Both the position numbers and the translations under genes were made by a program. Positions 1 through 50,773 of a stretch of DNA of 50,773 nucleotides are shown here, piece after piece. Positions within the stretch are counted from its first letter, which is position 1. Each line of letters opens with the position of its first letter. The stretch covers positions 1 to 50,773 of the forward strand of contig JAUIGU010000028.1 of assembly GCA_030432595.1 (NCBI GenBank). The letters run 5' to 3'. The notes under the pieces are model-generated. The model had not been told where the DNA came from. It saw nothing but the letters and a program-made list of their open reading frames with translations, and ran no database searches. Source of the stretch: Phycisphaerae bacterium (GTDB lineage: Bacteria > Planctomycetota > Phycisphaerae > Phycisphaerales > Phycisphaeraceae).

Positions 1-1032
1 GACGATCCGCGTCGTGCAGATCGAGCCCGGCCCGATGCCGACCTTCACTGCATCCGCGCCGGCGTCGATCAAATCCTGCGCGCCCCGCGTCGTCGCCACG
101 TTGCCGGCCACGACGTCGATGTCGTACTGCTGCTTGATTGCGGCGACCGTGTCCACGACGTTTTTGCTGTGCCCGTGCGCCGAGTCCACGAAGATCACGT
201 CCGCCTCGGCGGCGATCAGCGCCGCGACACGGTCGAGCTGGTGCACGCCCACCGCCGCGCCCACCCGCAGCCGGCCGCGGTCGTCCCGGCACGCATTGGG
301 GAACTGGTCCTGCTTGGCGATGTCGCGCATCGTGATCAGGCCGGTGAGGCAGCCCTGCTTGTCCACAAGCAAAAGCTTCTCGACCTTGTTCTTGTTGAGG
401 ATCGCCTCGGCGGTTTCGAGCGTCGTCTCCGGGCCGGCCGTGACCAGGTCGGTGCTCATCACCGCGCGGACCGGCTGGGTGTCGTCGTCGAGAAACATCA
501 TGTCCCGCCGGGTGACGATGCCGATGGCCTTGCCGTCCGAGGTGCCGTCCTCGGTGATGGGCACGCCCGAGATGTTCTGCTCGCCCATGAGCCGGCGGAT
601 TTCGGACGCGGGTGCGTCGGGCGGCAGCGTGACCGGGTCGGTGATGACGCCGTTGGCGGAACGCTTGACCTTGCGGACCTCGCGGGCCTGTTCTTCGACG
701 CTGAGGTTTTTGTGGATCACGCCCAGCCCGCCCTCCTGCGCCAGCGCGATCGCCAACGCCGACTCGGTGACGGTATCCATCGGGGCCGAGAGCAGCGGGA
801 TGTGCAGCGTGATGTTGGCGGTCAGCCGGGTGTCGAGGTTGGCGTCGCCGGGCACGACCGCGCTGGCGGCGGGGATGAGCAGGACGTCGTCGAAGGTGAT
901 GCCGTCCGCGACGATCTTTTCCGGGCCTGCCGCCGCAACCGGCGCATCGGACAAACTGCCGGCGGTCGGGGCCGCGGGAGGCGTGGTGTTCTCGGACGAG
1001 GAAGGGGTCGGCGGGGAGGTGATCGCTGCCAT
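1..1032 (-). CDS. guaB: IMP dehydrogenase, C-terminus cut by window edge
   Basis: Oxidises IMP to XMP with NAD+, the committed step of GMP synthesis; a cytosolic tetramer. Reading the minus strand from ATG at 1032 to the window edge gives 344 of the usual ~490 residues. A ~40-residue Ala/Pro/Ser-rich N-terminal extension precedes the family start [24 protein letters not shown] and [11 protein letters not shown] follow, then the CBS pair (about residues 110-230, for example [10 protein letters not shown]), FVDSAHGHS, and the active-site loop [11 protein letters not shown] with the catalytic Cys near the edge. The family is certain. The N-terminal extension is longer than in most bacterial enzymes, so an internal start cannot be excluded. 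The divergent neighbour is tRNA-Pro. Confidence 0.96.
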
Positions 1033-1197
1033 GTCGAATGATGCCCGAAGCGCGCCCGGGCGTCAAGTACCGGCGCGTCGGCCGGCGGCCTTGCGTTTGG
1101 CGGGCGCGGCGTGGCTTGATACGATGCGCCGCTCGGCGGAACCCGTGGCCCGGAAGCTGCCCCGCAGCGTCCCGACCCCGGCCCGCCGTCATACGCA

Positions 1198-1271
1198 CGG
1201 GGCGTAGCGCAGCTTGGTAGCGCGCCATACTGGGGGTGTGGAGGTCGCAGGTTCAAATCCTGTCGCCCCGA
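1198..1271 (+). tRNA. tRNA-Pro (anticodon GGG)
   Basis: Folds as a complete cloverleaf. The acceptor stem CGGGGCG pairs with CGCCCCG, the D-arm contains AGCTTGGTAGC, the anticodon stem CCATA/TGTGG holds the loop CTGGGGG (anticodon GGG, reading CCC and CCT), and the T-arm contains GGTTCAAATCC. The discriminator is A and CCA is not encoded. The 74-nt gene is followed by a long imperfect hairpin (about 1270-1350, arms beginning GATTGAGCG and ending CGCTCAATC) and then a T-run terminator. Confidence 0.95.
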
Positions 1272-1371
1272 TTGAGCGAAGTGAAAGCGGAATGCCGCGC
1301 TGGCGGCACGAAGCAGCGCTTCACCCACCGAAACCGCTTCCGCTCAATCCACTCGTGCATGCTCGAAGTGA

Positions 1372-1405
1372 GCCGGCCAGGTCTTCGCACCCGGCCGGTT
1401 TTTTT
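1372..1405 (+). terminator. Rho-independent terminator after tRNA-Pro
   Basis: The 6-bp GC stem CCGGCC (1373-1378) / GGCCGG (1393-1398) is followed at once by seven T residues (1399-1405). It lies 100 nt past the tRNA 3' end, on the same strand. Confidence 0.8.
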
Positions 1406-1672
1406 GGCGTCGATCCCGCGCACCAACACAAAGAGTCAATGCCGAAGGCTTTCGGCTCCACGCGTTGAAAGTTTCAACTTGTACCTGCGTGCGCATCTCT
1501 GCATAACAATTGCGTGATTCGTTCGTAAAAACCCGGAGGAGTCTGCTTCAAAGCCCGATCTCGTGTGCTGCAAATCTGCCGTGTTGTGATACATTATTTG
1601 TCTCGCGATGATGCCACGCCGTCGGTCAACGCGCGGCGATGCGGGCCGGCCTTTCCTTCATCTCTTTCGTTC

Positions 1673-4600
1673 ATGCAGCACCTGCCAACCTGGCTACGCA
1701 CCCTCGTCTCGCTGTCCCTCGTCGCGGTCGGCGCCGCGGTCGTGCTGTGGCTGACGGCGTGGTCGGCGCGCGTCGGGGTCAGCGACACCGCCCCGCAGAT
1801 CGACACCGCCGCCGCGCGGCAGGCCGCCGAGGCGCGCCACCCCACCTTCGACCCCGACGACACCTTTTCCATGCACCTGGACCTGGACGTCGAGCCGACC
1901 GGCCAGTCGCCGATCCTCGAAGACCTCGTGAAGTCCGGCAACCTGCCCCCGCTCAAAGAACGCCTGCCCGACAAGCCCATCGTCCTCAACACCATCGACA
2001 GCATCGGCCAGTACGGCGGCACCTGGCTCCGCCTCGCCGTCGCGCCCGACGACGTGTCCATCATCACCTACCGCATGAGCGGCCCGTACCTCGTGCGCTG
2101 GTCGCCGCTGGGCTACCCGCTCGAGCCGCACCTCGCGGAGTCCGTCACCGCCAGCGAAGACAAACGCCAGTGGACGGTCAAGCTCCGCAAGGGCACGCGC
2201 TGGTCCGACGGCGACCCGTACGACGCCGACGACATCATGTACTGGTGGCGGTACGACATCAACAACGACTTCACCACCCACGTCCCGCCGGACTGGATGG
2301 TCAGCGGCGGCAAGACCGGCAACGTCGTCAAGGTCGATGATTACACCGTGCGCTTCGAGTTCGAGGTCCCGTATCCCCTCTTCGCCGAGCGCATGGCGCA
2401 CATCACGACGTTCACGGACATGCCGGCACACTACCTCCGGCCGTACCACCCCGACCCGGACGTCGGCGATGTCGCGGTCGTGCAGGACATGATGCGCCGC
2501 TACAAGCTGCCCAGCCCCGGGGCGGTCTACACGTTCGTCAAGGTCTGGAACAACCCCGAGTACCCGCGCCTGTGGCCGTGGGTCATGCAGACCTACACGT
2601 CCAACCCGCCGTACGTCTTCGTCCGCAACCCGTACTTCCCCGCGGTGGACAAGGAAGGCAACCAGCTCCCCTACATCGACCGCCTCCAGTTCGACGTGCT
2701 CGAGGGCAAGATGCTCGCCCTCACCGCGGCCAACGGCGGCGCGTCGATGCAGGCCCGGCACCTGCGCTTCAGCGACTACACCGAACTCATGTCCCGGCGC
2801 GACACGGCCGGCACCCGTGTCCTGCACTGGTACCCCGCGTCCCGCTCCACCTTCGTCATCAACCCCAACAACACCCGCCGCGTCGACCCCGACGATCCGG
2901 CCACGAAGTGGAAGGCGCAGCTGCTCGCCGACAAACGCTTCCGCCAGGCGCTGTCGCTGGCGCTCAACCGCGAGGAGATCATCAAGGCCGAGCAGTCCGG
3001 CGTGGGCGAGCCGTCCCAGGTCGCGCCCGGGCCGCAGAGCCGCTTCCCCGGCGACCAACTCAAGGACGCCTACACGCAATACGACCCCGGTCGCGCCGAC
3101 GCCCTGCTCGACGAACTCGGCCTGACCCAACGCGACGCCGAGGGCATGCGCACCTTCCCCGACGGCACGCGCATGACCTTCTACCTGGACTTCACCAACT
3201 TCACCGGCACCGGGCCGGGGCAGTTCGTCGTGGACGACTGGGGGAACGTCGGCGTCCGCTGCATCGTGCGCGAACGCGCCCGGCCGCTCTTCTACACCGA
3301 GAAAGATTCGAGCGACTTCGACTTCAACGTCTGGTCCGCCGAGAGCGACCTGATGCCCATGCTCTCGCCGCGCTACTTCATCCCCTTCAACACCGAGAGC
3401 TTCTACGCCGTCGGCTGGGGGCGGTGGTACATGAACGGCGGGTTCTACGGTTCGGAACAGAGCCAGTCGCTGCGCGGCTCCGTCCCCGTGCCCGAAGGCC
3501 ACCCCATGTACGACGCGATCGCCGCGTACGAACAGGCCATCCAGTCGCCCGACCCCCAGGAGCAGCAGCGGCTGATGAACGAGGTCTTCGACATCGCCGC
3601 CGAGAACGTCTGGAGCATCAACATCGCCACCGCCCCGCCGGCGCCCGTGGTGGTCGACAAGGACATGCGCAACGTGCCCGAACACGCCCTGTTCGGCAAC
3701 GAGTTCGCCACGCCCAGCAACGCTGGCATCGAAACCTTCTTCTTCGAGAACGCCAGCAACTCGCCCGGCGCCGTCGCCGAGATCAAGCGCTCGCTACTCG
3801 AAGTCACGCCCCGGCCCGCCGCGGACGGCTCGGACCCCGGCAGCGGCGGCGCGGGGCGCATCATCCGCTGGCTGCTCATCGGCGTCGGCGTGCTGCTGCT
3901 GGGCATGGTTGCCTGGCGGCACCCGTTCGTGTGGAAACGCCTGATCATCATGGTGCCCACGCTGCTGATCATCAGCGTCGTCGTGTTCACCATCATCCAG
4001 CTCCCGCCGGGCGACTACCTCGCGACCCGCATCATGCTCCTCCAGGAGTCCGGCGACGACGCCAACCTCCGCACCATCGAAGACCTCAAGGACGTCTTCC
4101 ACTACGAAGACCCGCCGTGGCGGCAGTACGTCCGCTGGATGGGCTTCAAGTGGTTCGTCACCTTCGACGCCGCCGACGCCGGCCTGCTCCAGGGCAACCT
4201 CGGGCGCTCGATGGAAACCATGACGCCGATCAACGAGGTCGTCGGCGACCGCCTCATGCTCACCATGGCGATCTCCATCGGCACCATCCTCATGACCTGG
4301 GCCATCGCCTTGCCCATCGGCATCTACTCCGCCGTCCGGCAGTACAGCAAGACGGACTACGTCCTCACCGTGCTCGGCTTCTTAGGGATGTGCACGCCGG
4401 CGTTCCTGTTGGCGCTCGTGCTCATGGCGATCAGCGGCGTGTCGGGGTTGTTCTCGCCGGAGTACGCGGCCCAGCCCGAGTGGACGTGGGGCAAGTTCCT
4501 CGACCTGCTCAAGCACATCTGGATCCCCATCGTCGTGCTGGGCATCGGCGGCACCGCGGGCATGATCCGCATCATGCGTGCCAACCTGCTCGACGAATTG

Positions 4601-4933
4601 CGTAAGCCCTACGTCACCACCGCGCGGGCCAAGGGCGTGCGCCCGATCAAGCTGCTGATCAAGTACCCCGTCCGCCTCGCGCTCAACCCCTTCATCTCCG
4701 GCATCGGGCACCTGTTCCCACAAATCGTATCGGGCGGGGCGATTGTCGCGATGGTGCTCGCGTTGCCGACGGTCGGTCCGCTGCTGCTCGCCGCGCTCTT
4801 CACCGAGGACATGTACCTCGCGGGCAGCATGCTCATGGTGCTCTCGCTGCTGGGCGTGTTCGGCACGCTGGTCAGCGACCTGCTGCTGCTCTGGCTCGAC
4901 CCGCGCATCCGACTCGAAGGGGGCACGCGATGA
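1673..4933 (+). CDS. Fused solute-binding protein and permease of a peptide-type ABC importer
   Basis: A single 1086-residue frame joins two proteins that are normally separate. An N-terminal membrane segment (about residues 5-25, LVSLSLVAVGAAVVLWL) leads to a family 5 (DppA/OppA type) binding domain at about 105-700, with GQYGGTWLRLAV, WTVKLRKGTRWSDGDPYDAD and QALSLALNREEI. Membrane segments from about residue 733 onward form a DppB/OppB-type permease with the EAA-loop region YVTTARAKGVRP near 975. ATG at 1673 was chosen because it starts the signal-anchor; an in-frame GTG at 1565 adds an unlikely 36 residues. No clear Shine-Dalgarno is present. A possible extended -10 (TGaTACATT, 1587-1595) lies upstream. 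The stop overlaps the next ATG as ATGA. The family is clear; the substrate is unknown. Confidence 0.93.
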   Translation: MQHLPTWLRTLVSLSLVAVGAAVVLWLTAWSARVGVSDTAPQIDTAAARQAAEARHPTFDPDDTFSMHLDLDVEPTGQSPILEDLVKSGNLPPLKERLPDKPIVLNTIDSIGQYGGTWLRLAVAPDDVSIITYRMSGPYLVRWSPLGYPLEPHLAESVTASEDKRQWTVKLRKGTRWSDGDPYDADDIMYWWRYDINNDFTTHVPPDWMVSGGKTGNVVKVDDYTVRFEFEVPYPLFAERMAHITTFTDMPAHYLRPYHPDPDVGDVAVVQDMMRRYKLPSPGAVYTFVKVWNNPEYPRLWPWVMQTYTSNPPYVFVRNPYFPAVDKEGNQLPYIDRLQFDVLEGKMLALTAANGGASMQARHLRFSDYTELMSRRDTAGTRVLHWYPASRSTFVINPNNTRRVDPDDPATKWKAQLLADKRFRQALSLALNREEIIKAEQSGVGEPSQVAPGPQSRFPGDQLKDAYTQYDPGRADALLDELGLTQRDAEGMRTFPDGTRMTFYLDFTNFTGTGPGQFVVDDWGNVGVRCIVRERARPLFYTEKDSSDFDFNVWSAESDLMPMLSPRYFIPFNTESFYAVGWGRWYMNGGFYGSEQSQSLRGSVPVPEGHPMYDAIAAYEQAIQSPDPQEQQRLMNEVFDIAAENVWSINIATAPPAPVVVDKDMRNVPEHALFGNEFATPSNAGIETFFFENASNSPGAVAEIKRSLLEVTPRPAADGSDPGSGGAGRIIRWLLIGVGVLLLGMVAWRHPFVWKRLIIMVPTLLIISVVVFTIIQLPPGDYLATRIMLLQESGDDANLRTIEDLKDVFHYEDPPWRQYVRWMGFKWFVTFDAADAGLLQGNLGRSMETMTPINEVVGDRLMLTMAISIGTILMTWAIALPIGIYSAVRQYSKTDYVLTVLGFLGMCTPAFLLALVLMAISGVSGLFSPEYAAQPEWTWGKFLDLLKHIWIPIVVLGIGGTAGMIRIMRANLLDELRKPYVTTARAKGVRPIKLLIKYPVRLALNPFISGIGHLFPQIVSGGAIVAMVLALPTVGPLLLAALFTEDMYLAGSMLMVLSLLGVFGTLVSDLLLLWLDPRIRLEGGTR

Positions 4934-6195
4934 CCCCCGGAAAACGCGACACACAAACTCCCCTCCCCCCGGGAGGGGCAGGGGGAGGGATCCCGGCAAG
5001 CGACGAATCGGTCGGCGTTGGTGTCGAAAATCAGAACCCAGCACCCTCCCCTGACCCCTCCCAAGGGGAGGGGAAACTAGATGGCGGCGGCGAGGCGTAC
5101 ATGAGCCAGTGGCAGCTCACGCGCCTCAAGTTCGGCAAGCACAAGCTCGCCGTCTGGAGCGTGTACCTGCTCATCCTGATGTACGGCGTCGCGCTGCTCG
5201 CCGAGTTCATCGCGCCGCAGACGCCGCGATCGCGCGACCTGGACTTCCAGTACTGCCCGCCGCAGCTCGTGCGCTTCAGCTTCGGCGACGGCCTGCACAC
5301 CCACGCGATGCAGCGCCACATCGACCCCATCACCCTCCGCCGAACCTACGTCGAACGTGCCGACCAGCCGATCCCGCTCGGGCTGTTCGTCAAGGGCGAG
5401 ACCTACAAGTTCTGGGGACTGTTCGAAACCAATCGCCACCTGCTCGGCGTCGATCGCGACGAACTGGCCGAGCAGGAAGGCATGGAGACCGAGGCCAGTT
5501 TCCACCTGCTCGGGGCCGACAAGTACGGCCGGGACCTGTTCACCCGCGTCGTCTACGGCGCGCGGGTGTCCCTGTCGGTCGGGCTGATCGGCATCGCCGC
5601 GACGTTCGTCCTGGGCATGACCATCGGCGGCATCTCCGGCTACGTCGGCGGCCGCACCGACAACTTCATCCAACGCGGCATCGAAGTCATCCAGAGCTTC
5701 CCGCAGCTTCCTTTGTGGATCGCGCTGGGCGCGGTCATGCCCGGCGACTGGTCACCGCTCAAGGTCTACTTCGCGATCACGATCGTGCTCGCGCTGCTCA
5801 ACTGGACGGGCCTCGCTCGCGTCGTCCGCGGCAAGATTCTGAGTTTGCGCGAAGAGGACTACGCCGTCGCCGCGCGGCTGCTTGGCGCGAGTCACACCCG
5901 TGTGTTGTTCCGCCACCTGCTGCCCGGGTTCGCGAGCCACATCATCGTCGCGCTGTCGCTGAGCGTGCCGGTGATGATCCTGGGCGAGACGTCGCTCTCC
6001 TTTCTCGGGTTGGGTTTGCGCCCGCCGGTGGTGAGCTGGGGCGTGCTCTTGCAGGACTGCATGGACGTGCAGGCGGTGCGTTACTACCCCTGGCTGCTCA
6101 CGCCGGTGCTGTTCATCATCGGCACGGTGCTCGCGTTCAACTTCGTCGGCGACGGTTTGCGCGACGCCGCCGACCCTTACGCGGGGCACGGTTAA
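4930..6195 (+). CDS. Second permease of the ABC importer (DppC/OppC type), with in-frame N-terminal insertion
   Basis: Binding-protein-dependent inner-membrane permease. The recognisable protein begins at MSQWQLTRLKFGKHK (ATG 5101) with a first membrane segment LAVWSVYLLILMYGVALLAE. A periplasmic stretch follows, then LLGADKYGRDLFTRVVYGARVS and membrane helices, the EAA-loop region DYAVAARLLGASHTRVLFRHLLP, and LGETSLSFLGLGLRPPVVSWG. The frame also opens at ATG 4930, which overlaps the previous stop (ATGA) behind AAGGGGG. The 57 residues between the two ATGs are Pro/Gly-rich and are encoded by a palindromic repeat. The ancestral start was probably 4930; initiation at 5101 (preceded by GCGAGG) is possible now. 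Spacing to the next gene is 6 nt. Confidence 0.92.
   Translation: MTPGKRDTQTPLPPGGAGGGIPASDESVGVGVENQNPAPSPDPSQGEGKLDGGGEAYMSQWQLTRLKFGKHKLAVWSVYLLILMYGVALLAEFIAPQTPRSRDLDFQYCPPQLVRFSFGDGLHTHAMQRHIDPITLRRTYVERADQPIPLGLFVKGETYKFWGLFETNRHLLGVDRDELAEQEGMETEASFHLLGADKYGRDLFTRVVYGARVSLSVGLIGIAATFVLGMTIGGISGYVGGRTDNFIQRGIEVIQSFPQLPLWIALGAVMPGDWSPLKVYFAITIVLALLNWTGLARVVRGKILSLREEDYAVAARLLGASHTRVLFRHLLPGFASHIIVALSLSVPVMILGETSLSFLGLGLRPPVVSWGVLLQDCMDVQAVRYYPWLLTPVLFIIGTVLAFNFVGDGLRDAADPYAGHG
4959..5073. repeat. Palindromic element with 31-nt inverted ends
   Basis: The left arm (4959-4989) and right arm (5043-5073) are near-perfect reverse complements rich in CTCCCC and GGGAGG, around a 53-nt centre. 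The element lies in frame just after the ATGA junction between the two permease genes and reads as a Pro/Gly-rich peptide. I see no transposase and no clear target duplication. It resembles a non-autonomous interspersed repeat. Confidence 0.75.
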
Positions 6196-6201
6196 GACAC
6201 C

Positions 6202-7206
6202 ATGGCTGACTCCACCGCCCAACCCGACCATGTGCTGCAGGTGAAAAACCTGCGCGTCGTCTTCGACACGCTCGACGGCCGAACCGACGCCGTGCGCGGC
6301 GTGAGCTTCAACCTCAAGCGCGGCGAAACCCTCGCGCTCGTCGGCGAATCCGGCAGCGGCAAAAGCGTCACCTCCAACGCGGTCATGCGGCTGATCCAGC
6401 CGCCCGGCAAGATCATCTCAGGACAGATACTGCTGAAAGAAAAACCTGACAGCGAGCCGCTCGACCTGCTCGCGCTGTCGGAAAAGGACGACCGCCTCTT
6501 CGAGATGCGCGGCGGCAAGATCAGCATGATCTTCCAGGAGCCGATGACCGCGCTGTCGCCGGTACACACGATCGGCAACCAGCTCTGCGAGGCGATCCTG
6601 CTGCACGTCACGAAGGACAAGAAGCAGGCGGAGGAAATGGCCGTCGAGATGATGGCTAAGGTCGGCATCCCCGAGCCGCGTCAACGCCTCAAGCAATACC
6701 CCTTCGAGTTCTCCGGCGGGATGCGGCAGCGCGTCGTGATCGCCATGGCCCTGGTGTGCCGGCCCGCGATCGTCATCGCCGACGAGCCCACGACTGCGCT
6801 CGACGTTACCGTGCAGGCCCAGATCCTCGGGCTCATCAACGACCTCAAGGACGAGTTCGGCACGTCCGTGCTGTTCATCACCCACGACCTGGGCGTGGTC
6901 GCGCAGGTCGCCGACACCGTCGCCGTGATGCGGAAGGGCTTGATCGTCGAGCGGGCCGGCGTGCACGACCTGTTCAAGGACCCGTACCACCCGTACACGC
7001 GTCGCCTGCTCGCCGCCGTGCCGCACGTCGGCTACGAAGAGAAACGCCGACGCCTGCTCGAAGCGGCGCAGCTCCCGCAGGGCACGCCGACCAAACTCGG
7101 CTACGACGAGCCCAACGGACCAGCCAACATCGATCCGCACTACCACCGCTTCGCCAACGACCGCGAACTGCTGCTGTGGCCCATGCTCGAGGAGGTGCAG
7201 TTCTGA
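6202..7206 (+). CDS. ABC importer ATPase 1 (DppD/OppD type)
   Basis: Cytoplasmic ATP-hydrolysing subunit that, with the next gene product, powers the two permeases. Its 334 residues contain Walker A GESGSGKS (about 48-55), the Q-loop in MIFQEPMTALSP, signature FSGGMRQR (about 170), Walker B IVIADEPTTALD (about 191) and the switch His in LFITHDLGVVAQVAD. The C-terminal region YHPYTRRLLAAVP is typical of the oligopeptide/dipeptide ATPase extension. The usual Cys-rich tail is absent, because the protein ends in a short acidic stretch. It starts 6 nt after the permease stop and its own stop overlaps the next start, so the genes are co-transcribed. Confidence 0.95.
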   Translation: MADSTAQPDHVLQVKNLRVVFDTLDGRTDAVRGVSFNLKRGETLALVGESGSGKSVTSNAVMRLIQPPGKIISGQILLKEKPDSEPLDLLALSEKDDRLFEMRGGKISMIFQEPMTALSPVHTIGNQLCEAILLHVTKDKKQAEEMAVEMMAKVGIPEPRQRLKQYPFEFSGGMRQRVVIAMALVCRPAIVIADEPTTALDVTVQAQILGLINDLKDEFGTSVLFITHDLGVVAQVADTVAVMRKGLIVERAGVHDLFKDPYHPYTRRLLAAVPHVGYEEKRRRLLEAAQLPQGTPTKLGYDEPNGPANIDPHYHRFANDRELLLWPMLEEVQF

Positions 7207-8117
7207 ACGCCGACGCCAACAACCCGGGCACGCCCAACGGATCGGCCGAACGCATCCTCAAAGTCCGCGGGCTGTCCAAATACTTCCCGCTGGACAACCG
7301 CAAACACGGCAAGGTCTTCAAGGCCGTCGACGACGTGTCCTTCGACGTCAACCGCGGCCAGACCGTCGGCATCGTCGGCGAGTCTGGCAGCGGCAAGACG
7401 ACCTGCGCCCGGACGATCCTGCGCGCCCTGACCCCGACGGCCGGCAGCGCCGAATTCACCAACGCCGGGCGGACCATCGAACTCGCGACCGTGCCCGAGC
7501 GCCAGCTCAAACCGCTGCGCCGCGAGATGCAGATGATCTTCCAGGACCCGTTCGCGTCGCTAAACCCCCGCATGACCGTGGGCGACATCGTCGCCGAGCC
7601 GCTGCTCATCCACGGCATCGGCAACAAGAGTGAACGCCAGGACCGCGTCGTCGCCATGCTCGAGCGTGTCGGCCTCGAAGCCGGCCACCGCAACCGCTAC
7701 CCCCACGCGTTCTCGGGCGGGCAACGCCAACGCATCGGCATCGCGCGAGCACTGATCCTGCACCCGGCGCTGGTCGTCGCCGACGAGGCGGTGAGCGCCC
7801 TGGACGTGTCGGTCCGCGCTCAGGTGCTCGAACTGCTTCAAGAGCTTCAAGACGAGTTGGGTTTGACCTATCTGTTTGTGAGCCACGACCTCAGCGTCGT
7901 CAGGCAGGTCTGCGACTTCATCGTCGTCATGCGTCAGGCCCGCATCGTCGAAATGGGCGACACCGAAACGCTCTACAACGCCCCGCAGCACCCCTACACC
8001 CGGGCCCTGCTCTCGGCGATCCCGCTGCCCGACCCCGACGTGCCGCTGAACCCGCTGAACCTCGACGACATCTCCGAGGAAAAGCTCAAGCCGATCCCGT
8101 ACGCGTTCGCGGATTGA
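7203..8117 (+). CDS. ABC importer ATPase 2 (DppF/OppF type), probable CTG start
   Basis: Second ATPase subunit. Walker A GESGSGKT (about residue 60), Q-loop MIFQDPFASLNP, signature FSGGQRQR (about 170), Walker B LVVADEAVSALD (about 190; the usual DEP is DEA) and switch His VSHDLSVV are all present, and HPYTRALLSAIP marks the family C-terminus. No ATG, GTG or TTG lies in frame near the expected N-terminus except GTG 7176, which lacks a ribosome site. CTG at 7203 sits 5 nt after a perfect GGAGGTG (7191-7197) and overlaps the previous stop as CTGA, like the ATGA junction earlier in this operon. With that start the protein has 304 residues. Confidence 0.93.
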   Translation: MNADANNPGTPNGSAERILKVRGLSKYFPLDNRKHGKVFKAVDDVSFDVNRGQTVGIVGESGSGKTTCARTILRALTPTAGSAEFTNAGRTIELATVPERQLKPLRREMQMIFQDPFASLNPRMTVGDIVAEPLLIHGIGNKSERQDRVVAMLERVGLEAGHRNRYPHAFSGGQRQRIGIARALILHPALVVADEAVSALDVSVRAQVLELLQELQDELGLTYLFVSHDLSVVRQVCDFIVVMRQARIVEMGDTETLYNAPQHPYTRALLSAIPLPDPDVPLNPLNLDDISEEKLKPIPYAFAD

Positions 8118-8140
8118 GGAATGCTGCTTTGTAAAAGCGG

Positions 8141-8211
8141 ACCGGTCGCTGACGCTCCCGGCTCTGTCGGATGCGCCCGTCACGTCGGATATGGGCACGT
8201 GAGCGACCGGT
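8141..8211. repeat. Inverted repeat between genes
   Basis: ACCGGTCGCT (8141-8150) and AGCGACCGGT (8202-8211) are perfect 10-bp inverted arms around a 51-nt centre that itself contains short palindromic pieces. It lies 24 nt after the ATPase stop. No T-run follows, so a simple rho-independent terminator is unlikely. It may be an interspersed repeat that also shields the mRNA 3' end. Confidence 0.5.
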
Positions 8212-8295
8212 TCTCCTAACCCCGGGACGTCGGTGTCGCGGATTCGCACCGGTGAACCGCCCCGCCGTGCGACCCTCTGCGGGTAAAGTGGCCGG

Positions 8296-9213
8296 ATGAG
8301 CGAAGCCCCTTCGAGCCCCGGCCCGTCCGGCAACCCTTACGCCCCCACCGTTCTGAACAAAGGGGAAGACGTGGCCAAACGCTCGAAACAACCCGACAAG
8401 TCGCCGCCGCACGAGGTCGTGTTCTTCGCGTACCCCAAGCTGATCTACGCCTGGCCGTTGATCGTCGCGGGCTTGGGGTTCTACTTCCTGGCGTGGGGAT
8501 GGGAGTCCGCGTTCTCAACCGAGAGCTACGAATCGCTCTCCGGCTTCCTGGGGTGGGCGTACCTGTTCACCACGCTCATCACGCTGACCACCATGGCGAT
8601 CGACCTGGAACGCAACTACGCGTTTGTGTGGGCGCTCATTTTCGGCTTGTTTTTCTTCGGGGGGCTGGCCCTTTCGTCGTGGACGAACATCCCGATCTTC
8701 GACAAGATCTTCGACTTCTTCTACCGCCTCGGCGCCAAGTACGACCCCGGTTACGGCCTCGCGCTGTCGATCCTTCTGTTGTTCCCGTACGCCGTCATGC
8801 TCATCTGGGTGCGGATCAATCATCGCTGGCGGATCACACACAACGAGTTCGAGCAGTACTCCTGGGGCCGGGCCGACGACTCGCTGGCGCGTGGGGCCAA
8901 GCGGGTGCGTTCGACCTACCCCGACCTGCTCGAGTTTCTGCTGTGCGGGGCGGGGACGCTGATCGTGTACTCGGCGACGGGCCGGAGCGAGCTGCGTCGG
9001 ATCCCCAACGTGCCGTTTCTGTTCCGGGTGCGGAAGAAGATCAACGCGCTGTTGGAGACGCAGCAGGTGACGCTGCGGGACCAGGACATGCTCGCCGAGG
9101 CCGAGTCGGAGGCCGAGGAATACGAGTCGGACTCGGCCGAGGACGGAGAGCGTCGAGGCGACGACCTCAGCCGCGGCGGAGCCGAGGGCATCGGCGGGAA
9201 CGACCCGCTTTGA
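8296..9213 (+). CDS. Membrane protein with cytoplasmic PH-like domain, function unknown
   Basis: 305 residues. About 40 polar, Pro/Ser-rich residues precede four predicted membrane segments (near 48-68 around LIYAWPLIVAGLGFYFLAWG, 80-98, 112-130 around FVWALIFGLFFFGGLAL, and 153-173 around LALSILLLFPYAVMLIWV). A domain of about 90 residues follows (HRWRITHNEFEQYSWG ... GTLIVYSATGRSELRRIPNV), which looks like a bacterial PH-type beta domain, and then a very acidic tail. The tentative PH assignment rests on the beta-strand pattern only. It is not obviously part of the transporter operon, being separated from it by 178 nt and an inverted repeat. Start ATG 8296 has no strong Shine-Dalgarno. Confidence 0.85.
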   Translation: MSEAPSSPGPSGNPYAPTVLNKGEDVAKRSKQPDKSPPHEVVFFAYPKLIYAWPLIVAGLGFYFLAWGWESAFSTESYESLSGFLGWAYLFTTLITLTTMAIDLERNYAFVWALIFGLFFFGGLALSSWTNIPIFDKIFDFFYRLGAKYDPGYGLALSILLLFPYAVMLIWVRINHRWRITHNEFEQYSWGRADDSLARGAKRVRSTYPDLLEFLLCGAGTLIVYSATGRSELRRIPNVPFLFRVRKKINALLETQQVTLRDQDMLAEAESEAEEYESDSAEDGERRGDDLSRGGAEGIGGNDPL

Positions 9214-9291
9214 CACAATCCCCCCGGATCGCCCGCCAGGCATTCCAGACCTCCGGGTTTTCCACGACGCCAAATCGCTTGATGCTTTTGC

Positions 9292-9321
9292 TTGCATCTT
9301 CCCCGGCTTAGGGCCTATAAT
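9292..9321 (+). promoter_or_regulatory. Sigma-70-type promoter of the DUF3553 transcript
   Basis: TTGCAT (9292-9297) and a consensus TATAAT (9316-9321) are separated by 18 nt. This is the best housekeeping promoter match on the plus strand, in a locally AT-richer stretch. Transcription would begin near 9328. Confidence 0.75.
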
Positions 9322-9327
9322 TCGCAA

Positions 9328-9795
9328 GTCGCAGGAACATCCTGCCGATGACGGACGTACCGGAGGGAGATTTCGGCCGATTGGCCACTCCATCGCTTTA
9401 GAGCAGACCCGAAGGGATTCGGAATCCGAGCCGATGTAGAAGTGGGTATCCGCGGGTCGGGACCCGATCACGACACCAGAGAATGGAACGCCGCCGGCTG
9501 ATCTGTCGCGATGACGCGGCCGGCGCTCTCGGGACGGTTGCCTCCCACGACGGAGGTTTGTGGGTCGATTTTGTTTCTGGAACGGCCGCTCGGCGAGATT
9601 GCCGGGCCACGCCGTGGTCTTGACGCAAGGGGACGATGTCCAAACGGGCGGCCATCAATGCCGCCCCGCCCGCCCGACGAATCGGGCGTTCACGCCTGAA
9701 CGGCGTGTGACCTGAATGCTGAACTGATTCTTCACCCGGTGGCTTCCGCCGTGAGCCGTGCTCGCGTTGGGTTCCACCAAGACAATTCAAACAAC
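9328..9795 (+). other. Long structured leader or separate small RNA upstream of the DUF3553 gene
   Basis: About 470 nt separate the promoter from the next start codon and hold no convincing reading frame. Many hairpins can be drawn: GCAGGA/TCCTGC (9331-9345), GGCCGATTGGCC, CCGAA/TTCGG, CGGGTC/GACCCG, CGCCGGC/GCCGGCG (about 9490-9525), CCTCC/GGAGG, and CACGCC/GGCGTG near 9690. I compared it by eye with RNase P RNA, tmRNA, SRP RNA, 6S RNA and common riboswitch consensus boxes and found no match. It could be a cis-regulatory leader, an independent ncRNA, or an unstructured spacer whose GC content makes chance hairpins easy. Confidence 0.4.
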
Positions 9796-10536
9796 ATGGT
9801 TTCGACAATCAAATTCGAGAAGGGGGATCGCGTCAAGCATCCCAAACGACCGGAGTGGGGCTCGGGGGTGGTGCGGGACACCGCCGCCATCACGCACGAG
9901 GGCAAGGCCGCCCAGCGGTTGACCATCGACTTCGCCGCCAAGGGCCGGGTCGTGATCAACGCCGCCATCGCCCCGCTGGAAAAAGTCGGCAAGTCGGCCG
10001 TGCCCGTGACCGCCGAGAAGAACCACCGCGGTTCGGCGGCGCAGCTCTGGGCGGGGCACCCCGACGGCTCCCAGCACGCCAACGGCACCCGCAACGGCAC
10101 CGCCGACAAGGCCGACCTCTCCCGGGGCCGGACCACCACCGGCGGCAGCGGCGACTCCGGCTGGCTCAACGAACTCGAGGTCGCCGGCGGCAAGAAGCAC
10201 GAGCTCTGGGAGCTGCCCGACCCGCTGACCGACCCCTTCTCCACCCCCGAGCAGCGCCTCCGCGCCACGCTCGACAGCTACAAATACTCCACCGAGCCGC
10301 GGGCCCTCATCGCCTGGGCCATCGTCCAGACCGGGCTCGACGACCCGCTCACCAAGTACACCCGGCCCGAACTCGAGCAGGCCTTCCCCCGCTTCGCCCG
10401 GGACCGCGACGCCCACCTCCGCGCCCAGGTCCGCGACCTGAAACGCAAAAACGACCACGCCACCATCAAGGCCTGCATGAAGGGCGGACTCATCCCCGCC
10501 GCCCAGTCCGCGATCGACCGCGCGATGCGCGCCTGA
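9796..10536 (+). CDS. DUF3553 domain protein
   Basis: 246 residues. The N-terminal ~60 residues (KFEKGDRVKHPKRPEWGSG through LTIDFAAKGRVVINAAIAPL) match the DUF3553 pattern, a small beta-barrel resembling CarD/Tudor-like domains and also found at the end of some UvrD-type helicases. After a low-complexity linker (about 75-125, rich in Gly, Thr and Asn), a helical C-terminal region (EQRLRATLDSYKYSTEP to the end) ends in a basic stretch. ATG 9796 was chosen because the domain begins directly after it; an upstream in-frame GTG at 9739 adds 19 residues. The gene sits alone between a strong promoter and a terminator. A nucleic-acid or RNA-polymerase-associated role is plausible but unproven. Confidence 0.85.
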   Translation: MVSTIKFEKGDRVKHPKRPEWGSGVVRDTAAITHEGKAAQRLTIDFAAKGRVVINAAIAPLEKVGKSAVPVTAEKNHRGSAAQLWAGHPDGSQHANGTRNGTADKADLSRGRTTTGGSGDSGWLNELEVAGGKKHELWELPDPLTDPFSTPEQRLRATLDSYKYSTEPRALIAWAIVQTGLDDPLTKYTRPELEQAFPRFARDRDAHLRAQVRDLKRKNDHATIKACMKGGLIPAAQSAIDRAMRA

Positions 10537-10562
10537 GACCACCCCTGCGTTGCATTGCCCCC

Positions 10563-10600
10563 GAAGCCCACGTTCACTGAACGTGGGCTTCTTCTCTTCT
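10563..10600 (+). terminator. Rho-independent terminator of the DUF3553 gene
   Basis: A 14-bp near-perfect stem, GAAGCCCACGTTCA (10563-10576) and TGAACGTGGGCTTC (10578-10591), is followed by a T/C-rich tail TTCTCTTCT. It begins 27 nt after the stop codon. Confidence 0.85.
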
Positions 10601-11273
10601 CTCGTGCTTTCGTGGAGCGACAACGCCCCTGCTTCACTTGTCAAAGAGCCGGCAGCTCTACAAAGCGGCGGCCGGTGGCCGCCGTCGAGCGCTCGCAAAC
10701 CCACGCGCCCGAGCACGGCCGACACCGTCGGCCGCTTTATATCACCACCTTCACCAAGGCTGAACCTTCGTCCCACGCGGCGGCGGCTCCCACTTCACGC
10801 AGCACCACGCTGATGCACACCTCGCATCAACCCCGGCGAGCCGTCGCGTTCGGATCGGACTCGCTCGGCTCATGTCCCGTCGGGGGTCTTGCGAAGCGTG
10901 GGGTGGCGCTCATTCCTCAACTCTTACGCCTTGCGTGCGAGCATCCACTCGCCGGGCGCACCACCCATTGCCATCCACGCAGCGGACCCCGCGTTTCACC
11001 AAGACACGGCCTCACCGACCTGGAACCCCGCGACAACCTGCGGGCCCCCGCCCCCGGAAGTTCCAGAGAAACAGGGCTTACCGTGGGGCGAAGGTTTGAT
11101 TCTCTGCGCAGCAGATTGAACCGCGGAGGCGCGGAGAGCGCGGAGGTCGTGCAGAGGGCGGTGTTTATGTTCATAGCCGCACTGCAACGCAGTACGCGCC
11201 GAGCGTCAGAAACCTGCGCCGAACCGCGACGCCCATCTGCGGTCGGCAAGTCGATCGCTCGGTGAATGCGGAT
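10601..11273. other. Intergenic stretch without a recognised gene
   Basis: About 670 nt between the DUF3553 terminator and the end of the ankyrin gene. Frames on both strands have Arg/Ser/Pro-rich translations with no family resemblance. The plus strand near 11117-11150 has the purine-rich phrase AACCGCGGAGGCGCGGAG with GAGAGCGCGGAGG, which looks like an interspersed repeat and reads as NRGGAESAE. I see no RNA gene here, though the stretch is long enough to hide one. Confidence 0.4.
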
Positions 11274-12830
11274 TCAATCGGGCAGGCGGGCCAACGCCGC
11301 GCGGAGCACGGCGTCGAGGTCGTCACGCCCGGTAGGAATCCAGGCGACGTGGATGGCCGAGCCAGCGTCGACCAGGCGTTGAACGGTGGCGGCATGGTCT
11401 TGCGGGTGGCCGGTGTCCCAGCCGTGGACCGCACCGTGAATACAGGCACCCAAGGGTGTCCCGCCGTACGCGTTCCGGCGGTCCAGCGGCGGGTGGGGGT
11501 CGGCGGCGAGCAGGCGTTCAACCAGGTCGGCGTAGCCGTGGAAGGCCGCGCGGTCCAGCGGCGTGCTGTCGTCGACCCCGGCCACGTGCGGATCGAAGCC
11601 CAGTTCGAGCATGATGCCGACGGCCTGGGGCCGGTACCACCAGCAGGCGCGGGGCAGCAGTGTGCGGTCGTCGTCGTCGAGATCGCTCAACACTCCGGGG
11701 GATTCGTGAAGGATTTGCTGAACACGTTCGCCCTCCCCGTGCCAGATCGCTTCGAGCAGACGGGTTTTCGCCGGGGCCATGTCGAGGATGAGCCGGGCGA
11801 CATCGTCGTGACCTTTTTTGCACGCGACCTGGTACGGCGTGACGTCATGGCCGAGCACCCAGTTGTAGATGTCGCCCTGCTGCCCGTGAACCCAGGGCGG
11901 ACGGTTGAGGCGGTGGTTAACGCAGTCGGGGTCGTCTTGGATACAGGCGCGGGCCAAGGCCGCGTCGCCGAGTGCGGCGGCCATGAACAAGTCGGGCTTG
12001 GAGCCGTGTTCGAGCAGCCGGCGACATAGCTCGGGGCGGCCGGCGAGGTATCGCGCGGGGGTGGACGTGTGATCGACGTCACGGGCATCGACCTCGGCGC
12101 CGCGGTCCACGAGCAGGTCGATCACCGCGACGCTGCCGGCGACGTGGAGCGGGTGCTGGCCGTCGCCGCCGGGCTCGTTGACACGCGACGGGTTTTCGTC
12201 GAGCAGCCGGCGGAGGTCGTCGAGGCGTCCGTCGCGCGCGGCAATATGCGGCGTGAGCACGACACCGCGCCTGAGGTACGAATCCACCATTTCGGCGTTG
12301 ACGCGGTCGAGGACCGTGAACCCGCCGGGTTTCCAGTCACTCCGGGCGTTGGGGGCGGCGCCGTGTCGGACGAGCAGATCAAACATCGCGAGGTCGTTGC
12401 CGGCTTCGTGGATCGGCAGGCCGCCGAAGTCGAACAGCGGGTCGTTGACGGCGGCGCGGACCTGCTCGTGGGATTCGAGCAGGTCGCGTGTGGTGTTGAT
12501 GTCGCTGCGGCGTACCGCGTCCGCAAAGCGTTGGACGGGGGACTTGGTCAACTCCTCGATTCGCGACTTGAGCCCGGCCCAGGACGAGAAGCCGTAGCCG
12601 CGGGCAATGACGAGCTGCGCGTCGGCGAGCTTTGCGTCGGACGGCTTGGGCGGGCGTGGGTGAAGCGCGTCGCAACGCTCGATCGCGCCGGCCTCCCCGG
12701 CGTGGACGGCGCGGAGCAACTGCTTGGCACGTTTGCGTTGCTGTTCCAAATCCGGGCGCGGCGGCAGCGGCCCCACGAACCGGGCGGCACGGGACGAACG
12801 GCGGACATCAGGCTTGGGCTTATCGGACAC
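11274..12830 (-). CDS. Ankyrin-repeat protein
   Basis: 518 residues, probably cytoplasmic because no signal peptide or membrane segment is seen. A basic N-terminal part (about 1-95) includes ARGYGFSSWAGLKSRIEEL, a helix-rich motif often found before ankyrin arrays. About ten degenerate ankyrin units follow, for example LPIHEAGNDLAMFDLLVRHG, QHPLHVAGSVAVIDLLVDRG and STPLDRAAFHGYADLVERLL. Start GTG 12830 lies 7 nt after a perfect AAGGAGGT, which decides the start. Ankyrin arrays bind other proteins; no partner is indicated by the neighbours. It is transcribed divergently from sthA. Confidence 0.9.
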   Translation of the reverse strand: MSDKPKPDVRRSSRAARFVGPLPPRPDLEQQRKRAKQLLRAVHAGEAGAIERCDALHPRPPKPSDAKLADAQLVIARGYGFSSWAGLKSRIEELTKSPVQRFADAVRRSDINTTRDLLESHEQVRAAVNDPLFDFGGLPIHEAGNDLAMFDLLVRHGAAPNARSDWKPGGFTVLDRVNAEMVDSYLRRGVVLTPHIAARDGRLDDLRRLLDENPSRVNEPGGDGQHPLHVAGSVAVIDLLVDRGAEVDARDVDHTSTPARYLAGRPELCRRLLEHGSKPDLFMAAALGDAALARACIQDDPDCVNHRLNRPPWVHGQQGDIYNWVLGHDVTPYQVACKKGHDDVARLILDMAPAKTRLLEAIWHGEGERVQQILHESPGVLSDLDDDDRTLLPRACWWYRPQAVGIMLELGFDPHVAGVDDSTPLDRAAFHGYADLVERLLAADPHPPLDRRNAYGGTPLGACIHGAVHGWDTGHPQDHAATVQRLVDAGSAIHVAWIPTGRDDLDAVLRAALARLPD

Positions 12831-13181
12831 GACGGACCTCCTTCAGGGGTGAGCCGGTGTTCGCGGGGCCGGCGAAGGGGTCGTCGAGACACGGGTTGTG
12901 GAGGCGAGAACAGGCGGGCGAAGCCCTTTCCGCGAACGGGATGCACCCTGGGTGCGGAGAACAGGCTACCGGCAGCGTGCCCGAGCCGCAAGGTTTTTCG
13001 GGCGTTTCGGGCCTTGCGCGGGCACGGGGTTATCATCCGTTACCGGCCTGCCCGCCTAACCTCCAATTCACGGCCCTCCGATACAACCACTGGGGACTCA
13101 CCCGCGTCGGGTTTGGCTGCGCGGCTCGATCTCGACGCCGCCGTCACGCCGACCCCACGCCCACCGATCCAGGGAACCGCC
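12831..13181. other. Divergent intergenic region between the ankyrin gene and sthA
   Basis: 351 nt that must contain promoters for both directions. The ribosome site of the ankyrin gene is at its left end (minus strand AAGGAGGT). The stretch GGGGTTATCATCCGTTACC near 13027-13045 is locally AT-richer and could hold a plus-strand -10, but no convincing -35 pairs with it. No gene is seen. Confidence 0.35.
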
Positions 13182-14768
13182 ATGAAGCACTACGACCTCG
13201 TCGTCATCGGGACCGGCCCGTCGGGCCAGAAGGCCGCCATCCAGGGCGCCAAGCTCGGCAAGAAGGTCGCCATCATCGAGAAGAGCAACGTGCTCGGCGG
13301 TGCGCAGATCAACACGGGCACCATCCCTTCGAAATCGCTCCGCGAAGCGGCGCTGCACCTCACCGGCGCGAACCAGCGCGGCCTGCTCGGCGACGCCTAC
13401 CGCGTCAAGAAGAACATCACCATCGGCGACCTGATCGGCATCTCGTCGCAGGTCATCCGCCACGAGTGGGAAGTCATCCGCGACCAGTTCGACCGCAACG
13501 GCGTCGATCTGATCTGGGGCACCGCGCACTTCGAGGGACCGAACCTGGTGATGATCCAGCGCGAGGACGAGTCGGAGATGATCACCGCCGAGAAGTTCAT
13601 GATCGGCGTGGGCACCCGGCCGGCGCGGCCGAAGAGCGTGCCCTTCGAGCCCGACCGCATCATGACGTCCGACGAGGTGCTCACGCTCAACAAGCTGCCC
13701 AAGTCGATGATCGTCGTCGGCGGCGGCGTGATCGGCACGGAGTACGCGTGCATCATGGCGACGCTGGGTGTGCGCGTCACGCTCGTCGAGGGCCGGCACC
13801 AGGTGCTGGGGTTCCTCGACTCTGAGATTGCCGGCGCGTTCATGTACTTCATGCGGCAGGAAGGCATCACGCTGCGTCTGGGCGAGAAGGTCGAGACGAT
13901 CGAGACGGTCGAGGTCTCCAACGGCACGACGCACAAGCTGGTCCAGGCGCAGCTCGAGTCGGGCAAGACGCTCAAGGCCGAGACCTTGCTGTACGCCGTC
14001 GGCCGGCAGGGCGTCTGCGGCGTGCTGGGGCTAGAGAACGTCGGCATCACCTACGACGACCGCGAACGCCTCAAGGTCAACGAGCACTACCAGTGCATGC
14101 GGAAGGTCGAGGCACCGGCCGAGGTGCCCGTGCTGCCCGACGGCACGGTGGACGACGGCGGCAGGGGCAAAGGCCGCAAGAAAAAGACCGCCGCGAAGGG
14201 CAAGACCGCCAAAGGGTCCGAAACGTTCGCCCCGCAGACCGACGGCAACGGCAAACCTGAAGAACTCTGGGAGCCAGTCGAGCACGTGTATGCCGCGGGT
14301 GACGTGATCGGGTTCCCCGCGCTGGCGAGCACGTCGATGGAGCAGGGCCGCCGCGCGGTGTGCCACGCGTTCGACGTGCCGGTGGGCAACTACAACACGG
14401 ACCTTTTCCCTTACGGCATCTACGCCGTCCCGGAGATCTCGATGGTCGGCAAGACCGAAGAGCAACTCACGCAGGAAGGCATCCCGTACGAGGCGGGCAT
14501 CGCGCGGTACGAAGAGATCGCCCGCGGCCAGATCCTCGGCGACCGCACCGGCATGCTCAAGATGCTCATCCACCAGGACACGCACAAGATCCTGGGCGTG
14601 CACTGCATGGGTACCGGCGCGACCGAGCTGGTCCACATCGGCCAGTGCGTGATGGGCCTCGACGGCGACGCCGAGTACTTCATCAACAACGTGTTCAACT
14701 TCCCGACGTTGGCCGAGGCGTACAAGGTGGCGGCGTACAACGGGCTCAACAAGCTCGCGCACGTGTGA
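13182..14768 (+). CDS. sthA: Soluble NAD(P)+ transhydrogenase, with Lys-rich insertion
   Basis: Flavoprotein that moves hydride between NADPH and NAD+ in the cytosol, from the pyridine nucleotide disulfide oxidoreductase family. FAD-binding GTGPSGQKAA lies at 10-19. NTGTIPSKSLREAA replaces the redox-active Cys pair of lipoamide dehydrogenases, as in known SthA. The NAD(P) fold has VVGGGVIGTEYA, the second FAD motif is VYAAGDVIGFPALAS, and the C-terminus is the usual dimerisation domain. The protein has 528 residues against about 465 in E. coli; the excess is an insert at about 306-368, containing GRGKGRKKKTAAKGKTAKG, just before VYAAGDV. ATG 13182 matches the family N-terminus; the longer upstream frame is not coding. 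The 3' end overlaps the convergent gene by 23 bp. Confidence 0.95.
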   Translation: MKHYDLVVIGTGPSGQKAAIQGAKLGKKVAIIEKSNVLGGAQINTGTIPSKSLREAALHLTGANQRGLLGDAYRVKKNITIGDLIGISSQVIRHEWEVIRDQFDRNGVDLIWGTAHFEGPNLVMIQREDESEMITAEKFMIGVGTRPARPKSVPFEPDRIMTSDEVLTLNKLPKSMIVVGGGVIGTEYACIMATLGVRVTLVEGRHQVLGFLDSEIAGAFMYFMRQEGITLRLGEKVETIETVEVSNGTTHKLVQAQLESGKTLKAETLLYAVGRQGVCGVLGLENVGITYDDRERLKVNEHYQCMRKVEAPAEVPVLPDGTVDDGGRGKGRKKKTAAKGKTAKGSETFAPQTDGNGKPEELWEPVEHVYAAGDVIGFPALASTSMEQGRRAVCHAFDVPVGNYNTDLFPYGIYAVPEISMVGKTEEQLTQEGIPYEAGIARYEEIARGQILGDRTGMLKMLIHQDTHKILGVHCMGTGATELVHIGQCVMGLDGDAEYFINNVFNFPTLAEAYKVAAYNGLNKLAHV

Positions 14769-15423
14769 GGCGGCCACTGGCCGCGAGTATCACAATGCCC
14801 AGCAAGCCCGCCGCCGGTTCGGGCACGATGCGGCCGTTGACGACATCGAACGTCTCGATCTGATCCGTACCCCCGACGGTGCTTGGATCGTCATCCGTCA
14901 GGACGTAGAGGGCGAACGTGCCTTGCGCATCTTCGCTTAAGGTGATTCGGGACAGGAGAAAGTCGGTCTGGTCGAAGAGGTTCCGGAAGGCGGCTGTGTC
15001 GAACGTGATGTTGAGGCGTTCGGTGTCGAACTGGATCGCAGGCTCGGCCCCGAGGTTGACCGCCCCACCGATCAAGCTGATGTCGTCTAGAGACGTCTCG
15101 GCGGTCGGGCCGCCCTGAGCCAGGAACGTGTCAAAGGCCAGGGACGGCTGAAAACCGATCGCCCCCTGCGTCGGCGGCCGGATGACGTCACCCCCGAAGA
15201 GTGTGTCTTGGAAGATAGAGCCGGACTGCAATTCGAGCAGGATGGCCGCACCGCCAAATCGGCCAGAAAAATCAATCGACACATCGTTGGTGACGAAGCC
15301 GTTCAGCGGCGGACCGCCGGCGGTGTTATCGACTTGGCGGACGTCAAAGTCGGTCACCAACGCCAAGGCGTGGTGCGCCAACAAAAAGCTTAACAACACG
15401 GCCGCGGAAATCACCCGGATCAT
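14746..15423 (-). CDS. Secreted PEP-CTERM protein, paralogue of the one at 24023
   Basis: 225 residues. A signal peptide (VISAAVLLSFLLAHHALA) is followed by a beta-rich domain and the C-terminal sorting tail: VPEPA, a short hydrophobic segment (GLLGIVILAAS) and basic residues. PEP-CTERM proteins are processed by an exosortase, none of which is in this window. The mature region aligns with the second PEP-CTERM protein: an FDxxxVxNxAGG start, IDF then LLIELxxGS, FDTFLAQGG against FATYLTMNA, GAVNLG, and FLLSRITLSEDAQGTF against FLISRVTLSDDAQGTF. GGAGG lies 7 nt before ATG 15423. The gene starts 34 nt after the DUF3817 stop and also has its own promoter. Its end overlaps sthA convergently. Confidence 0.88.
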   Translation of the reverse strand: MIRVISAAVLLSFLLAHHALALVTDFDVRQVDNTAGGPPLNGFVTNDVSIDFSGRFGGAAILLELQSGSIFQDTLFGGDVIRPPTQGAIGFQPSLAFDTFLAQGGPTAETSLDDISLIGGAVNLGAEPAIQFDTERLNITFDTAAFRNLFDQTDFLLSRITLSEDAQGTFALYVLTDDDPSTVGGTDQIETFDVVNGRIVPEPAAGLLGIVILAASGRLTRARAC

Positions 15424-15457
15424 CTTTCGCCTCCAAAAAACTTCAACACTTGGTTGT

Positions 15458-15814
15458 TCAGTCTTTGCAGTTCTCGATTATAGACCCGCGACCCATCGCC
15501 TCAAAGCGGTTCTTCGTGTCGGTGCGGCGCAGCCTGGAATCGACGACAAACGGTCCGAACGGCAACACCGCTGCGATGAATACGAGGATCGCGAGCGACC
15601 ACGTCAGGTCGGCGGCGACCTTCGCGATCAGCAGGCACACGCAGAACACCATGAACAACACGCCGTGCGCCCATCCGACGACCATGACCGGTTCGGGGAT
15701 GCCGGCGAGGTGTTTCAGCGGCACCGCAATGCCCAGCAGCAGCAGGTACGAGACGCCCTCGGCCATGCCGACCAGGCGCAGGCGGCGGACGGGATCGGTC
15801 AGCCAGACGGACAT
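15458..15814 (-). CDS. DUF3817 family small membrane protein
   Basis: 118 residues with three predicted membrane segments and the pattern RLVGMAEGVSYLLLLGIAVPLKH ... GWAHGVLFMVF, split here as GMAEGVSYLLLL and GWAHGVLFMVF, which is characteristic of DUF3817 (YdzA-like) integral membrane proteins of unknown role. ATG 15814 is the first methionine that leaves a normal N-terminus; GTG 15823 is an alternative. It begins 26 nt after the stop of the large DUF748 gene and is probably co-transcribed with it. Confidence 0.85.
   Translation of the reverse strand: MSVWLTDPVRRLRLVGMAEGVSYLLLLGIAVPLKHLAGIPEPVMVVGWAHGVLFMVFCVCLLIAKVAADLTWSLAILVFIAAVLPFGPFVVDSRLRRTDTKNRFEAMGRGSIIENCKD
15477..15504 (-). promoter_or_regulatory. 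Promoter for the PEP-CTERM gene at 14746
   Basis: On the minus strand, TTGAGG (15504-15499) and a consensus TATAAT (15482-15477) are separated by 16 nt. It lies inside the 3' end of the DUF3817 gene, giving a leader of about 45 nt, so the PEP-CTERM gene can be expressed apart from its upstream neighbours. Confidence 0.6.
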
Positions 15815-15840
15815 GCCGGGCACGATAGCGTCTAGCCCGG

Positions 15841-18800
15841 TCAGGATGCGCCGAGCTCGAACGTAACGCGCGGCGACTCGGGGGCGCCGGCGTCGGGATC
15901 TGCGGTTGAAGGTTCAATAAGCCCAACACGGTCGGGCGCCAGGCCGAGTTCGTTGACGAGGTGATTGCGTACAGCGTCGAGCCGTGCCTTGAGCAAGTTC
16001 GCGGCAGCGTTGGGCGTGACATCGAACCCGGACAACACTTCGGCCTCGGCGGCGGCGAAGTCGAACGACCCACCCGTTTTGGCATTGACCGAGCCCGGCG
16101 GGTCTTGAGCCGCCGGCGTCTCATCGCTCGTGCGCGGATCGTCTGAGGCATCGGTGCCGTCGGTGCTCAGACCGAGCGGGTCGTCGCCCAGCAGCGGCTC
16201 GTCGTTGAGGGTTTCCGTTGGCCCGTGGCGGGTGGCGCGTCCGCCGCGGATGCGTCGGCGGGGTTGACGCTGGCGCTCCTGCGCCTCGGCTTCCGTGACG
16301 ACATCGCCGGCGTCGGGGTCGAGCACGGGTACGCCGTCCACCCCACCTCCCGATGCATCGTCGGCGTCGGACCCGGCACCGAACGCGAGCCGGATCGCGT
16401 CGCGGTACTGCGCGGCGGTGACGTTGATCTGCGTGGGGTCCGCGCGGCGGGGGTCGGCGGCGGGCAGCGTCGCGGCGGTCTTCTCGCGCAGGCGTTGAAG
16501 GAAGACCGCCTTGCGCAGCGCGTTCTCGTCCGCCGCCCCGACGGGCGACGCGGCCAGCGCGAGGCTCAACGCGGGCCGTTGCGCCAGCGCTTCGTGCAGC
16601 TGCTTAAGCTTGTGCGTGGCTTCGATGGAGAGCGCCGCGTCGCCGGGCGCGAAGGCAACGAAGGAGAAGTCCGCGTCCTGATCGTCTTCGCCGCCGAGTG
16701 CGCCGGCGAGCATTTTGAAGGGCGAGGCGACGATGCCGGTGACCAGGTTCGTCAGCGCGTGAACGACCAGCCCGCCGACCGACACCGAGGGGTCGGTCAG
16801 GTCGCCCTTGATCGGGATGGCGGGCGGGTTGATGGTGCCGTCGGGCCCCTTGAGGATCGCGACCGCCAAGCCGACGGGGAGTTTGACCGCGTCGGGGCTG
16901 TCGACTTTTTCGCCGAAGTTGAAGTCCTCGATCTTCACGGGCACGAGCGCGTCGAGCTGTTTGCCGGCGAGCTTGACGGTGATGGCTTGGTCCGTGGCGA
17001 GCGTGCCGGTGGCGATGCGGCGGCCGACGAACTTGCCGCTGTACCCGGAGAACGCCGCCAGCGAGAGCGCATCGACGAACCGGGCTTCGAGGTTGACGGT
17101 GGCGTTCATCGGGTCGGCCAGGTCGGGCAGGATCGTGCCGTCCGCCGTGACCAGCGCACCGTTGGGTTTGGCCGCGAACGAGAACGCCGCCGGCTCGGAC
17201 GACGCCGTGTCGAGCGCCGTGAGTTTCAACGACATCTCGGAAAGTATTAGAGTGGCGTTCGGATCGACGTCCGTCAGGCTGACATCGACACCACCCGCCG
17301 TCACTTCGAGCTCTCCCACGGCCAGGTTCGGCGGCTGATTGACCTCTACCGGCAGCGACACGTCCAGCGACGACCCGTGAACGTTCACGCTCCCGCCGCG
17401 CAGTTCGACCATCGGCACCGCCTGGGCGAGGTACGGCACCGCCGGCGACACCTCCAGACCATCGACCGCGAACGTTTCGGCGCGCAGCCGTGACGCCAGC
17501 GGCTCGGCGCGACCGTTGGCGCTCATCGTTCCGCCGGACGCCAGCGCCGCGCCGGCCTCGAACGGCACGGCGAACCCCTCGTCGCTGCGGATCGGCCCGG
17601 CGGTCAGCGTCGCGTCCTGCACCACGATCTCGGCGGCCGGCGACACGGCCTCGTCACGCCACGACGCGCCGGAATCCTCGACCGCGACGGCCACAACCTC
17701 CAGCTTCCACGGCTGCAACGCGTCGTGCGACAACGCGATCGCGCTGCGCACCGCTTCGTCCAGCGGGCGCGGCAGGCCCTCGGCCGGGTCGAACGGCTCG
17801 GCGTCCGCGGCCGCCCCATCCGAGCTTTCGGCGCTCGCCGGCGCGTTTGCGGGCGTCGGCGGGGCCAGCAAACCTTCGAGGGCCTCGACCACCGGCAGCG
17901 TGCCGTCCGCCTCCCGCTTGACCGCGACCGCGGGCGAGACCGCGCCGACACGCCCGACCACGACGCTCCGCGCAACCGCGTCGGCGTTCACATCCACCAC
18001 TTCCAGGCGCTGCGCCGACAGCAGCGGCCGGTCTTCCAGCGTGACTTTCAAACCGTCCAGTGCCGCGGTCTCGACATGGACCTTGGCCACGCGCGGCGAT
18101 GCGGCCGGGGCCAACTCGTACGTCAACGCCAACGTCGCCCGCCCCTCGTCGACGCGCACCGGCACCGTCTGACGGATGTACGGGTGGTACAACGATAAAT
18201 CGAACTGATCGACTTCGACCCGCCCGGTCGCCGTCAACGGGTTCAGGTAGACCTGCCCCTCCCAGGTGATCTGCTCGGCCGCCTCGGTCTGGGCCGAGAA
18301 ACGGTGCGTGTTGGCGTGCAGCGGCTGCGAGTCGAACGCGCCGATGGTGAAGGTCAGCGGCTCGGCCTTGCGGTCCGGCGAGTCGGGCACCATCCGGTCA
18401 CGGAAAGACACCAGGCCGTCCCGCACCACGACGCCCTCGCCGCGCACGCGCGGCAGCGTCCACGGCTCGGCCGCTTCTGTTTCGCTGGGCTTGAGCACGT
18501 CCGCGAGGTTGAGCGTGCCGTCCTCGCGCAGCACGGCGTGGGCGAACGGCCCGTCGAGTTCGACCGTCCGCAGCACGAAGCCCTCGCGAAACCCCGACGA
18601 CGCTTGCAGGTTGCCGTGGAACCGCGCGAAGCCCAGCAGCGCTTCGCCGGCTTCGTCCTCGACCGCGGCGTCCTCGACGGTCAACGCGAGCGTGAAGGGG
18701 TTGAGCTTGATCTGACCGACGCGCAGCGTGCCGTTGATCTGTTCGCCGAGCATCGGCACCACCCACCGCTGCGCGACCCAGGGCACCACGAAGAAGCCCA

Positions 18801-18906
18801 CAAGCGCGTACAGCGCCACCGCCACCGGCACCGCGATCAACAACCGCCGCCGCCACCGGCCGCGCTTGCGAGTCTTGGTCACCCCTTGATCGTTTTTCGA
18901 GGTCAT
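15841..18906 (-). CDS. DUF748 / AsmA-like envelope protein
   Basis: 1021 residues. A basic cytoplasmic start (TRKRGRWRRR) and one N-terminal membrane anchor (about 21-43, LLIAVPVAVALYALVGFFVV) lead to a very long extracytoplasmic beta-rich region. Typical DUF748 features include LRVGQIKLNPFTLALTVEDA, FDLSLYHPYI, LAAFSGYSGKF and the C-terminal AALSIEATHKLKQLHEAL. AsmA/DUF748 proteins are thought to bridge inner and outer membranes and move lipids, so a similar role is inferred. Low-complexity acidic linkers occur near 410-430 and 900-960. The start is MTSKND (18906), just before the anchor; 42 extra upstream residues look non-coding. The upstream gene purC is separated by a terminator. Confidence 0.88.
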   Translation of the reverse strand: MTSKNDQGVTKTRKRGRWRRRLLIAVPVAVALYALVGFFVVPWVAQRWVVPMLGEQINGTLRVGQIKLNPFTLALTVEDAAVEDEAGEALLGFARFHGNLQASSGFREGFVLRTVELDGPFAHAVLREDGTLNLADVLKPSETEAAEPWTLPRVRGEGVVVRDGLVSFRDRMVPDSPDRKAEPLTFTIGAFDSQPLHANTHRFSAQTEAAEQITWEGQVYLNPLTATGRVEVDQFDLSLYHPYIRQTVPVRVDEGRATLALTYELAPAASPRVAKVHVETAALDGLKVTLEDRPLLSAQRLEVVDVNADAVARSVVVGRVGAVSPAVAVKREADGTLPVVEALEGLLAPPTPANAPASAESSDGAAADAEPFDPAEGLPRPLDEAVRSAIALSHDALQPWKLEVVAVAVEDSGASWRDEAVSPAAEIVVQDATLTAGPIRSDEGFAVPFEAGAALASGGTMSANGRAEPLASRLRAETFAVDGLEVSPAVPYLAQAVPMVELRGGSVNVHGSSLDVSLPVEVNQPPNLAVGELEVTAGGVDVSLTDVDPNATLILSEMSLKLTALDTASSEPAAFSFAAKPNGALVTADGTILPDLADPMNATVNLEARFVDALSLAAFSGYSGKFVGRRIATGTLATDQAITVKLAGKQLDALVPVKIEDFNFGEKVDSPDAVKLPVGLAVAILKGPDGTINPPAIPIKGDLTDPSVSVGGLVVHALTNLVTGIVASPFKMLAGALGGEDDQDADFSFVAFAPGDAALSIEATHKLKQLHEALAQRPALSLALAASPVGAADENALRKAVFLQRLREKTAATLPAADPRRADPTQINVTAAQYRDAIRLAFGAGSDADDASGGGVDGVPVLDPDAGDVVTEAEAQERQRQPRRRIRGGRATRHGPTETLNDEPLLGDDPLGLSTDGTDASDDPRTSDETPAAQDPPGSVNAKTGGSFDFAAAEAEVLSGFDVTPNAAANLLKARLDAVRNHLVNELGLAPDRVGLIEPSTADPDAGAPESPRVTFELGAS

Positions 18907-19035
18907 GGTCACGCGACATTGTACGGCCCGGCCGCGCCGAACCAAGCGGAGCGCCCCGGAGGGAACGGGACGCGTTGGCTCGATGGCATTGACCTTCAAC
19001 GAACGCAAACCAAAACGCGGGCTGAATCGCAAACC

Positions 19036-19072
19036 AAAAAAGAAGAGCCCACGCGTGGCGCTGCGTGGGCCC
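19036..19072 (-). terminator. Rho-independent terminator after purC
   Basis: Read on the minus strand, the stem GGGCCCACGC / GCGTGGGCTC (19072-19063 and 19054-19045, one mismatch) is followed by TTCTTTTTT. It lies about 95 nt past the purC stop and 130 nt before the next minus-strand start. Confidence 0.8.
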
Positions 19073-19165
19073 TTGCGCGGCGGCCGAAGCCACCGACTTG
19101 ATCGGTTGAACCCCCGGAATGTAGCAGAGGACCCGCCGGATGCAAAGCGAAAAAAGGCGCGCGGT

Positions 19166-20125
19166 TCAAGTCAGCGCCGGCACGCCGAGCAGGCGCATCG
19201 CTTCGTCGTAGCGCGCGGCGGTCTGCGCCACGATGTCGTCGGGCAGGTCGGGGCCTGGCGATTGCTTGTGCCACTTCCCTTGCGCAACGAGTTCTTCGAG
19301 GTAGTTACGGACGAATTGCTTGTCGAAGCTCGGCTGGTCGTGCCCGGGTTCGTATTCATCCGCCGGCCAAAACCGCGAGCTGTCGGGCGTGAGCACCTCG
19401 TCGATCAGGATCGGGGCGGGGTTGTCCGTGCCGCGGGGCAGGCCGAACTCGAGCTTGGTGTCGGCCAGGATGATGCCGCGCTGCGCCGCGTAGTCGTGGC
19501 CGAAGCGGTACACGTCGAGCGTGCGCCGCCGCAGGATCTCCATCCGTTCACGGCCGACCAGGTCGCACGCCTGATCAAACGAGATGTTCTCGTCGTGGCC
19601 TTGCGCGGCCTTGGTCGCGGGCGTGAAGATCGGTTCGGGCAGTTTGTCGCACTGCCTGAGCCCCGGCGGCAGCGTCACGCCGCAAACCGTCCCGTCGCGC
19701 TGATACTCCTTCCACCCCGAGCCGGCGAGGTAGCCGCGGGCGACGCACTCGATGGGGATCACGTCGGTCGGCCGGCCGATCATGACGCGGCCGCGCAGCG
19801 TGTCCCGTTGTGCATCAGTCAACCCGGACAGGTCGGCGGGGTCGGTCGAGAGCAGGTGGTGCGGCAGCGCGTCGCCGAAATGTGCCGCGAGCCGGTCGAA
19901 CCACATCGCGGCGGTGGCGGTAAGCACCTTGCCCTTGCCGGGCACGCCGCGCGGCATAACCACGTCAAAGGCGGACAGCCGGTCGGTCGCCACGAGCACC
20001 ACGCACGGCCGGCCGTCGGCGGTCGTGCCGTCGTAGACGTCGCGGACCTTGCCGCCGCGACGGTGGGGCAGCGGCAGGTCGGTGGCCATGAGCGCGGCGT
20101 CGGCGCAGGAGAAGTCGGCGGACAT
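19166..20125 (-). CDS. purC: Phosphoribosylaminoimidazole-succinocarboxamide synthase
   Basis: Joins CAIR and aspartate with ATP to give SAICAR in purine synthesis; cytosolic. The 319 residues match the longer SAICAR synthetase form: RRGGKVRDVYD, ATDRLSAFDVVMPRGVPGKGK, MIGRPTDVIPIECVARGYLAGSGWKEYQ (visible as PIECVARGYLAGSG), and GIILADTKLEFGL with the catalytic lysines. ATG 20125 is used; ATG 20089 (MATDLP) is an equally reasonable start because the family motif begins after it. Transcribed divergently from the MarR gene with 87 nt between. Together with guaB it shows purine genes scattered rather than clustered here. Confidence 0.96.
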   Translation of the reverse strand: MSADFSCADAALMATDLPLPHRRGGKVRDVYDGTTADGRPCVVLVATDRLSAFDVVMPRGVPGKGKVLTATAAMWFDRLAAHFGDALPHHLLSTDPADLSGLTDAQRDTLRGRVMIGRPTDVIPIECVARGYLAGSGWKEYQRDGTVCGVTLPPGLRQCDKLPEPIFTPATKAAQGHDENISFDQACDLVGRERMEILRRRTLDVYRFGHDYAAQRGIILADTKLEFGLPRGTDNPAPILIDEVLTPDSSRFWPADEYEPGHDQPSFDKQFVRNYLEELVAQGKWHKQSPGPDLPDDIVAQTAARYDEAMRLLGVPALT

Positions 20126-20212
20126 GGACAGAGCCTAACGCCTTCCTAAGAGGCTGGTCGGGGCGATCGGTCGGAGCAAGGCACGCGGGGGGAGCGTCCG
20201 TTAAAGTCCGGT

Positions 20213-20740
20213 GTGGCCGGCAAGAAGAAAAAACCTCAGGACGCATCCCCCCGCCCGGCGCGGCACTCCGGGCTGGCCGACGAGATCGGCAAACGCGACC
20301 CGTTCTACAGCGTCAGCCAGGAGGCGTATCTCAATCTCGTGCGCACCGCGAGCGTGCTCTCCAAGCCCCTGGACTGCCTGATGCGTAAGCACGGGCTGAC
20401 CCGCTCGACCTACAACGTGCTCCGCATCCTGCGCGGGCACCACCCCGGCGGCCTGCCCTCGCAGGAGATCGGCCCCAAGCTGCTCGACCGCGCCGCCGAC
20501 GTCACCCGCCTCATCGACCGCCTCGTCCGCGAAGAACTCGCCCAGCGGCAGCGCGACGACCGCGACCGCCGGGTCATCCGCGTCCGCATCACGCGCTCGG
20601 GCCTGAACCTGCTGCGGAAACTCGACAAGCCCGTCAACCACCTCCACGACCACAACTTCCCCCGGCTGAACGAAGCAGAACTGGTCAAGATGATCACGCT
20701 GCTGGAGAAGGCGCGGCTGCCGGACGAAGTCGACGACTAA
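20213..20740 (+). CDS. MarR family transcriptional regulator
   Basis: 175 residues with a basic N-terminus (AGKKKKPQ). The winged-helix core runs from STYNVLRILRG through the recognition-helix region SQEIGPKLLDRAADVTRLIDRLV to the wing ERQ-like segment RDDRDRRVIRVRITRSG, the best-known MarR signature. A C-terminal dimerisation helix follows. Start GTG 20213 is accepted because it precedes the lysine stretch, but its ribosome site is weak (GGGGGGAG lies 20 nt upstream). As a dimer it would bind a palindrome, possibly in the 87-nt gap shared with purC; I could not pick out a clear operator there. Confidence 0.9.
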   Translation: MAGKKKKPQDASPRPARHSGLADEIGKRDPFYSVSQEAYLNLVRTASVLSKPLDCLMRKHGLTRSTYNVLRILRGHHPGGLPSQEIGPKLLDRAADVTRLIDRLVREELAQRQRDDRDRRVIRVRITRSGLNLLRKLDKPVNHLHDHNFPRLNEAELVKMITLLEKARLPDEVDD

Positions 20741-20766
20741 AGCAGTTTGCATCCTTTCTGTCTCTA

Positions 20767-20837
20767 AGCTGCGACGCACCGCGTCGCAGGTGTCACCAAT
20801 AATTGACGATACAACAGCGACGCGGCGCGTCGCAGCT
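20767..20837. repeat. 21-bp inverted repeat
   Basis: Arms 20767-20787 and 20817-20837 are reverse complements with one mismatch, around a 29-nt AT-richer centre. Each arm contains nested GCGACGC/GCGTCGC palindromes. It lies 27 nt after the MarR stop and 27 nt before the stop of the convergent HIT gene, so it could end both transcripts, though no T-run is present. Confidence 0.65.
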
Positions 20838-20863
20838 AAAAGGCATTCATCTCGCAATGCGCT

Positions 20864-21322
20864 CTAAGTAGCCTGAGTACGTCCCGTGCGGTCCAGCGCC
20901 GCGCCGATCGTATCCATCCGCGGGCGGTGTTGTTCGTCGTCGAACGGCTCGTGTTGCCAGCGCTCCATGTGGGTAAACGGCGACGCGGTGCGATACGCCT
21001 CGGGCTCGTCGGCGAAGCGCGGGTGGGCGTGGGCGTGGAGGGCGGGTTCGAGGTTGCCCAGGATCGAGTAGTTGATGCGGACCGCGCCGGTGGCTTCGAG
21101 GATTGCGTCACCGAGCGCGGCGAGGTCGCCCAGGAACGCGACGCGGTCGTCGATCTCGAGGTCGTTGAGCGTCGGCACCACCGGGTCCGGCAGCAGCAGG
21201 CAATACCCCGGCAGGAACTGCGAATCCCCCAGCACCGCCCAGCCGCTACGCATCCTGCGGATCACCGTGGGGTTCTCGTGCTGCTGCGCGGCGCGGACGC
21301 GTTGGTGGATGACGGTCGGCAT
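20864..21322 (-). CDS. HIT family hydrolase, diadenosine tetraphosphate hydrolase-like
   Basis: 152 residues. The histidine triad is LHAHAHPRF (His-x-His-x-His), preceded by YSILGNLEPA, the arrangement of the HIT subgroup annotated as Ap4A hydrolases. GYCLLLPDPVV corresponds to the family strand near the nucleotide site. Such enzymes cleave nucleotide phosphoanhydride or phosphoramidate bonds in the cytosol; the exact substrate cannot be read from the sequence. ATG 21322 starts the conserved region. The 50-residue upward extension of the frame is Cys/Phe-rich and not convincing. Confidence 0.86.
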   Translation of the reverse strand: MPTVIHQRVRAAQQHENPTVIRRMRSGWAVLGDSQFLPGYCLLLPDPVVPTLNDLEIDDRVAFLGDLAALGDAILEATGAVRINYSILGNLEPALHAHAHPRFADEPEAYRTASPFTHMERWQHEPFDDEQHRPRMDTIGAALDRTGRTQAT

Positions 21323-21815
21323 AGGTCGGTTTGTTTTCCGGTTTACCAAAGACAGAAAAATCACGAAGAATGTGTCACCCGAAACGCAAGCATGGCTCGC
21401 CGCGTTCGTCTTTTCGATGACCACAAGAGTGGATCGGATCTGACCGTAGCGTCGTAGAATACATCGAGACAACTCGGAACCACGGGCGGGATGGTCGTCG
21501 TCTTGATTCGCAGCCTGATCCGCGTATTGCCCTTCATTGATTCCTGATTCTTATCCGGCTGCGGCTTGTTTTTGCTGACCCACCCTTGCCCTGGGCGTGC
21601 TCGACGGGCGTTCCGCCGGGCGTGCTGTGACGTGGGCAGGCCCGTGAGTGTGCCCTGCGTCACGGCGTTGGCAGGCGCGGCCGCGGCCTCCACGGGTCGG
21701 CGGCGGCCGCCGTGAAAGGCTGGTGCGCTCATGGAAACCGTCAGGGTCGAAACGTCTGCATGGTTGGAACAAGCGAATTCTCACACGGATGTTGAGACCA
21801 TTCGTCCCTTCTTCC
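21323..21815. other. Intergenic region between the HIT gene and the membrane protein
   Basis: About 490 nt that should contain the HIT promoter (minus) and the promoter of the following plus-strand gene. The right half is GC-rich and the left half (21340-21560) is AT-richer, but I could not settle on a -35/-10 pair. A frame that would extend the next protein upstream opens at ATG 21731. Confidence 0.35.
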
Positions 21816-21835
21816 GGGGGCGGGGGCGGGGGCGG
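21816..21835 (+). promoter_or_regulatory. GGGGGC tandem repeat directly before the start codon
   Basis: Three GGGGGC units followed by GG abut ATG 21836. Four G-runs on the mRNA-sense strand could form a G-quadruplex at the ribosome site. If translation starts at ATG 21731 instead, the repeat codes for alternating Arg-Gly. Confidence 0.45.
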
Positions 21836-22999
21836 ATGCCGAACCCGTGCTTCCTGCTCAGCGGGCTGTGCATGCTGGTGGGGTGTTATTTGGTGAACGC
21901 CGCGGCGCACCTGCGGAAGGACGAACTGTTGCCGGTGGTAGGGATGGTGGTAACAGTCATGGTGTACCAGGCGCTGGTCGCGGCGCTGGCGGTGTGGCTG
22001 GTGCGACGGCCCGACGGGAACGAACACCGGCGGGACGCGGTGATGCTGTCGGGGTTGCTGTTGTTGTTGGCGTCGGACGTGACGCTGCTGCTGCAGGAGT
22101 TGGTGGTCGCGTCGCCGTGGGCGGGGGCGTTGTTGGGAACGTCGGCGTGCATGGCGAGCGTGATGGAGTTGTTGTGGGTCCTGGGCGCGCTGGGCGTGCG
22201 GCTGGGGCCAGTGGGGTGGGCGGTGACGGCGGCGAACCTGGCGCTGTCGTTCGCGCTGGCGGGTTTGTTCCGCGGGTTCGGGCACAACGGGTTCTTGCCG
22301 ACGGCGGCGGTGTACGCGGGGTGCTGGGTGGTGGCGGGGTCGGTTGGATGGACGTCGGCGTTGTGGGTGGCGCACGCGTGGCACGAGCCGTGGCGGGCGA
22401 CGAAGCTGCACGCGTTCGTGCTCGCGGTGCCGGTCGGCGCGCAGCTGCTGCACCTGTGGGCGGGGACTTTTGCGTTCGGCATCGACATGTCGGCGACCTT
22501 GATCGCGCCGCTATTGGTCGGTCTGGCCGCCGCGTTGATGCTGCTGTGTCCCGCGTGGATCGGCCGGCCCGCTGGGGTGCTGGCAATGCTGCTCGCGCTG
22601 GCAATGACCGGCGACGTGCCGTGGATGCCCGACCACACGGGCCTGACGCCGTGGCGGCTGACGCTGCTGGGGTGCGCGGCGGTGCTGCTCGCCTCGGGGT
22701 TGCTGGTGCGTTCGTGGATGTGGGCGGCGACGTCGGCGTTGCCGGCGGCGCTGGTGTTCGTGGGCGCCGGCGCGGACGACACCGGCAAGACGCTCGGACA
22801 AGCCGGCCAGCGCTCGGCGGGCTGGCTCGGCGAGGCCTGGGCCGTGGTGCGCGGCCTGGTCCCGGACACGATGATGGAGTGGGGCGTGACCGCGGTGGCG
22901 CTCGCGTTCCTGCTGCTGGGGGCAGGCACGGCGTGGGTCACCCGGCGGAACAAATACGATCCGCCCACGCGGCCAGCCAACGTCACCACGCCATCCTGA
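21836..22999 (+). CDS. Polytopic membrane protein, function unknown
   Basis: 387 residues from ATG 21836 with about ten to twelve predicted membrane helices, beginning MPNPCFLLSGLCMLVGCYLV and ending in a short basic/polar tail (VTRRNKYDPPTRPA). A glycine/Asp loop (GAGADDTGKTLGQAGQRSAG) lies before the last helices. I do not recognise a family with confidence. The start could be ATG 21731, adding 35 polar residues ending in Arg-Gly repeats; 21836 is preferred because the hydrophobic segment begins at once. Codons here end in G far more often than in neighbouring genes (GTG, GCG, CTG, TTG). The end overlaps the convergent TauE/SafE-type gene by 17 bp. Confidence 0.82.
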   Translation: MPNPCFLLSGLCMLVGCYLVNAAAHLRKDELLPVVGMVVTVMVYQALVAALAVWLVRRPDGNEHRRDAVMLSGLLLLLASDVTLLLQELVVASPWAGALLGTSACMASVMELLWVLGALGVRLGPVGWAVTAANLALSFALAGLFRGFGHNGFLPTAAVYAGCWVVAGSVGWTSALWVAHAWHEPWRATKLHAFVLAVPVGAQLLHLWAGTFAFGIDMSATLIAPLLVGLAAALMLLCPAWIGRPAGVLAMLLALAMTGDVPWMPDHTGLTPWRLTLLGCAAVLLASGLLVRSWMWAATSALPAALVFVGAGADDTGKTLGQAGQRSAGWLGEAWAVVRGLVPDTMMEWGVTAVALAFLLLGAGTAWVTRRNKYDPPTRPANVTTPS

Positions 23000-23879
23000 C
23001 CGCGGCAACGATCATGAGCACGATGAACGCCAGCCGGACGTACCGGATCGGCAGCCGGTGCGTCAGCGCTGCGCCCAGCCGGCCGCCGACCCACGCGGTG
23101 GGCGCGAGCAGCGCCGCGAGCGTGACGCCGGAGACCCAGGAGAGCGTGGCCGTGCCGTCGCCGTTTTCCGCGGGTGGGGTGACGGCCGCATGTTGCGCGA
23201 GCGTTGCGTTTTTATAGACCGCGCCGATCGCGGCGCTGAGGCAGATCACGGCGCTGCTGTTGGCAATGGCGTTGCGCAGCGGGAGTTTGAGCACGGCCTG
23301 CTGCAGCGGCACCGCCACCGCCCCGCCGCCGATGCCCAGGAGCCCGGCGATCAGGCCCATAACCGCGCCGACGAGCAACGTGAGGACGGGTGACGGGGTC
23401 GGCACAGATTCCGGTTCGAGGCTTTGTTCGGCGGGTGGCTCGCCTTCACGCGGCTTGTTCCGCCGGGCGTTCTTCCACTCGCTCCGCAACCGCGACACGT
23501 TCACCACGATCACGTAGCCGAGGAACACCGCCAACAACCGCCCGAGCCAGCGCCCCCCCGCCGGACCCGCGAACACGGGCAGGTTGCTCAGCGCCACGCC
23601 GACCACGACGAACACCACCGCCGCGGGCAACATGAACCTGAGCACGCCCGGCAGGATCGCGCCGGCCTTTTTGTGTCGCAGCGCCGCGGGGATCGAGACC
23701 GCGACATTCGCCGCCATCGCCGCCGCCTGGTAGAGGTGCTGCGCGAACCCGAACACCAGCGTCAGCCCCGGAATCATCACGACGCTGCCGCCCACGCCGA
23801 GCATCCCGCCCAGCGTCCCGGCGACCAGGCCGATGACCGCGACCAGTGCGTAATCCAGAACGGTCCAGGCCTCGAGCAT
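22983..23879 (-). CDS. TauE/SafE (TSUP) family membrane transporter
   Basis: 298 residues and about eight membrane helices arranged as two related halves, each with the glycine-rich family motif: GTLGGMLGVGGSVVMIPGL near 20-38 and GLIAGLLGIGGGAVAVPL near 180. A hydrophilic loop (about 140-165, Lys/Arg/Pro/Glu-rich) separates the halves. The family exports sulfite, sulfoacetate or other organosulfur anions; the substrate is not indicated by the neighbours. ATG 23879 is a natural start just before the first helix. It overlaps the convergent membrane-protein gene at its 3' end. Confidence 0.9.
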   Translation of the reverse strand: MLEAWTVLDYALVAVIGLVAGTLGGMLGVGGSVVMIPGLTLVFGFAQHLYQAAAMAANVAVSIPAALRHKKAGAILPGVLRFMLPAAVVFVVVGVALSNLPVFAGPAGGRWLGRLLAVFLGYVIVVNVSRLRSEWKNARRNKPREGEPPAEQSLEPESVPTPSPVLTLLVGAVMGLIAGLLGIGGGAVAVPLQQAVLKLPLRNAIANSSAVICLSAAIGAVYKNATLAQHAAVTPPAENGDGTATLSWVSGVTLAALLAPTAWVGGRLGAALTHRLPIRYVRLAFIVLMIVAAVRMAW

Positions 23880-23935
23880 CGGGACACTCTAAAGCAGCCC
23901 GCAACGCGCGGTGGACGAATGGGTGACAGATCACA

Positions 23936-23973
23936 GAAAACGCCGACCGGCGCGACGTGCGCACCGGTCGGCG
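23936..23973 (-). terminator. Terminator of the PEP-CTERM gene at 24023
   Basis: On the minus strand the 10-bp stem CGCCGACCGG (23973-23964) / CCGGTCGGCG (23950-23941) with a 13-nt loop is followed by TTTTCTGT. It starts 50 nt after the stop codon. Confidence 0.75.
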
Positions 23974-24022
23974 ACTGAGGTTGCGATCGATGCGGCGAGG
24001 GCCGCCGCATGGTGGAACGCGT

Positions 24023-24790
24023 TCAAACTTCGCGACGGCGACACAACACGAGCACCGACGAGGCCGCGAGCAGACCCACCGTTGCGGGCTCGGGGACGAC
24101 AAACGCGCCGCCGGTGATTTGGCCTTGAACCTGCAGCCCCTGGTTGGGGTCTGCCGTCCCGGTCCCGACCGGGCCCGTGATGCCCAACGGGTTGGTCTCG
24201 ATCGAGATGATGCCGCCCGCCGACGCGAGCACCGAGAACGTGCCCTGCGCGTCGTCGGACAACGTGACGCGTGAGATCAGGAAATCATCCTCGTCCTGGA
24301 AGGGCCACCAGTAGCTCTCGGAGTATTCGGGCGAATTGGGGTCCGGGGGGTACATCGACCAGGCCGCGTTTGCGCCCTCGGAATCGATGCCGCCGGCCGC
24401 GTCTCCACCAAGGTTCACCGCGCCCGGACGGAAGGAAAAGACTTCGGTGATCATCTCGCCGGGCATCTCACTCGCTTCGCGGGCGTTCATCGTGAGGTAC
24501 GTTGCGAAGGAAGTGGAGGGCGAAACCGTCTGAGTGAACGCGTCGGCCGGCCCCTCCCAAGGATCAACCAACGGATCCACATACAACGAACCTTGCGTCA
24601 ACTCGATCAGCAACTGCGACCCCGTCCACCGGCTGTCGAAATCGATCGTGATGTCCGTGGTGGTGAACCCGTCCAGCGCCGAGCCGCCGGCGGAATTCGG
24701 GACATCGACAAAGTCGAACGCCGTGATCTGGGCCGACGCCCCACCGACCAGCGCGCACGACAACACAGCACCGAACAAACGTGAATTCAT
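24023..24790 (-). CDS. Secreted PEP-CTERM protein, paralogue of the one at 14746
   Basis: 255 residues. A signal peptide (LFGAVLSCALVGGASA) precedes the domain shared with the protein at 14746 (TAFDFVDVPNSAGG, TITIDF-like ITIDFDSRW, LLIELTQGSLY, GAVNLGG, FLISRVTLSDDAQGTFSVL). The tail has VPEPA, a hydrophobic segment (VGLLAASSVLVL) and CRRREV. A longer central insertion (about 105-150, rich in Tyr, Trp, Pro and Ser) is absent from the paralogue. ATG 24790 is chosen because AGGAGG stands about 8 nt upstream. It is a single-gene transcript with its own promoter and terminator. I expect export and exosortase-dependent anchoring or release; the function of the domain is unknown. Confidence 0.88.
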   Translation of the reverse strand: MNSRLFGAVLSCALVGGASAQITAFDFVDVPNSAGGSALDGFTTTDITIDFDSRWTGSQLLIELTQGSLYVDPLVDPWEGPADAFTQTVSPSTSFATYLTMNAREASEMPGEMITEVFSFRPGAVNLGGDAAGGIDSEGANAAWSMYPPDPNSPEYSESYWWPFQDEDDFLISRVTLSDDAQGTFSVLASAGGIISIETNPLGITGPVGTGTADPNQGLQVQGQITGGAFVVPEPATVGLLAASSVLVLCRRREV

Positions 24791-24871
24791 CACCGGAAGC
24801 CTCCTGTCAATAAAGCGGAACTCGGCCCGGAAAAAACTTCTCCGCTGAAGTCCTTTCCCCTTGCGGGGAAT

Positions 24872-24900
24872 AACGTAAGCAGATCCCCCACTTTCGTCAA
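24872..24900 (-). promoter_or_regulatory. Promoter for the PEP-CTERM gene at 24023, with palindrome at the start site
   Basis: TTGACG (24900-24895) and TACGTT (24877-24872) are separated by 17 nt on the minus strand. The perfect palindrome TTCCCC-GCAA-GGGGAA (24870-24855) covers the expected transcription start and could be an operator or a 5'-end hairpin. Confidence 0.6.
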
Positions 24901-24980
24901 GAAGTTTCTTTCGTTAACGCCGTGTTTGCACGGAGTATTCTTTCAAAGCAGGCCCGTCCTGCGCCGCCCGCCCGCATCGA

Positions 24981-25952
24981 TCAATATTCCCAGTGCCGAT
25001 CGAACACGCCGGTCATCGCGGTCGGATCGCCGTTCACAAAGTGTTGCAGGTTGTGGAGGAACAACGCCTCGAATCGTTCCGCGTGCAGGTTGGTGCGGCC
25101 GCAGACGTGCGGCGTGATCAACACGTTGGGTAGGCCCCACAGCGCGTGATCGCCGGGCAGGGGCTCGGGGTGCGTGACATCGAGCCCCGCCCAACTTTCG
25201 GGGCGTTGCGCGAGTTGCGTGGCGAGCGCATCGCTGTCGATCAGGCTGCCGCGGCCGACGTTGACCAGTCCCGCGTCGGGTTTCATGAGCGACAACCGCC
25301 GCGCGTCGAGCCGGCCACGCGTGTGCTTGGTGCCGGGCAGCGCCGCGACCACGACGTCAGCCTCGGCGAGCAGATCGTCGAGTGCGTCGTTACCCACGAC
25401 TTTATCGACGCCCGGCGGGCAAAGGGCCGATGCTTCACGCCGCATGCCCACGACGCGCATCCCGAACGCCGCAGCGCGGACCGCGACGTTGCGCCCGATG
25501 TCACCCAGGCCCAGGATCGCCAGGGTCTGCCCGGTCAGTTCCACGAAAGCCGGGTCGCCGATGCCCCAAGTTCGCTGTTGCTGTGCTTCGACGGCACGGT
25601 GCAGGTGGCAGCGGAAGTACAGCATCAAAGCGAAGACGTGCTCGGCGATCGTCTCCCCGTACACGCCGGCGGCGGTGGTGATCTGCCAGTGGTCGGGCAC
25701 CTTCCCGTTGATCGACGCGATGCCGGCGGAGGTGGTCTGCACCCACTCGAGATGCTTTGCGTCTTCGGGCGCGCTGCCGGGTTTGCCTTCCTTGAACAAC
25801 GGCCAACCGAGGAACACGTCCGCGTTCCGCCAGGCGTCGGCGAAGCCATCGTCATCGGGACGCAGGCGTGTGATCGTCGCGTCGGGCACGATCCGGCGCA
25901 CGTCCGCATCGAAGGTATCTCGATGCTGCCAGTAGCTGGTGAGGATGTTCAC
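24981..25952 (-). CDS. D-2-hydroxyacid dehydrogenase family protein
   Basis: 323 residues, NAD(P)-dependent and cytosolic; interconverts 2-oxoacids and D-2-hydroxyacids. The substrate-domain halves surround a Rossmann fold with ILGLGDIGRNVA at about 147-158. Catalytic positions are visible: Arg in LVNVGRGSLID, Glu in DVTHPEPLPGDHALWGLPN (shown here as THPEPLP) and His in ITPHVCGRT, placing it with the GyaR/GhrA-like group. The stretch LEWVQTTSAGIASI is typical of the substrate pocket. ATG 25952 has no close alternative. The physiological substrate (glyoxylate, hydroxypyruvate or a longer oxoacid) cannot be decided. Confidence 0.92.
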   Translation of the reverse strand: MNILTSYWQHRDTFDADVRRIVPDATITRLRPDDDGFADAWRNADVFLGWPLFKEGKPGSAPEDAKHLEWVQTTSAGIASINGKVPDHWQITTAAGVYGETIAEHVFALMLYFRCHLHRAVEAQQQRTWGIGDPAFVELTGQTLAILGLGDIGRNVAVRAAAFGMRVVGMRREASALCPPGVDKVVGNDALDDLLAEADVVVAALPGTKHTRGRLDARRLSLMKPDAGLVNVGRGSLIDSDALATQLAQRPESWAGLDVTHPEPLPGDHALWGLPNVLITPHVCGRTNLHAERFEALFLHNLQHFVNGDPTAMTGVFDRHWEY

Positions 25953-26143
25953 GAAAGATCTCCGGGACGCGACGGTTCACGCACACCCTAGCAAGTTGTT
26001 TCAACGAACAACCAGGCAAGACATCGATTCTCAATAAGTGTGCGACCGTCGCTTGCGACCGGGTGTGTTCGGGTTCTTGCACGGGCGCGAGCGACCGTGG
26101 CACCTCCACCTTGAAACCGAACGTCTCGACCTCAGCGTGGGCC

Positions 26144-27124
26144 TTAGTCCAGCATCTCCGCGACCGTCTCGCGTTCGCTGACGAGTTCGTCGTTGGTCGC
26201 CTTGATCTTGGCGGTCGCGAACGCGTCCATCGAGAGGTCTTCGACGACTTCGTAGCCGTCGGCGGTGGTGCGTACGGGCAGGCCGGCCCAGACGTCGGGG
26301 TGGAAGCCGTACTGCCCCTCGGACTTGACCGCCACGGAGTGAATCTTGCCGGGGGTGCAGAGGTCGCGGACGTGGTCCACCAGCGCGTTGGCCGCCGAGG
26401 CGGCGCTGGACGCGCCGCGGGCGGCGATGATGGCGGCGCCGCGTTTGCCGACGGTTTCGCAGAACTCGCCTTCGAGGTACGCCTTGTCACCGATCACGTC
26501 GGGCGCGGGCTTGTTGTTGATCTTCGCAAGGTGGAAGGCGGGGAACATCGTCGGGCTGTGGTTGCCGAAGATGTAGATGTCTTCGACATCGCTGGTCTGC
26601 ACGCCGGCCTTGTTGGCGAGTTGCGACTGCGCGCGGTTCTGATCGAGGCGGACCATCGCGCTCCAGTTCGTCGCCGGGATGCGTCGGCACTGGCTGGCAC
26701 CGATCATGGCGTTGGTGTTAGCGGGGTTGCCGACCACGGCGACGCGGCAGCCGTCGGCGGCGTGGTCGTCGATGGCCTTGCCCTGGCCGACGAAGATCTT
26801 GCCGTTGTCCTTGAGCAGGTCGGCGCGTTCCATGCCCGGGCCGCGCGGCTTGGAGCCGACGAGCAGCGCCCAGTCCACGTCCTTGAAGCCTTCGGTGGGG
26901 TCGGAGGTGAGCACCATGCCCTGCAGCAGCGGGAAGGCGCAGTCGTCGAGTTCCATGGCGACGCCCTTGAGCGCCTGGAGCGCCTTGTCAACGGGGATCT
27001 CGATCATCTGGAGGATGACCGGCTGGTCGGGGCCGAACATCTGGCCCGAGGCGATGCGGAAGAGCAGGGCGTAGCCGATCTGGCCGGCGGCACCGGTGAC
27101 GGCGACTCGGAGGGGGGCGTTCAT
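26144..27124 (-). CDS. mdh: Malate dehydrogenase
   Basis: NAD-dependent oxidation of malate to oxaloacetate in the TCA cycle. The 326 residues match the type 2 (cytosol/chloroplast-like) bacterial enzyme: [19 protein letters not shown] at the N-terminus, active-site loop [15 protein letters not shown] with both arginines, [23 protein letters not shown] and the catalytic His in [14 protein letters not shown] 27124 begins at the dinucleotide-binding strand and follows TGAGGT; a 13-residue longer frame is not needed. Divergent from the membrane-protein gene at 27410. Confidence 0.97.
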
Positions 27125-27409
27125 CGGGACCTCACGTCGGAAGAAGAAGGTCGGGGTGGTCAAGAGCGCGACGGCCGACGTCGCACCCCGACAAAAACGG
27201 ATTGCCGAGTCGTAATTTAGCGGGCGGTTACCGGACGGGCAACGCGACGCCGGGCCGTGACGCCGGTAGCGGTTGTGCGGCCGCCATCAGCAAGGGCTTG
27301 CGAGTGCGGCGGGGGGCGGGCGTAAAGCCGGGCGTGCCGAGATTCGATACCGGGGGGCACACACCGATGCGCCCCGCCGGGTTCGGCGACGGGCCAAGGG
27401 GGACGCAAC

Positions 27410-28132
27410 ATGCCCGGCGACTTCATCTGCTCCGACACGTTCAAGAACCCGCGGCGGGTCCGCTTCGAGGAGACCGCGAAACGGTCGCTGCGCGGCGTGC
27501 TGGCGGTCGTGCTGTCGCTGCTGGCGGTGGTGCCGGTCGTGCCGCTGATGGGTGCGTGTCTGGGCTGGGCGGAACGCGGCCGGATCAAGCGAGAGAACAA
27601 CGGCGGCGCGGCGGTCGCGTGGGCGGCCGTGGCGCTGGGCCTGCTCGTGACCGCCGGGCAGGCCGCGACGCTGTGGGGGGGCCTGCGCTCCCGCGCGGAC
27701 ACCCAGTCCCTGGTCGAACGGGCGCTGAGCGAAGGACAGCACGGCGACGTCGCGGGCTTCACCGCCGCGTTTGCGCCCGGCGCGACCGACGATGTCGATC
27801 CGCGCCTGACCGCGAGTTTCCACAAGATGCTCGAACACCGCTACGGCAAGTTCGTCGGCGCGTCGTGTGATGCGCCCCTGGCCGGCGTGCCGTTCCTGGA
27901 CAAGGGCCAGAGCCGCTACGGCTACACCGTCAAGTTCGCGGACGCCACCTTGCGTCTCCAGGCCGCCGTCAATCCCTCGGCCGTGTCCGACCTGTGGACC
28001 GCGTCGCCGCGCCGCCTGGAGAGCCTCGTGATCGTCGATCCCGAAGTCGGCGAGATCCCCTTCCCGCCGCCGGCCTCGGCCACCCGACGCGCCGCCGCGA
28101 GCGCGACCGCCGGCGTCGACACCGACCACTGA
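27410..28132 (+). CDS. Membrane protein with DUF4190-like N-terminus
   Basis: 240 residues. Two membrane segments (about 27-50, [24 protein letters not shown], given here as [17 protein letters not shown], and 67-87) flank [15 protein letters not shown], the arrangement seen in DUF4190-type proteins. An extracytoplasmic domain of about 150 residues follows ([20 protein letters not shown] through [14 protein letters not shown]), resembling small alpha+beta domains that bind peptides or lipids, but I cannot name it. AAGGGGG lies 8 nt before ATG 27410. The Hsp70 gene begins 50 nt downstream on the same strand and is probably co-transcribed. Confidence 0.8.
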
Positions 28133-28182
28133 AACACGCGAACGCACCCGAGCAAGCGGCCCCGCCGCGTGGAGCCATCGGC

Positions 28183-29979
28183 ATGAGCAAGATCGTCGGC
28201 ATCGACCTGGGCACAACCAACTCCGTGGTGGCGGTCTACGACCCCGACGCCGGCGGCCCGCGCGTGGTCAAGTCGCAGGTCGACTCTGTGCTCACGCCCT
28301 CGATGGTCAGCTACCCCGAGGACGGCGGAGTGCTCGTCGGCCAGAAGGCCAAGGACCTCCAGGTCACCAAGCCCGACCGCACGCTCTATTCCGTCAAGCG
28401 CTTCATGGGCCGGACCGTCGGCGAGGTGTCGAGCGAAGAGAAGCTCGTGCCCTACAAGATCGTCGGCAAGCCGCACCAGTACGCCAAGATCGAGGTCGGC
28501 AAAAGAATCGTCACGCCGCCACAGGTGTCCGCCGAGATCCTCCGCCACCTCGCGAAGGTCGCGTCCAACGCCGTCGGCGAGCCGGTCACCCGCGCCGTCA
28601 TCACCGTGCCCGCCCACTTCAACGACGCCCAGCGTCAGGCCACCCGCGACGCCGGCCAGATCGCCGGGCTCACCGTCGAACGCATCATCAACGAGCCCAC
28701 CGCCGCCGCGCTCGCGTACGGCCTGGAAACCAGCAAGCCGCACCACGTCGTCGTCTTCGACTTCGGCGGCGGCACCTTCGACCTGTCGGTCATGAAGATC
28801 GAAGAGGGCTCGTTCCGCGTGCTCGCCACGCACGGCGACACGCACCTGGGCGGCGACGACTTCGACCAGCGCATCATCGACGTCCTCGCCGACGACTTCA
28901 AACGCCGGTTCCAGACCGACCCGCGCCAGCACCCCATGGCCCTGCAACGCCTCAAGCAGGCCGCCCAGCAGGCCAAGGCCGACCTCTCGTCGCAGAACGA
29001 GGTCCACGTCACCATCCCGTACCTCATTGTCGAAAGCGACGGGCCCCGGCACCTGGACTACTGCCTCACCCGCGAGACGTTTGAGTCGGTCTGCACAGAC
29101 CTTTTCAACCGCCTGCGCGAGACGTGCAAGGCCCTGCTCCAGGAGGCGGGGCTGCACGCCAGCACCATCGAGCAGGTCGTCATGGTCGGCGGCGCGACGC
29201 GCATCCCCATGATCCGCAACCTGGCCCGCGAAGAGTTCCAGGTCCTCGACCTGCACCGCGGGCAGAACCCCGACGAGGTCGTCGCCTGCGGCGCCGCGAT
29301 CCTCGGCGGCGTGATCAACGGCGAATTGCACAACGTGAACCTCATGGACGTCACGTCGCACAGCTTCGGCGTCGAGAACGCCGACCACGAGGTCAACGTC
29401 CTGATCCCCAAGAACACGCCGATCCCCACGACCAAGTCGCATGTGTTCTCGACCTTCCGCGCCAACCAGCGCGGCGTCGATGTGCACGTCCTCGAAGGCG
29501 AGGAGACCCAGGCCGAGGACAACCGCGCACTGGGCATCTTTACCCTTTCGGGCATCCCCAAAGCCCCGGCCGGCGTGCCCCGCATCGAGGTCACCTTCGA
29601 CATCGACGCCAACGGCGTGCTCGACGTCACCGCCAAGAATCTCGACACCGGCAAGGAACAGCAGATCACGGTGACCGGCGCTTACGGCCTGGACGACGAA
29701 GAAAAAGAACAGCTCCAGGAACAGGCCAAGCAACAGGTCGTGCAGGAGCAGAAGACCGAACAACTCGTCGACATGTGCAACCACGGCCAGCGCGTGCTGC
29801 ACGACTCGAAGCAGTGGTTCACCTACCACCACCACATGCTCGACCGCAAGGAGCAGGCGAAGTTCAAGCGGGCGCTGAGCACGCTGGAGAAGGCCGTTGA
29901 GAAGCGCAACGACTACAAGATCGCCGCCGCGCTGCGCCAGGTCGATGCGCTGACGACGCAGTACCGCAAGGCCGGCTGA
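28183..29979 (+). CDS. DnaK/Hsp70 family chaperone homologue
   Basis: 598 residues against about 640 in canonical DnaK. The ATPase domain is complete: [16 protein letters not shown] at 5-20, [28 protein letters not shown] at about 190-204, and [13 protein letters not shown] near 331. The substrate domain has [16 protein letters not shown] and [34 protein letters not shown] replaces the usual DVTPLSLGIET-type strand entry, and the lid is short, ending in RKAG without a DnaK-style acidic tail. No grpE or dnaJ is adjacent. It is probably an accessory Hsp70 rather than the main DnaK. ATG 28183 matches the family start. A terminator follows. Confidence 0.93.
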
Positions 29980-30013
29980 CCCCGCGCGGCTCCGAGAAAC
30001 CCAAACACCGATT

Positions 30014-30050
30014 CAGCCCGCGCGACACGATCGCGCGGGCTGTCGTTTGT
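30014..30050 (+). terminator. Terminator after the Hsp70 gene
   Basis: The perfect 12-bp stem CAGCCCGCGCGA (30014-30025) / TCGCGCGGGCTG (30031-30042) with a 5-nt loop is followed by the short T-rich tail TCGTTTGT. Confidence 0.8.
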
Positions 30051-30170
30051 AATCTCACGGGTGGGGAGAGGCGTTGGTTTGGCTTCCCAGAGCGGTGCCC
30101 GTCGGCGCGGCCGGCTGCTTTGCCGAACCGGGGCGGTACGATCCGCGTTAGATCACGCGGACGCCGACGG

Positions 30171-30266
30171 CTAGCACAGCGCGATGAAGACCAGGATGGC
30201 CAGGGTGACGATCCGCCCGCGGTTGGGGAAGCGTTCCGTCGAGAAGGAAAACAGGGCGGTCAGCAT
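30171..30266 (-). CDS. Possible 31-residue membrane peptide
   Basis: Starts MLTALFSFSTERFPNRGR and ends IVTLAILVFIALC, a single short hydrophobic helix after a basic turn. GGAG stands 6 nt before ATG 30266. A longer start is possible in the same frame: TTG at 30396 lies directly behind AGGAGG, and that region (30350-30410) is strikingly AT-rich. It is divergent from the secreted-protein gene. There is no homologue I can name. It may be a real small protein or a chance frame in the promoter zone. Confidence 0.35.
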   Translation of the reverse strand: MLTALFSFSTERFPNRGRIVTLAILVFIALC

Positions 30267-30429
30267 CAAGGGCTCCGGGGCAAGGATGGCCGAAGGAAGC
30301 GTTGGCCACCCCCAGCAAACCACACGGCACGGGACCAGGCCTACCGACCAGCAGACAATTTTAAAACCCATATTTGACATGTATTTACGATTCAATTTTC
30401 CTCCTCGACCCTGGAGACGATCACGCAAC

Positions 30430-32550
30430 ATGTGGTCTCCATACCACACCCCGGCGCGGGCGAAGCCGACCGGACGCGGCATCAGCCCCGCCCTGCTCCT
30501 GGCGCTGCTCATCGCCGTCGTGCCTTGCGTGGCCGCCGGCCAGGAAGTTACCGCGGACACTGACGCCGCCCCGTTCGCGGACGTCTCCCACGGGCTGCGG
30601 GCCCACCAGCTCGTCGAGGGCTGGGTGCAGGCCGGCAAGGTTCTGGGCAAACGGCCCGACCCGATCCTCGTCGATCGGGTGCTGGGCGTGCGGATCACCT
30701 TGCGCATGCAGGGCCACCTGCTGGGCTTCGGCGACGCCTGGCGGGACGACCTGGACGCGTTGCTCGACGCCGGCGTCGAACCGGGTCCCACCGACCTGTC
30801 GCCGCTCATCCAGAACGCCGCGTTTGCCGCGTTCGCCGCGTCCAGACGCAAGCTGCAAGACGCCGCGCAGGACGCGATGCTCATGGCCCGGCTGCGCCCC
30901 GAACTGCGCGGTGCCGGCGAAGTCCCGACGCTCGACGAGATCGCCAACGCCGTCACCGTCGATGTGCAGATCGCCCACCACCCCGAAACGATCACCCTCG
31001 CGCCGCCGGAGCCGCGCGAAGCGCTGCTCGGGCGTTTCGCGCCGGGGTACCACGGCCTGATCGCCCGCTGGCGCGGCAACGAAGCGCCGGCCATCGAACC
31101 CGCCAACCCGCCGGAAGCCGACGCGTTGCCTATCGACCAGGTCGTCGTCTGGCCGGCCACCGCGCTGTCGCACAACCTGCTCCCTGAGAGCCAGGCCCGC
31201 CGACTCGCCGCGCGCCTGCCGGGACTGAAGTTCCACGAAGTCGATCGTCTCGGCCGGCCGGGCGGGCCGATGCTCGTCCGCTTCGACGTCGTGCACGTCG
31301 CCCGGCCGCGCCCGGGCCTCCGCGCCAACCTGCTGATCCGCGGCGGCGCGCTGCTGGGCAAGGCCGACCTGGTCGACGCCCGGCTGGACGACATGGCCGA
31401 CCAGATGGCGTCGCACCTGCGGCTCTACTACGTCGGCCGGGGCTTGGTGCGCGGGACCTACCACCCCAGCACCGACCGCTACGAGCCGGAGTTCTCCACG
31501 CTCAGCGAGGCCATGCTCGGCACGTTCGCGCTCACCCACCACCTCAACACGCAGGACCGCGTCGGCCAGTTCGAGCCCCAGGCCGGCAACATCGCGGAAC
31601 GCTGCAACGACCTGCTCCAGCGCGCCGCGGGCGACCTGGACGCCAAGGCCGATCCGCTGGTGCTCACGCCCGACGCCGCCGGGCTGATGGTGCTCACCCG
31701 GCTCAACCTGCGCGGCCAACGCGCCGACCCGCTCAGCCGGCGCTTCCTGGCGGCGCTGCTCGAAGGCGTCGACGACGAGGGTCTTGTTTACGCGGAAGCG
31801 GGAAACCCCCGCCCGGCCACCCGCGCCGCCACCGCCATCGTCGCGCTCGCGCTCGGCCGGCACGCGCTCGCCACCGACGACGGCGACACCCTTGCGCTTT
31901 CGTCGCGCGTACTGGCCCAACTCTGGCAGAACCAGCCGCTGTCGGACGGCAACGCGCTGCCCTGGCTGGCGATGTGCGTCGAGTCGGTCGAGCCGGCGCT
32001 CGTCGATGCGGGCCTGCTCGACGAAGGGACCGCCGATCAACGCCGCGCCCTGCTCAGCGACGCGGTCGACCGTATGGAAGCGTTCCAGGTCATCGAAGAC
32101 CCGACATTGGGCCCGGCCGACGTCATCGGCGGGTTCGTCTTCCCCACCAACCCCCCCGCCCCGCCCGGCGCGCCGCCGAACCCGAAGTGGTCCACCGCCC
32201 CGCTGCTTTCGTTCCTGGCCACCACCATGCGCAGCGAGGGCCCCGACGCCCACGACCCGTTCGGCCGGATCATCACGGCCCAGTACGCGGCTCGCTTCCT
32301 CGCCCAGCTCATGTTCGATGCGCCGAGCTGTTACTACGTCCGCGCCCGTGAAGTCGCACTGGGCGGCGTCCGGCCCGCGCTCTACGACAACCGCCTGAGC
32401 ATCACGCCCACCGCGATGAGCCTCATCGCCGTCAACGAGCTGCGCACCACCCTCAAAGCCCGAACCGAAGCGCAGCAGAAACAGCGGGCCGCCGCGGCGG
32501 ATCAAGACGCCACGACCGAAGTGCTTGCCGAGCCCGACGCCTCGCCGTAA
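30430..32550 (+). CDS. Large secreted protein, function unknown
   Basis: 706 residues. A signal peptide (ISPALLLALLIAVVPCVAAG, about 18-37) is followed by a mainly helical protein. The second half (about 420-690) has repeated helix pairs such as MVLTRLNLRGQRADPLSRRF and ATAIVALALGRHALATDDGD, suggestive of an alpha/alpha-toroid, and a Pro-rich loop (NPPAPPGAPPNPKW). I do not recognise a catalytic motif. ATG 30430 was chosen because it gives a proper signal peptide and follows GGAG at 13 nt; the upstream frame reads through the AT-rich promoter region and is not coding. A periplasmic or surface role is inferred. Confidence 0.82.
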   Translation: MWSPYHTPARAKPTGRGISPALLLALLIAVVPCVAAGQEVTADTDAAPFADVSHGLRAHQLVEGWVQAGKVLGKRPDPILVDRVLGVRITLRMQGHLLGFGDAWRDDLDALLDAGVEPGPTDLSPLIQNAAFAAFAASRRKLQDAAQDAMLMARLRPELRGAGEVPTLDEIANAVTVDVQIAHHPETITLAPPEPREALLGRFAPGYHGLIARWRGNEAPAIEPANPPEADALPIDQVVVWPATALSHNLLPESQARRLAARLPGLKFHEVDRLGRPGGPMLVRFDVVHVARPRPGLRANLLIRGGALLGKADLVDARLDDMADQMASHLRLYYVGRGLVRGTYHPSTDRYEPEFSTLSEAMLGTFALTHHLNTQDRVGQFEPQAGNIAERCNDLLQRAAGDLDAKADPLVLTPDAAGLMVLTRLNLRGQRADPLSRRFLAALLEGVDDEGLVYAEAGNPRPATRAATAIVALALGRHALATDDGDTLALSSRVLAQLWQNQPLSDGNALPWLAMCVESVEPALVDAGLLDEGTADQRRALLSDAVDRMEAFQVIEDPTLGPADVIGGFVFPTNPPAPPGAPPNPKWSTAPLLSFLATTMRSEGPDAHDPFGRIITAQYAARFLAQLMFDAPSCYYVRAREVALGGVRPALYDNRLSITPTAMSLIAVNELRTTLKARTEAQQKQRAAAADQDATTEVLAEPDASP

Positions 32551-32562
32551 CCGCCCGCCGGA

Positions 32563-34056
32563 TTACATCACGCCTTCGAAGTCCTGCGCCCGCTCGCGCA
32601 GGGGCTTGCGGTTGATCGCGTGGACGGCGCCGAGCAGCTTCATCACGGCGGCACGGTAAGGCCGGGTATCGACCGGCTTATACCGGTGGCCGACCTGCGC
32701 GATCTCATGATGCACGGTCAGCTCGGTCACCTGCGGGAAGTCGTGCGGCGCATCGCGCAGGTGGTGCTCGACCGGCGTGCCGGACATGACCTGAAAACGG
32801 TTGAGGCTGACGCGTTCGATGTGGTCGTGGTGACGTCGGAGGAACGCATCGGAGTTCAGCACGTCGTCCGCCGTCTCGCCGGGGTACCCGAGGATCATCG
32901 TGCACCGGACGCTGATGCCCGCGTTCGAGGCGTCCGCCAGAAACGCTTCGGTGACGGCTAGGTCGGTGCCCTTGTCCATCAGGTCACAGACGCGTTGGCT
33001 CCCAGACTCCAGCCCGGTGGTCAGCCGGACGCACCCCGAGTCGGCGGCGCGTCGGAGTTCCTCGGCCGAGAGGCCGTGGTCACCGCGGGCGTTGACGTGC
33101 ACGGCGGCGATCCACCGGCAACCCGGCGCCGCGTCCTGCATCCCGTCCAGAATCGCTCGCCACACCCGCAGGTCGCTGTTGAGTTTGAGATCGGTGAACA
33201 CGAACAGGTCCGCCCCATAGCGCTCGTGCTGACGCCGAACCTCCTCGAGCACGCCCTGCGCTTCGCGCGACCGGTAGGTGCGGCCCGCCGTGCTCGTCAC
33301 ATCACTGCAAAACGAACATCGCCCCCACCCGCAGCCCCGGCCAGTCAGCACCGGCACGATCCGGTTGGGGTATGTGTCCCACGGGAAGTCGTCGAAGTCC
33401 GGCGTCGGCACGTCGTCCAGACGCCGCAGCGGCGGGGCCGATCCGCCCCGCAGCGCGCCGTCCCGCCGGTACCACATGCCCGGGTGTTTCGACATGTCAC
33501 GCCCGTTGGTCATGGTGTCGACCAGCGCCGGCAGTTCGAGTTCGAGCTCGCCGCCGACCACGCCAAGTTGACCCGGCAGGTCGACCCATTCCTCGGCGAC
33601 CTCGGGCGCGGCGAAATAAGGCCCGCCCACGATCGCGGGAATGTTCAGCTCGGCACACACCGCACCCATCGCTTCGACGTGCGGGCGGTACATCAGGTAG
33701 CTCGAAAAGAGCACCGCGTCCGGGCGCTGCACCGTCACACGGCGGCGGAACTCCGCCGTCACCTCCTCCGCCTGCCGGCCGAGCGCGGGGCCCCGGCGGT
33801 CGCGCAGCGTCTCGCGCAGACGACGCACCCACGGCGAGCGCGACGTCGCGGCCCGGTAGTTGAGCCGCTCCGCGATCAGGCCATACCACGACACCGGCGG
33901 CTCACGCACCACCCCGCCGATCCCGATCATCAGCGGCGCAAACACCTCGACCGACCGCCCCGCCTGACGAAGCACCGCCGCCAAGTACCCCACCGACAAA
34001 CTCGGGTAGCGGGCAAAATTGTTCAGGTCGACGATCAGGACGTGTTGCTGCGACAT
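32563..34056 (-). CDS. B12-binding-type radical SAM protein
   Basis: 497 residues. The N-terminal part (about 1-185) has a cobalamin-domain-like fold: HVLIVDLNNFARYPSLSVGYLAAVL, DAVLFSSYLMYRPHVEAMG and IPAIVGGPYFA. The radical SAM core begins with GRGCGWGRCSFCSD, whose three cysteines are spaced C-x4-C-x2-C instead of the usual C-x3-C-x2-C. DLFVFTDLKLNSD, LTTGLESGSQRV and TMILGYPGETADD are typical of the core barrel. The canonical DxHxxG cobalamin ligand motif is not obvious. Such enzymes methylate or rearrange unreactive carbons. No peptide precursor or pathway partner is next to it. ATG 34056 begins the first beta strand. Confidence 0.9.
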   Translation of the reverse strand: MSQQHVLIVDLNNFARYPSLSVGYLAAVLRQAGRSVEVFAPLMIGIGGVVREPPVSWYGLIAERLNYRAATSRSPWVRRLRETLRDRRGPALGRQAEEVTAEFRRRVTVQRPDAVLFSSYLMYRPHVEAMGAVCAELNIPAIVGGPYFAAPEVAEEWVDLPGQLGVVGGELELELPALVDTMTNGRDMSKHPGMWYRRDGALRGGSAPPLRRLDDVPTPDFDDFPWDTYPNRIVPVLTGRGCGWGRCSFCSDVTSTAGRTYRSREAQGVLEEVRRQHERYGADLFVFTDLKLNSDLRVWRAILDGMQDAAPGCRWIAAVHVNARGDHGLSAEELRRAADSGCVRLTTGLESGSQRVCDLMDKGTDLAVTEAFLADASNAGISVRCTMILGYPGETADDVLNSDAFLRRHHDHIERVSLNRFQVMSGTPVEHHLRDAPHDFPQVTELTVHHEIAQVGHRYKPVDTRPYRAAVMKLLGAVHAINRKPLRERAQDFEGVM

Positions 34057-34126
34057 CAGACGGGACTCCCAGAAGGTTCGGATAGATCGAACGCCCAATC
34101 TGTCTTATCGCTGCCCGGCGGTTTTC

Positions 34127-35563
34127 TCATGCGCGGCTGCATTCGCGCCGAGACTTCCCACGGCAAGCCACGATTCCGACACAGAGCAGCCCGACCATCG
34201 GCTCGGGGATCGCGGCGAGCCGCGCGTCCAACGCGGCAAGGTCCGCCCCGAAGTTGCGCCGCAACGCCATGGCGTCGGCGAAGTCCACGTCGCCGTCCTG
34301 GTCGAAGTCGCCGTCGAGCCAGAGCGCGTCGCCGGCTCCCGCGGCCAGCGCCCCGGTGTAGGCGCTCACCAGGATGTCGGCATCAACGAGGTCAACCACC
34401 TCGTCGAGGTTGGCGTCGCCGGGCGTGGCACCGTCGGTGATGAAGTAATCCAATTCCAACACCGGCGCGTTGAAGAAGGTCGAAGCCGCCGCGCCCTCCT
34501 GCGAGTAAAAATCCGCCTGGAGGAAGTTGTCGGGGGCGTAGGACAGCAGGGTCCCGACGAAATCCAGTCCCAAGTCGTAAGCAGCCTGAAGGCCTTGCCG
34601 GTTCAGGTCGATCACCAACTCCTGGGTGCCGCTGACGATGTCTGCGCTGCGCGCCGCCGGCAGCGTGAGGGCCCCGATGTCCGTCAATTCGGCCACGCCG
34701 TCCCCGGCGTAGAGGTGCGCCAGCACGGAGGCGTGGACGCCGGTCGAGCTGATGCTGATGAAGCGCGTGTCCAGCCGGAGCCGGCCCCCGCTGATCATCG
34801 CACCCGTCGGGATTGTCGGCGCCGCGAACTCGATGATCGCGCGCTCTTCGTCCGGCCCGTTGGGCAAGGGCCAACGCGATACGGTCAGGCCGGCGGACGC
34901 CGGGTCCAGCGACCATGCGCCGTTGTCGAAGCTCGCCTGCGCATCGGCCGCGACGCCGCCGCTGACCGTGCCCTGCCGCTGAATGTCCGCCACAAGCGAC
35001 AACACCGGCTGGTTGGTCGTCGGGTTGGCGTTCCAGTGAAACCCGGCCCCCAGATTGTTGGGCGTGTCCGACCAGATCCGCAAGCCCAGCGCATCGGGAC
35101 CGGTATCCAGGATCGACTGCACCGTCGGCAGCAGCAGCGGCTGGCTGTATGCGCCGTTGTTGAGGAACTCCGGCGAGGTGCCGACCAGCGTGCCCGCCCC
35201 CGTATCGCCGATCGTCGCCACGCCGTCGCCGCCGTACGCGAAGAAGCTGACGACCGGGCCGGTCTGACCGAAGTCCGCGGTCTGAAGCTCGTTGAGGTGG
35301 TAGTTCAGGGTCGCCGACTGCAGCACGGCCGCCGAGGACACCGCGCCCAAATCGAACTCGAGCACCACCCGGCTCTCGCCGATCGAGCCCCACTGTACGT
35401 TCGCGGCAAAGTCCGAACCGATCTGCGGCGAGCCGCTGACGGCGAACTCGCCCATGTCCGTGACCGGAATGTCGTAGGTCACCTGGACCGCGCCCGACGC
35501 AATGCCCCAGCCCCCCAGCACCGCGGCCGCCAACGACTGCACACCCATGATCTGACGCTTCAT
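34127..35563 (-). CDS. Secreted protein with dockerin-like EF-hands and PEP-CTERM tail
   Basis: 478 residues. A signal peptide (GVQSLAAAVLGGWGIASGA) leads to two related beta-sandwich-like domains (about 25-190 and 200-375), each carrying RVVLEFDLG / RAIIEFAAP and a late strand of the type seen in surface DNRLRE-like proteins. Two calcium-binding loops follow, GDANLDEVVDLVDADIL and GDFDQDGDVDFADAMALRRN, in the dockerin type I pattern. The tail is IPEPMVGLLCVGIVACRGKSRRE. The combination is typical of planctomycete cell-surface proteins. GAGAGGAG precedes ATG 35563. It lies 70 nt upstream of the radical SAM gene on the same strand; co-transcription is possible but no functional link is evident. 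Confidence 0.9.
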   Translation of the reverse strand: MKRQIMGVQSLAAAVLGGWGIASGAVQVTYDIPVTDMGEFAVSGSPQIGSDFAANVQWGSIGESRVVLEFDLGAVSSAAVLQSATLNYHLNELQTADFGQTGPVVSFFAYGGDGVATIGDTGAGTLVGTSPEFLNNGAYSQPLLLPTVQSILDTGPDALGLRIWSDTPNNLGAGFHWNANPTTNQPVLSLVADIQRQGTVSGGVAADAQASFDNGAWSLDPASAGLTVSRWPLPNGPDEERAIIEFAAPTIPTGAMISGGRLRLDTRFISISSTGVHASVLAHLYAGDGVAELTDIGALTLPAARSADIVSGTQELVIDLNRQGLQAAYDLGLDFVGTLLSYAPDNFLQADFYSQEGAAASTFFNAPVLELDYFITDGATPGDANLDEVVDLVDADILVSAYTGALAAGAGDALWLDGDFDQDGDVDFADAMALRRNFGADLAALDARLAAIPEPMVGLLCVGIVACRGKSRRECSRA

Positions 35564-35774
35564 GCTCTTGCTCCTCTCAGGCCGCCCGCCGGTCGCCCGT
35601 CGACCGCAACGCCCGTGTTTTCGGGTTTAACTTAGCGTGCGAGTCGGGATGGTGTAAACCCTGATTCCGACACCACGTCCTTGCTGCGCGTCACGAGTAA
35701 CAGAAAACGTGTGCGGGACAGACCTGGGACGTGGAGAACTCTCAGCGATAGCAGCCCTTGGAACTTGAAGTGCG

Positions 35775-35810
35775 CAAAAAAGAACCCCCGAGCCTTGTGG
35801 GCTCGGGGGT
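35775..35810 (-). terminator. Terminator of the 23S-5S operon
   Basis: On the minus strand the perfect 11-bp stem ACCCCCGAGCC / GGCTCGGGGGT (35810-35800 and 35794-35784) is followed by TTCTTTTTT. It begins 8 nt after the 5S 3' end. Confidence 0.9.
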
Positions 35811-35817
35811 CCGTAAA

Positions 35818-35924
35818 GTCGGCGGTGACCTACTTTCCCGCGGTAGCAGTATCATCGGCGTGCTGGGCTTAACGGCCGTGTTCGGAATGGGAACGGGTGT
35901 GACCCCAGCACTATGGCCACCGAC
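35818..35924 (-). rRNA. rrf: 5S ribosomal RNA
   Basis: About 107 nt. The terminal helix pairs GTCGGTGG at the 5' end with CCGCCGAC at the 3' end. The internal sequences CCCATTCCGAACACGG, GTTAAGCCCAGC and CCGCGGGAAAGTAGG are standard 5S landmarks. Ends are set by the terminal helix and may be off by a few nucleotides. Confidence 0.93.
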
Positions 35925-35996
35925 AAGGCGGCGTGGGTCGTTGGGACGCACGCCGCGTGCGTGTCGTGGAAGGCTGGTGTGGGTATTTCAGATTTC

Positions 35997-36147
35997 GGAT
36001 TGCAGATTTCAGATTTCCCGAAACCTGGTGCCGAAAACTGACCATGCGAGTGAGTAACACCGAGCACTTCAAGTGCCCTGTGTGCTTGTGACCCTGCCGA
36101 GCGATTGGGATTGATGTTTCAAACTGGAAATCTGAAATCTTCAATCG
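35997..36147. repeat. Palindromic insertion in the 23S-5S spacer
   Basis: Arms 35997-36018 and 36126-36147 are reverse complements over 22 nt with two mismatches; the inner 15 nt (AGATTTCAGATTTCC and its complement) are perfect. The left arm also repeats ATTTCAGATTTC directly just upstream. The arms are AT-rich, unlike their surroundings, and enclose 107 nt. Confidence 0.7.
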
Positions 36148-36176
36148 GCAATCGGTTTGCTCGGCCGTGGGTCGGA

Positions 36177-38926
<2,750 letters not shown>

Positions 38927-38944
38927 CCCGACCTGCGGCCGAGC
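38927..38944 (-). other. 23S processing stem, 5' arm (pairs with 36159-36176)
   Basis: Immediately outside the 23S, GCTCGGCCG-CA-GGTCGGG (5' side) pairs with the sequence at 36159-36176 on the 3' side over 18 positions, with two mismatches and one G-T pair. It continues helix H1, giving the long duplex that RNase III normally cleaves to release pre-23S. Confidence 0.8.
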
Positions 38945-39107
38945 GTTGGTTCTCGCGAACCTCGACTCTTTCCCAGGGCGGTGTGTCAAGCACCTCAGAG
39001 CACTTGATTGAGTATCTCGGTGTTACTACACAATGTCGGTTTGGCCGAACGGGTGGGAGCCCGCACGGTTGCCGCCGACTTCGCATGCAACACACCAGAC
39101 CTATCCA

Positions 39108-39120
39108 CTTGTCAAAGAAC
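39108..39120 (-). promoter_or_regulatory. boxA-like antitermination site in the 23S leader
   Basis: The minus strand reads GTTCTTTGACAAG, close to the boxA element (TGCTCTTTAACA) found before rRNA genes and bound by NusB/S10. It lies about 180 nt upstream of the 23S and 110 nt inside the transcript. Confidence 0.55.
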
Positions 39121-39231
39121 TTGTGAGCCCGTCCGACGGTGCCGAGGCAGCGTCGTCTGGGCCCGGTTTTTCCCGCTCGGTGCGGGCCGGGGCGTCGAAA
39201 GAACGACACGCCGGCTCGAATCGGGCGGCAC

Positions 39232-39259
39232 AATCTAGCGATCCAAAGTCTGTTGTCAA
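39232..39259 (-). promoter_or_regulatory. Promoter of the 23S-5S operon
   Basis: On the minus strand, a consensus TTGACA (39259-39254) and TAGATT (39237-39232) are separated by 16 nt. Transcription would start near 39225, giving a leader of about 300 nt. It is the strongest -35 hexamer in the window. Confidence 0.8.
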
Positions 39260-39518
39260 GCGGCCCTGAACAGCGTCCCGAAGCGACGGGACACCTTGTT
39301 GTACGGGCCCGTCCGGTCAGCGGTTTGAGGAGCAGCCTGAGTTCAAACTCGCCTTTCCGGCCGGTGGCCGAGGGGGATCACGTCGCCGACCGTTCTTTCG
39401 GTCGGGCCGAGGATTGTGCCCGAAGGTGAAGCCCGTGTCAAGTTGAGGTTAAGACCCCGCCCCGGCGGGTGGAAAACGTGTTTGTTACCCCGTCGGCAGG
39501 CTTTGCACCCAGCGGTTT
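39260..39518. other. Intergenic region between rnc and the rRNA promoter
   Basis: 259 nt without a gene. It contains the perfect hairpin CCGACCG-TTCTTT-CGGTCGG (39386-39405), which may end the rnc transcript although no T-run follows, and possibly upstream activating sequence for the rRNA promoter. Confidence 0.35.
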
Positions 39519-40385
39519 TCAGGCGGTCGCGGGTCCGGTCGGGTCAAAGCGACGGGCGATCTGCTCGGCCTGGTCGCCGGTACACAGGTGCGGCCGGCCT
39601 TCGTCGTCGGCGATAACCACACCCAACTCCTCGAGCGCGGCGTGGGCGGCGAGTTGCTCGGCCTCTTTCTTGGCGTGGGCCCAGCACGCCGAAAAACGCC
39701 GGCCCTGAATCTCGACGGCGACCGCGAACGCCTTGGCGTGGTCGGGGCCCTTCTCGTCGAGCAGCACATACGTCGGGTGGTTCGTGAGGTGCTTCTGCGC
39801 GAACTGCTGAAGGGCGGACTTGTAGTTGCTGTGGTGCGTGGACTCGGCGGCCTCGGCGATGGCGTCGCTCAAGTGGTCGAGGATGAAGCCGCGGGCGGCG
39901 TCCATGCCCGCGTCAAGATAGATCGCGGCGACGACCGACTCGAACGCGGCGGCGGCGACGGAACTGGGCAGCTTGGCGCGGGACGTCATGCCCTTGCCCA
40001 GGCGAAGCGTTTCGGTGAGGCCGAGTTTTTCCGTGACTTTCGCGCACGCGCGACGGGAGACGACGGCGGATTTGATCTTGGTCATCTCGCCTTCGAGCAG
40101 GTCGGGGAAGGCGCCGTGCAGGTGTTCGCAGACGACGAACCCGAGGATGGCGTCGCCGAGGAACTCCATGCGTTCGTTGGAGTTGACGCGGTGCTCGGCG
40201 TGGGAGGCGTGGGTGAGCGCCTCGTGGAGCAGGTCGGGGTTGGCGAACTCGTGGCCGAGCAGGTGCTGGGCGGCGGCGAGGTGCGAGGGCAACTCGTCGC
40301 GCAGCGCCGGCAGCGCATCGGAATCGGACAGCGTCGCGCTGCCGGCGTGGGTCAGGTCGGTCTGCGTGGGGGAGGATGTGGACAC
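39519..40385 (-). CDS. rnc: Ribonuclease III
   Basis: Cleaves double-stranded RNA, above all the long stems around pre-rRNA. 288 residues: an N-terminal extension of about 35, then the RNase III domain with NERMEFLGDAIL (Glu71, Glu74, Asp78) and LLEGEMTKIKSAVVSR (Glu98), and the second metal site SVAAAAFESVVAAIYLD, in which Glu149 is present but the position equal to E. coli Asp114 is Ala146. A double-stranded RNA-binding domain follows (about 185-255, NYKSALQQFAQKHL ... AHAKKEAEQLAAHAALEEL). GTG 40385 follows TGGAG by 7 nt; the frame extends upstream but the translation is Arg/Pro-rich. It lies directly upstream of the 23S-5S operon on the same strand, with a separate rRNA promoter between. 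Confidence 0.93.
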   Translation of the reverse strand: MSTSSPTQTDLTHAGSATLSDSDALPALRDELPSHLAAAQHLLGHEFANPDLLHEALTHASHAEHRVNSNERMEFLGDAILGFVVCEHLHGAFPDLLEGEMTKIKSAVVSRRACAKVTEKLGLTETLRLGKGMTSRAKLPSSVAAAAFESVVAAIYLDAGMDAARGFILDHLSDAIAEAAESTHHSNYKSALQQFAQKHLTNHPTYVLLDEKGPDHAKAFAVAVEIQGRRFSACWAHAKKEAEQLAAHAALEELGVVIADDEGRPHLCTGDQAEQIARRFDPTGPATA

Positions 40386-40407
40386 CGTCGGACTCCAGGG
40401 AAGCCTG

Positions 40408-40451
40408 GGCCCTGCGCGGTCACGGCGACGCCGCCGCGGCCGCGCAGGGCC
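40408..40451 (-). promoter_or_regulatory. Long hairpin in the rnc leader
   Basis: The perfect 12-bp stem GGCCCTGCGCGG (40408-40419) / CCGCGCAGGGCC (40440-40451) closes a 20-nt loop with a further small CGGC/GCCG helix. It ends 22 nt before the GTG start. In E. coli a leader hairpin of rnc is cut by RNase III to control its own level; a similar role is inferred. Confidence 0.45.
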
Positions 40452-40805
40452 GGGGTTGGAGCGCGACGTCGTGCGGAGGCTGATATGAGCGCACGGCGTC
40501 GCACGGGTGCGGTGCCGTGGCGGTCGACCGTGGGGCCGTGTCCGGTCGGAAGCAGGGGGAGAGACGTCTTGGAGAAGGCGTCCGGCTCGTCCCATTTCCG
40601 GGAGGAAACGACGCCTGAACTGGGCGTCCGCCGCGGCAGCGGCTGGGTTGAATATCGGTTAGTCTCCGGCGGCTGTCAATGGTTTTTCGATCATTGTCGC
40701 CTGGGGTGGCGTCCGAGCGGTTTCGGGCCGTCCTGATCCGCGTTCGAGCGGGGCTTCGGCGAAACCGGCGACGGTTTTCGGGCGTCGGATCGGGGGATCA
40801 TCACG

Positions 40806-42899
40806 ATGGAAAAGGGACCCGACATGCGGCGATCAGTGAGGTGCTCGACGGTCTGGCATTGGGTCGCTGCGCTCGCGGCGCTGGCCTGCGTTTTCTCGGT
40901 TCACGCCCAGGACGCCCCGGACGCTCAGGATCAACCGGCCCGGCAAAACGCGCCCGCTCAGTCACAGCCCATCCTCCCCGTCGCCGAGGTCGAAGTCGGC
41001 ATGCGCGGCTACGGGTTGTCGGTGTTTCATGGCGACACCATCGAGCCCTTCCCCTTTGAAGTTGTCAGCATCGTCCCCGACAGCGATCCCAAGCGCGCGG
41101 TGATCTGGGTCAACTGTTACGACGAACGCATGCAGAAGCTGGGCCCGGTGCAGGGCATGTCCGGCTCGCCGATGTATGTGTGGGACGAAGGCGAAGAACA
41201 GAAACTCGGCGTGGGCGGAAAGCTCATCGGCGCCTTCGCGTTCGGGTACGCGCTGACCAACGAGTGCATGGTCGGCGTGCAGCCGATCGAGTACATGCGG
41301 GAAACCGCGGGCCGCGCGAACGTTCCCGAAAACAACGGCGACGGCGACGCGTCGTCTGGGCTGAGCGTCCGGCCCGGTTCGGCGGTGGCGATGCTGCGCG
41401 GCCTGCGCGAGTCGGCCGAAGCGCAGAACGTCGCGGGCTGGCAGGATTCCATGGTGCGGCTGAGCACCGAGTTGGTGTCGCGCACGCCGTGGGGGCGCGA
41501 CATCAAGCGGCAGCGTACGCGGGACACGCGCAAATCACGAGACACGTCGACGCCGTTCGATCTTCACGACGCGTCGCCGCAACGCCTGATGCTGCCGATC
41601 GACGTCGGCTCGCCCGCCGCAGCGCAGGCGGTGGCCCCGATGATGCACGCGGCCGGGCTGTTCCCCTACGCGGGCGGTTCGGTGAGCGGAGGCGGTCTGT
41701 CGGCCCTGAACGCCGGCTCGATGAGCGGCGCCGTCCCGTCCAACGTCAACGCCGACCGCGTCGAACTCGCGCCCGGCTCGGTGCTGGCCGTGCCCCTGGC
41801 TTTCGGTGACTACGTCCCCGCCGCCGCCGGCACCGTTACCGACGTCCTGCCCGACGGCACGGTCCTGGGCTTCGGCCACGCGATGGACGGAATGGGCGAC
41901 ACCGCCCTGCCCATGGCGACCGGCTACACCCACTTTGTCGTCTCCCGGATCAACAACAGCTTCAAACGCACCGGCGTGCTCGCCCTGCGTGGCTCGCTCG
42001 TCCAGGACGAGCAGGCCGCCGTCGCCGGCAAAGACGTCCAGGCCTACACCACCAGCCCGCAGACCGTCACCATCAACCTGCCCGAACAGCCCAGCCGGAC
42101 GTACCACTACGAGATCGTCAACCACCCGGCCTACACGCCGAGCATCTCCCTGCTCATGCCGATCGTCTCCCTCTCGACCGTGCAGGCCCCGCCGGACAAG
42201 ACCACGATGCACCTCACCGGGGAGCTGCGCTTCAGCAACGGCAAATCATTGAGCATGGACACGCTGCTGCCGCTGGGCACCGAGTCTTCGGTGGCGTTCG
42301 AGCTGGCGCCGCTGATGGCGACACTGCTCGACAACGAGTTCGCGACGCTCGAACTTGCCGGCAGCGAATTCACCATCGACGTGCAGCCCGGCGTGAAGCT
42401 CGTGTACCTCCAGAACATCGCGGTCAGCCCCGCCGCCGCGCGTCCGGGCGACACGGTGTCGGTGTCGGTCGACTTCCAGCCGTATGAAGGTGCGCCCTAC
42501 ACGCGGTCGTTCGAGATCGACCTGCCCTCGGACCTGCCGCCGGGCGAGTACCCGCTCATCGTCGGCGACGCCGAGAGCCACATGTTCCGGCAGTTCAACA
42601 CCGTGCCCAGGTGGAGCACACTCGACAACCTCGACGAGCTGTTCGACGCGTACGACACGATGCTCAACCTCGACCGCGCCGCGTTGTACATCTCGCTGAT
42701 GCGGCAGGACGCGGCGATGGCGGGCGTGTCCGTCGGCAACCTCGCGATGCCCAAGCTGCCCAGCCACCACGCCGCCCTGCTGCGTAACCACGCGGACACG
42801 ACGACCCTGCCGGGCGTGCCGGGCGTCGACTTCGTGTTCCCCCTGGACGACGTGACCGTCGGGGAGATCGGCGTGGCGGTGACGGTGGTCGAGCCTTGA
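40806..42899 (+). CDS. Secreted SpoIVB/S55-type serine peptidase homologue
   Basis: 697 residues. The signal peptide (WHWVAALAALACVFSVHA) ends near residue 34. VGMRGYGLSVFHGDTIEPFP and VQGMSGSPMYVW (Ser119) with GGKLIGAFAFGYAL match the S55 domain strands around the nucleophile of SpoIVB. A second block, AGTVTDVLPDGTVLGFGHAM (His358), matches the strand and catalytic-His region of S55. The order here is Ser then His, the reverse of SpoIVB. The C-terminal half (about 420-620) is beta-rich, Ig-like. ATG 40824 (MRRSVR, behind AAGGGA) is an alternative start. Activity is likely but unproven; some S55-related proteins may only bind peptides. Confidence 0.85.
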   Translation: MEKGPDMRRSVRCSTVWHWVAALAALACVFSVHAQDAPDAQDQPARQNAPAQSQPILPVAEVEVGMRGYGLSVFHGDTIEPFPFEVVSIVPDSDPKRAVIWVNCYDERMQKLGPVQGMSGSPMYVWDEGEEQKLGVGGKLIGAFAFGYALTNECMVGVQPIEYMRETAGRANVPENNGDGDASSGLSVRPGSAVAMLRGLRESAEAQNVAGWQDSMVRLSTELVSRTPWGRDIKRQRTRDTRKSRDTSTPFDLHDASPQRLMLPIDVGSPAAAQAVAPMMHAAGLFPYAGGSVSGGGLSALNAGSMSGAVPSNVNADRVELAPGSVLAVPLAFGDYVPAAAGTVTDVLPDGTVLGFGHAMDGMGDTALPMATGYTHFVVSRINNSFKRTGVLALRGSLVQDEQAAVAGKDVQAYTTSPQTVTINLPEQPSRTYHYEIVNHPAYTPSISLLMPIVSLSTVQAPPDKTTMHLTGELRFSNGKSLSMDTLLPLGTESSVAFELAPLMATLLDNEFATLELAGSEFTIDVQPGVKLVYLQNIAVSPAAARPGDTVSVSVDFQPYEGAPYTRSFEIDLPSDLPPGEYPLIVGDAESHMFRQFNTVPRWSTLDNLDELFDAYDTMLNLDRAALYISLMRQDAAMAGVSVGNLAMPKLPSHHAALLRNHADTTTLPGVPGVDFVFPLDDVTVGEIGVAVTVVEP

Positions 42900-42996
42900 G
42901 GCGCGGTCCGCGTTCGGGCCTACCGTTTGCCTCCGGTTCCGCTTGTATCCGAAAAGTTTCTGTCCCTACGCGGCCGCGCCGCCCCGAGTTGAAGCC

Positions 42997-45636
42997 ATGA
43001 AGACCCCTTTGTCCGCCCTTGTGTTCGCCTTTCTGATTGTCGGTGCGGCGTACGCCGTGCAGCCGCAACGCTTCGTCCACACCAACGAAGCCGACTTCGA
43101 GCCCGGCGAATTCGACGGCACCGTGGTCACCGACCTGGGCGATCTGGAACTGACCACGACGAGCAAGCTGCTCGCGGAGCTGCCGGCGGAATACACCGTG
43201 GTGTACGACGTCGTCGAGGTGGAGGGCGAAACCTTTGTCGCCGTCGGGCCGGAGGCCGCCGTGTTCAAGCTCGGCGGCGAAGTCGAAGCCGACGACAACG
43301 CCGAGGCCGACGAAGACGCGGGCAACGACGAAAACGAATCCGACGATGAAGAAGAATCCGAACACCCCACGCACGAGCTCGTGGAGTTTGCGACCTTCCC
43401 CGGCGAACAGGTGTTCAAACTCGCGGCACCCGGCGGCAACAAACTTGTGATCTGTCTCAGCGGTACGCCCAGCCGGATCGTCGTGATGAACACGTCCGGC
43501 GACGAAGCCGGCGAGGTGGAAACCGAAGTCGAGTTCCCCGACGTGCGCTATGTGTGGGACCTGCTGATCACCGACGCGTTGGACGTCTTCGTCGCGACCG
43601 GCCCCGACGGCGTCGTCTACCGCAGCGCCGGCGAAGACGCAGACGGAAACCCGACCTTCGAAGTCGCACTCGACACCCCGCAGGCCAACGTCCTCACCCT
43701 CGCCGCCAGCACCGAGGCCGACGGCAACCCCGGCTTCCCCGTCTACGCCGGCACCGACACCGACGGCATCATCTACCGCCTCGACGAGGACGGCAGCACC
43801 ACCGCGGTCTACGACGCCGCCGAGCCCGAGGTCGCCGCGCTGGTCGTCGCGGCCGACGGCACGCTCTACGCCGGCACCGCCGACGCCGATCAGGCCCGCC
43901 CCGGCCGCATCGACGGCGCGAACGAGGAAGACACCGGCCGGCCCGACACCGACACGCCCTCGGGCGAGATTCTCGACGACCCCACCGATCCGGGCGACAT
44001 GCCCGACGACCCGCTCCCCATCGAGCCCGACCCCGCGCCGATGCAGACCGACCAGGCCGATGACGCCGCCGCCGACGCCATGGCCAACGAAGCGGAAACC
44101 GCCGAACAGGCCGACGACGCCGCGGCCGAAGCCGAAGCCGCCGAGGGCGAAGAAACCCCCGACGCGCCCAGCGACATCACCGCCGACGCCGACACCGGCG
44201 ACGACGCGCTCGCCCAGGGCGAGACCGCCGAGATCACCGCCGAGCAGTACGACGCGCTCCGCGAAGAGGTCCGCAAGCGCCTCGAAACCGCCCGCAAGAC
44301 CGGCAAGCTCGCCGCCAGCGCCAAGGCCTCCAGCGCCCCCAAGGCCACCCGCCCCCGCACCGCCGGCTCGCCCGAGGCCTCCGCCAAGGAAGGCAACGCT
44401 GTCTACAAGATCAGCCCCGACGGCCTGGTCACCGAGCCCTTCCGCGAGTCCGTCATGGTGCTCGGCCTGCACCTGGACGAACCCAACCACCGCCTGCTCA
44501 TCGCCACCGGCTCCGAGGGTCAGATTTACGAGGTCAAGCTCGACCCCCGCGAGACCGCCGTCCTCGAAGACCTCGACGCCGAACAGGTCGTCACCGTCGC
44601 GGAACACGGCGACGGCGCGTTCGTCTTCGGCACCGCCAACCCCGGCACGCTCCGCACCCTCGCCGCCACGACCGACCAGACGGCCGGCACCTACACCTCG
44701 GTCGCGCTCGACGCCGAGCAGGTCTCGCTGTGGGGTAAGCTCCAACTCGCCGCCCAGCGCGGCACCGTCGCGGGCGTCACCGTCGAGACCCGCAGCGGTG
44801 CCGTCGCCGACCCCGACGCCGCCGCGTGGTCGCCCTGGGAGCCCGCCGCCGCGCTGGGGACCGACGACCAGGGGCTCCGGCTCTTCGAGGTCGCCTCGCC
44901 GCCGGCCCGGTTCATCCAGTACCGCCTGACCCTCGAAGCCGACGGCAACGGCGCGCCTTCGATCGACAAGGTCGATCTCGCCTACGTCCGCCCCAACCTT
45001 GCCCCGCGTATCTCCACCTTCACCGCCGCCTACGCCGACACGCCCGACGACCCCGACGAGCCTACGCCCACGACCGTCAACCTCGAGTGGGAGGCCGAGG
45101 ACCCCAACGCCGACCGCATCCGCTACGACCTCCAGGCCCAGCCGATGCCGACCGCCAACCAGCCCGACCCCGGTTGGCTCACCGTCGCCGAGGACCTCGA
45201 AGAGACCAGCTACGAGTGGGACACCAAGACCGTCCCCGACGGCCGGTACGTCGTCCGTGTGGTCGGGCACGACCGGCTCGACAACCCCAAAGGCTCGGCC
45301 AAGGCCGGCTCCCGCCGCTCCGACCCGCTGCTCATCGACAACACCCCGCCGACCCTCATTCTGGACCCCGACCAGGACGACGACGCCCCCCGCGGCCGGA
45401 TGATCGGCACCGCCCGCGACGCCCACAGCCCCGTCGCCGCCGTGGACTACCGCGTCTCCGCCGACGAGCCCTGGCGGCCCGCCCTGCCCGACGACCGGAT
45501 CTACGACTCGACAGAAGAGGCGTTCAGCTTTACACTGCCCCGCTTGGCGCCGGGCGGCCACGTGCTGTCCCTCCGCGTCCGGGACACCCGCGGCAACGCG
45601 GCCTACGCCTCGCGGTTCATCACCGTCCCGCAGTAA
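42997..45636 (+). CDS. Secreted beta-propeller-like protein with acidic linker and Fn3-like end
   Basis: 879 residues. The signal peptide (LSALVFAFLIVGAAYA) is clear. Propeller-like blades recur: FVATGPDGVVYRS, VYAGTDTDGIIYRLDEDG, TLYAGTADAD, NAVYKISPDGLV and LIATGSEGQIYEVKLD. Two low-complexity acidic stretches interrupt them, near residues 91-124 (Asp/Glu/Asn) and 300-460 (Ala/Asp/Glu/Pro with a short basic segment). After a region like discoidin-type beta sandwiches (VSLWGKLQLAAQRG ... FIQYRLTLEADGNG), a fibronectin-III-like domain (TVNLEWEAEDPNADRIRYDL) and a final beta domain close the protein. It starts 97 nt after the S55 gene and is probably co-transcribed. The function is unknown. 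Confidence 0.85.
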   Translation: MKTPLSALVFAFLIVGAAYAVQPQRFVHTNEADFEPGEFDGTVVTDLGDLELTTTSKLLAELPAEYTVVYDVVEVEGETFVAVGPEAAVFKLGGEVEADDNAEADEDAGNDENESDDEEESEHPTHELVEFATFPGEQVFKLAAPGGNKLVICLSGTPSRIVVMNTSGDEAGEVETEVEFPDVRYVWDLLITDALDVFVATGPDGVVYRSAGEDADGNPTFEVALDTPQANVLTLAASTEADGNPGFPVYAGTDTDGIIYRLDEDGSTTAVYDAAEPEVAALVVAADGTLYAGTADADQARPGRIDGANEEDTGRPDTDTPSGEILDDPTDPGDMPDDPLPIEPDPAPMQTDQADDAAADAMANEAETAEQADDAAAEAEAAEGEETPDAPSDITADADTGDDALAQGETAEITAEQYDALREEVRKRLETARKTGKLAASAKASSAPKATRPRTAGSPEASAKEGNAVYKISPDGLVTEPFRESVMVLGLHLDEPNHRLLIATGSEGQIYEVKLDPRETAVLEDLDAEQVVTVAEHGDGAFVFGTANPGTLRTLAATTDQTAGTYTSVALDAEQVSLWGKLQLAAQRGTVAGVTVETRSGAVADPDAAAWSPWEPAAALGTDDQGLRLFEVASPPARFIQYRLTLEADGNGAPSIDKVDLAYVRPNLAPRISTFTAAYADTPDDPDEPTPTTVNLEWEAEDPNADRIRYDLQAQPMPTANQPDPGWLTVAEDLEETSYEWDTKTVPDGRYVVRVVGHDRLDNPKGSAKAGSRRSDPLLIDNTPPTLILDPDQDDDAPRGRMIGTARDAHSPVAAVDYRVSADEPWRPALPDDRIYDSTEEAFSFTLPRLAPGGHVLSLRVRDTRGNAAYASRFITVPQ

Positions 45637-45652
45637 ACCCAAACCCTTAATT

Positions 45653-45679
45653 CGAGGGCTGAGCGCAAGCGAAGCCTCG
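45653..45679 (+). repeat. Small hairpin after the propeller gene
   Basis: CGAGGGCT (45653-45660) and AGCCTCG (45673-45679) pair with one bulged G around GAGCGCAAGCGA. It stands 16 nt after the stop and may protect the 3' end or belong to a dispersed repeat family. There is no T-run directly after it. Confidence 0.45.
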
Positions 45680-45725
45680 GATCGACACCCACCAATCCAC
45701 CCCCTTTTTCATCGCGAGCCCCACG

Positions 45726-45875
45726 ATGTCCACCCACTACCCCAAGCGTCGCTCCCTGATCAAGCGTGCCCGCAAGTTCGGCTTCCGCGCCCGCATGCGC
45801 ACCAGCGCCGGCCGCAAACTCATCAACCGCAAACGCCGCAAGGGCACCAGCGTCAACGTCCGCCGATCGTTCTGA
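45726..45875 (+). CDS. rpmH: Ribosomal protein bL34
   Basis: 49 residues, one of the smallest large-subunit proteins. Nearly the whole sequence is diagnostic: YPKRRSLIKRARKFGFRARM, RTSAGRKLINRKRRKG. The usual first residues (KRTYQPS) are replaced by MSTHYPKRRS. In many bacteria rnpA and dnaA lie next to rpmH; here the next gene is convergent, so that linkage is absent. A small TCAGC-TTCG-GCTGA hairpin (45898-45911) follows. Confidence 0.95.
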   Translation: MSTHYPKRRSLIKRARKFGFRARMRTSAGRKLINRKRRKGTSVNVRRSF

Positions 45876-45918
45876 CCCAACCGATGGGCTTGAACACTCA
45901 GCTTCGGCTGACTGATCG

Positions 45919-46287
45919 CTAAAACATGTCGGTGAACACTGCCAGCACAACTGCGCTAAAAGTGGCGACCGGGATCATCACCAAGATGCTGGCCAGGTAA
46001 TCCTCTGCCGCAACTTTGGCGAGTTTCGCGTCTTTCTCTTCCGGGAACATGCTTTCAACGTCGTTGCGTTCGCGTGATTGATTCTCTACGACCTGTTGCC
46101 AATAGGCCAAACGTCGAAGCGTACGCCACGCGTCCCACATCAGATAAAAAAGCCCGGCCAGAGAGGTGATAAGAATGGTTGGCGGCCAAATCCCGTAGAG
46201 CACACCCACCATCGACCCGACAATCAATGGTGGCACGGTTCGTCGGAATCGCAAACCCGCAGGACCGATCGGCCGAAGGTCAGGCAT
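45919..46287 (-). CDS. Small membrane protein, function unknown
   Basis: 122 residues with two hydrophobic regions near 20-55 (LIVGSMVGVLYGIWPP, ILITSLAGLFYLMWDAW) and one at the C-terminus (ILVMIPVATFSAVVLAVFTDMF), joined by a charged loop (RRLAYWQQVVENQSRERNDV). Its GC content is lower than that of neighbours. ATG 46287 follows the stop of the LarA-family gene with a single nucleotide between (TGAGATG), so translation is coupled. The family is not recognised. Confidence 0.72.
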   Translation of the reverse strand: MPDLRPIGPAGLRFRRTVPPLIVGSMVGVLYGIWPPTILITSLAGLFYLMWDAWRTLRRLAYWQQVVENQSRERNDVESMFPEEKDAKLAKVAAEDYLASILVMIPVATFSAVVLAVFTDMF

Positions 46288-46288
46288 C

Positions 46289-47599
46289 TCACACCCGCCC
46301 CGCCGCCGCCCACAAACCCAGCGCCGGGTTGGGGATGTAGAACACCTTCTCCCCGTTCACCTCGTTCCACCCCGCGTTCATCTTCGCCGGGTCGTAAAGC
46401 TTGATCGTCTCGTCGTCCCGCGCGTAGCCGTAGCCCACGCCGCGGACTTCGTCCTCGGTCACACCCTCGCCACAGCAATACGTCACGTCGAACCGCCCCT
46501 CGGTCGAGCCGTGGATCAGGTGCGCCGCGACCGACAATTCGTTTCTTAACTCCTCGTGCTGTGCGAGCAGTTGCAGTGTGTGCTCGGTCCCGTGGTAGCC
46601 GTACTTGCGGATGAGCGGGTCGGTCCGCGGGTTCTCGCCGAATTCTTTGAGCCCCGGCGCGAGCACGGTCAGTTTGCCGCCGTCCGCCATCGCCATCCGT
46701 GTGCGGTAGATCGCCTTGTCGCCCAGCCAGGTGCTCTCGAACTCCTCGGGGTCCAGGTACACCACGCAGTGCTCGATCTCTTCGTCCACCGTGTCGAAGT
46801 TCACCGTCCGCGCCAGTTCCGCGGCGGTCGCGAAGGTGTCGTGGTCGTCGCCCGCGTAGATCCCCCGCATCACCGCGCCTTTGCCCGGGACGTCTTCCAC
46901 CACCGTCAGCACGAACTGGATGTCCACGCCGTTGAGCTTCGCCCGCGGCCGGACGAACTCGTCGAACGCGCGGTTCAGCAGCGTCCGCACCGGCGACTCG
47001 GTCCGCCCCATGATCCGTTCCATCCCGTACACCGCGCCCAGGAAGTGCGACCGGTCGATCACCGGCTTGCCGCCCACGCCGATCATCAGGTTCTTCGTGT
47101 AGTTCGCCATCCCGATGACCTCGTGCGGCACCACCTGCCCGATCGAGATCACCTTGTCGTACCCACCCTCCAGCACCGCCGGGTTCAGCGCGACCGTCAT
47201 GTCGTCGTCGAGGTTCGCCTTGCTCAGCCGACCCTCCGACAACGCATCGATGTCCGCACCGGGGATCACGCCCAGTTCGAGCAGCCCCTCGTCCCAGCGA
47301 TGCACCAGAAAACGCTCGGCCGGGATGGCGTCACCGAACATCAAACGCAGCTTGTCGGCCGACATCGCCTTGTGCGTCCCCAACGCCGGCAACACATCGA
47401 CATGAATCCCCCGCTCCGCAAACAACGCATAAAACTTCGCCGCGATCGGCCCCGCGAACGAGTTCAACCGCGTGTGGTCCGGCGGGATCAACAATACCCG
47501 CTTCGCACCTTCGCCGTACGACTGGGCCAACGCCGCGACGTGCGCATCCAGCGCCGCGTCATCGATCACCGTGGCCGCACTCCCAGTACCGAGCAACAT
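46289..47599 (-). CDS. LarA-family (DUF2088) nickel-dependent racemase/epimerase homologue
   Basis: 436 residues. LarA interconverts lactate enantiomers using a nickel-pincer nucleotide; related enzymes act on malate, hydroxyglutarate, phenyllactate or D-gluconate/D-mannonate. Visible family positions are IPPDHTRLNSF, LPALGTHKAMSADKLR (His of the active site), ISIGQVVPHEVIGMANYTKN with a Lys equivalent to the cofactor-linked one, and MIGVGGKPVIDRSHFLG. ATG 47599 follows TGGAG by 6 nt. It is downstream of a KDG-kinase-like gene, which favours a sugar-acid epimerase over a lactate racemase, but this is inference. The LarB, LarC and LarE cofactor genes are not in the window. Confidence 0.88.
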   Translation of the reverse strand: MLLGTGSAATVIDDAALDAHVAALAQSYGEGAKRVLLIPPDHTRLNSFAGPIAAKFYALFAERGIHVDVLPALGTHKAMSADKLRLMFGDAIPAERFLVHRWDEGLLELGVIPGADIDALSEGRLSKANLDDDMTVALNPAVLEGGYDKVISIGQVVPHEVIGMANYTKNLMIGVGGKPVIDRSHFLGAVYGMERIMGRTESPVRTLLNRAFDEFVRPRAKLNGVDIQFVLTVVEDVPGKGAVMRGIYAGDDHDTFATAAELARTVNFDTVDEEIEHCVVYLDPEEFESTWLGDKAIYRTRMAMADGGKLTVLAPGLKEFGENPRTDPLIRKYGYHGTEHTLQLLAQHEELRNELSVAAHLIHGSTEGRFDVTYCCGEGVTEDEVRGVGYGYARDDETIKLYDPAKMNAGWNEVNGEKVFYIPNPALGLWAAAGRV

Positions 47600-47634
47600 G
47601 GTGATCTCCAGGCGTGAAGCAATCCCAAACTCTG

Positions 47635-47711
47635 CCAGCCGCAGGCCAACGGCCTGCGCGCCCGCGTCATTCACCTTCCGGAAGGCGCGCAACCCGTTGG
47701 GTTGCGGCTGG
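47635..47711. repeat. Cloverleaf-like palindromic element
   Basis: An outer stem CCAGCC/GGCTGG (47635-47640, 47706-47711) encloses three perfect hairpins: GCAGGCC-AAC-GGCCTGC (47641-47657), CCTTCC/GGAAGG (47674-47685) and CGCAACCC-GTT-GGGTTGCG (47688-47706). It fills the gap between the kinase and racemase genes. Confidence 0.65.
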
Positions 47712-47759
47712 AAAACACAAACAAATCACGTCTTTAATTGGACCCGAGCCCGCAAGCAC

Positions 47760-48836
47760 TCACCGTTTCACCCGTGCGTTGCCTTCCCAGATGCTCCAGA
47801 TCTGTTCCTCGTCCGCGGGCTGGGCGTAGTCGGTCAGCAGCGTCGCGACGAACGCGCCGCTCGCCCAGCCGAACTGGGCGCACTTGAGCGCGTCCCACTG
47901 CTTGACCACGCCGTAGAGCAGCCCGCCGACGAAGCCGTCGCCGCCGCCGATGCGGTCCACGACGCCGATCGCCCGCGGCGGCAGCACGTGCAGCTCGTCG
48001 CCGCACGACACGATCGCGCCCCAGTGGTGTACGCTCGCGCTTTCCACTTCGCGCAGCGTCGTCGCGTAGACGGATGCGTTCGGAAACGCCTTTTTCACCC
48101 GGCCGATCATCTGCTGGAAGCTCTCGATCTTCTCGCCGATGTCCGCGCCGCCCGCCTCCGGACCCTCAACCCCGAGGCACAACTGGAAGTCCTCTTCGTT
48201 GCCGACCAGGACGTCCGCGAGGCCGCCGATCTCTTTGAACACTTCGGACAACTCCTTCTCCCGGCCCTTCCAGAAGCTCGCGCGGTGGTTGAGGTCGAAC
48301 GAGATCCGCGTGCCGTGCTCCTTCGCCTTGCGCGCGATGTCCAGGCAGAACTGCGCCGTGTCCGGCGACAGCGCCGCGATCAGCCCCGACATGTGCACGA
48401 TCTGCACGCCCTCTTTGCCGAAGATGCGCTCGAGGTCGAAGTCCTTCGCGTTTAGCGTGCGCCCGACCTCGCCGGCCCGGTCGTTGGCGACGCGCGGTCC
48501 GCGGCTGCCCGCGCCGCTGTCGGCCAGGTTGATCTGGTGCCGATACCCCCAAGGCCCGCCGGGGTCGACCTCGGGCCCCTCGAAGTCCATGTGCCGGCCC
48601 GCGAGGTCGTCCTTGATCAGCCGCGCCATCGGGCTGCCCTTCACGAACGCGGTCAGGATCTTGACCTTCGGGCCCAGATAAGAGCACACACTGCCGACGT
48701 TGGACTCCGCGCTGCTGGCGTGGATCTTGAACGTGTCCGAGCAGTGGAACGGCTGCCCGTCGGCCGGCGTCAGCCGCGTGCCCATGCTCGTGGGGATGAC
48801 CATCGCGTATTGACAATCCTGCTTGAGTTCGATCAC
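47760..48836 (-). CDS. PfkB-family sugar kinase, probably 2-keto-3-deoxygluconate kinase
   Basis: 358 residues. PfkB fold: HASSAESNVGSVCSYLG near the N-terminus, VHMSGLIAALSPDT, ISFDLNHRASFWKG, LVGNEEDFQLCLG, and the ATP/catalytic motif VVDRIGGGDGFVGGLLYGVV, seen here as DRIGGGDGFVGG with the catalytic Asp. RIGGGD is typical of KDG kinases, which phosphorylate 2-dehydro-3-deoxy-D-gluconate to KDPG before aldolase cleavage. The gene is followed on the same strand by the LarA-family gene and a coupled membrane protein. ATG 48836 has no close competitor. The substrate is inferred from motif and context. Confidence 0.88.
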   Translation of the reverse strand: MIELKQDCQYAMVIPTSMGTRLTPADGQPFHCSDTFKIHASSAESNVGSVCSYLGPKVKILTAFVKGSPMARLIKDDLAGRHMDFEGPEVDPGGPWGYRHQINLADSGAGSRGPRVANDRAGEVGRTLNAKDFDLERIFGKEGVQIVHMSGLIAALSPDTAQFCLDIARKAKEHGTRISFDLNHRASFWKGREKELSEVFKEIGGLADVLVGNEEDFQLCLGVEGPEAGGADIGEKIESFQQMIGRVKKAFPNASVYATTLREVESASVHHWGAIVSCGDELHVLPPRAIGVVDRIGGGDGFVGGLLYGVVKQWDALKCAQFGWASGAFVATLLTDYAQPADEEQIWSIWEGNARVKR

Positions 48837-48998
48837 CGATGGGGTCCTTAAAAAGAAACGGAGGTCAATGAAGTCAGGTCAAGTTGCTCTTGAAGCCCAC
48901 GGTCTCCGACCGTGGGCCACCCAGCCCTGAAAACACTGGGTCTCTCGAAGCAATCGAGTCTACCCGCGCTCTTCCGGGGGCGACTTACCAAAACCGGA

Positions 48999-49685
48999 CT
49001 ACCCGCGTCGCTGCGTGAACATCCACGCGTCCCGCGTGTCGATGGCTTGCCGGTACACCTCGGCGTCGGCGTCGCTGAAACACACGAAGACCACGCGTTT
49101 CGGAAACGCGGGGGCCGGGCGCTGCTGGAAATGCCCGAGCACATGCCCCAGCGCGATCTTGGCCGCGCGGGGTTTGGGGAAGCCGTACACGCCGGTGCTG
49201 ACCGCCGGGATAGCGACCGCTTCGCTCTCGAGTTGTTCCGCGGCCTTGAGCACGTTCGTGTAGCACGACGCCAACAAGGTGTCTTCCAACGTGTACCCGA
49301 GTTTGGCGGTGTCGTCGCCGGGCGCGCCAGGGACGCCGGTGTCGCGCTGGCCGGACCAGACGGGGCCGACGGTGTGGAGGATGTGCTTGATGCCCTTCGC
49401 TTCGAGGCCAAACGCCGGAGACACTTTCACCAAACCGGTCTTGCAGCCTTCGGGGTGGTGCGTGCGGTTGTAGCCAAGCAGTTCATCGTGGCCCGCCGCG
49501 CGGTGGATCGCGCCGTCCACACCCGCGCCGCCGGCGAGCGGTTCGTTGGCGGCGTTGACGACTGTGTCCACACCCAAGTCGTCGGGCAAATCCGTGATGT
49601 CGCCGACCACGACCTCGATGCGGTCCAGCCGCGCATCCGGCGCGGCCTGGGGCAGCGACACGCCTTCACCTCGATCGGGCGTCAC
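48999..49685 (-). CDS. Macrodomain protein (O-acetyl-ADP-ribose deacetylase type)
   Basis: 228 residues. Macrodomain landmarks: VVVGDITDLPDDLGVDTVVN, AANEPLAGGAGVDGAIHRAAG, the aspartate/asparagine pair around the ADP-ribose site, ILHTVGPVW and AIPAVSTGVYGFP near the phosphate loop. Bacterial relatives remove O-acetyl-ADP-ribose or ADP-ribose from proteins. An insertion (about 110-125, SGQRDTGVPGAPGDDT) enlarges the loop after the fourth strand. Start GTG 49685 overlaps the stop of the upstream gene as GTGA. The frame ends KFTQRRG-like in FTQRRG. Third gene of a coupled run. Confidence 0.92.
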   Translation of the reverse strand: MTPDRGEGVSLPQAAPDARLDRIEVVVGDITDLPDDLGVDTVVNAANEPLAGGAGVDGAIHRAAGHDELLGYNRTHHPEGCKTGLVKVSPAFGLEAKGIKHILHTVGPVWSGQRDTGVPGAPGDDTAKLGYTLEDTLLASCYTNVLKAAEQLESEAVAIPAVSTGVYGFPKPRAAKIALGHVLGHFQQRPAPAFPKRVVFVCFSDADAEVYRQAIDTRDAWMFTQRRG

Positions 49686-50638
49686 GACACCGCCCCGGCC
49701 TGCTGATCCGGTTGGCGCAACGCCACCGGCGGGCCCAACACCTCGGCGAGCACGATCGCCCGCCGCAGCGCCGTGCGGTCGAGCCGACCGAGCGACAACG
49801 ATGCCGCGCCCACGCTGTTCGATCCGGCACCACGGCGCACCCCCAACGCGAACGGGTCGTGCGCTTCCCCGCCGATCTCCGTCTCGGCGACGTCGGCGGT
49901 GGATGCCTTGGGCGTTTCGACCGGGGATGTTGCGGCGGACGTGCGCGGCGGCGAGGGCCTCGCGGGTTGCGTTCGCGCCGTTCGAACCGGCCGCGAAGCG
50001 GTGCGCTGGCCCGCGGCGGGTCGGGGCTGCTCGCGCCTTGGTCGGGACCCATCCGTCCGGGCCGGACGATCCGGTGCGGGGTGTTCACGGCCACGCCGAA
50101 CGTCCCGAGCGTCGCGAACGTCGCGCTCCCGGGTCGGTGGCGAAGCCGCCTTGTTTTCTGCATCTCCGCGCGGCGGGGCCTGTTCCTGTTGAGCGCGCTC
50201 GGCCTGGGCCTGCATGTGCTCGACCCACGCGCCGGGGTCCTTCACGAGCTGCTGCCACGAACCGGGCGACGCCGAGCGTGGCGGCGCCGACTTGGCCGTC
50301 GTCGGGGTCGCGCTCGGCGCGTTGCCGGTGTTTGATGTTTGACCCGTCGGACGTGCGGGGCGTGGCGGCTCGTCCTCGATGATCTCGAGTTCATCGACGA
50401 CCCACGCGTCGCCTGCGTCTTCGCGCTGTCGTTTCTCTTCGACGCCCGGCTCCGACGTCCCCGTGGGTTTGCGACGCTTCCGCACCTCGGCCACCAACCA
50501 GGTCCCCACCCAGATCACCGCGGCAATGATGTAGATCCACGCGTCCGTGTCCAAAACACTCGGCAAGCTCTGCCCCAGCGAACCGAGATAACCCGGCATC
50601 ACCGCGTCCAGACCAGGCGTGACGAACCCGCTACTCAT
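49682..50638 (-). CDS. Single-pass membrane protein with disordered middle
   Basis: 318 residues. One membrane segment (about 34-52, WIYIIAAVIWVGTWLVAEV) is followed by basic RKRRK and a long Pro/Arg/Thr/Ala-rich, probably disordered region (about 65-275). A short ordered C-terminus, SLSLGRLDRTALRRAIVLAE and VLGPPVALR, looks like the conserved part; in planctomycetes I recall similar short C-termini (IVWSEILGPP-like) on proteins of unknown role. ATG 50638 overlaps the stop of the upstream gene as ATGA, and its own stop overlaps the macrodomain start, so the three are translated together. Confidence 0.8.
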   Translation of the reverse strand: MSSGFVTPGLDAVMPGYLGSLGQSLPSVLDTDAWIYIIAAVIWVGTWLVAEVRKRRKPTGTSEPGVEEKRQREDAGDAWVVDELEIIEDEPPRPARPTGQTSNTGNAPSATPTTAKSAPPRSASPGSWQQLVKDPGAWVEHMQAQAERAQQEQAPPRGDAENKAASPPTRERDVRDARDVRRGREHPAPDRPARTDGSRPRREQPRPAAGQRTASRPVRTARTQPARPSPPRTSAATSPVETPKASTADVAETEIGGEAHDPFALGVRRGAGSNSVGAASLSLGRLDRTALRRAIVLAEVLGPPVALRQPDQQAGAVS

Positions 50639-50772
50639 GCCCCCATCTTACGCCCGCCGGCCGGAACCAACACCCGGCCCGCCCCGCCGCCCGGCGATTC
50701 GTCGTCCCGCAGTTCCCGCAGCGGCACGCGGTACACCGGCTCCAGCACCGCGGGCGTGATCACCTCCGCCGG
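50635..50772 (-). CDS. C-terminus of an ABC transporter ATPase (iron/B12 type), cut by window edge
   Basis: The last 45 codons of a gene entering from the right edge: AEVITPAVLEPVYRVPLREL, then a Gly-rich linker and VLVPAGGRKMGA. The phrase ITPAVLEPVYRVPLREL resembles the end of FecE/BtuD/HmuV-type ATPases (usually LTPELLREVYGVEV). Only the tail is visible, so the family is tentative. The stop overlaps the next start as ATGA. Confidence 0.5.
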   Translation of the reverse strand, partial: PAEVITPAVLEPVYRVPLRELRDDESPGGGAGRVLVPAGGRKMGA

Positions 50773-50773
50773 C

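Follow-up and report, generated by a model that had tools for sequence, protein, structure and literature searches.

Some bacteria regulate RNase E by feedback in cis, through the 5' UTR of rne, as described in the accessible part of PMC10989929. On the protein side, the DUF3553 domain of DinX was described as Tudor-like, its nearest counterpart being the domain by which PcrA/UvrD interacts with RNA polymerase (PMC6511836, part of the text), and the interaction of the PcrA/UvrD Tudor domain with RNA polymerase was described in the accessible parts of PMC5397179, PMC3797733, PMC7585439, and PMC8318588. In a literature search that covered few subscription papers, mention of DUF3553 was confined to work on DNA polymerases, and the portions of the literature on planctomycete riboswitches and structured RNAs available to that search held no description of a leader upstream of a DUF3553 gene. 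We analyzed a stretch of 50,773 nt (hereafter the window; contig C48 of a 4.39 Mb genome) in which a DUF3553 gene follows a long intergenic stretch. A first-pass annotation had offered three options for this stretch, a new riboswitch-like leader, a site of autoregulation by the DUF3553 protein, or a separate small RNA, and we infer that the autoregulatory site fits best. As judged from sequence comparison, the stretch very probably serves the DUF3553 gene as a long 5' untranslated leader, and it probably exerts control in cis of one kind or another. Our preferred reading, a tentative one, is that this 5' leader is of an undescribed kind, acts in cis, and places a putative repair-linked transcription factor under feedback control.

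The predicted promoter consisted of a -35 element TTGCAT (9292..9297, forward strand) and a -10 element TATAAT (9316..9321, forward strand), separated by a spacer of 18 nt. It had been called strong, and this was borne out for the -10 element, a perfect match to the consensus, but not for the -35 element, which matched at only 3 of 6 positions; the automated promoter scan of the window also left TTGCAT-N18-TATAAT uncalled. When the 520 nt before the DUF3553 gene were scanned, this TATAAT was the sole -10 hexamer with at least five matches, and a sister species (L010, whose protein is the same as that of L038) carried TTGCCA-N18-TATACT at the corresponding place. With the start site placed about 7 nt past the -10 element, the predicted 5' leader would comprise 468 nt (9328..9795, forward strand) and end at the DUF3553 gene (9796..10536, forward strand, 246 aa), whose product matched PF12073 with 55.4 bits (cut-off 20.3). 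The ATG at 9796 was taken as the start because the preceding residues, judged by eye, were unconserved in relatives. The terminator scan placed an intrinsic terminator, a 13-pair terminator-like hairpin, 3' of the gene (10563..10591, forward strand), in agreement with the annotated closure of the DUF3553 gene by a terminator. Upstream of the promoter, positions 8296-9213 hold a membrane-protein-like gene without a Pfam match over cut-off, and proteins similar by eye to its product were also seen upstream of DUF3553 in L009, L013, and L017.

PF12073 was present in 44 of the 51 genomes of the window's family (probably Phycisphaeraceae). When named genomes were searched by profile, the best 80 of 86 matches yielded 79 loci, all planctomycete, and 93 loci were left once identical proteins had been removed. 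Locus L055 lies at 4061648-4065859 of CP066225.1, from Poriferisphaera heterotrophicis ZRK32, a strain for which strand-specific RNA-seq has been described (PMC10945688). A promoter score of at least 9 at -180 to -490 was reached at 24 of 38 family loci, a set that omits genus g33 (L015, L016, L018, and L020, with short leaders), L121, and helicase-fused copies, compared with 2.4 (S.D. 1.5) in dinucleotide shuffles. The same test gave 1/38 on the reverse complement, 1/38 further upstream, 0/38 within the gene, and 5/33 downstream. When the best promoter was chosen blind at 42 loci, a count that restores g33 and leaves out L121, a promoter was found at 29, of which 25 lay at -180 or beyond, and the remaining four all belonged to g33, with the -10 at -63 to -75; the 13 other loci had no promoter of score at least 9 in the last 495 nt, and L033 scores in both blind counts through a promoter judged wrong. 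Outside the family, the distant promoter was found at 8 of 49 loci (2.6 expected, S.D. 1.2). Judged from 24/38 family loci versus 8/49 loci outside, the predicted long leader belongs chiefly to the window's family, and the exception is g33, which lacks it at all four loci since the promoters lie only 63-75 nt upstream. The four g33 loci kept the gene and the ligA motif, and in all four g33 genomes DUF3553 also matched a second frame, of about 780 residues. Comparison thus shows the position of the predicted promoter and that its distance from the gene is chiefly a family trait, and the annotated long leader before the DUF3553 gene is strongly supported by relatives. The annotation had proposed an alignment of sequences upstream of relatives' genes and had named a lack of conservation there as an argument against the leader; conservation was found, in the promoter position and in a 5' element.

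In the clearest cases the 5' element lay directly behind a 5'-terminal stem-loop. In the window the stem-loop, GCAGGA-ACA-TCCTGC, has 6 pairs (9331..9345, forward strand), and 0 of 300 segment shuffles gave one as good. The pairing was kept in L010, where the 5' arm had changed and pairing was retained partly through G-U pairs. The conserved element, GCCGATG in the window (9344..9350, forward strand) and most commonly GCCGATA in relatives, lies at the end of the stem-loop. The window's genus was represented by two species, with a protein identity of 80% between the window and its sister species, and over a stretch that starts shortly ahead of the -10 and runs to CCGAT, 31 of 40 positions were the same in the window and L010, the stretch ending in TCCTGCCGAT. 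Three extra copies of CCGAT lie at 9377-9381, 9431-9435, and 9464-9468 (forward strand). The window leader thus holds four copies within its first 150 nt (9345-9468), and the sister leader has one.

The position of the element was examined across the family. Of 28 loci whose promoter scored at least 8, 14 had CCGAT no more than 65 nt from the -10, compared with 2.5 in shuffles; the six g15 leaders were scored as misses in this count. Among 35 curated leaders, which included several weak promoters and four (L014, L128, L123, and L035) placed with the element in view, 17 had CCGAT in this range versus 2.9-5.5 expected from real control-region word frequencies, and at offsets of 21-27 nt past the -10 it was present in 10 of 35 versus 0.35-0.68 expected. 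Promoters chosen blind gave 12/25 for the first 65 nt and 5/25 for 21-27 nt. In an unbiased heptamer scan GCCGATA topped the list, occurring in 9 leaders versus 0.6 expected (z 11.4; highest z among 20 shuffled null sets, 6.4), in a set of 31 from which five relatives had been dropped and in which L082, L123, L128, and two g15 leaders were included. Two of the nine matches were in g15 and are not independent of the invariant blocks of g15 described below. Anywhere in the 520 nt, GCCGAT occurred at 26/38 loci versus 19/38, 17/38, 5/38, and 21/33 in controls; at other places in the 520 nt the word is common in these genomes, so the evidence for the element is only positional. Outside the family GCCGAT was found at 9 of 49 loci versus 9.6 expected, and L082 was the only one of these 49 with the element behind a promoter and a repeat. 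Taken together, it is very likely, on these positional counts and on the block CCGATATA, invariant in g15, that a short element, GCCGAU often followed by A, has been kept near the 5' end of the leader across the family.

Two further searches were made with this word. The pattern of a -10, N14-34, and CCGAT occurred twice in the genome, the second time about 60-70 nt before another gene, compared with 3 occurrences of the backward control and 0 of a version with CCGTA; since the backward control reached 3, the count proves little, though a private cis element would agree with it. For possible long-range pairing with CCGAT, ATCGG was counted 14 times versus 9.4 (S.D. 2.7), and RTCGG 38 times versus 22.8 (S.D. 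4.1); four such words were tried in all.

In 24 leaders, the stem that ends at the element was scored against single-base shuffles, and the summed score was 278 versus 217 (S.D. 14), with no shuffle above 260. Taken singly, the stem was significant in six leaders (L001, L009, L010, L032, L051, and L053) and not in the other 18. No stem at the element was found in L014 and L035, no significant stem was found in leaders with the element shifted to 32-85 nt, and the promoters of L048 and L124 are too near the element to allow one. Some of the repeats, for example in L001 and L051, were perfect or near-perfect palindromes, as would be expected if the repeat and the CCGAT at about +16 formed a DNA operator for a repressor, possibly the Tudor protein itself, with no RNA element. 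The placement of CCGAT 21-27 nt past the -10 at 5/25 blind and 10/35 curated promoters fits such an operator. However, the repeats differ by genus and use G-U pairs (L010, L009, and L051), which fits RNA stems better, the element stands at 32-85 nt in other leaders without a significant stem, and an operator would leave the long leader unexplained. We consider the operator unlikely and take the element to act presumably as RNA, because the stem sequences differ among genera and are kept partly by G-U pairs. Another role for such an RNA would be that the stem-loop shields the 5' end of the mRNA from decay and the body of the leader is a passive spacer, without feedback. In the best cases the stem-loop stands at the 5' end, and the body is near-random between genera, but a pure stabilizer would need no fixed GCCGAU(A) word and a passive spacer would not account for the g15 blocks further inside the leader, which are invariant. 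This role is rather improbable, and more probable than the operator.

The body of the leader was compared for coding content, RNA families, and folding. No reading frame common to genera was found in 33 leaders, except for one 16-residue match (E 0.007). An upstream peptide was rejected as the function of the leader, since a search outside g15 gave just two tiny matches, one of them inside genus g30; g15 was left out of this verdict as the DNA itself is conserved there. A scan of the whole window with the covariance models of Rfam 15 gave only tRNA, 5S, and 23S matches at the gathering score, with none in the leader; below that score the window leader had only chance-level matches, and a scan of 16 relatives' loci gave two weak matches, both outside leaders. 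The stretch therefore matches no Rfam class, in line with what had been noted by eye. A nucleotide search with the window leader across the 51 genomes of the family recovered the leader itself and otherwise nothing but short matches, in five genomes, and a 21-nt exact match in L005 was taken as chance because that genome has no DUF3553 match.

The folding of the leader had been annotated as rich in possible hairpins. The window leader did fold at z -1.96 or -1.58 (two runs), but this was weak, and the mean z of 33 leaders (-1.03) was accompanied by -1.29 for their reverse complements, -0.53 for gene stretches, and -0.30 for upstream stretches. Hairpin richness was rejected as evidence because the opposite strand folded equally stably. 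The terminator scan found a weak terminator-like hairpin within the leader (9544..9564, forward strand). Internal terminators were present in 13 of 33 leaders versus 6.7 in shuffles, which also reached 13, and T runs were not enriched in the 33 leaders. As terminator-like hairpins were not clearly enriched, no function was claimed for 9544-9564, and the leader was rejected as an attenuator. These counts bear on the idea that polymerase pauses, or is loaded with the Tudor protein, at the 5' element and, when carrying the protein, would go on to read through or stop in the leader. The resemblance of the Tudor domain to that of PcrA/UvrD, the early emergence of the element after initiation, and the weak hairpin in the window leader speak for it; the terminator and T-run counts speak against, and we regard it as improbable.

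The same hairpin, together with a promoter of its own, could suggest that a small RNA gene, separate from DUF3553, happens to stand upstream of it. The 33 leaders, however, had no consistent 3' end and no conserved terminator before the gene, the window showed no other promoter candidate from which the gene could be read, and in 400 genomes of the order a conserved block of the g15 leaders was found only before the DUF3553 gene. A small RNA is thus very unlikely, and this option of the annotation was not supported.

In genus g15, with six species (L013, L017, L019, L022, L024, and L026), the body of the leader was conserved in blocks, over about 370 nt. Three runs of at least 8 nt, CAAAGTTG, CCGATATA, and TGCCGGTTGATCGAAGGA, were invariant in 6/6 species, versus 0.03 such runs by permutation, and the longest, TGCCGGTTGATCGAAGGA, has 18 nt. 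A loop was predicted at TGCCGGTTGATCGAAGGA, with AAGGAG in five of the leaders and AAGGAA in L022; we take AAGGAG to be Shine-Dalgarno-like. Identity among g15 leaders was 56-77%, compared with 61-82% at fourfold-degenerate sites of the gene, so the leaders are kept no better than fourfold sites and only the blocks speak for constraint. Consensus folding of g15 gave a moderate signal (z -2.7 versus column shuffles, 0/200 as low), and 10 of 58 predicted pairs had changed on both sides. A 27-nt core block, searched with up to 2 mismatches, occurred once in each g15 genome, before the DUF3553 gene, and was absent from the other 394 of the 400 genomes searched. The g15 leader profile had no significant match in other genera among the 93 loci. 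In the other genera tested, sister leaders aligned at 39-58%, near the 28-50% of shuffled controls, so no shared fold was shown outside g15. The length of the leader, its hairpins, and the strong conservation of the g15 blocks are what a metabolite-sensing riboswitch would offer, yet the leaders gave no Rfam match, the g15 profile failed to extend to other genera, no aptamer-like core is common to the genera, and the gene does not look metabolic. A riboswitch is therefore highly improbable, and the riboswitch-like leader first suggested found no support, since the genera share the short 5' element and no core.

The DUF3553 protein was then considered as the possible effector. Its N-terminal domain (9814..9987, forward strand; PF12073) looks like the Tudor fold of PcrA/UvrD. 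PF21196 (PcrA_UvrD_tudor) scored 20.6 bits on the protein alone, under the cut-off of 23.9, and 24 with neighbors in the genome scan. Residues 4-64 aligned with the Tudor domains of UvrD1/UvrD at Z 8.2 (VIA-align; rmsd 1.7-2.0, 54 residues, 32-37% identity), a Z near 8 being not decisive by itself for this program. Sequence matches to PcrA/UvrD chains had E values of 0.01-0.6, and no Foldseek match reached E 0.001, with CarD, Mfd, and the UvrD Tudor domain in the top rows. The rest of the protein comprised a conserved helical C-terminal domain (10147..10533, forward strand; alignments of relatives, model mean pLDDT 85) of about 125 residues, for which no clear PDB match among the fold families listed (best Z 5.2 over 80 residues) and only chance-level Pfam matches were found. 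By homology, the DUF3553 protein would bind RNA polymerase. Elsewhere in the same genome, at G000:C19:17814-17939 (L138), an open frame of 847 residues matched the PcrA/UvrD Tudor profile with 29.9 bits, above cut-off, so a second Tudor protein is probably present.

The neighborhood of the gene was also examined. A ligA motif was present 3' of the DUF3553 gene, on the same strand, at 28 of 37 family loci versus 0 of 49 others, counted by a short motif at those of the 42 family loci with enough downstream DNA. The loci with the motif include L009, L013, L051, and L063, and an NAD-dependent DNA ligase was confirmed by Pfam in all three loci tested. The window locus was without the motif. In L063, a UvrC gene (Pfam) is divergent from the DUF3553 gene. 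The Tudor similarity, together with the ligA and UvrC neighbors, suggests that the DUF3553 protein is a repair-linked partner of RNA polymerase.

A hairpin and a conserved tag at the start of a long leader make it probable that the stretch controls the amount of DUF3553 protein. In the mechanism that we propose, the leader and the DUF3553 gene would be transcribed together from a single promoter of the sigma70 type, some 470 nt before the gene, and the first 20 nt or so of the transcript would fold into a stem-loop ending in GCCGAU, which throughout the family stays close to the 5' end as most of the leader drifts. The leader, transcribed as predicted, would act in cis and after initiation, setting the level of a Tudor protein that would bind RNA polymerase. 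Feedback would arise if the Tudor protein, or an elongation complex carrying it, recognized the 5' element, and recognition would alter the stability, translation, or read-through of the protein's own mRNA. A more specific and rather doubtful form of this mechanism would be a new class of leader, in which the stand-alone Tudor protein senses the transcribing polymerase on its own mRNA, with the stem-loop and GCCGAU loading or pausing the polymerase and the free protein deciding whether the leader is crossed. If this were true, the cell would meter a repair-linked polymerase partner by polymerase traffic itself.

What appears undescribed here is a predicted leader with a defined 5' element before a polymerase-binding-like protein, usually beside a DNA ligase gene. 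If the feedback is true, it would offer a way into the question of how a probable transcription-repair factor is kept at its level in these planctomycetes. The comparison also indicates that the body of a leader can drift past alignment when length and a 5' tag are retained, and covariance searches would miss such cases. Compared with PcrA/UvrD, the DUF3553 protein shares the fold and sequence of the C-terminal Tudor domain over residues 4-64, but it pairs the Tudor domain with a helical C-terminal domain and has no helicase. Weinberg et al. 2010 (PMC2864571), in the part of the text available, has no mention of a DUF and one Planctomycetes entry, Rhodopirellula-1. Like the candidate structured RNAs of that study, the leader is a conserved non-coding stretch before one gene family. 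Unlike the rne 5' UTR, it belongs to another gene in another phylum, is without an Rfam match, and has feedback as a proposal; like the rne 5' UTR, as far as the available description goes, it is a long leader through which its own gene product may feed back.
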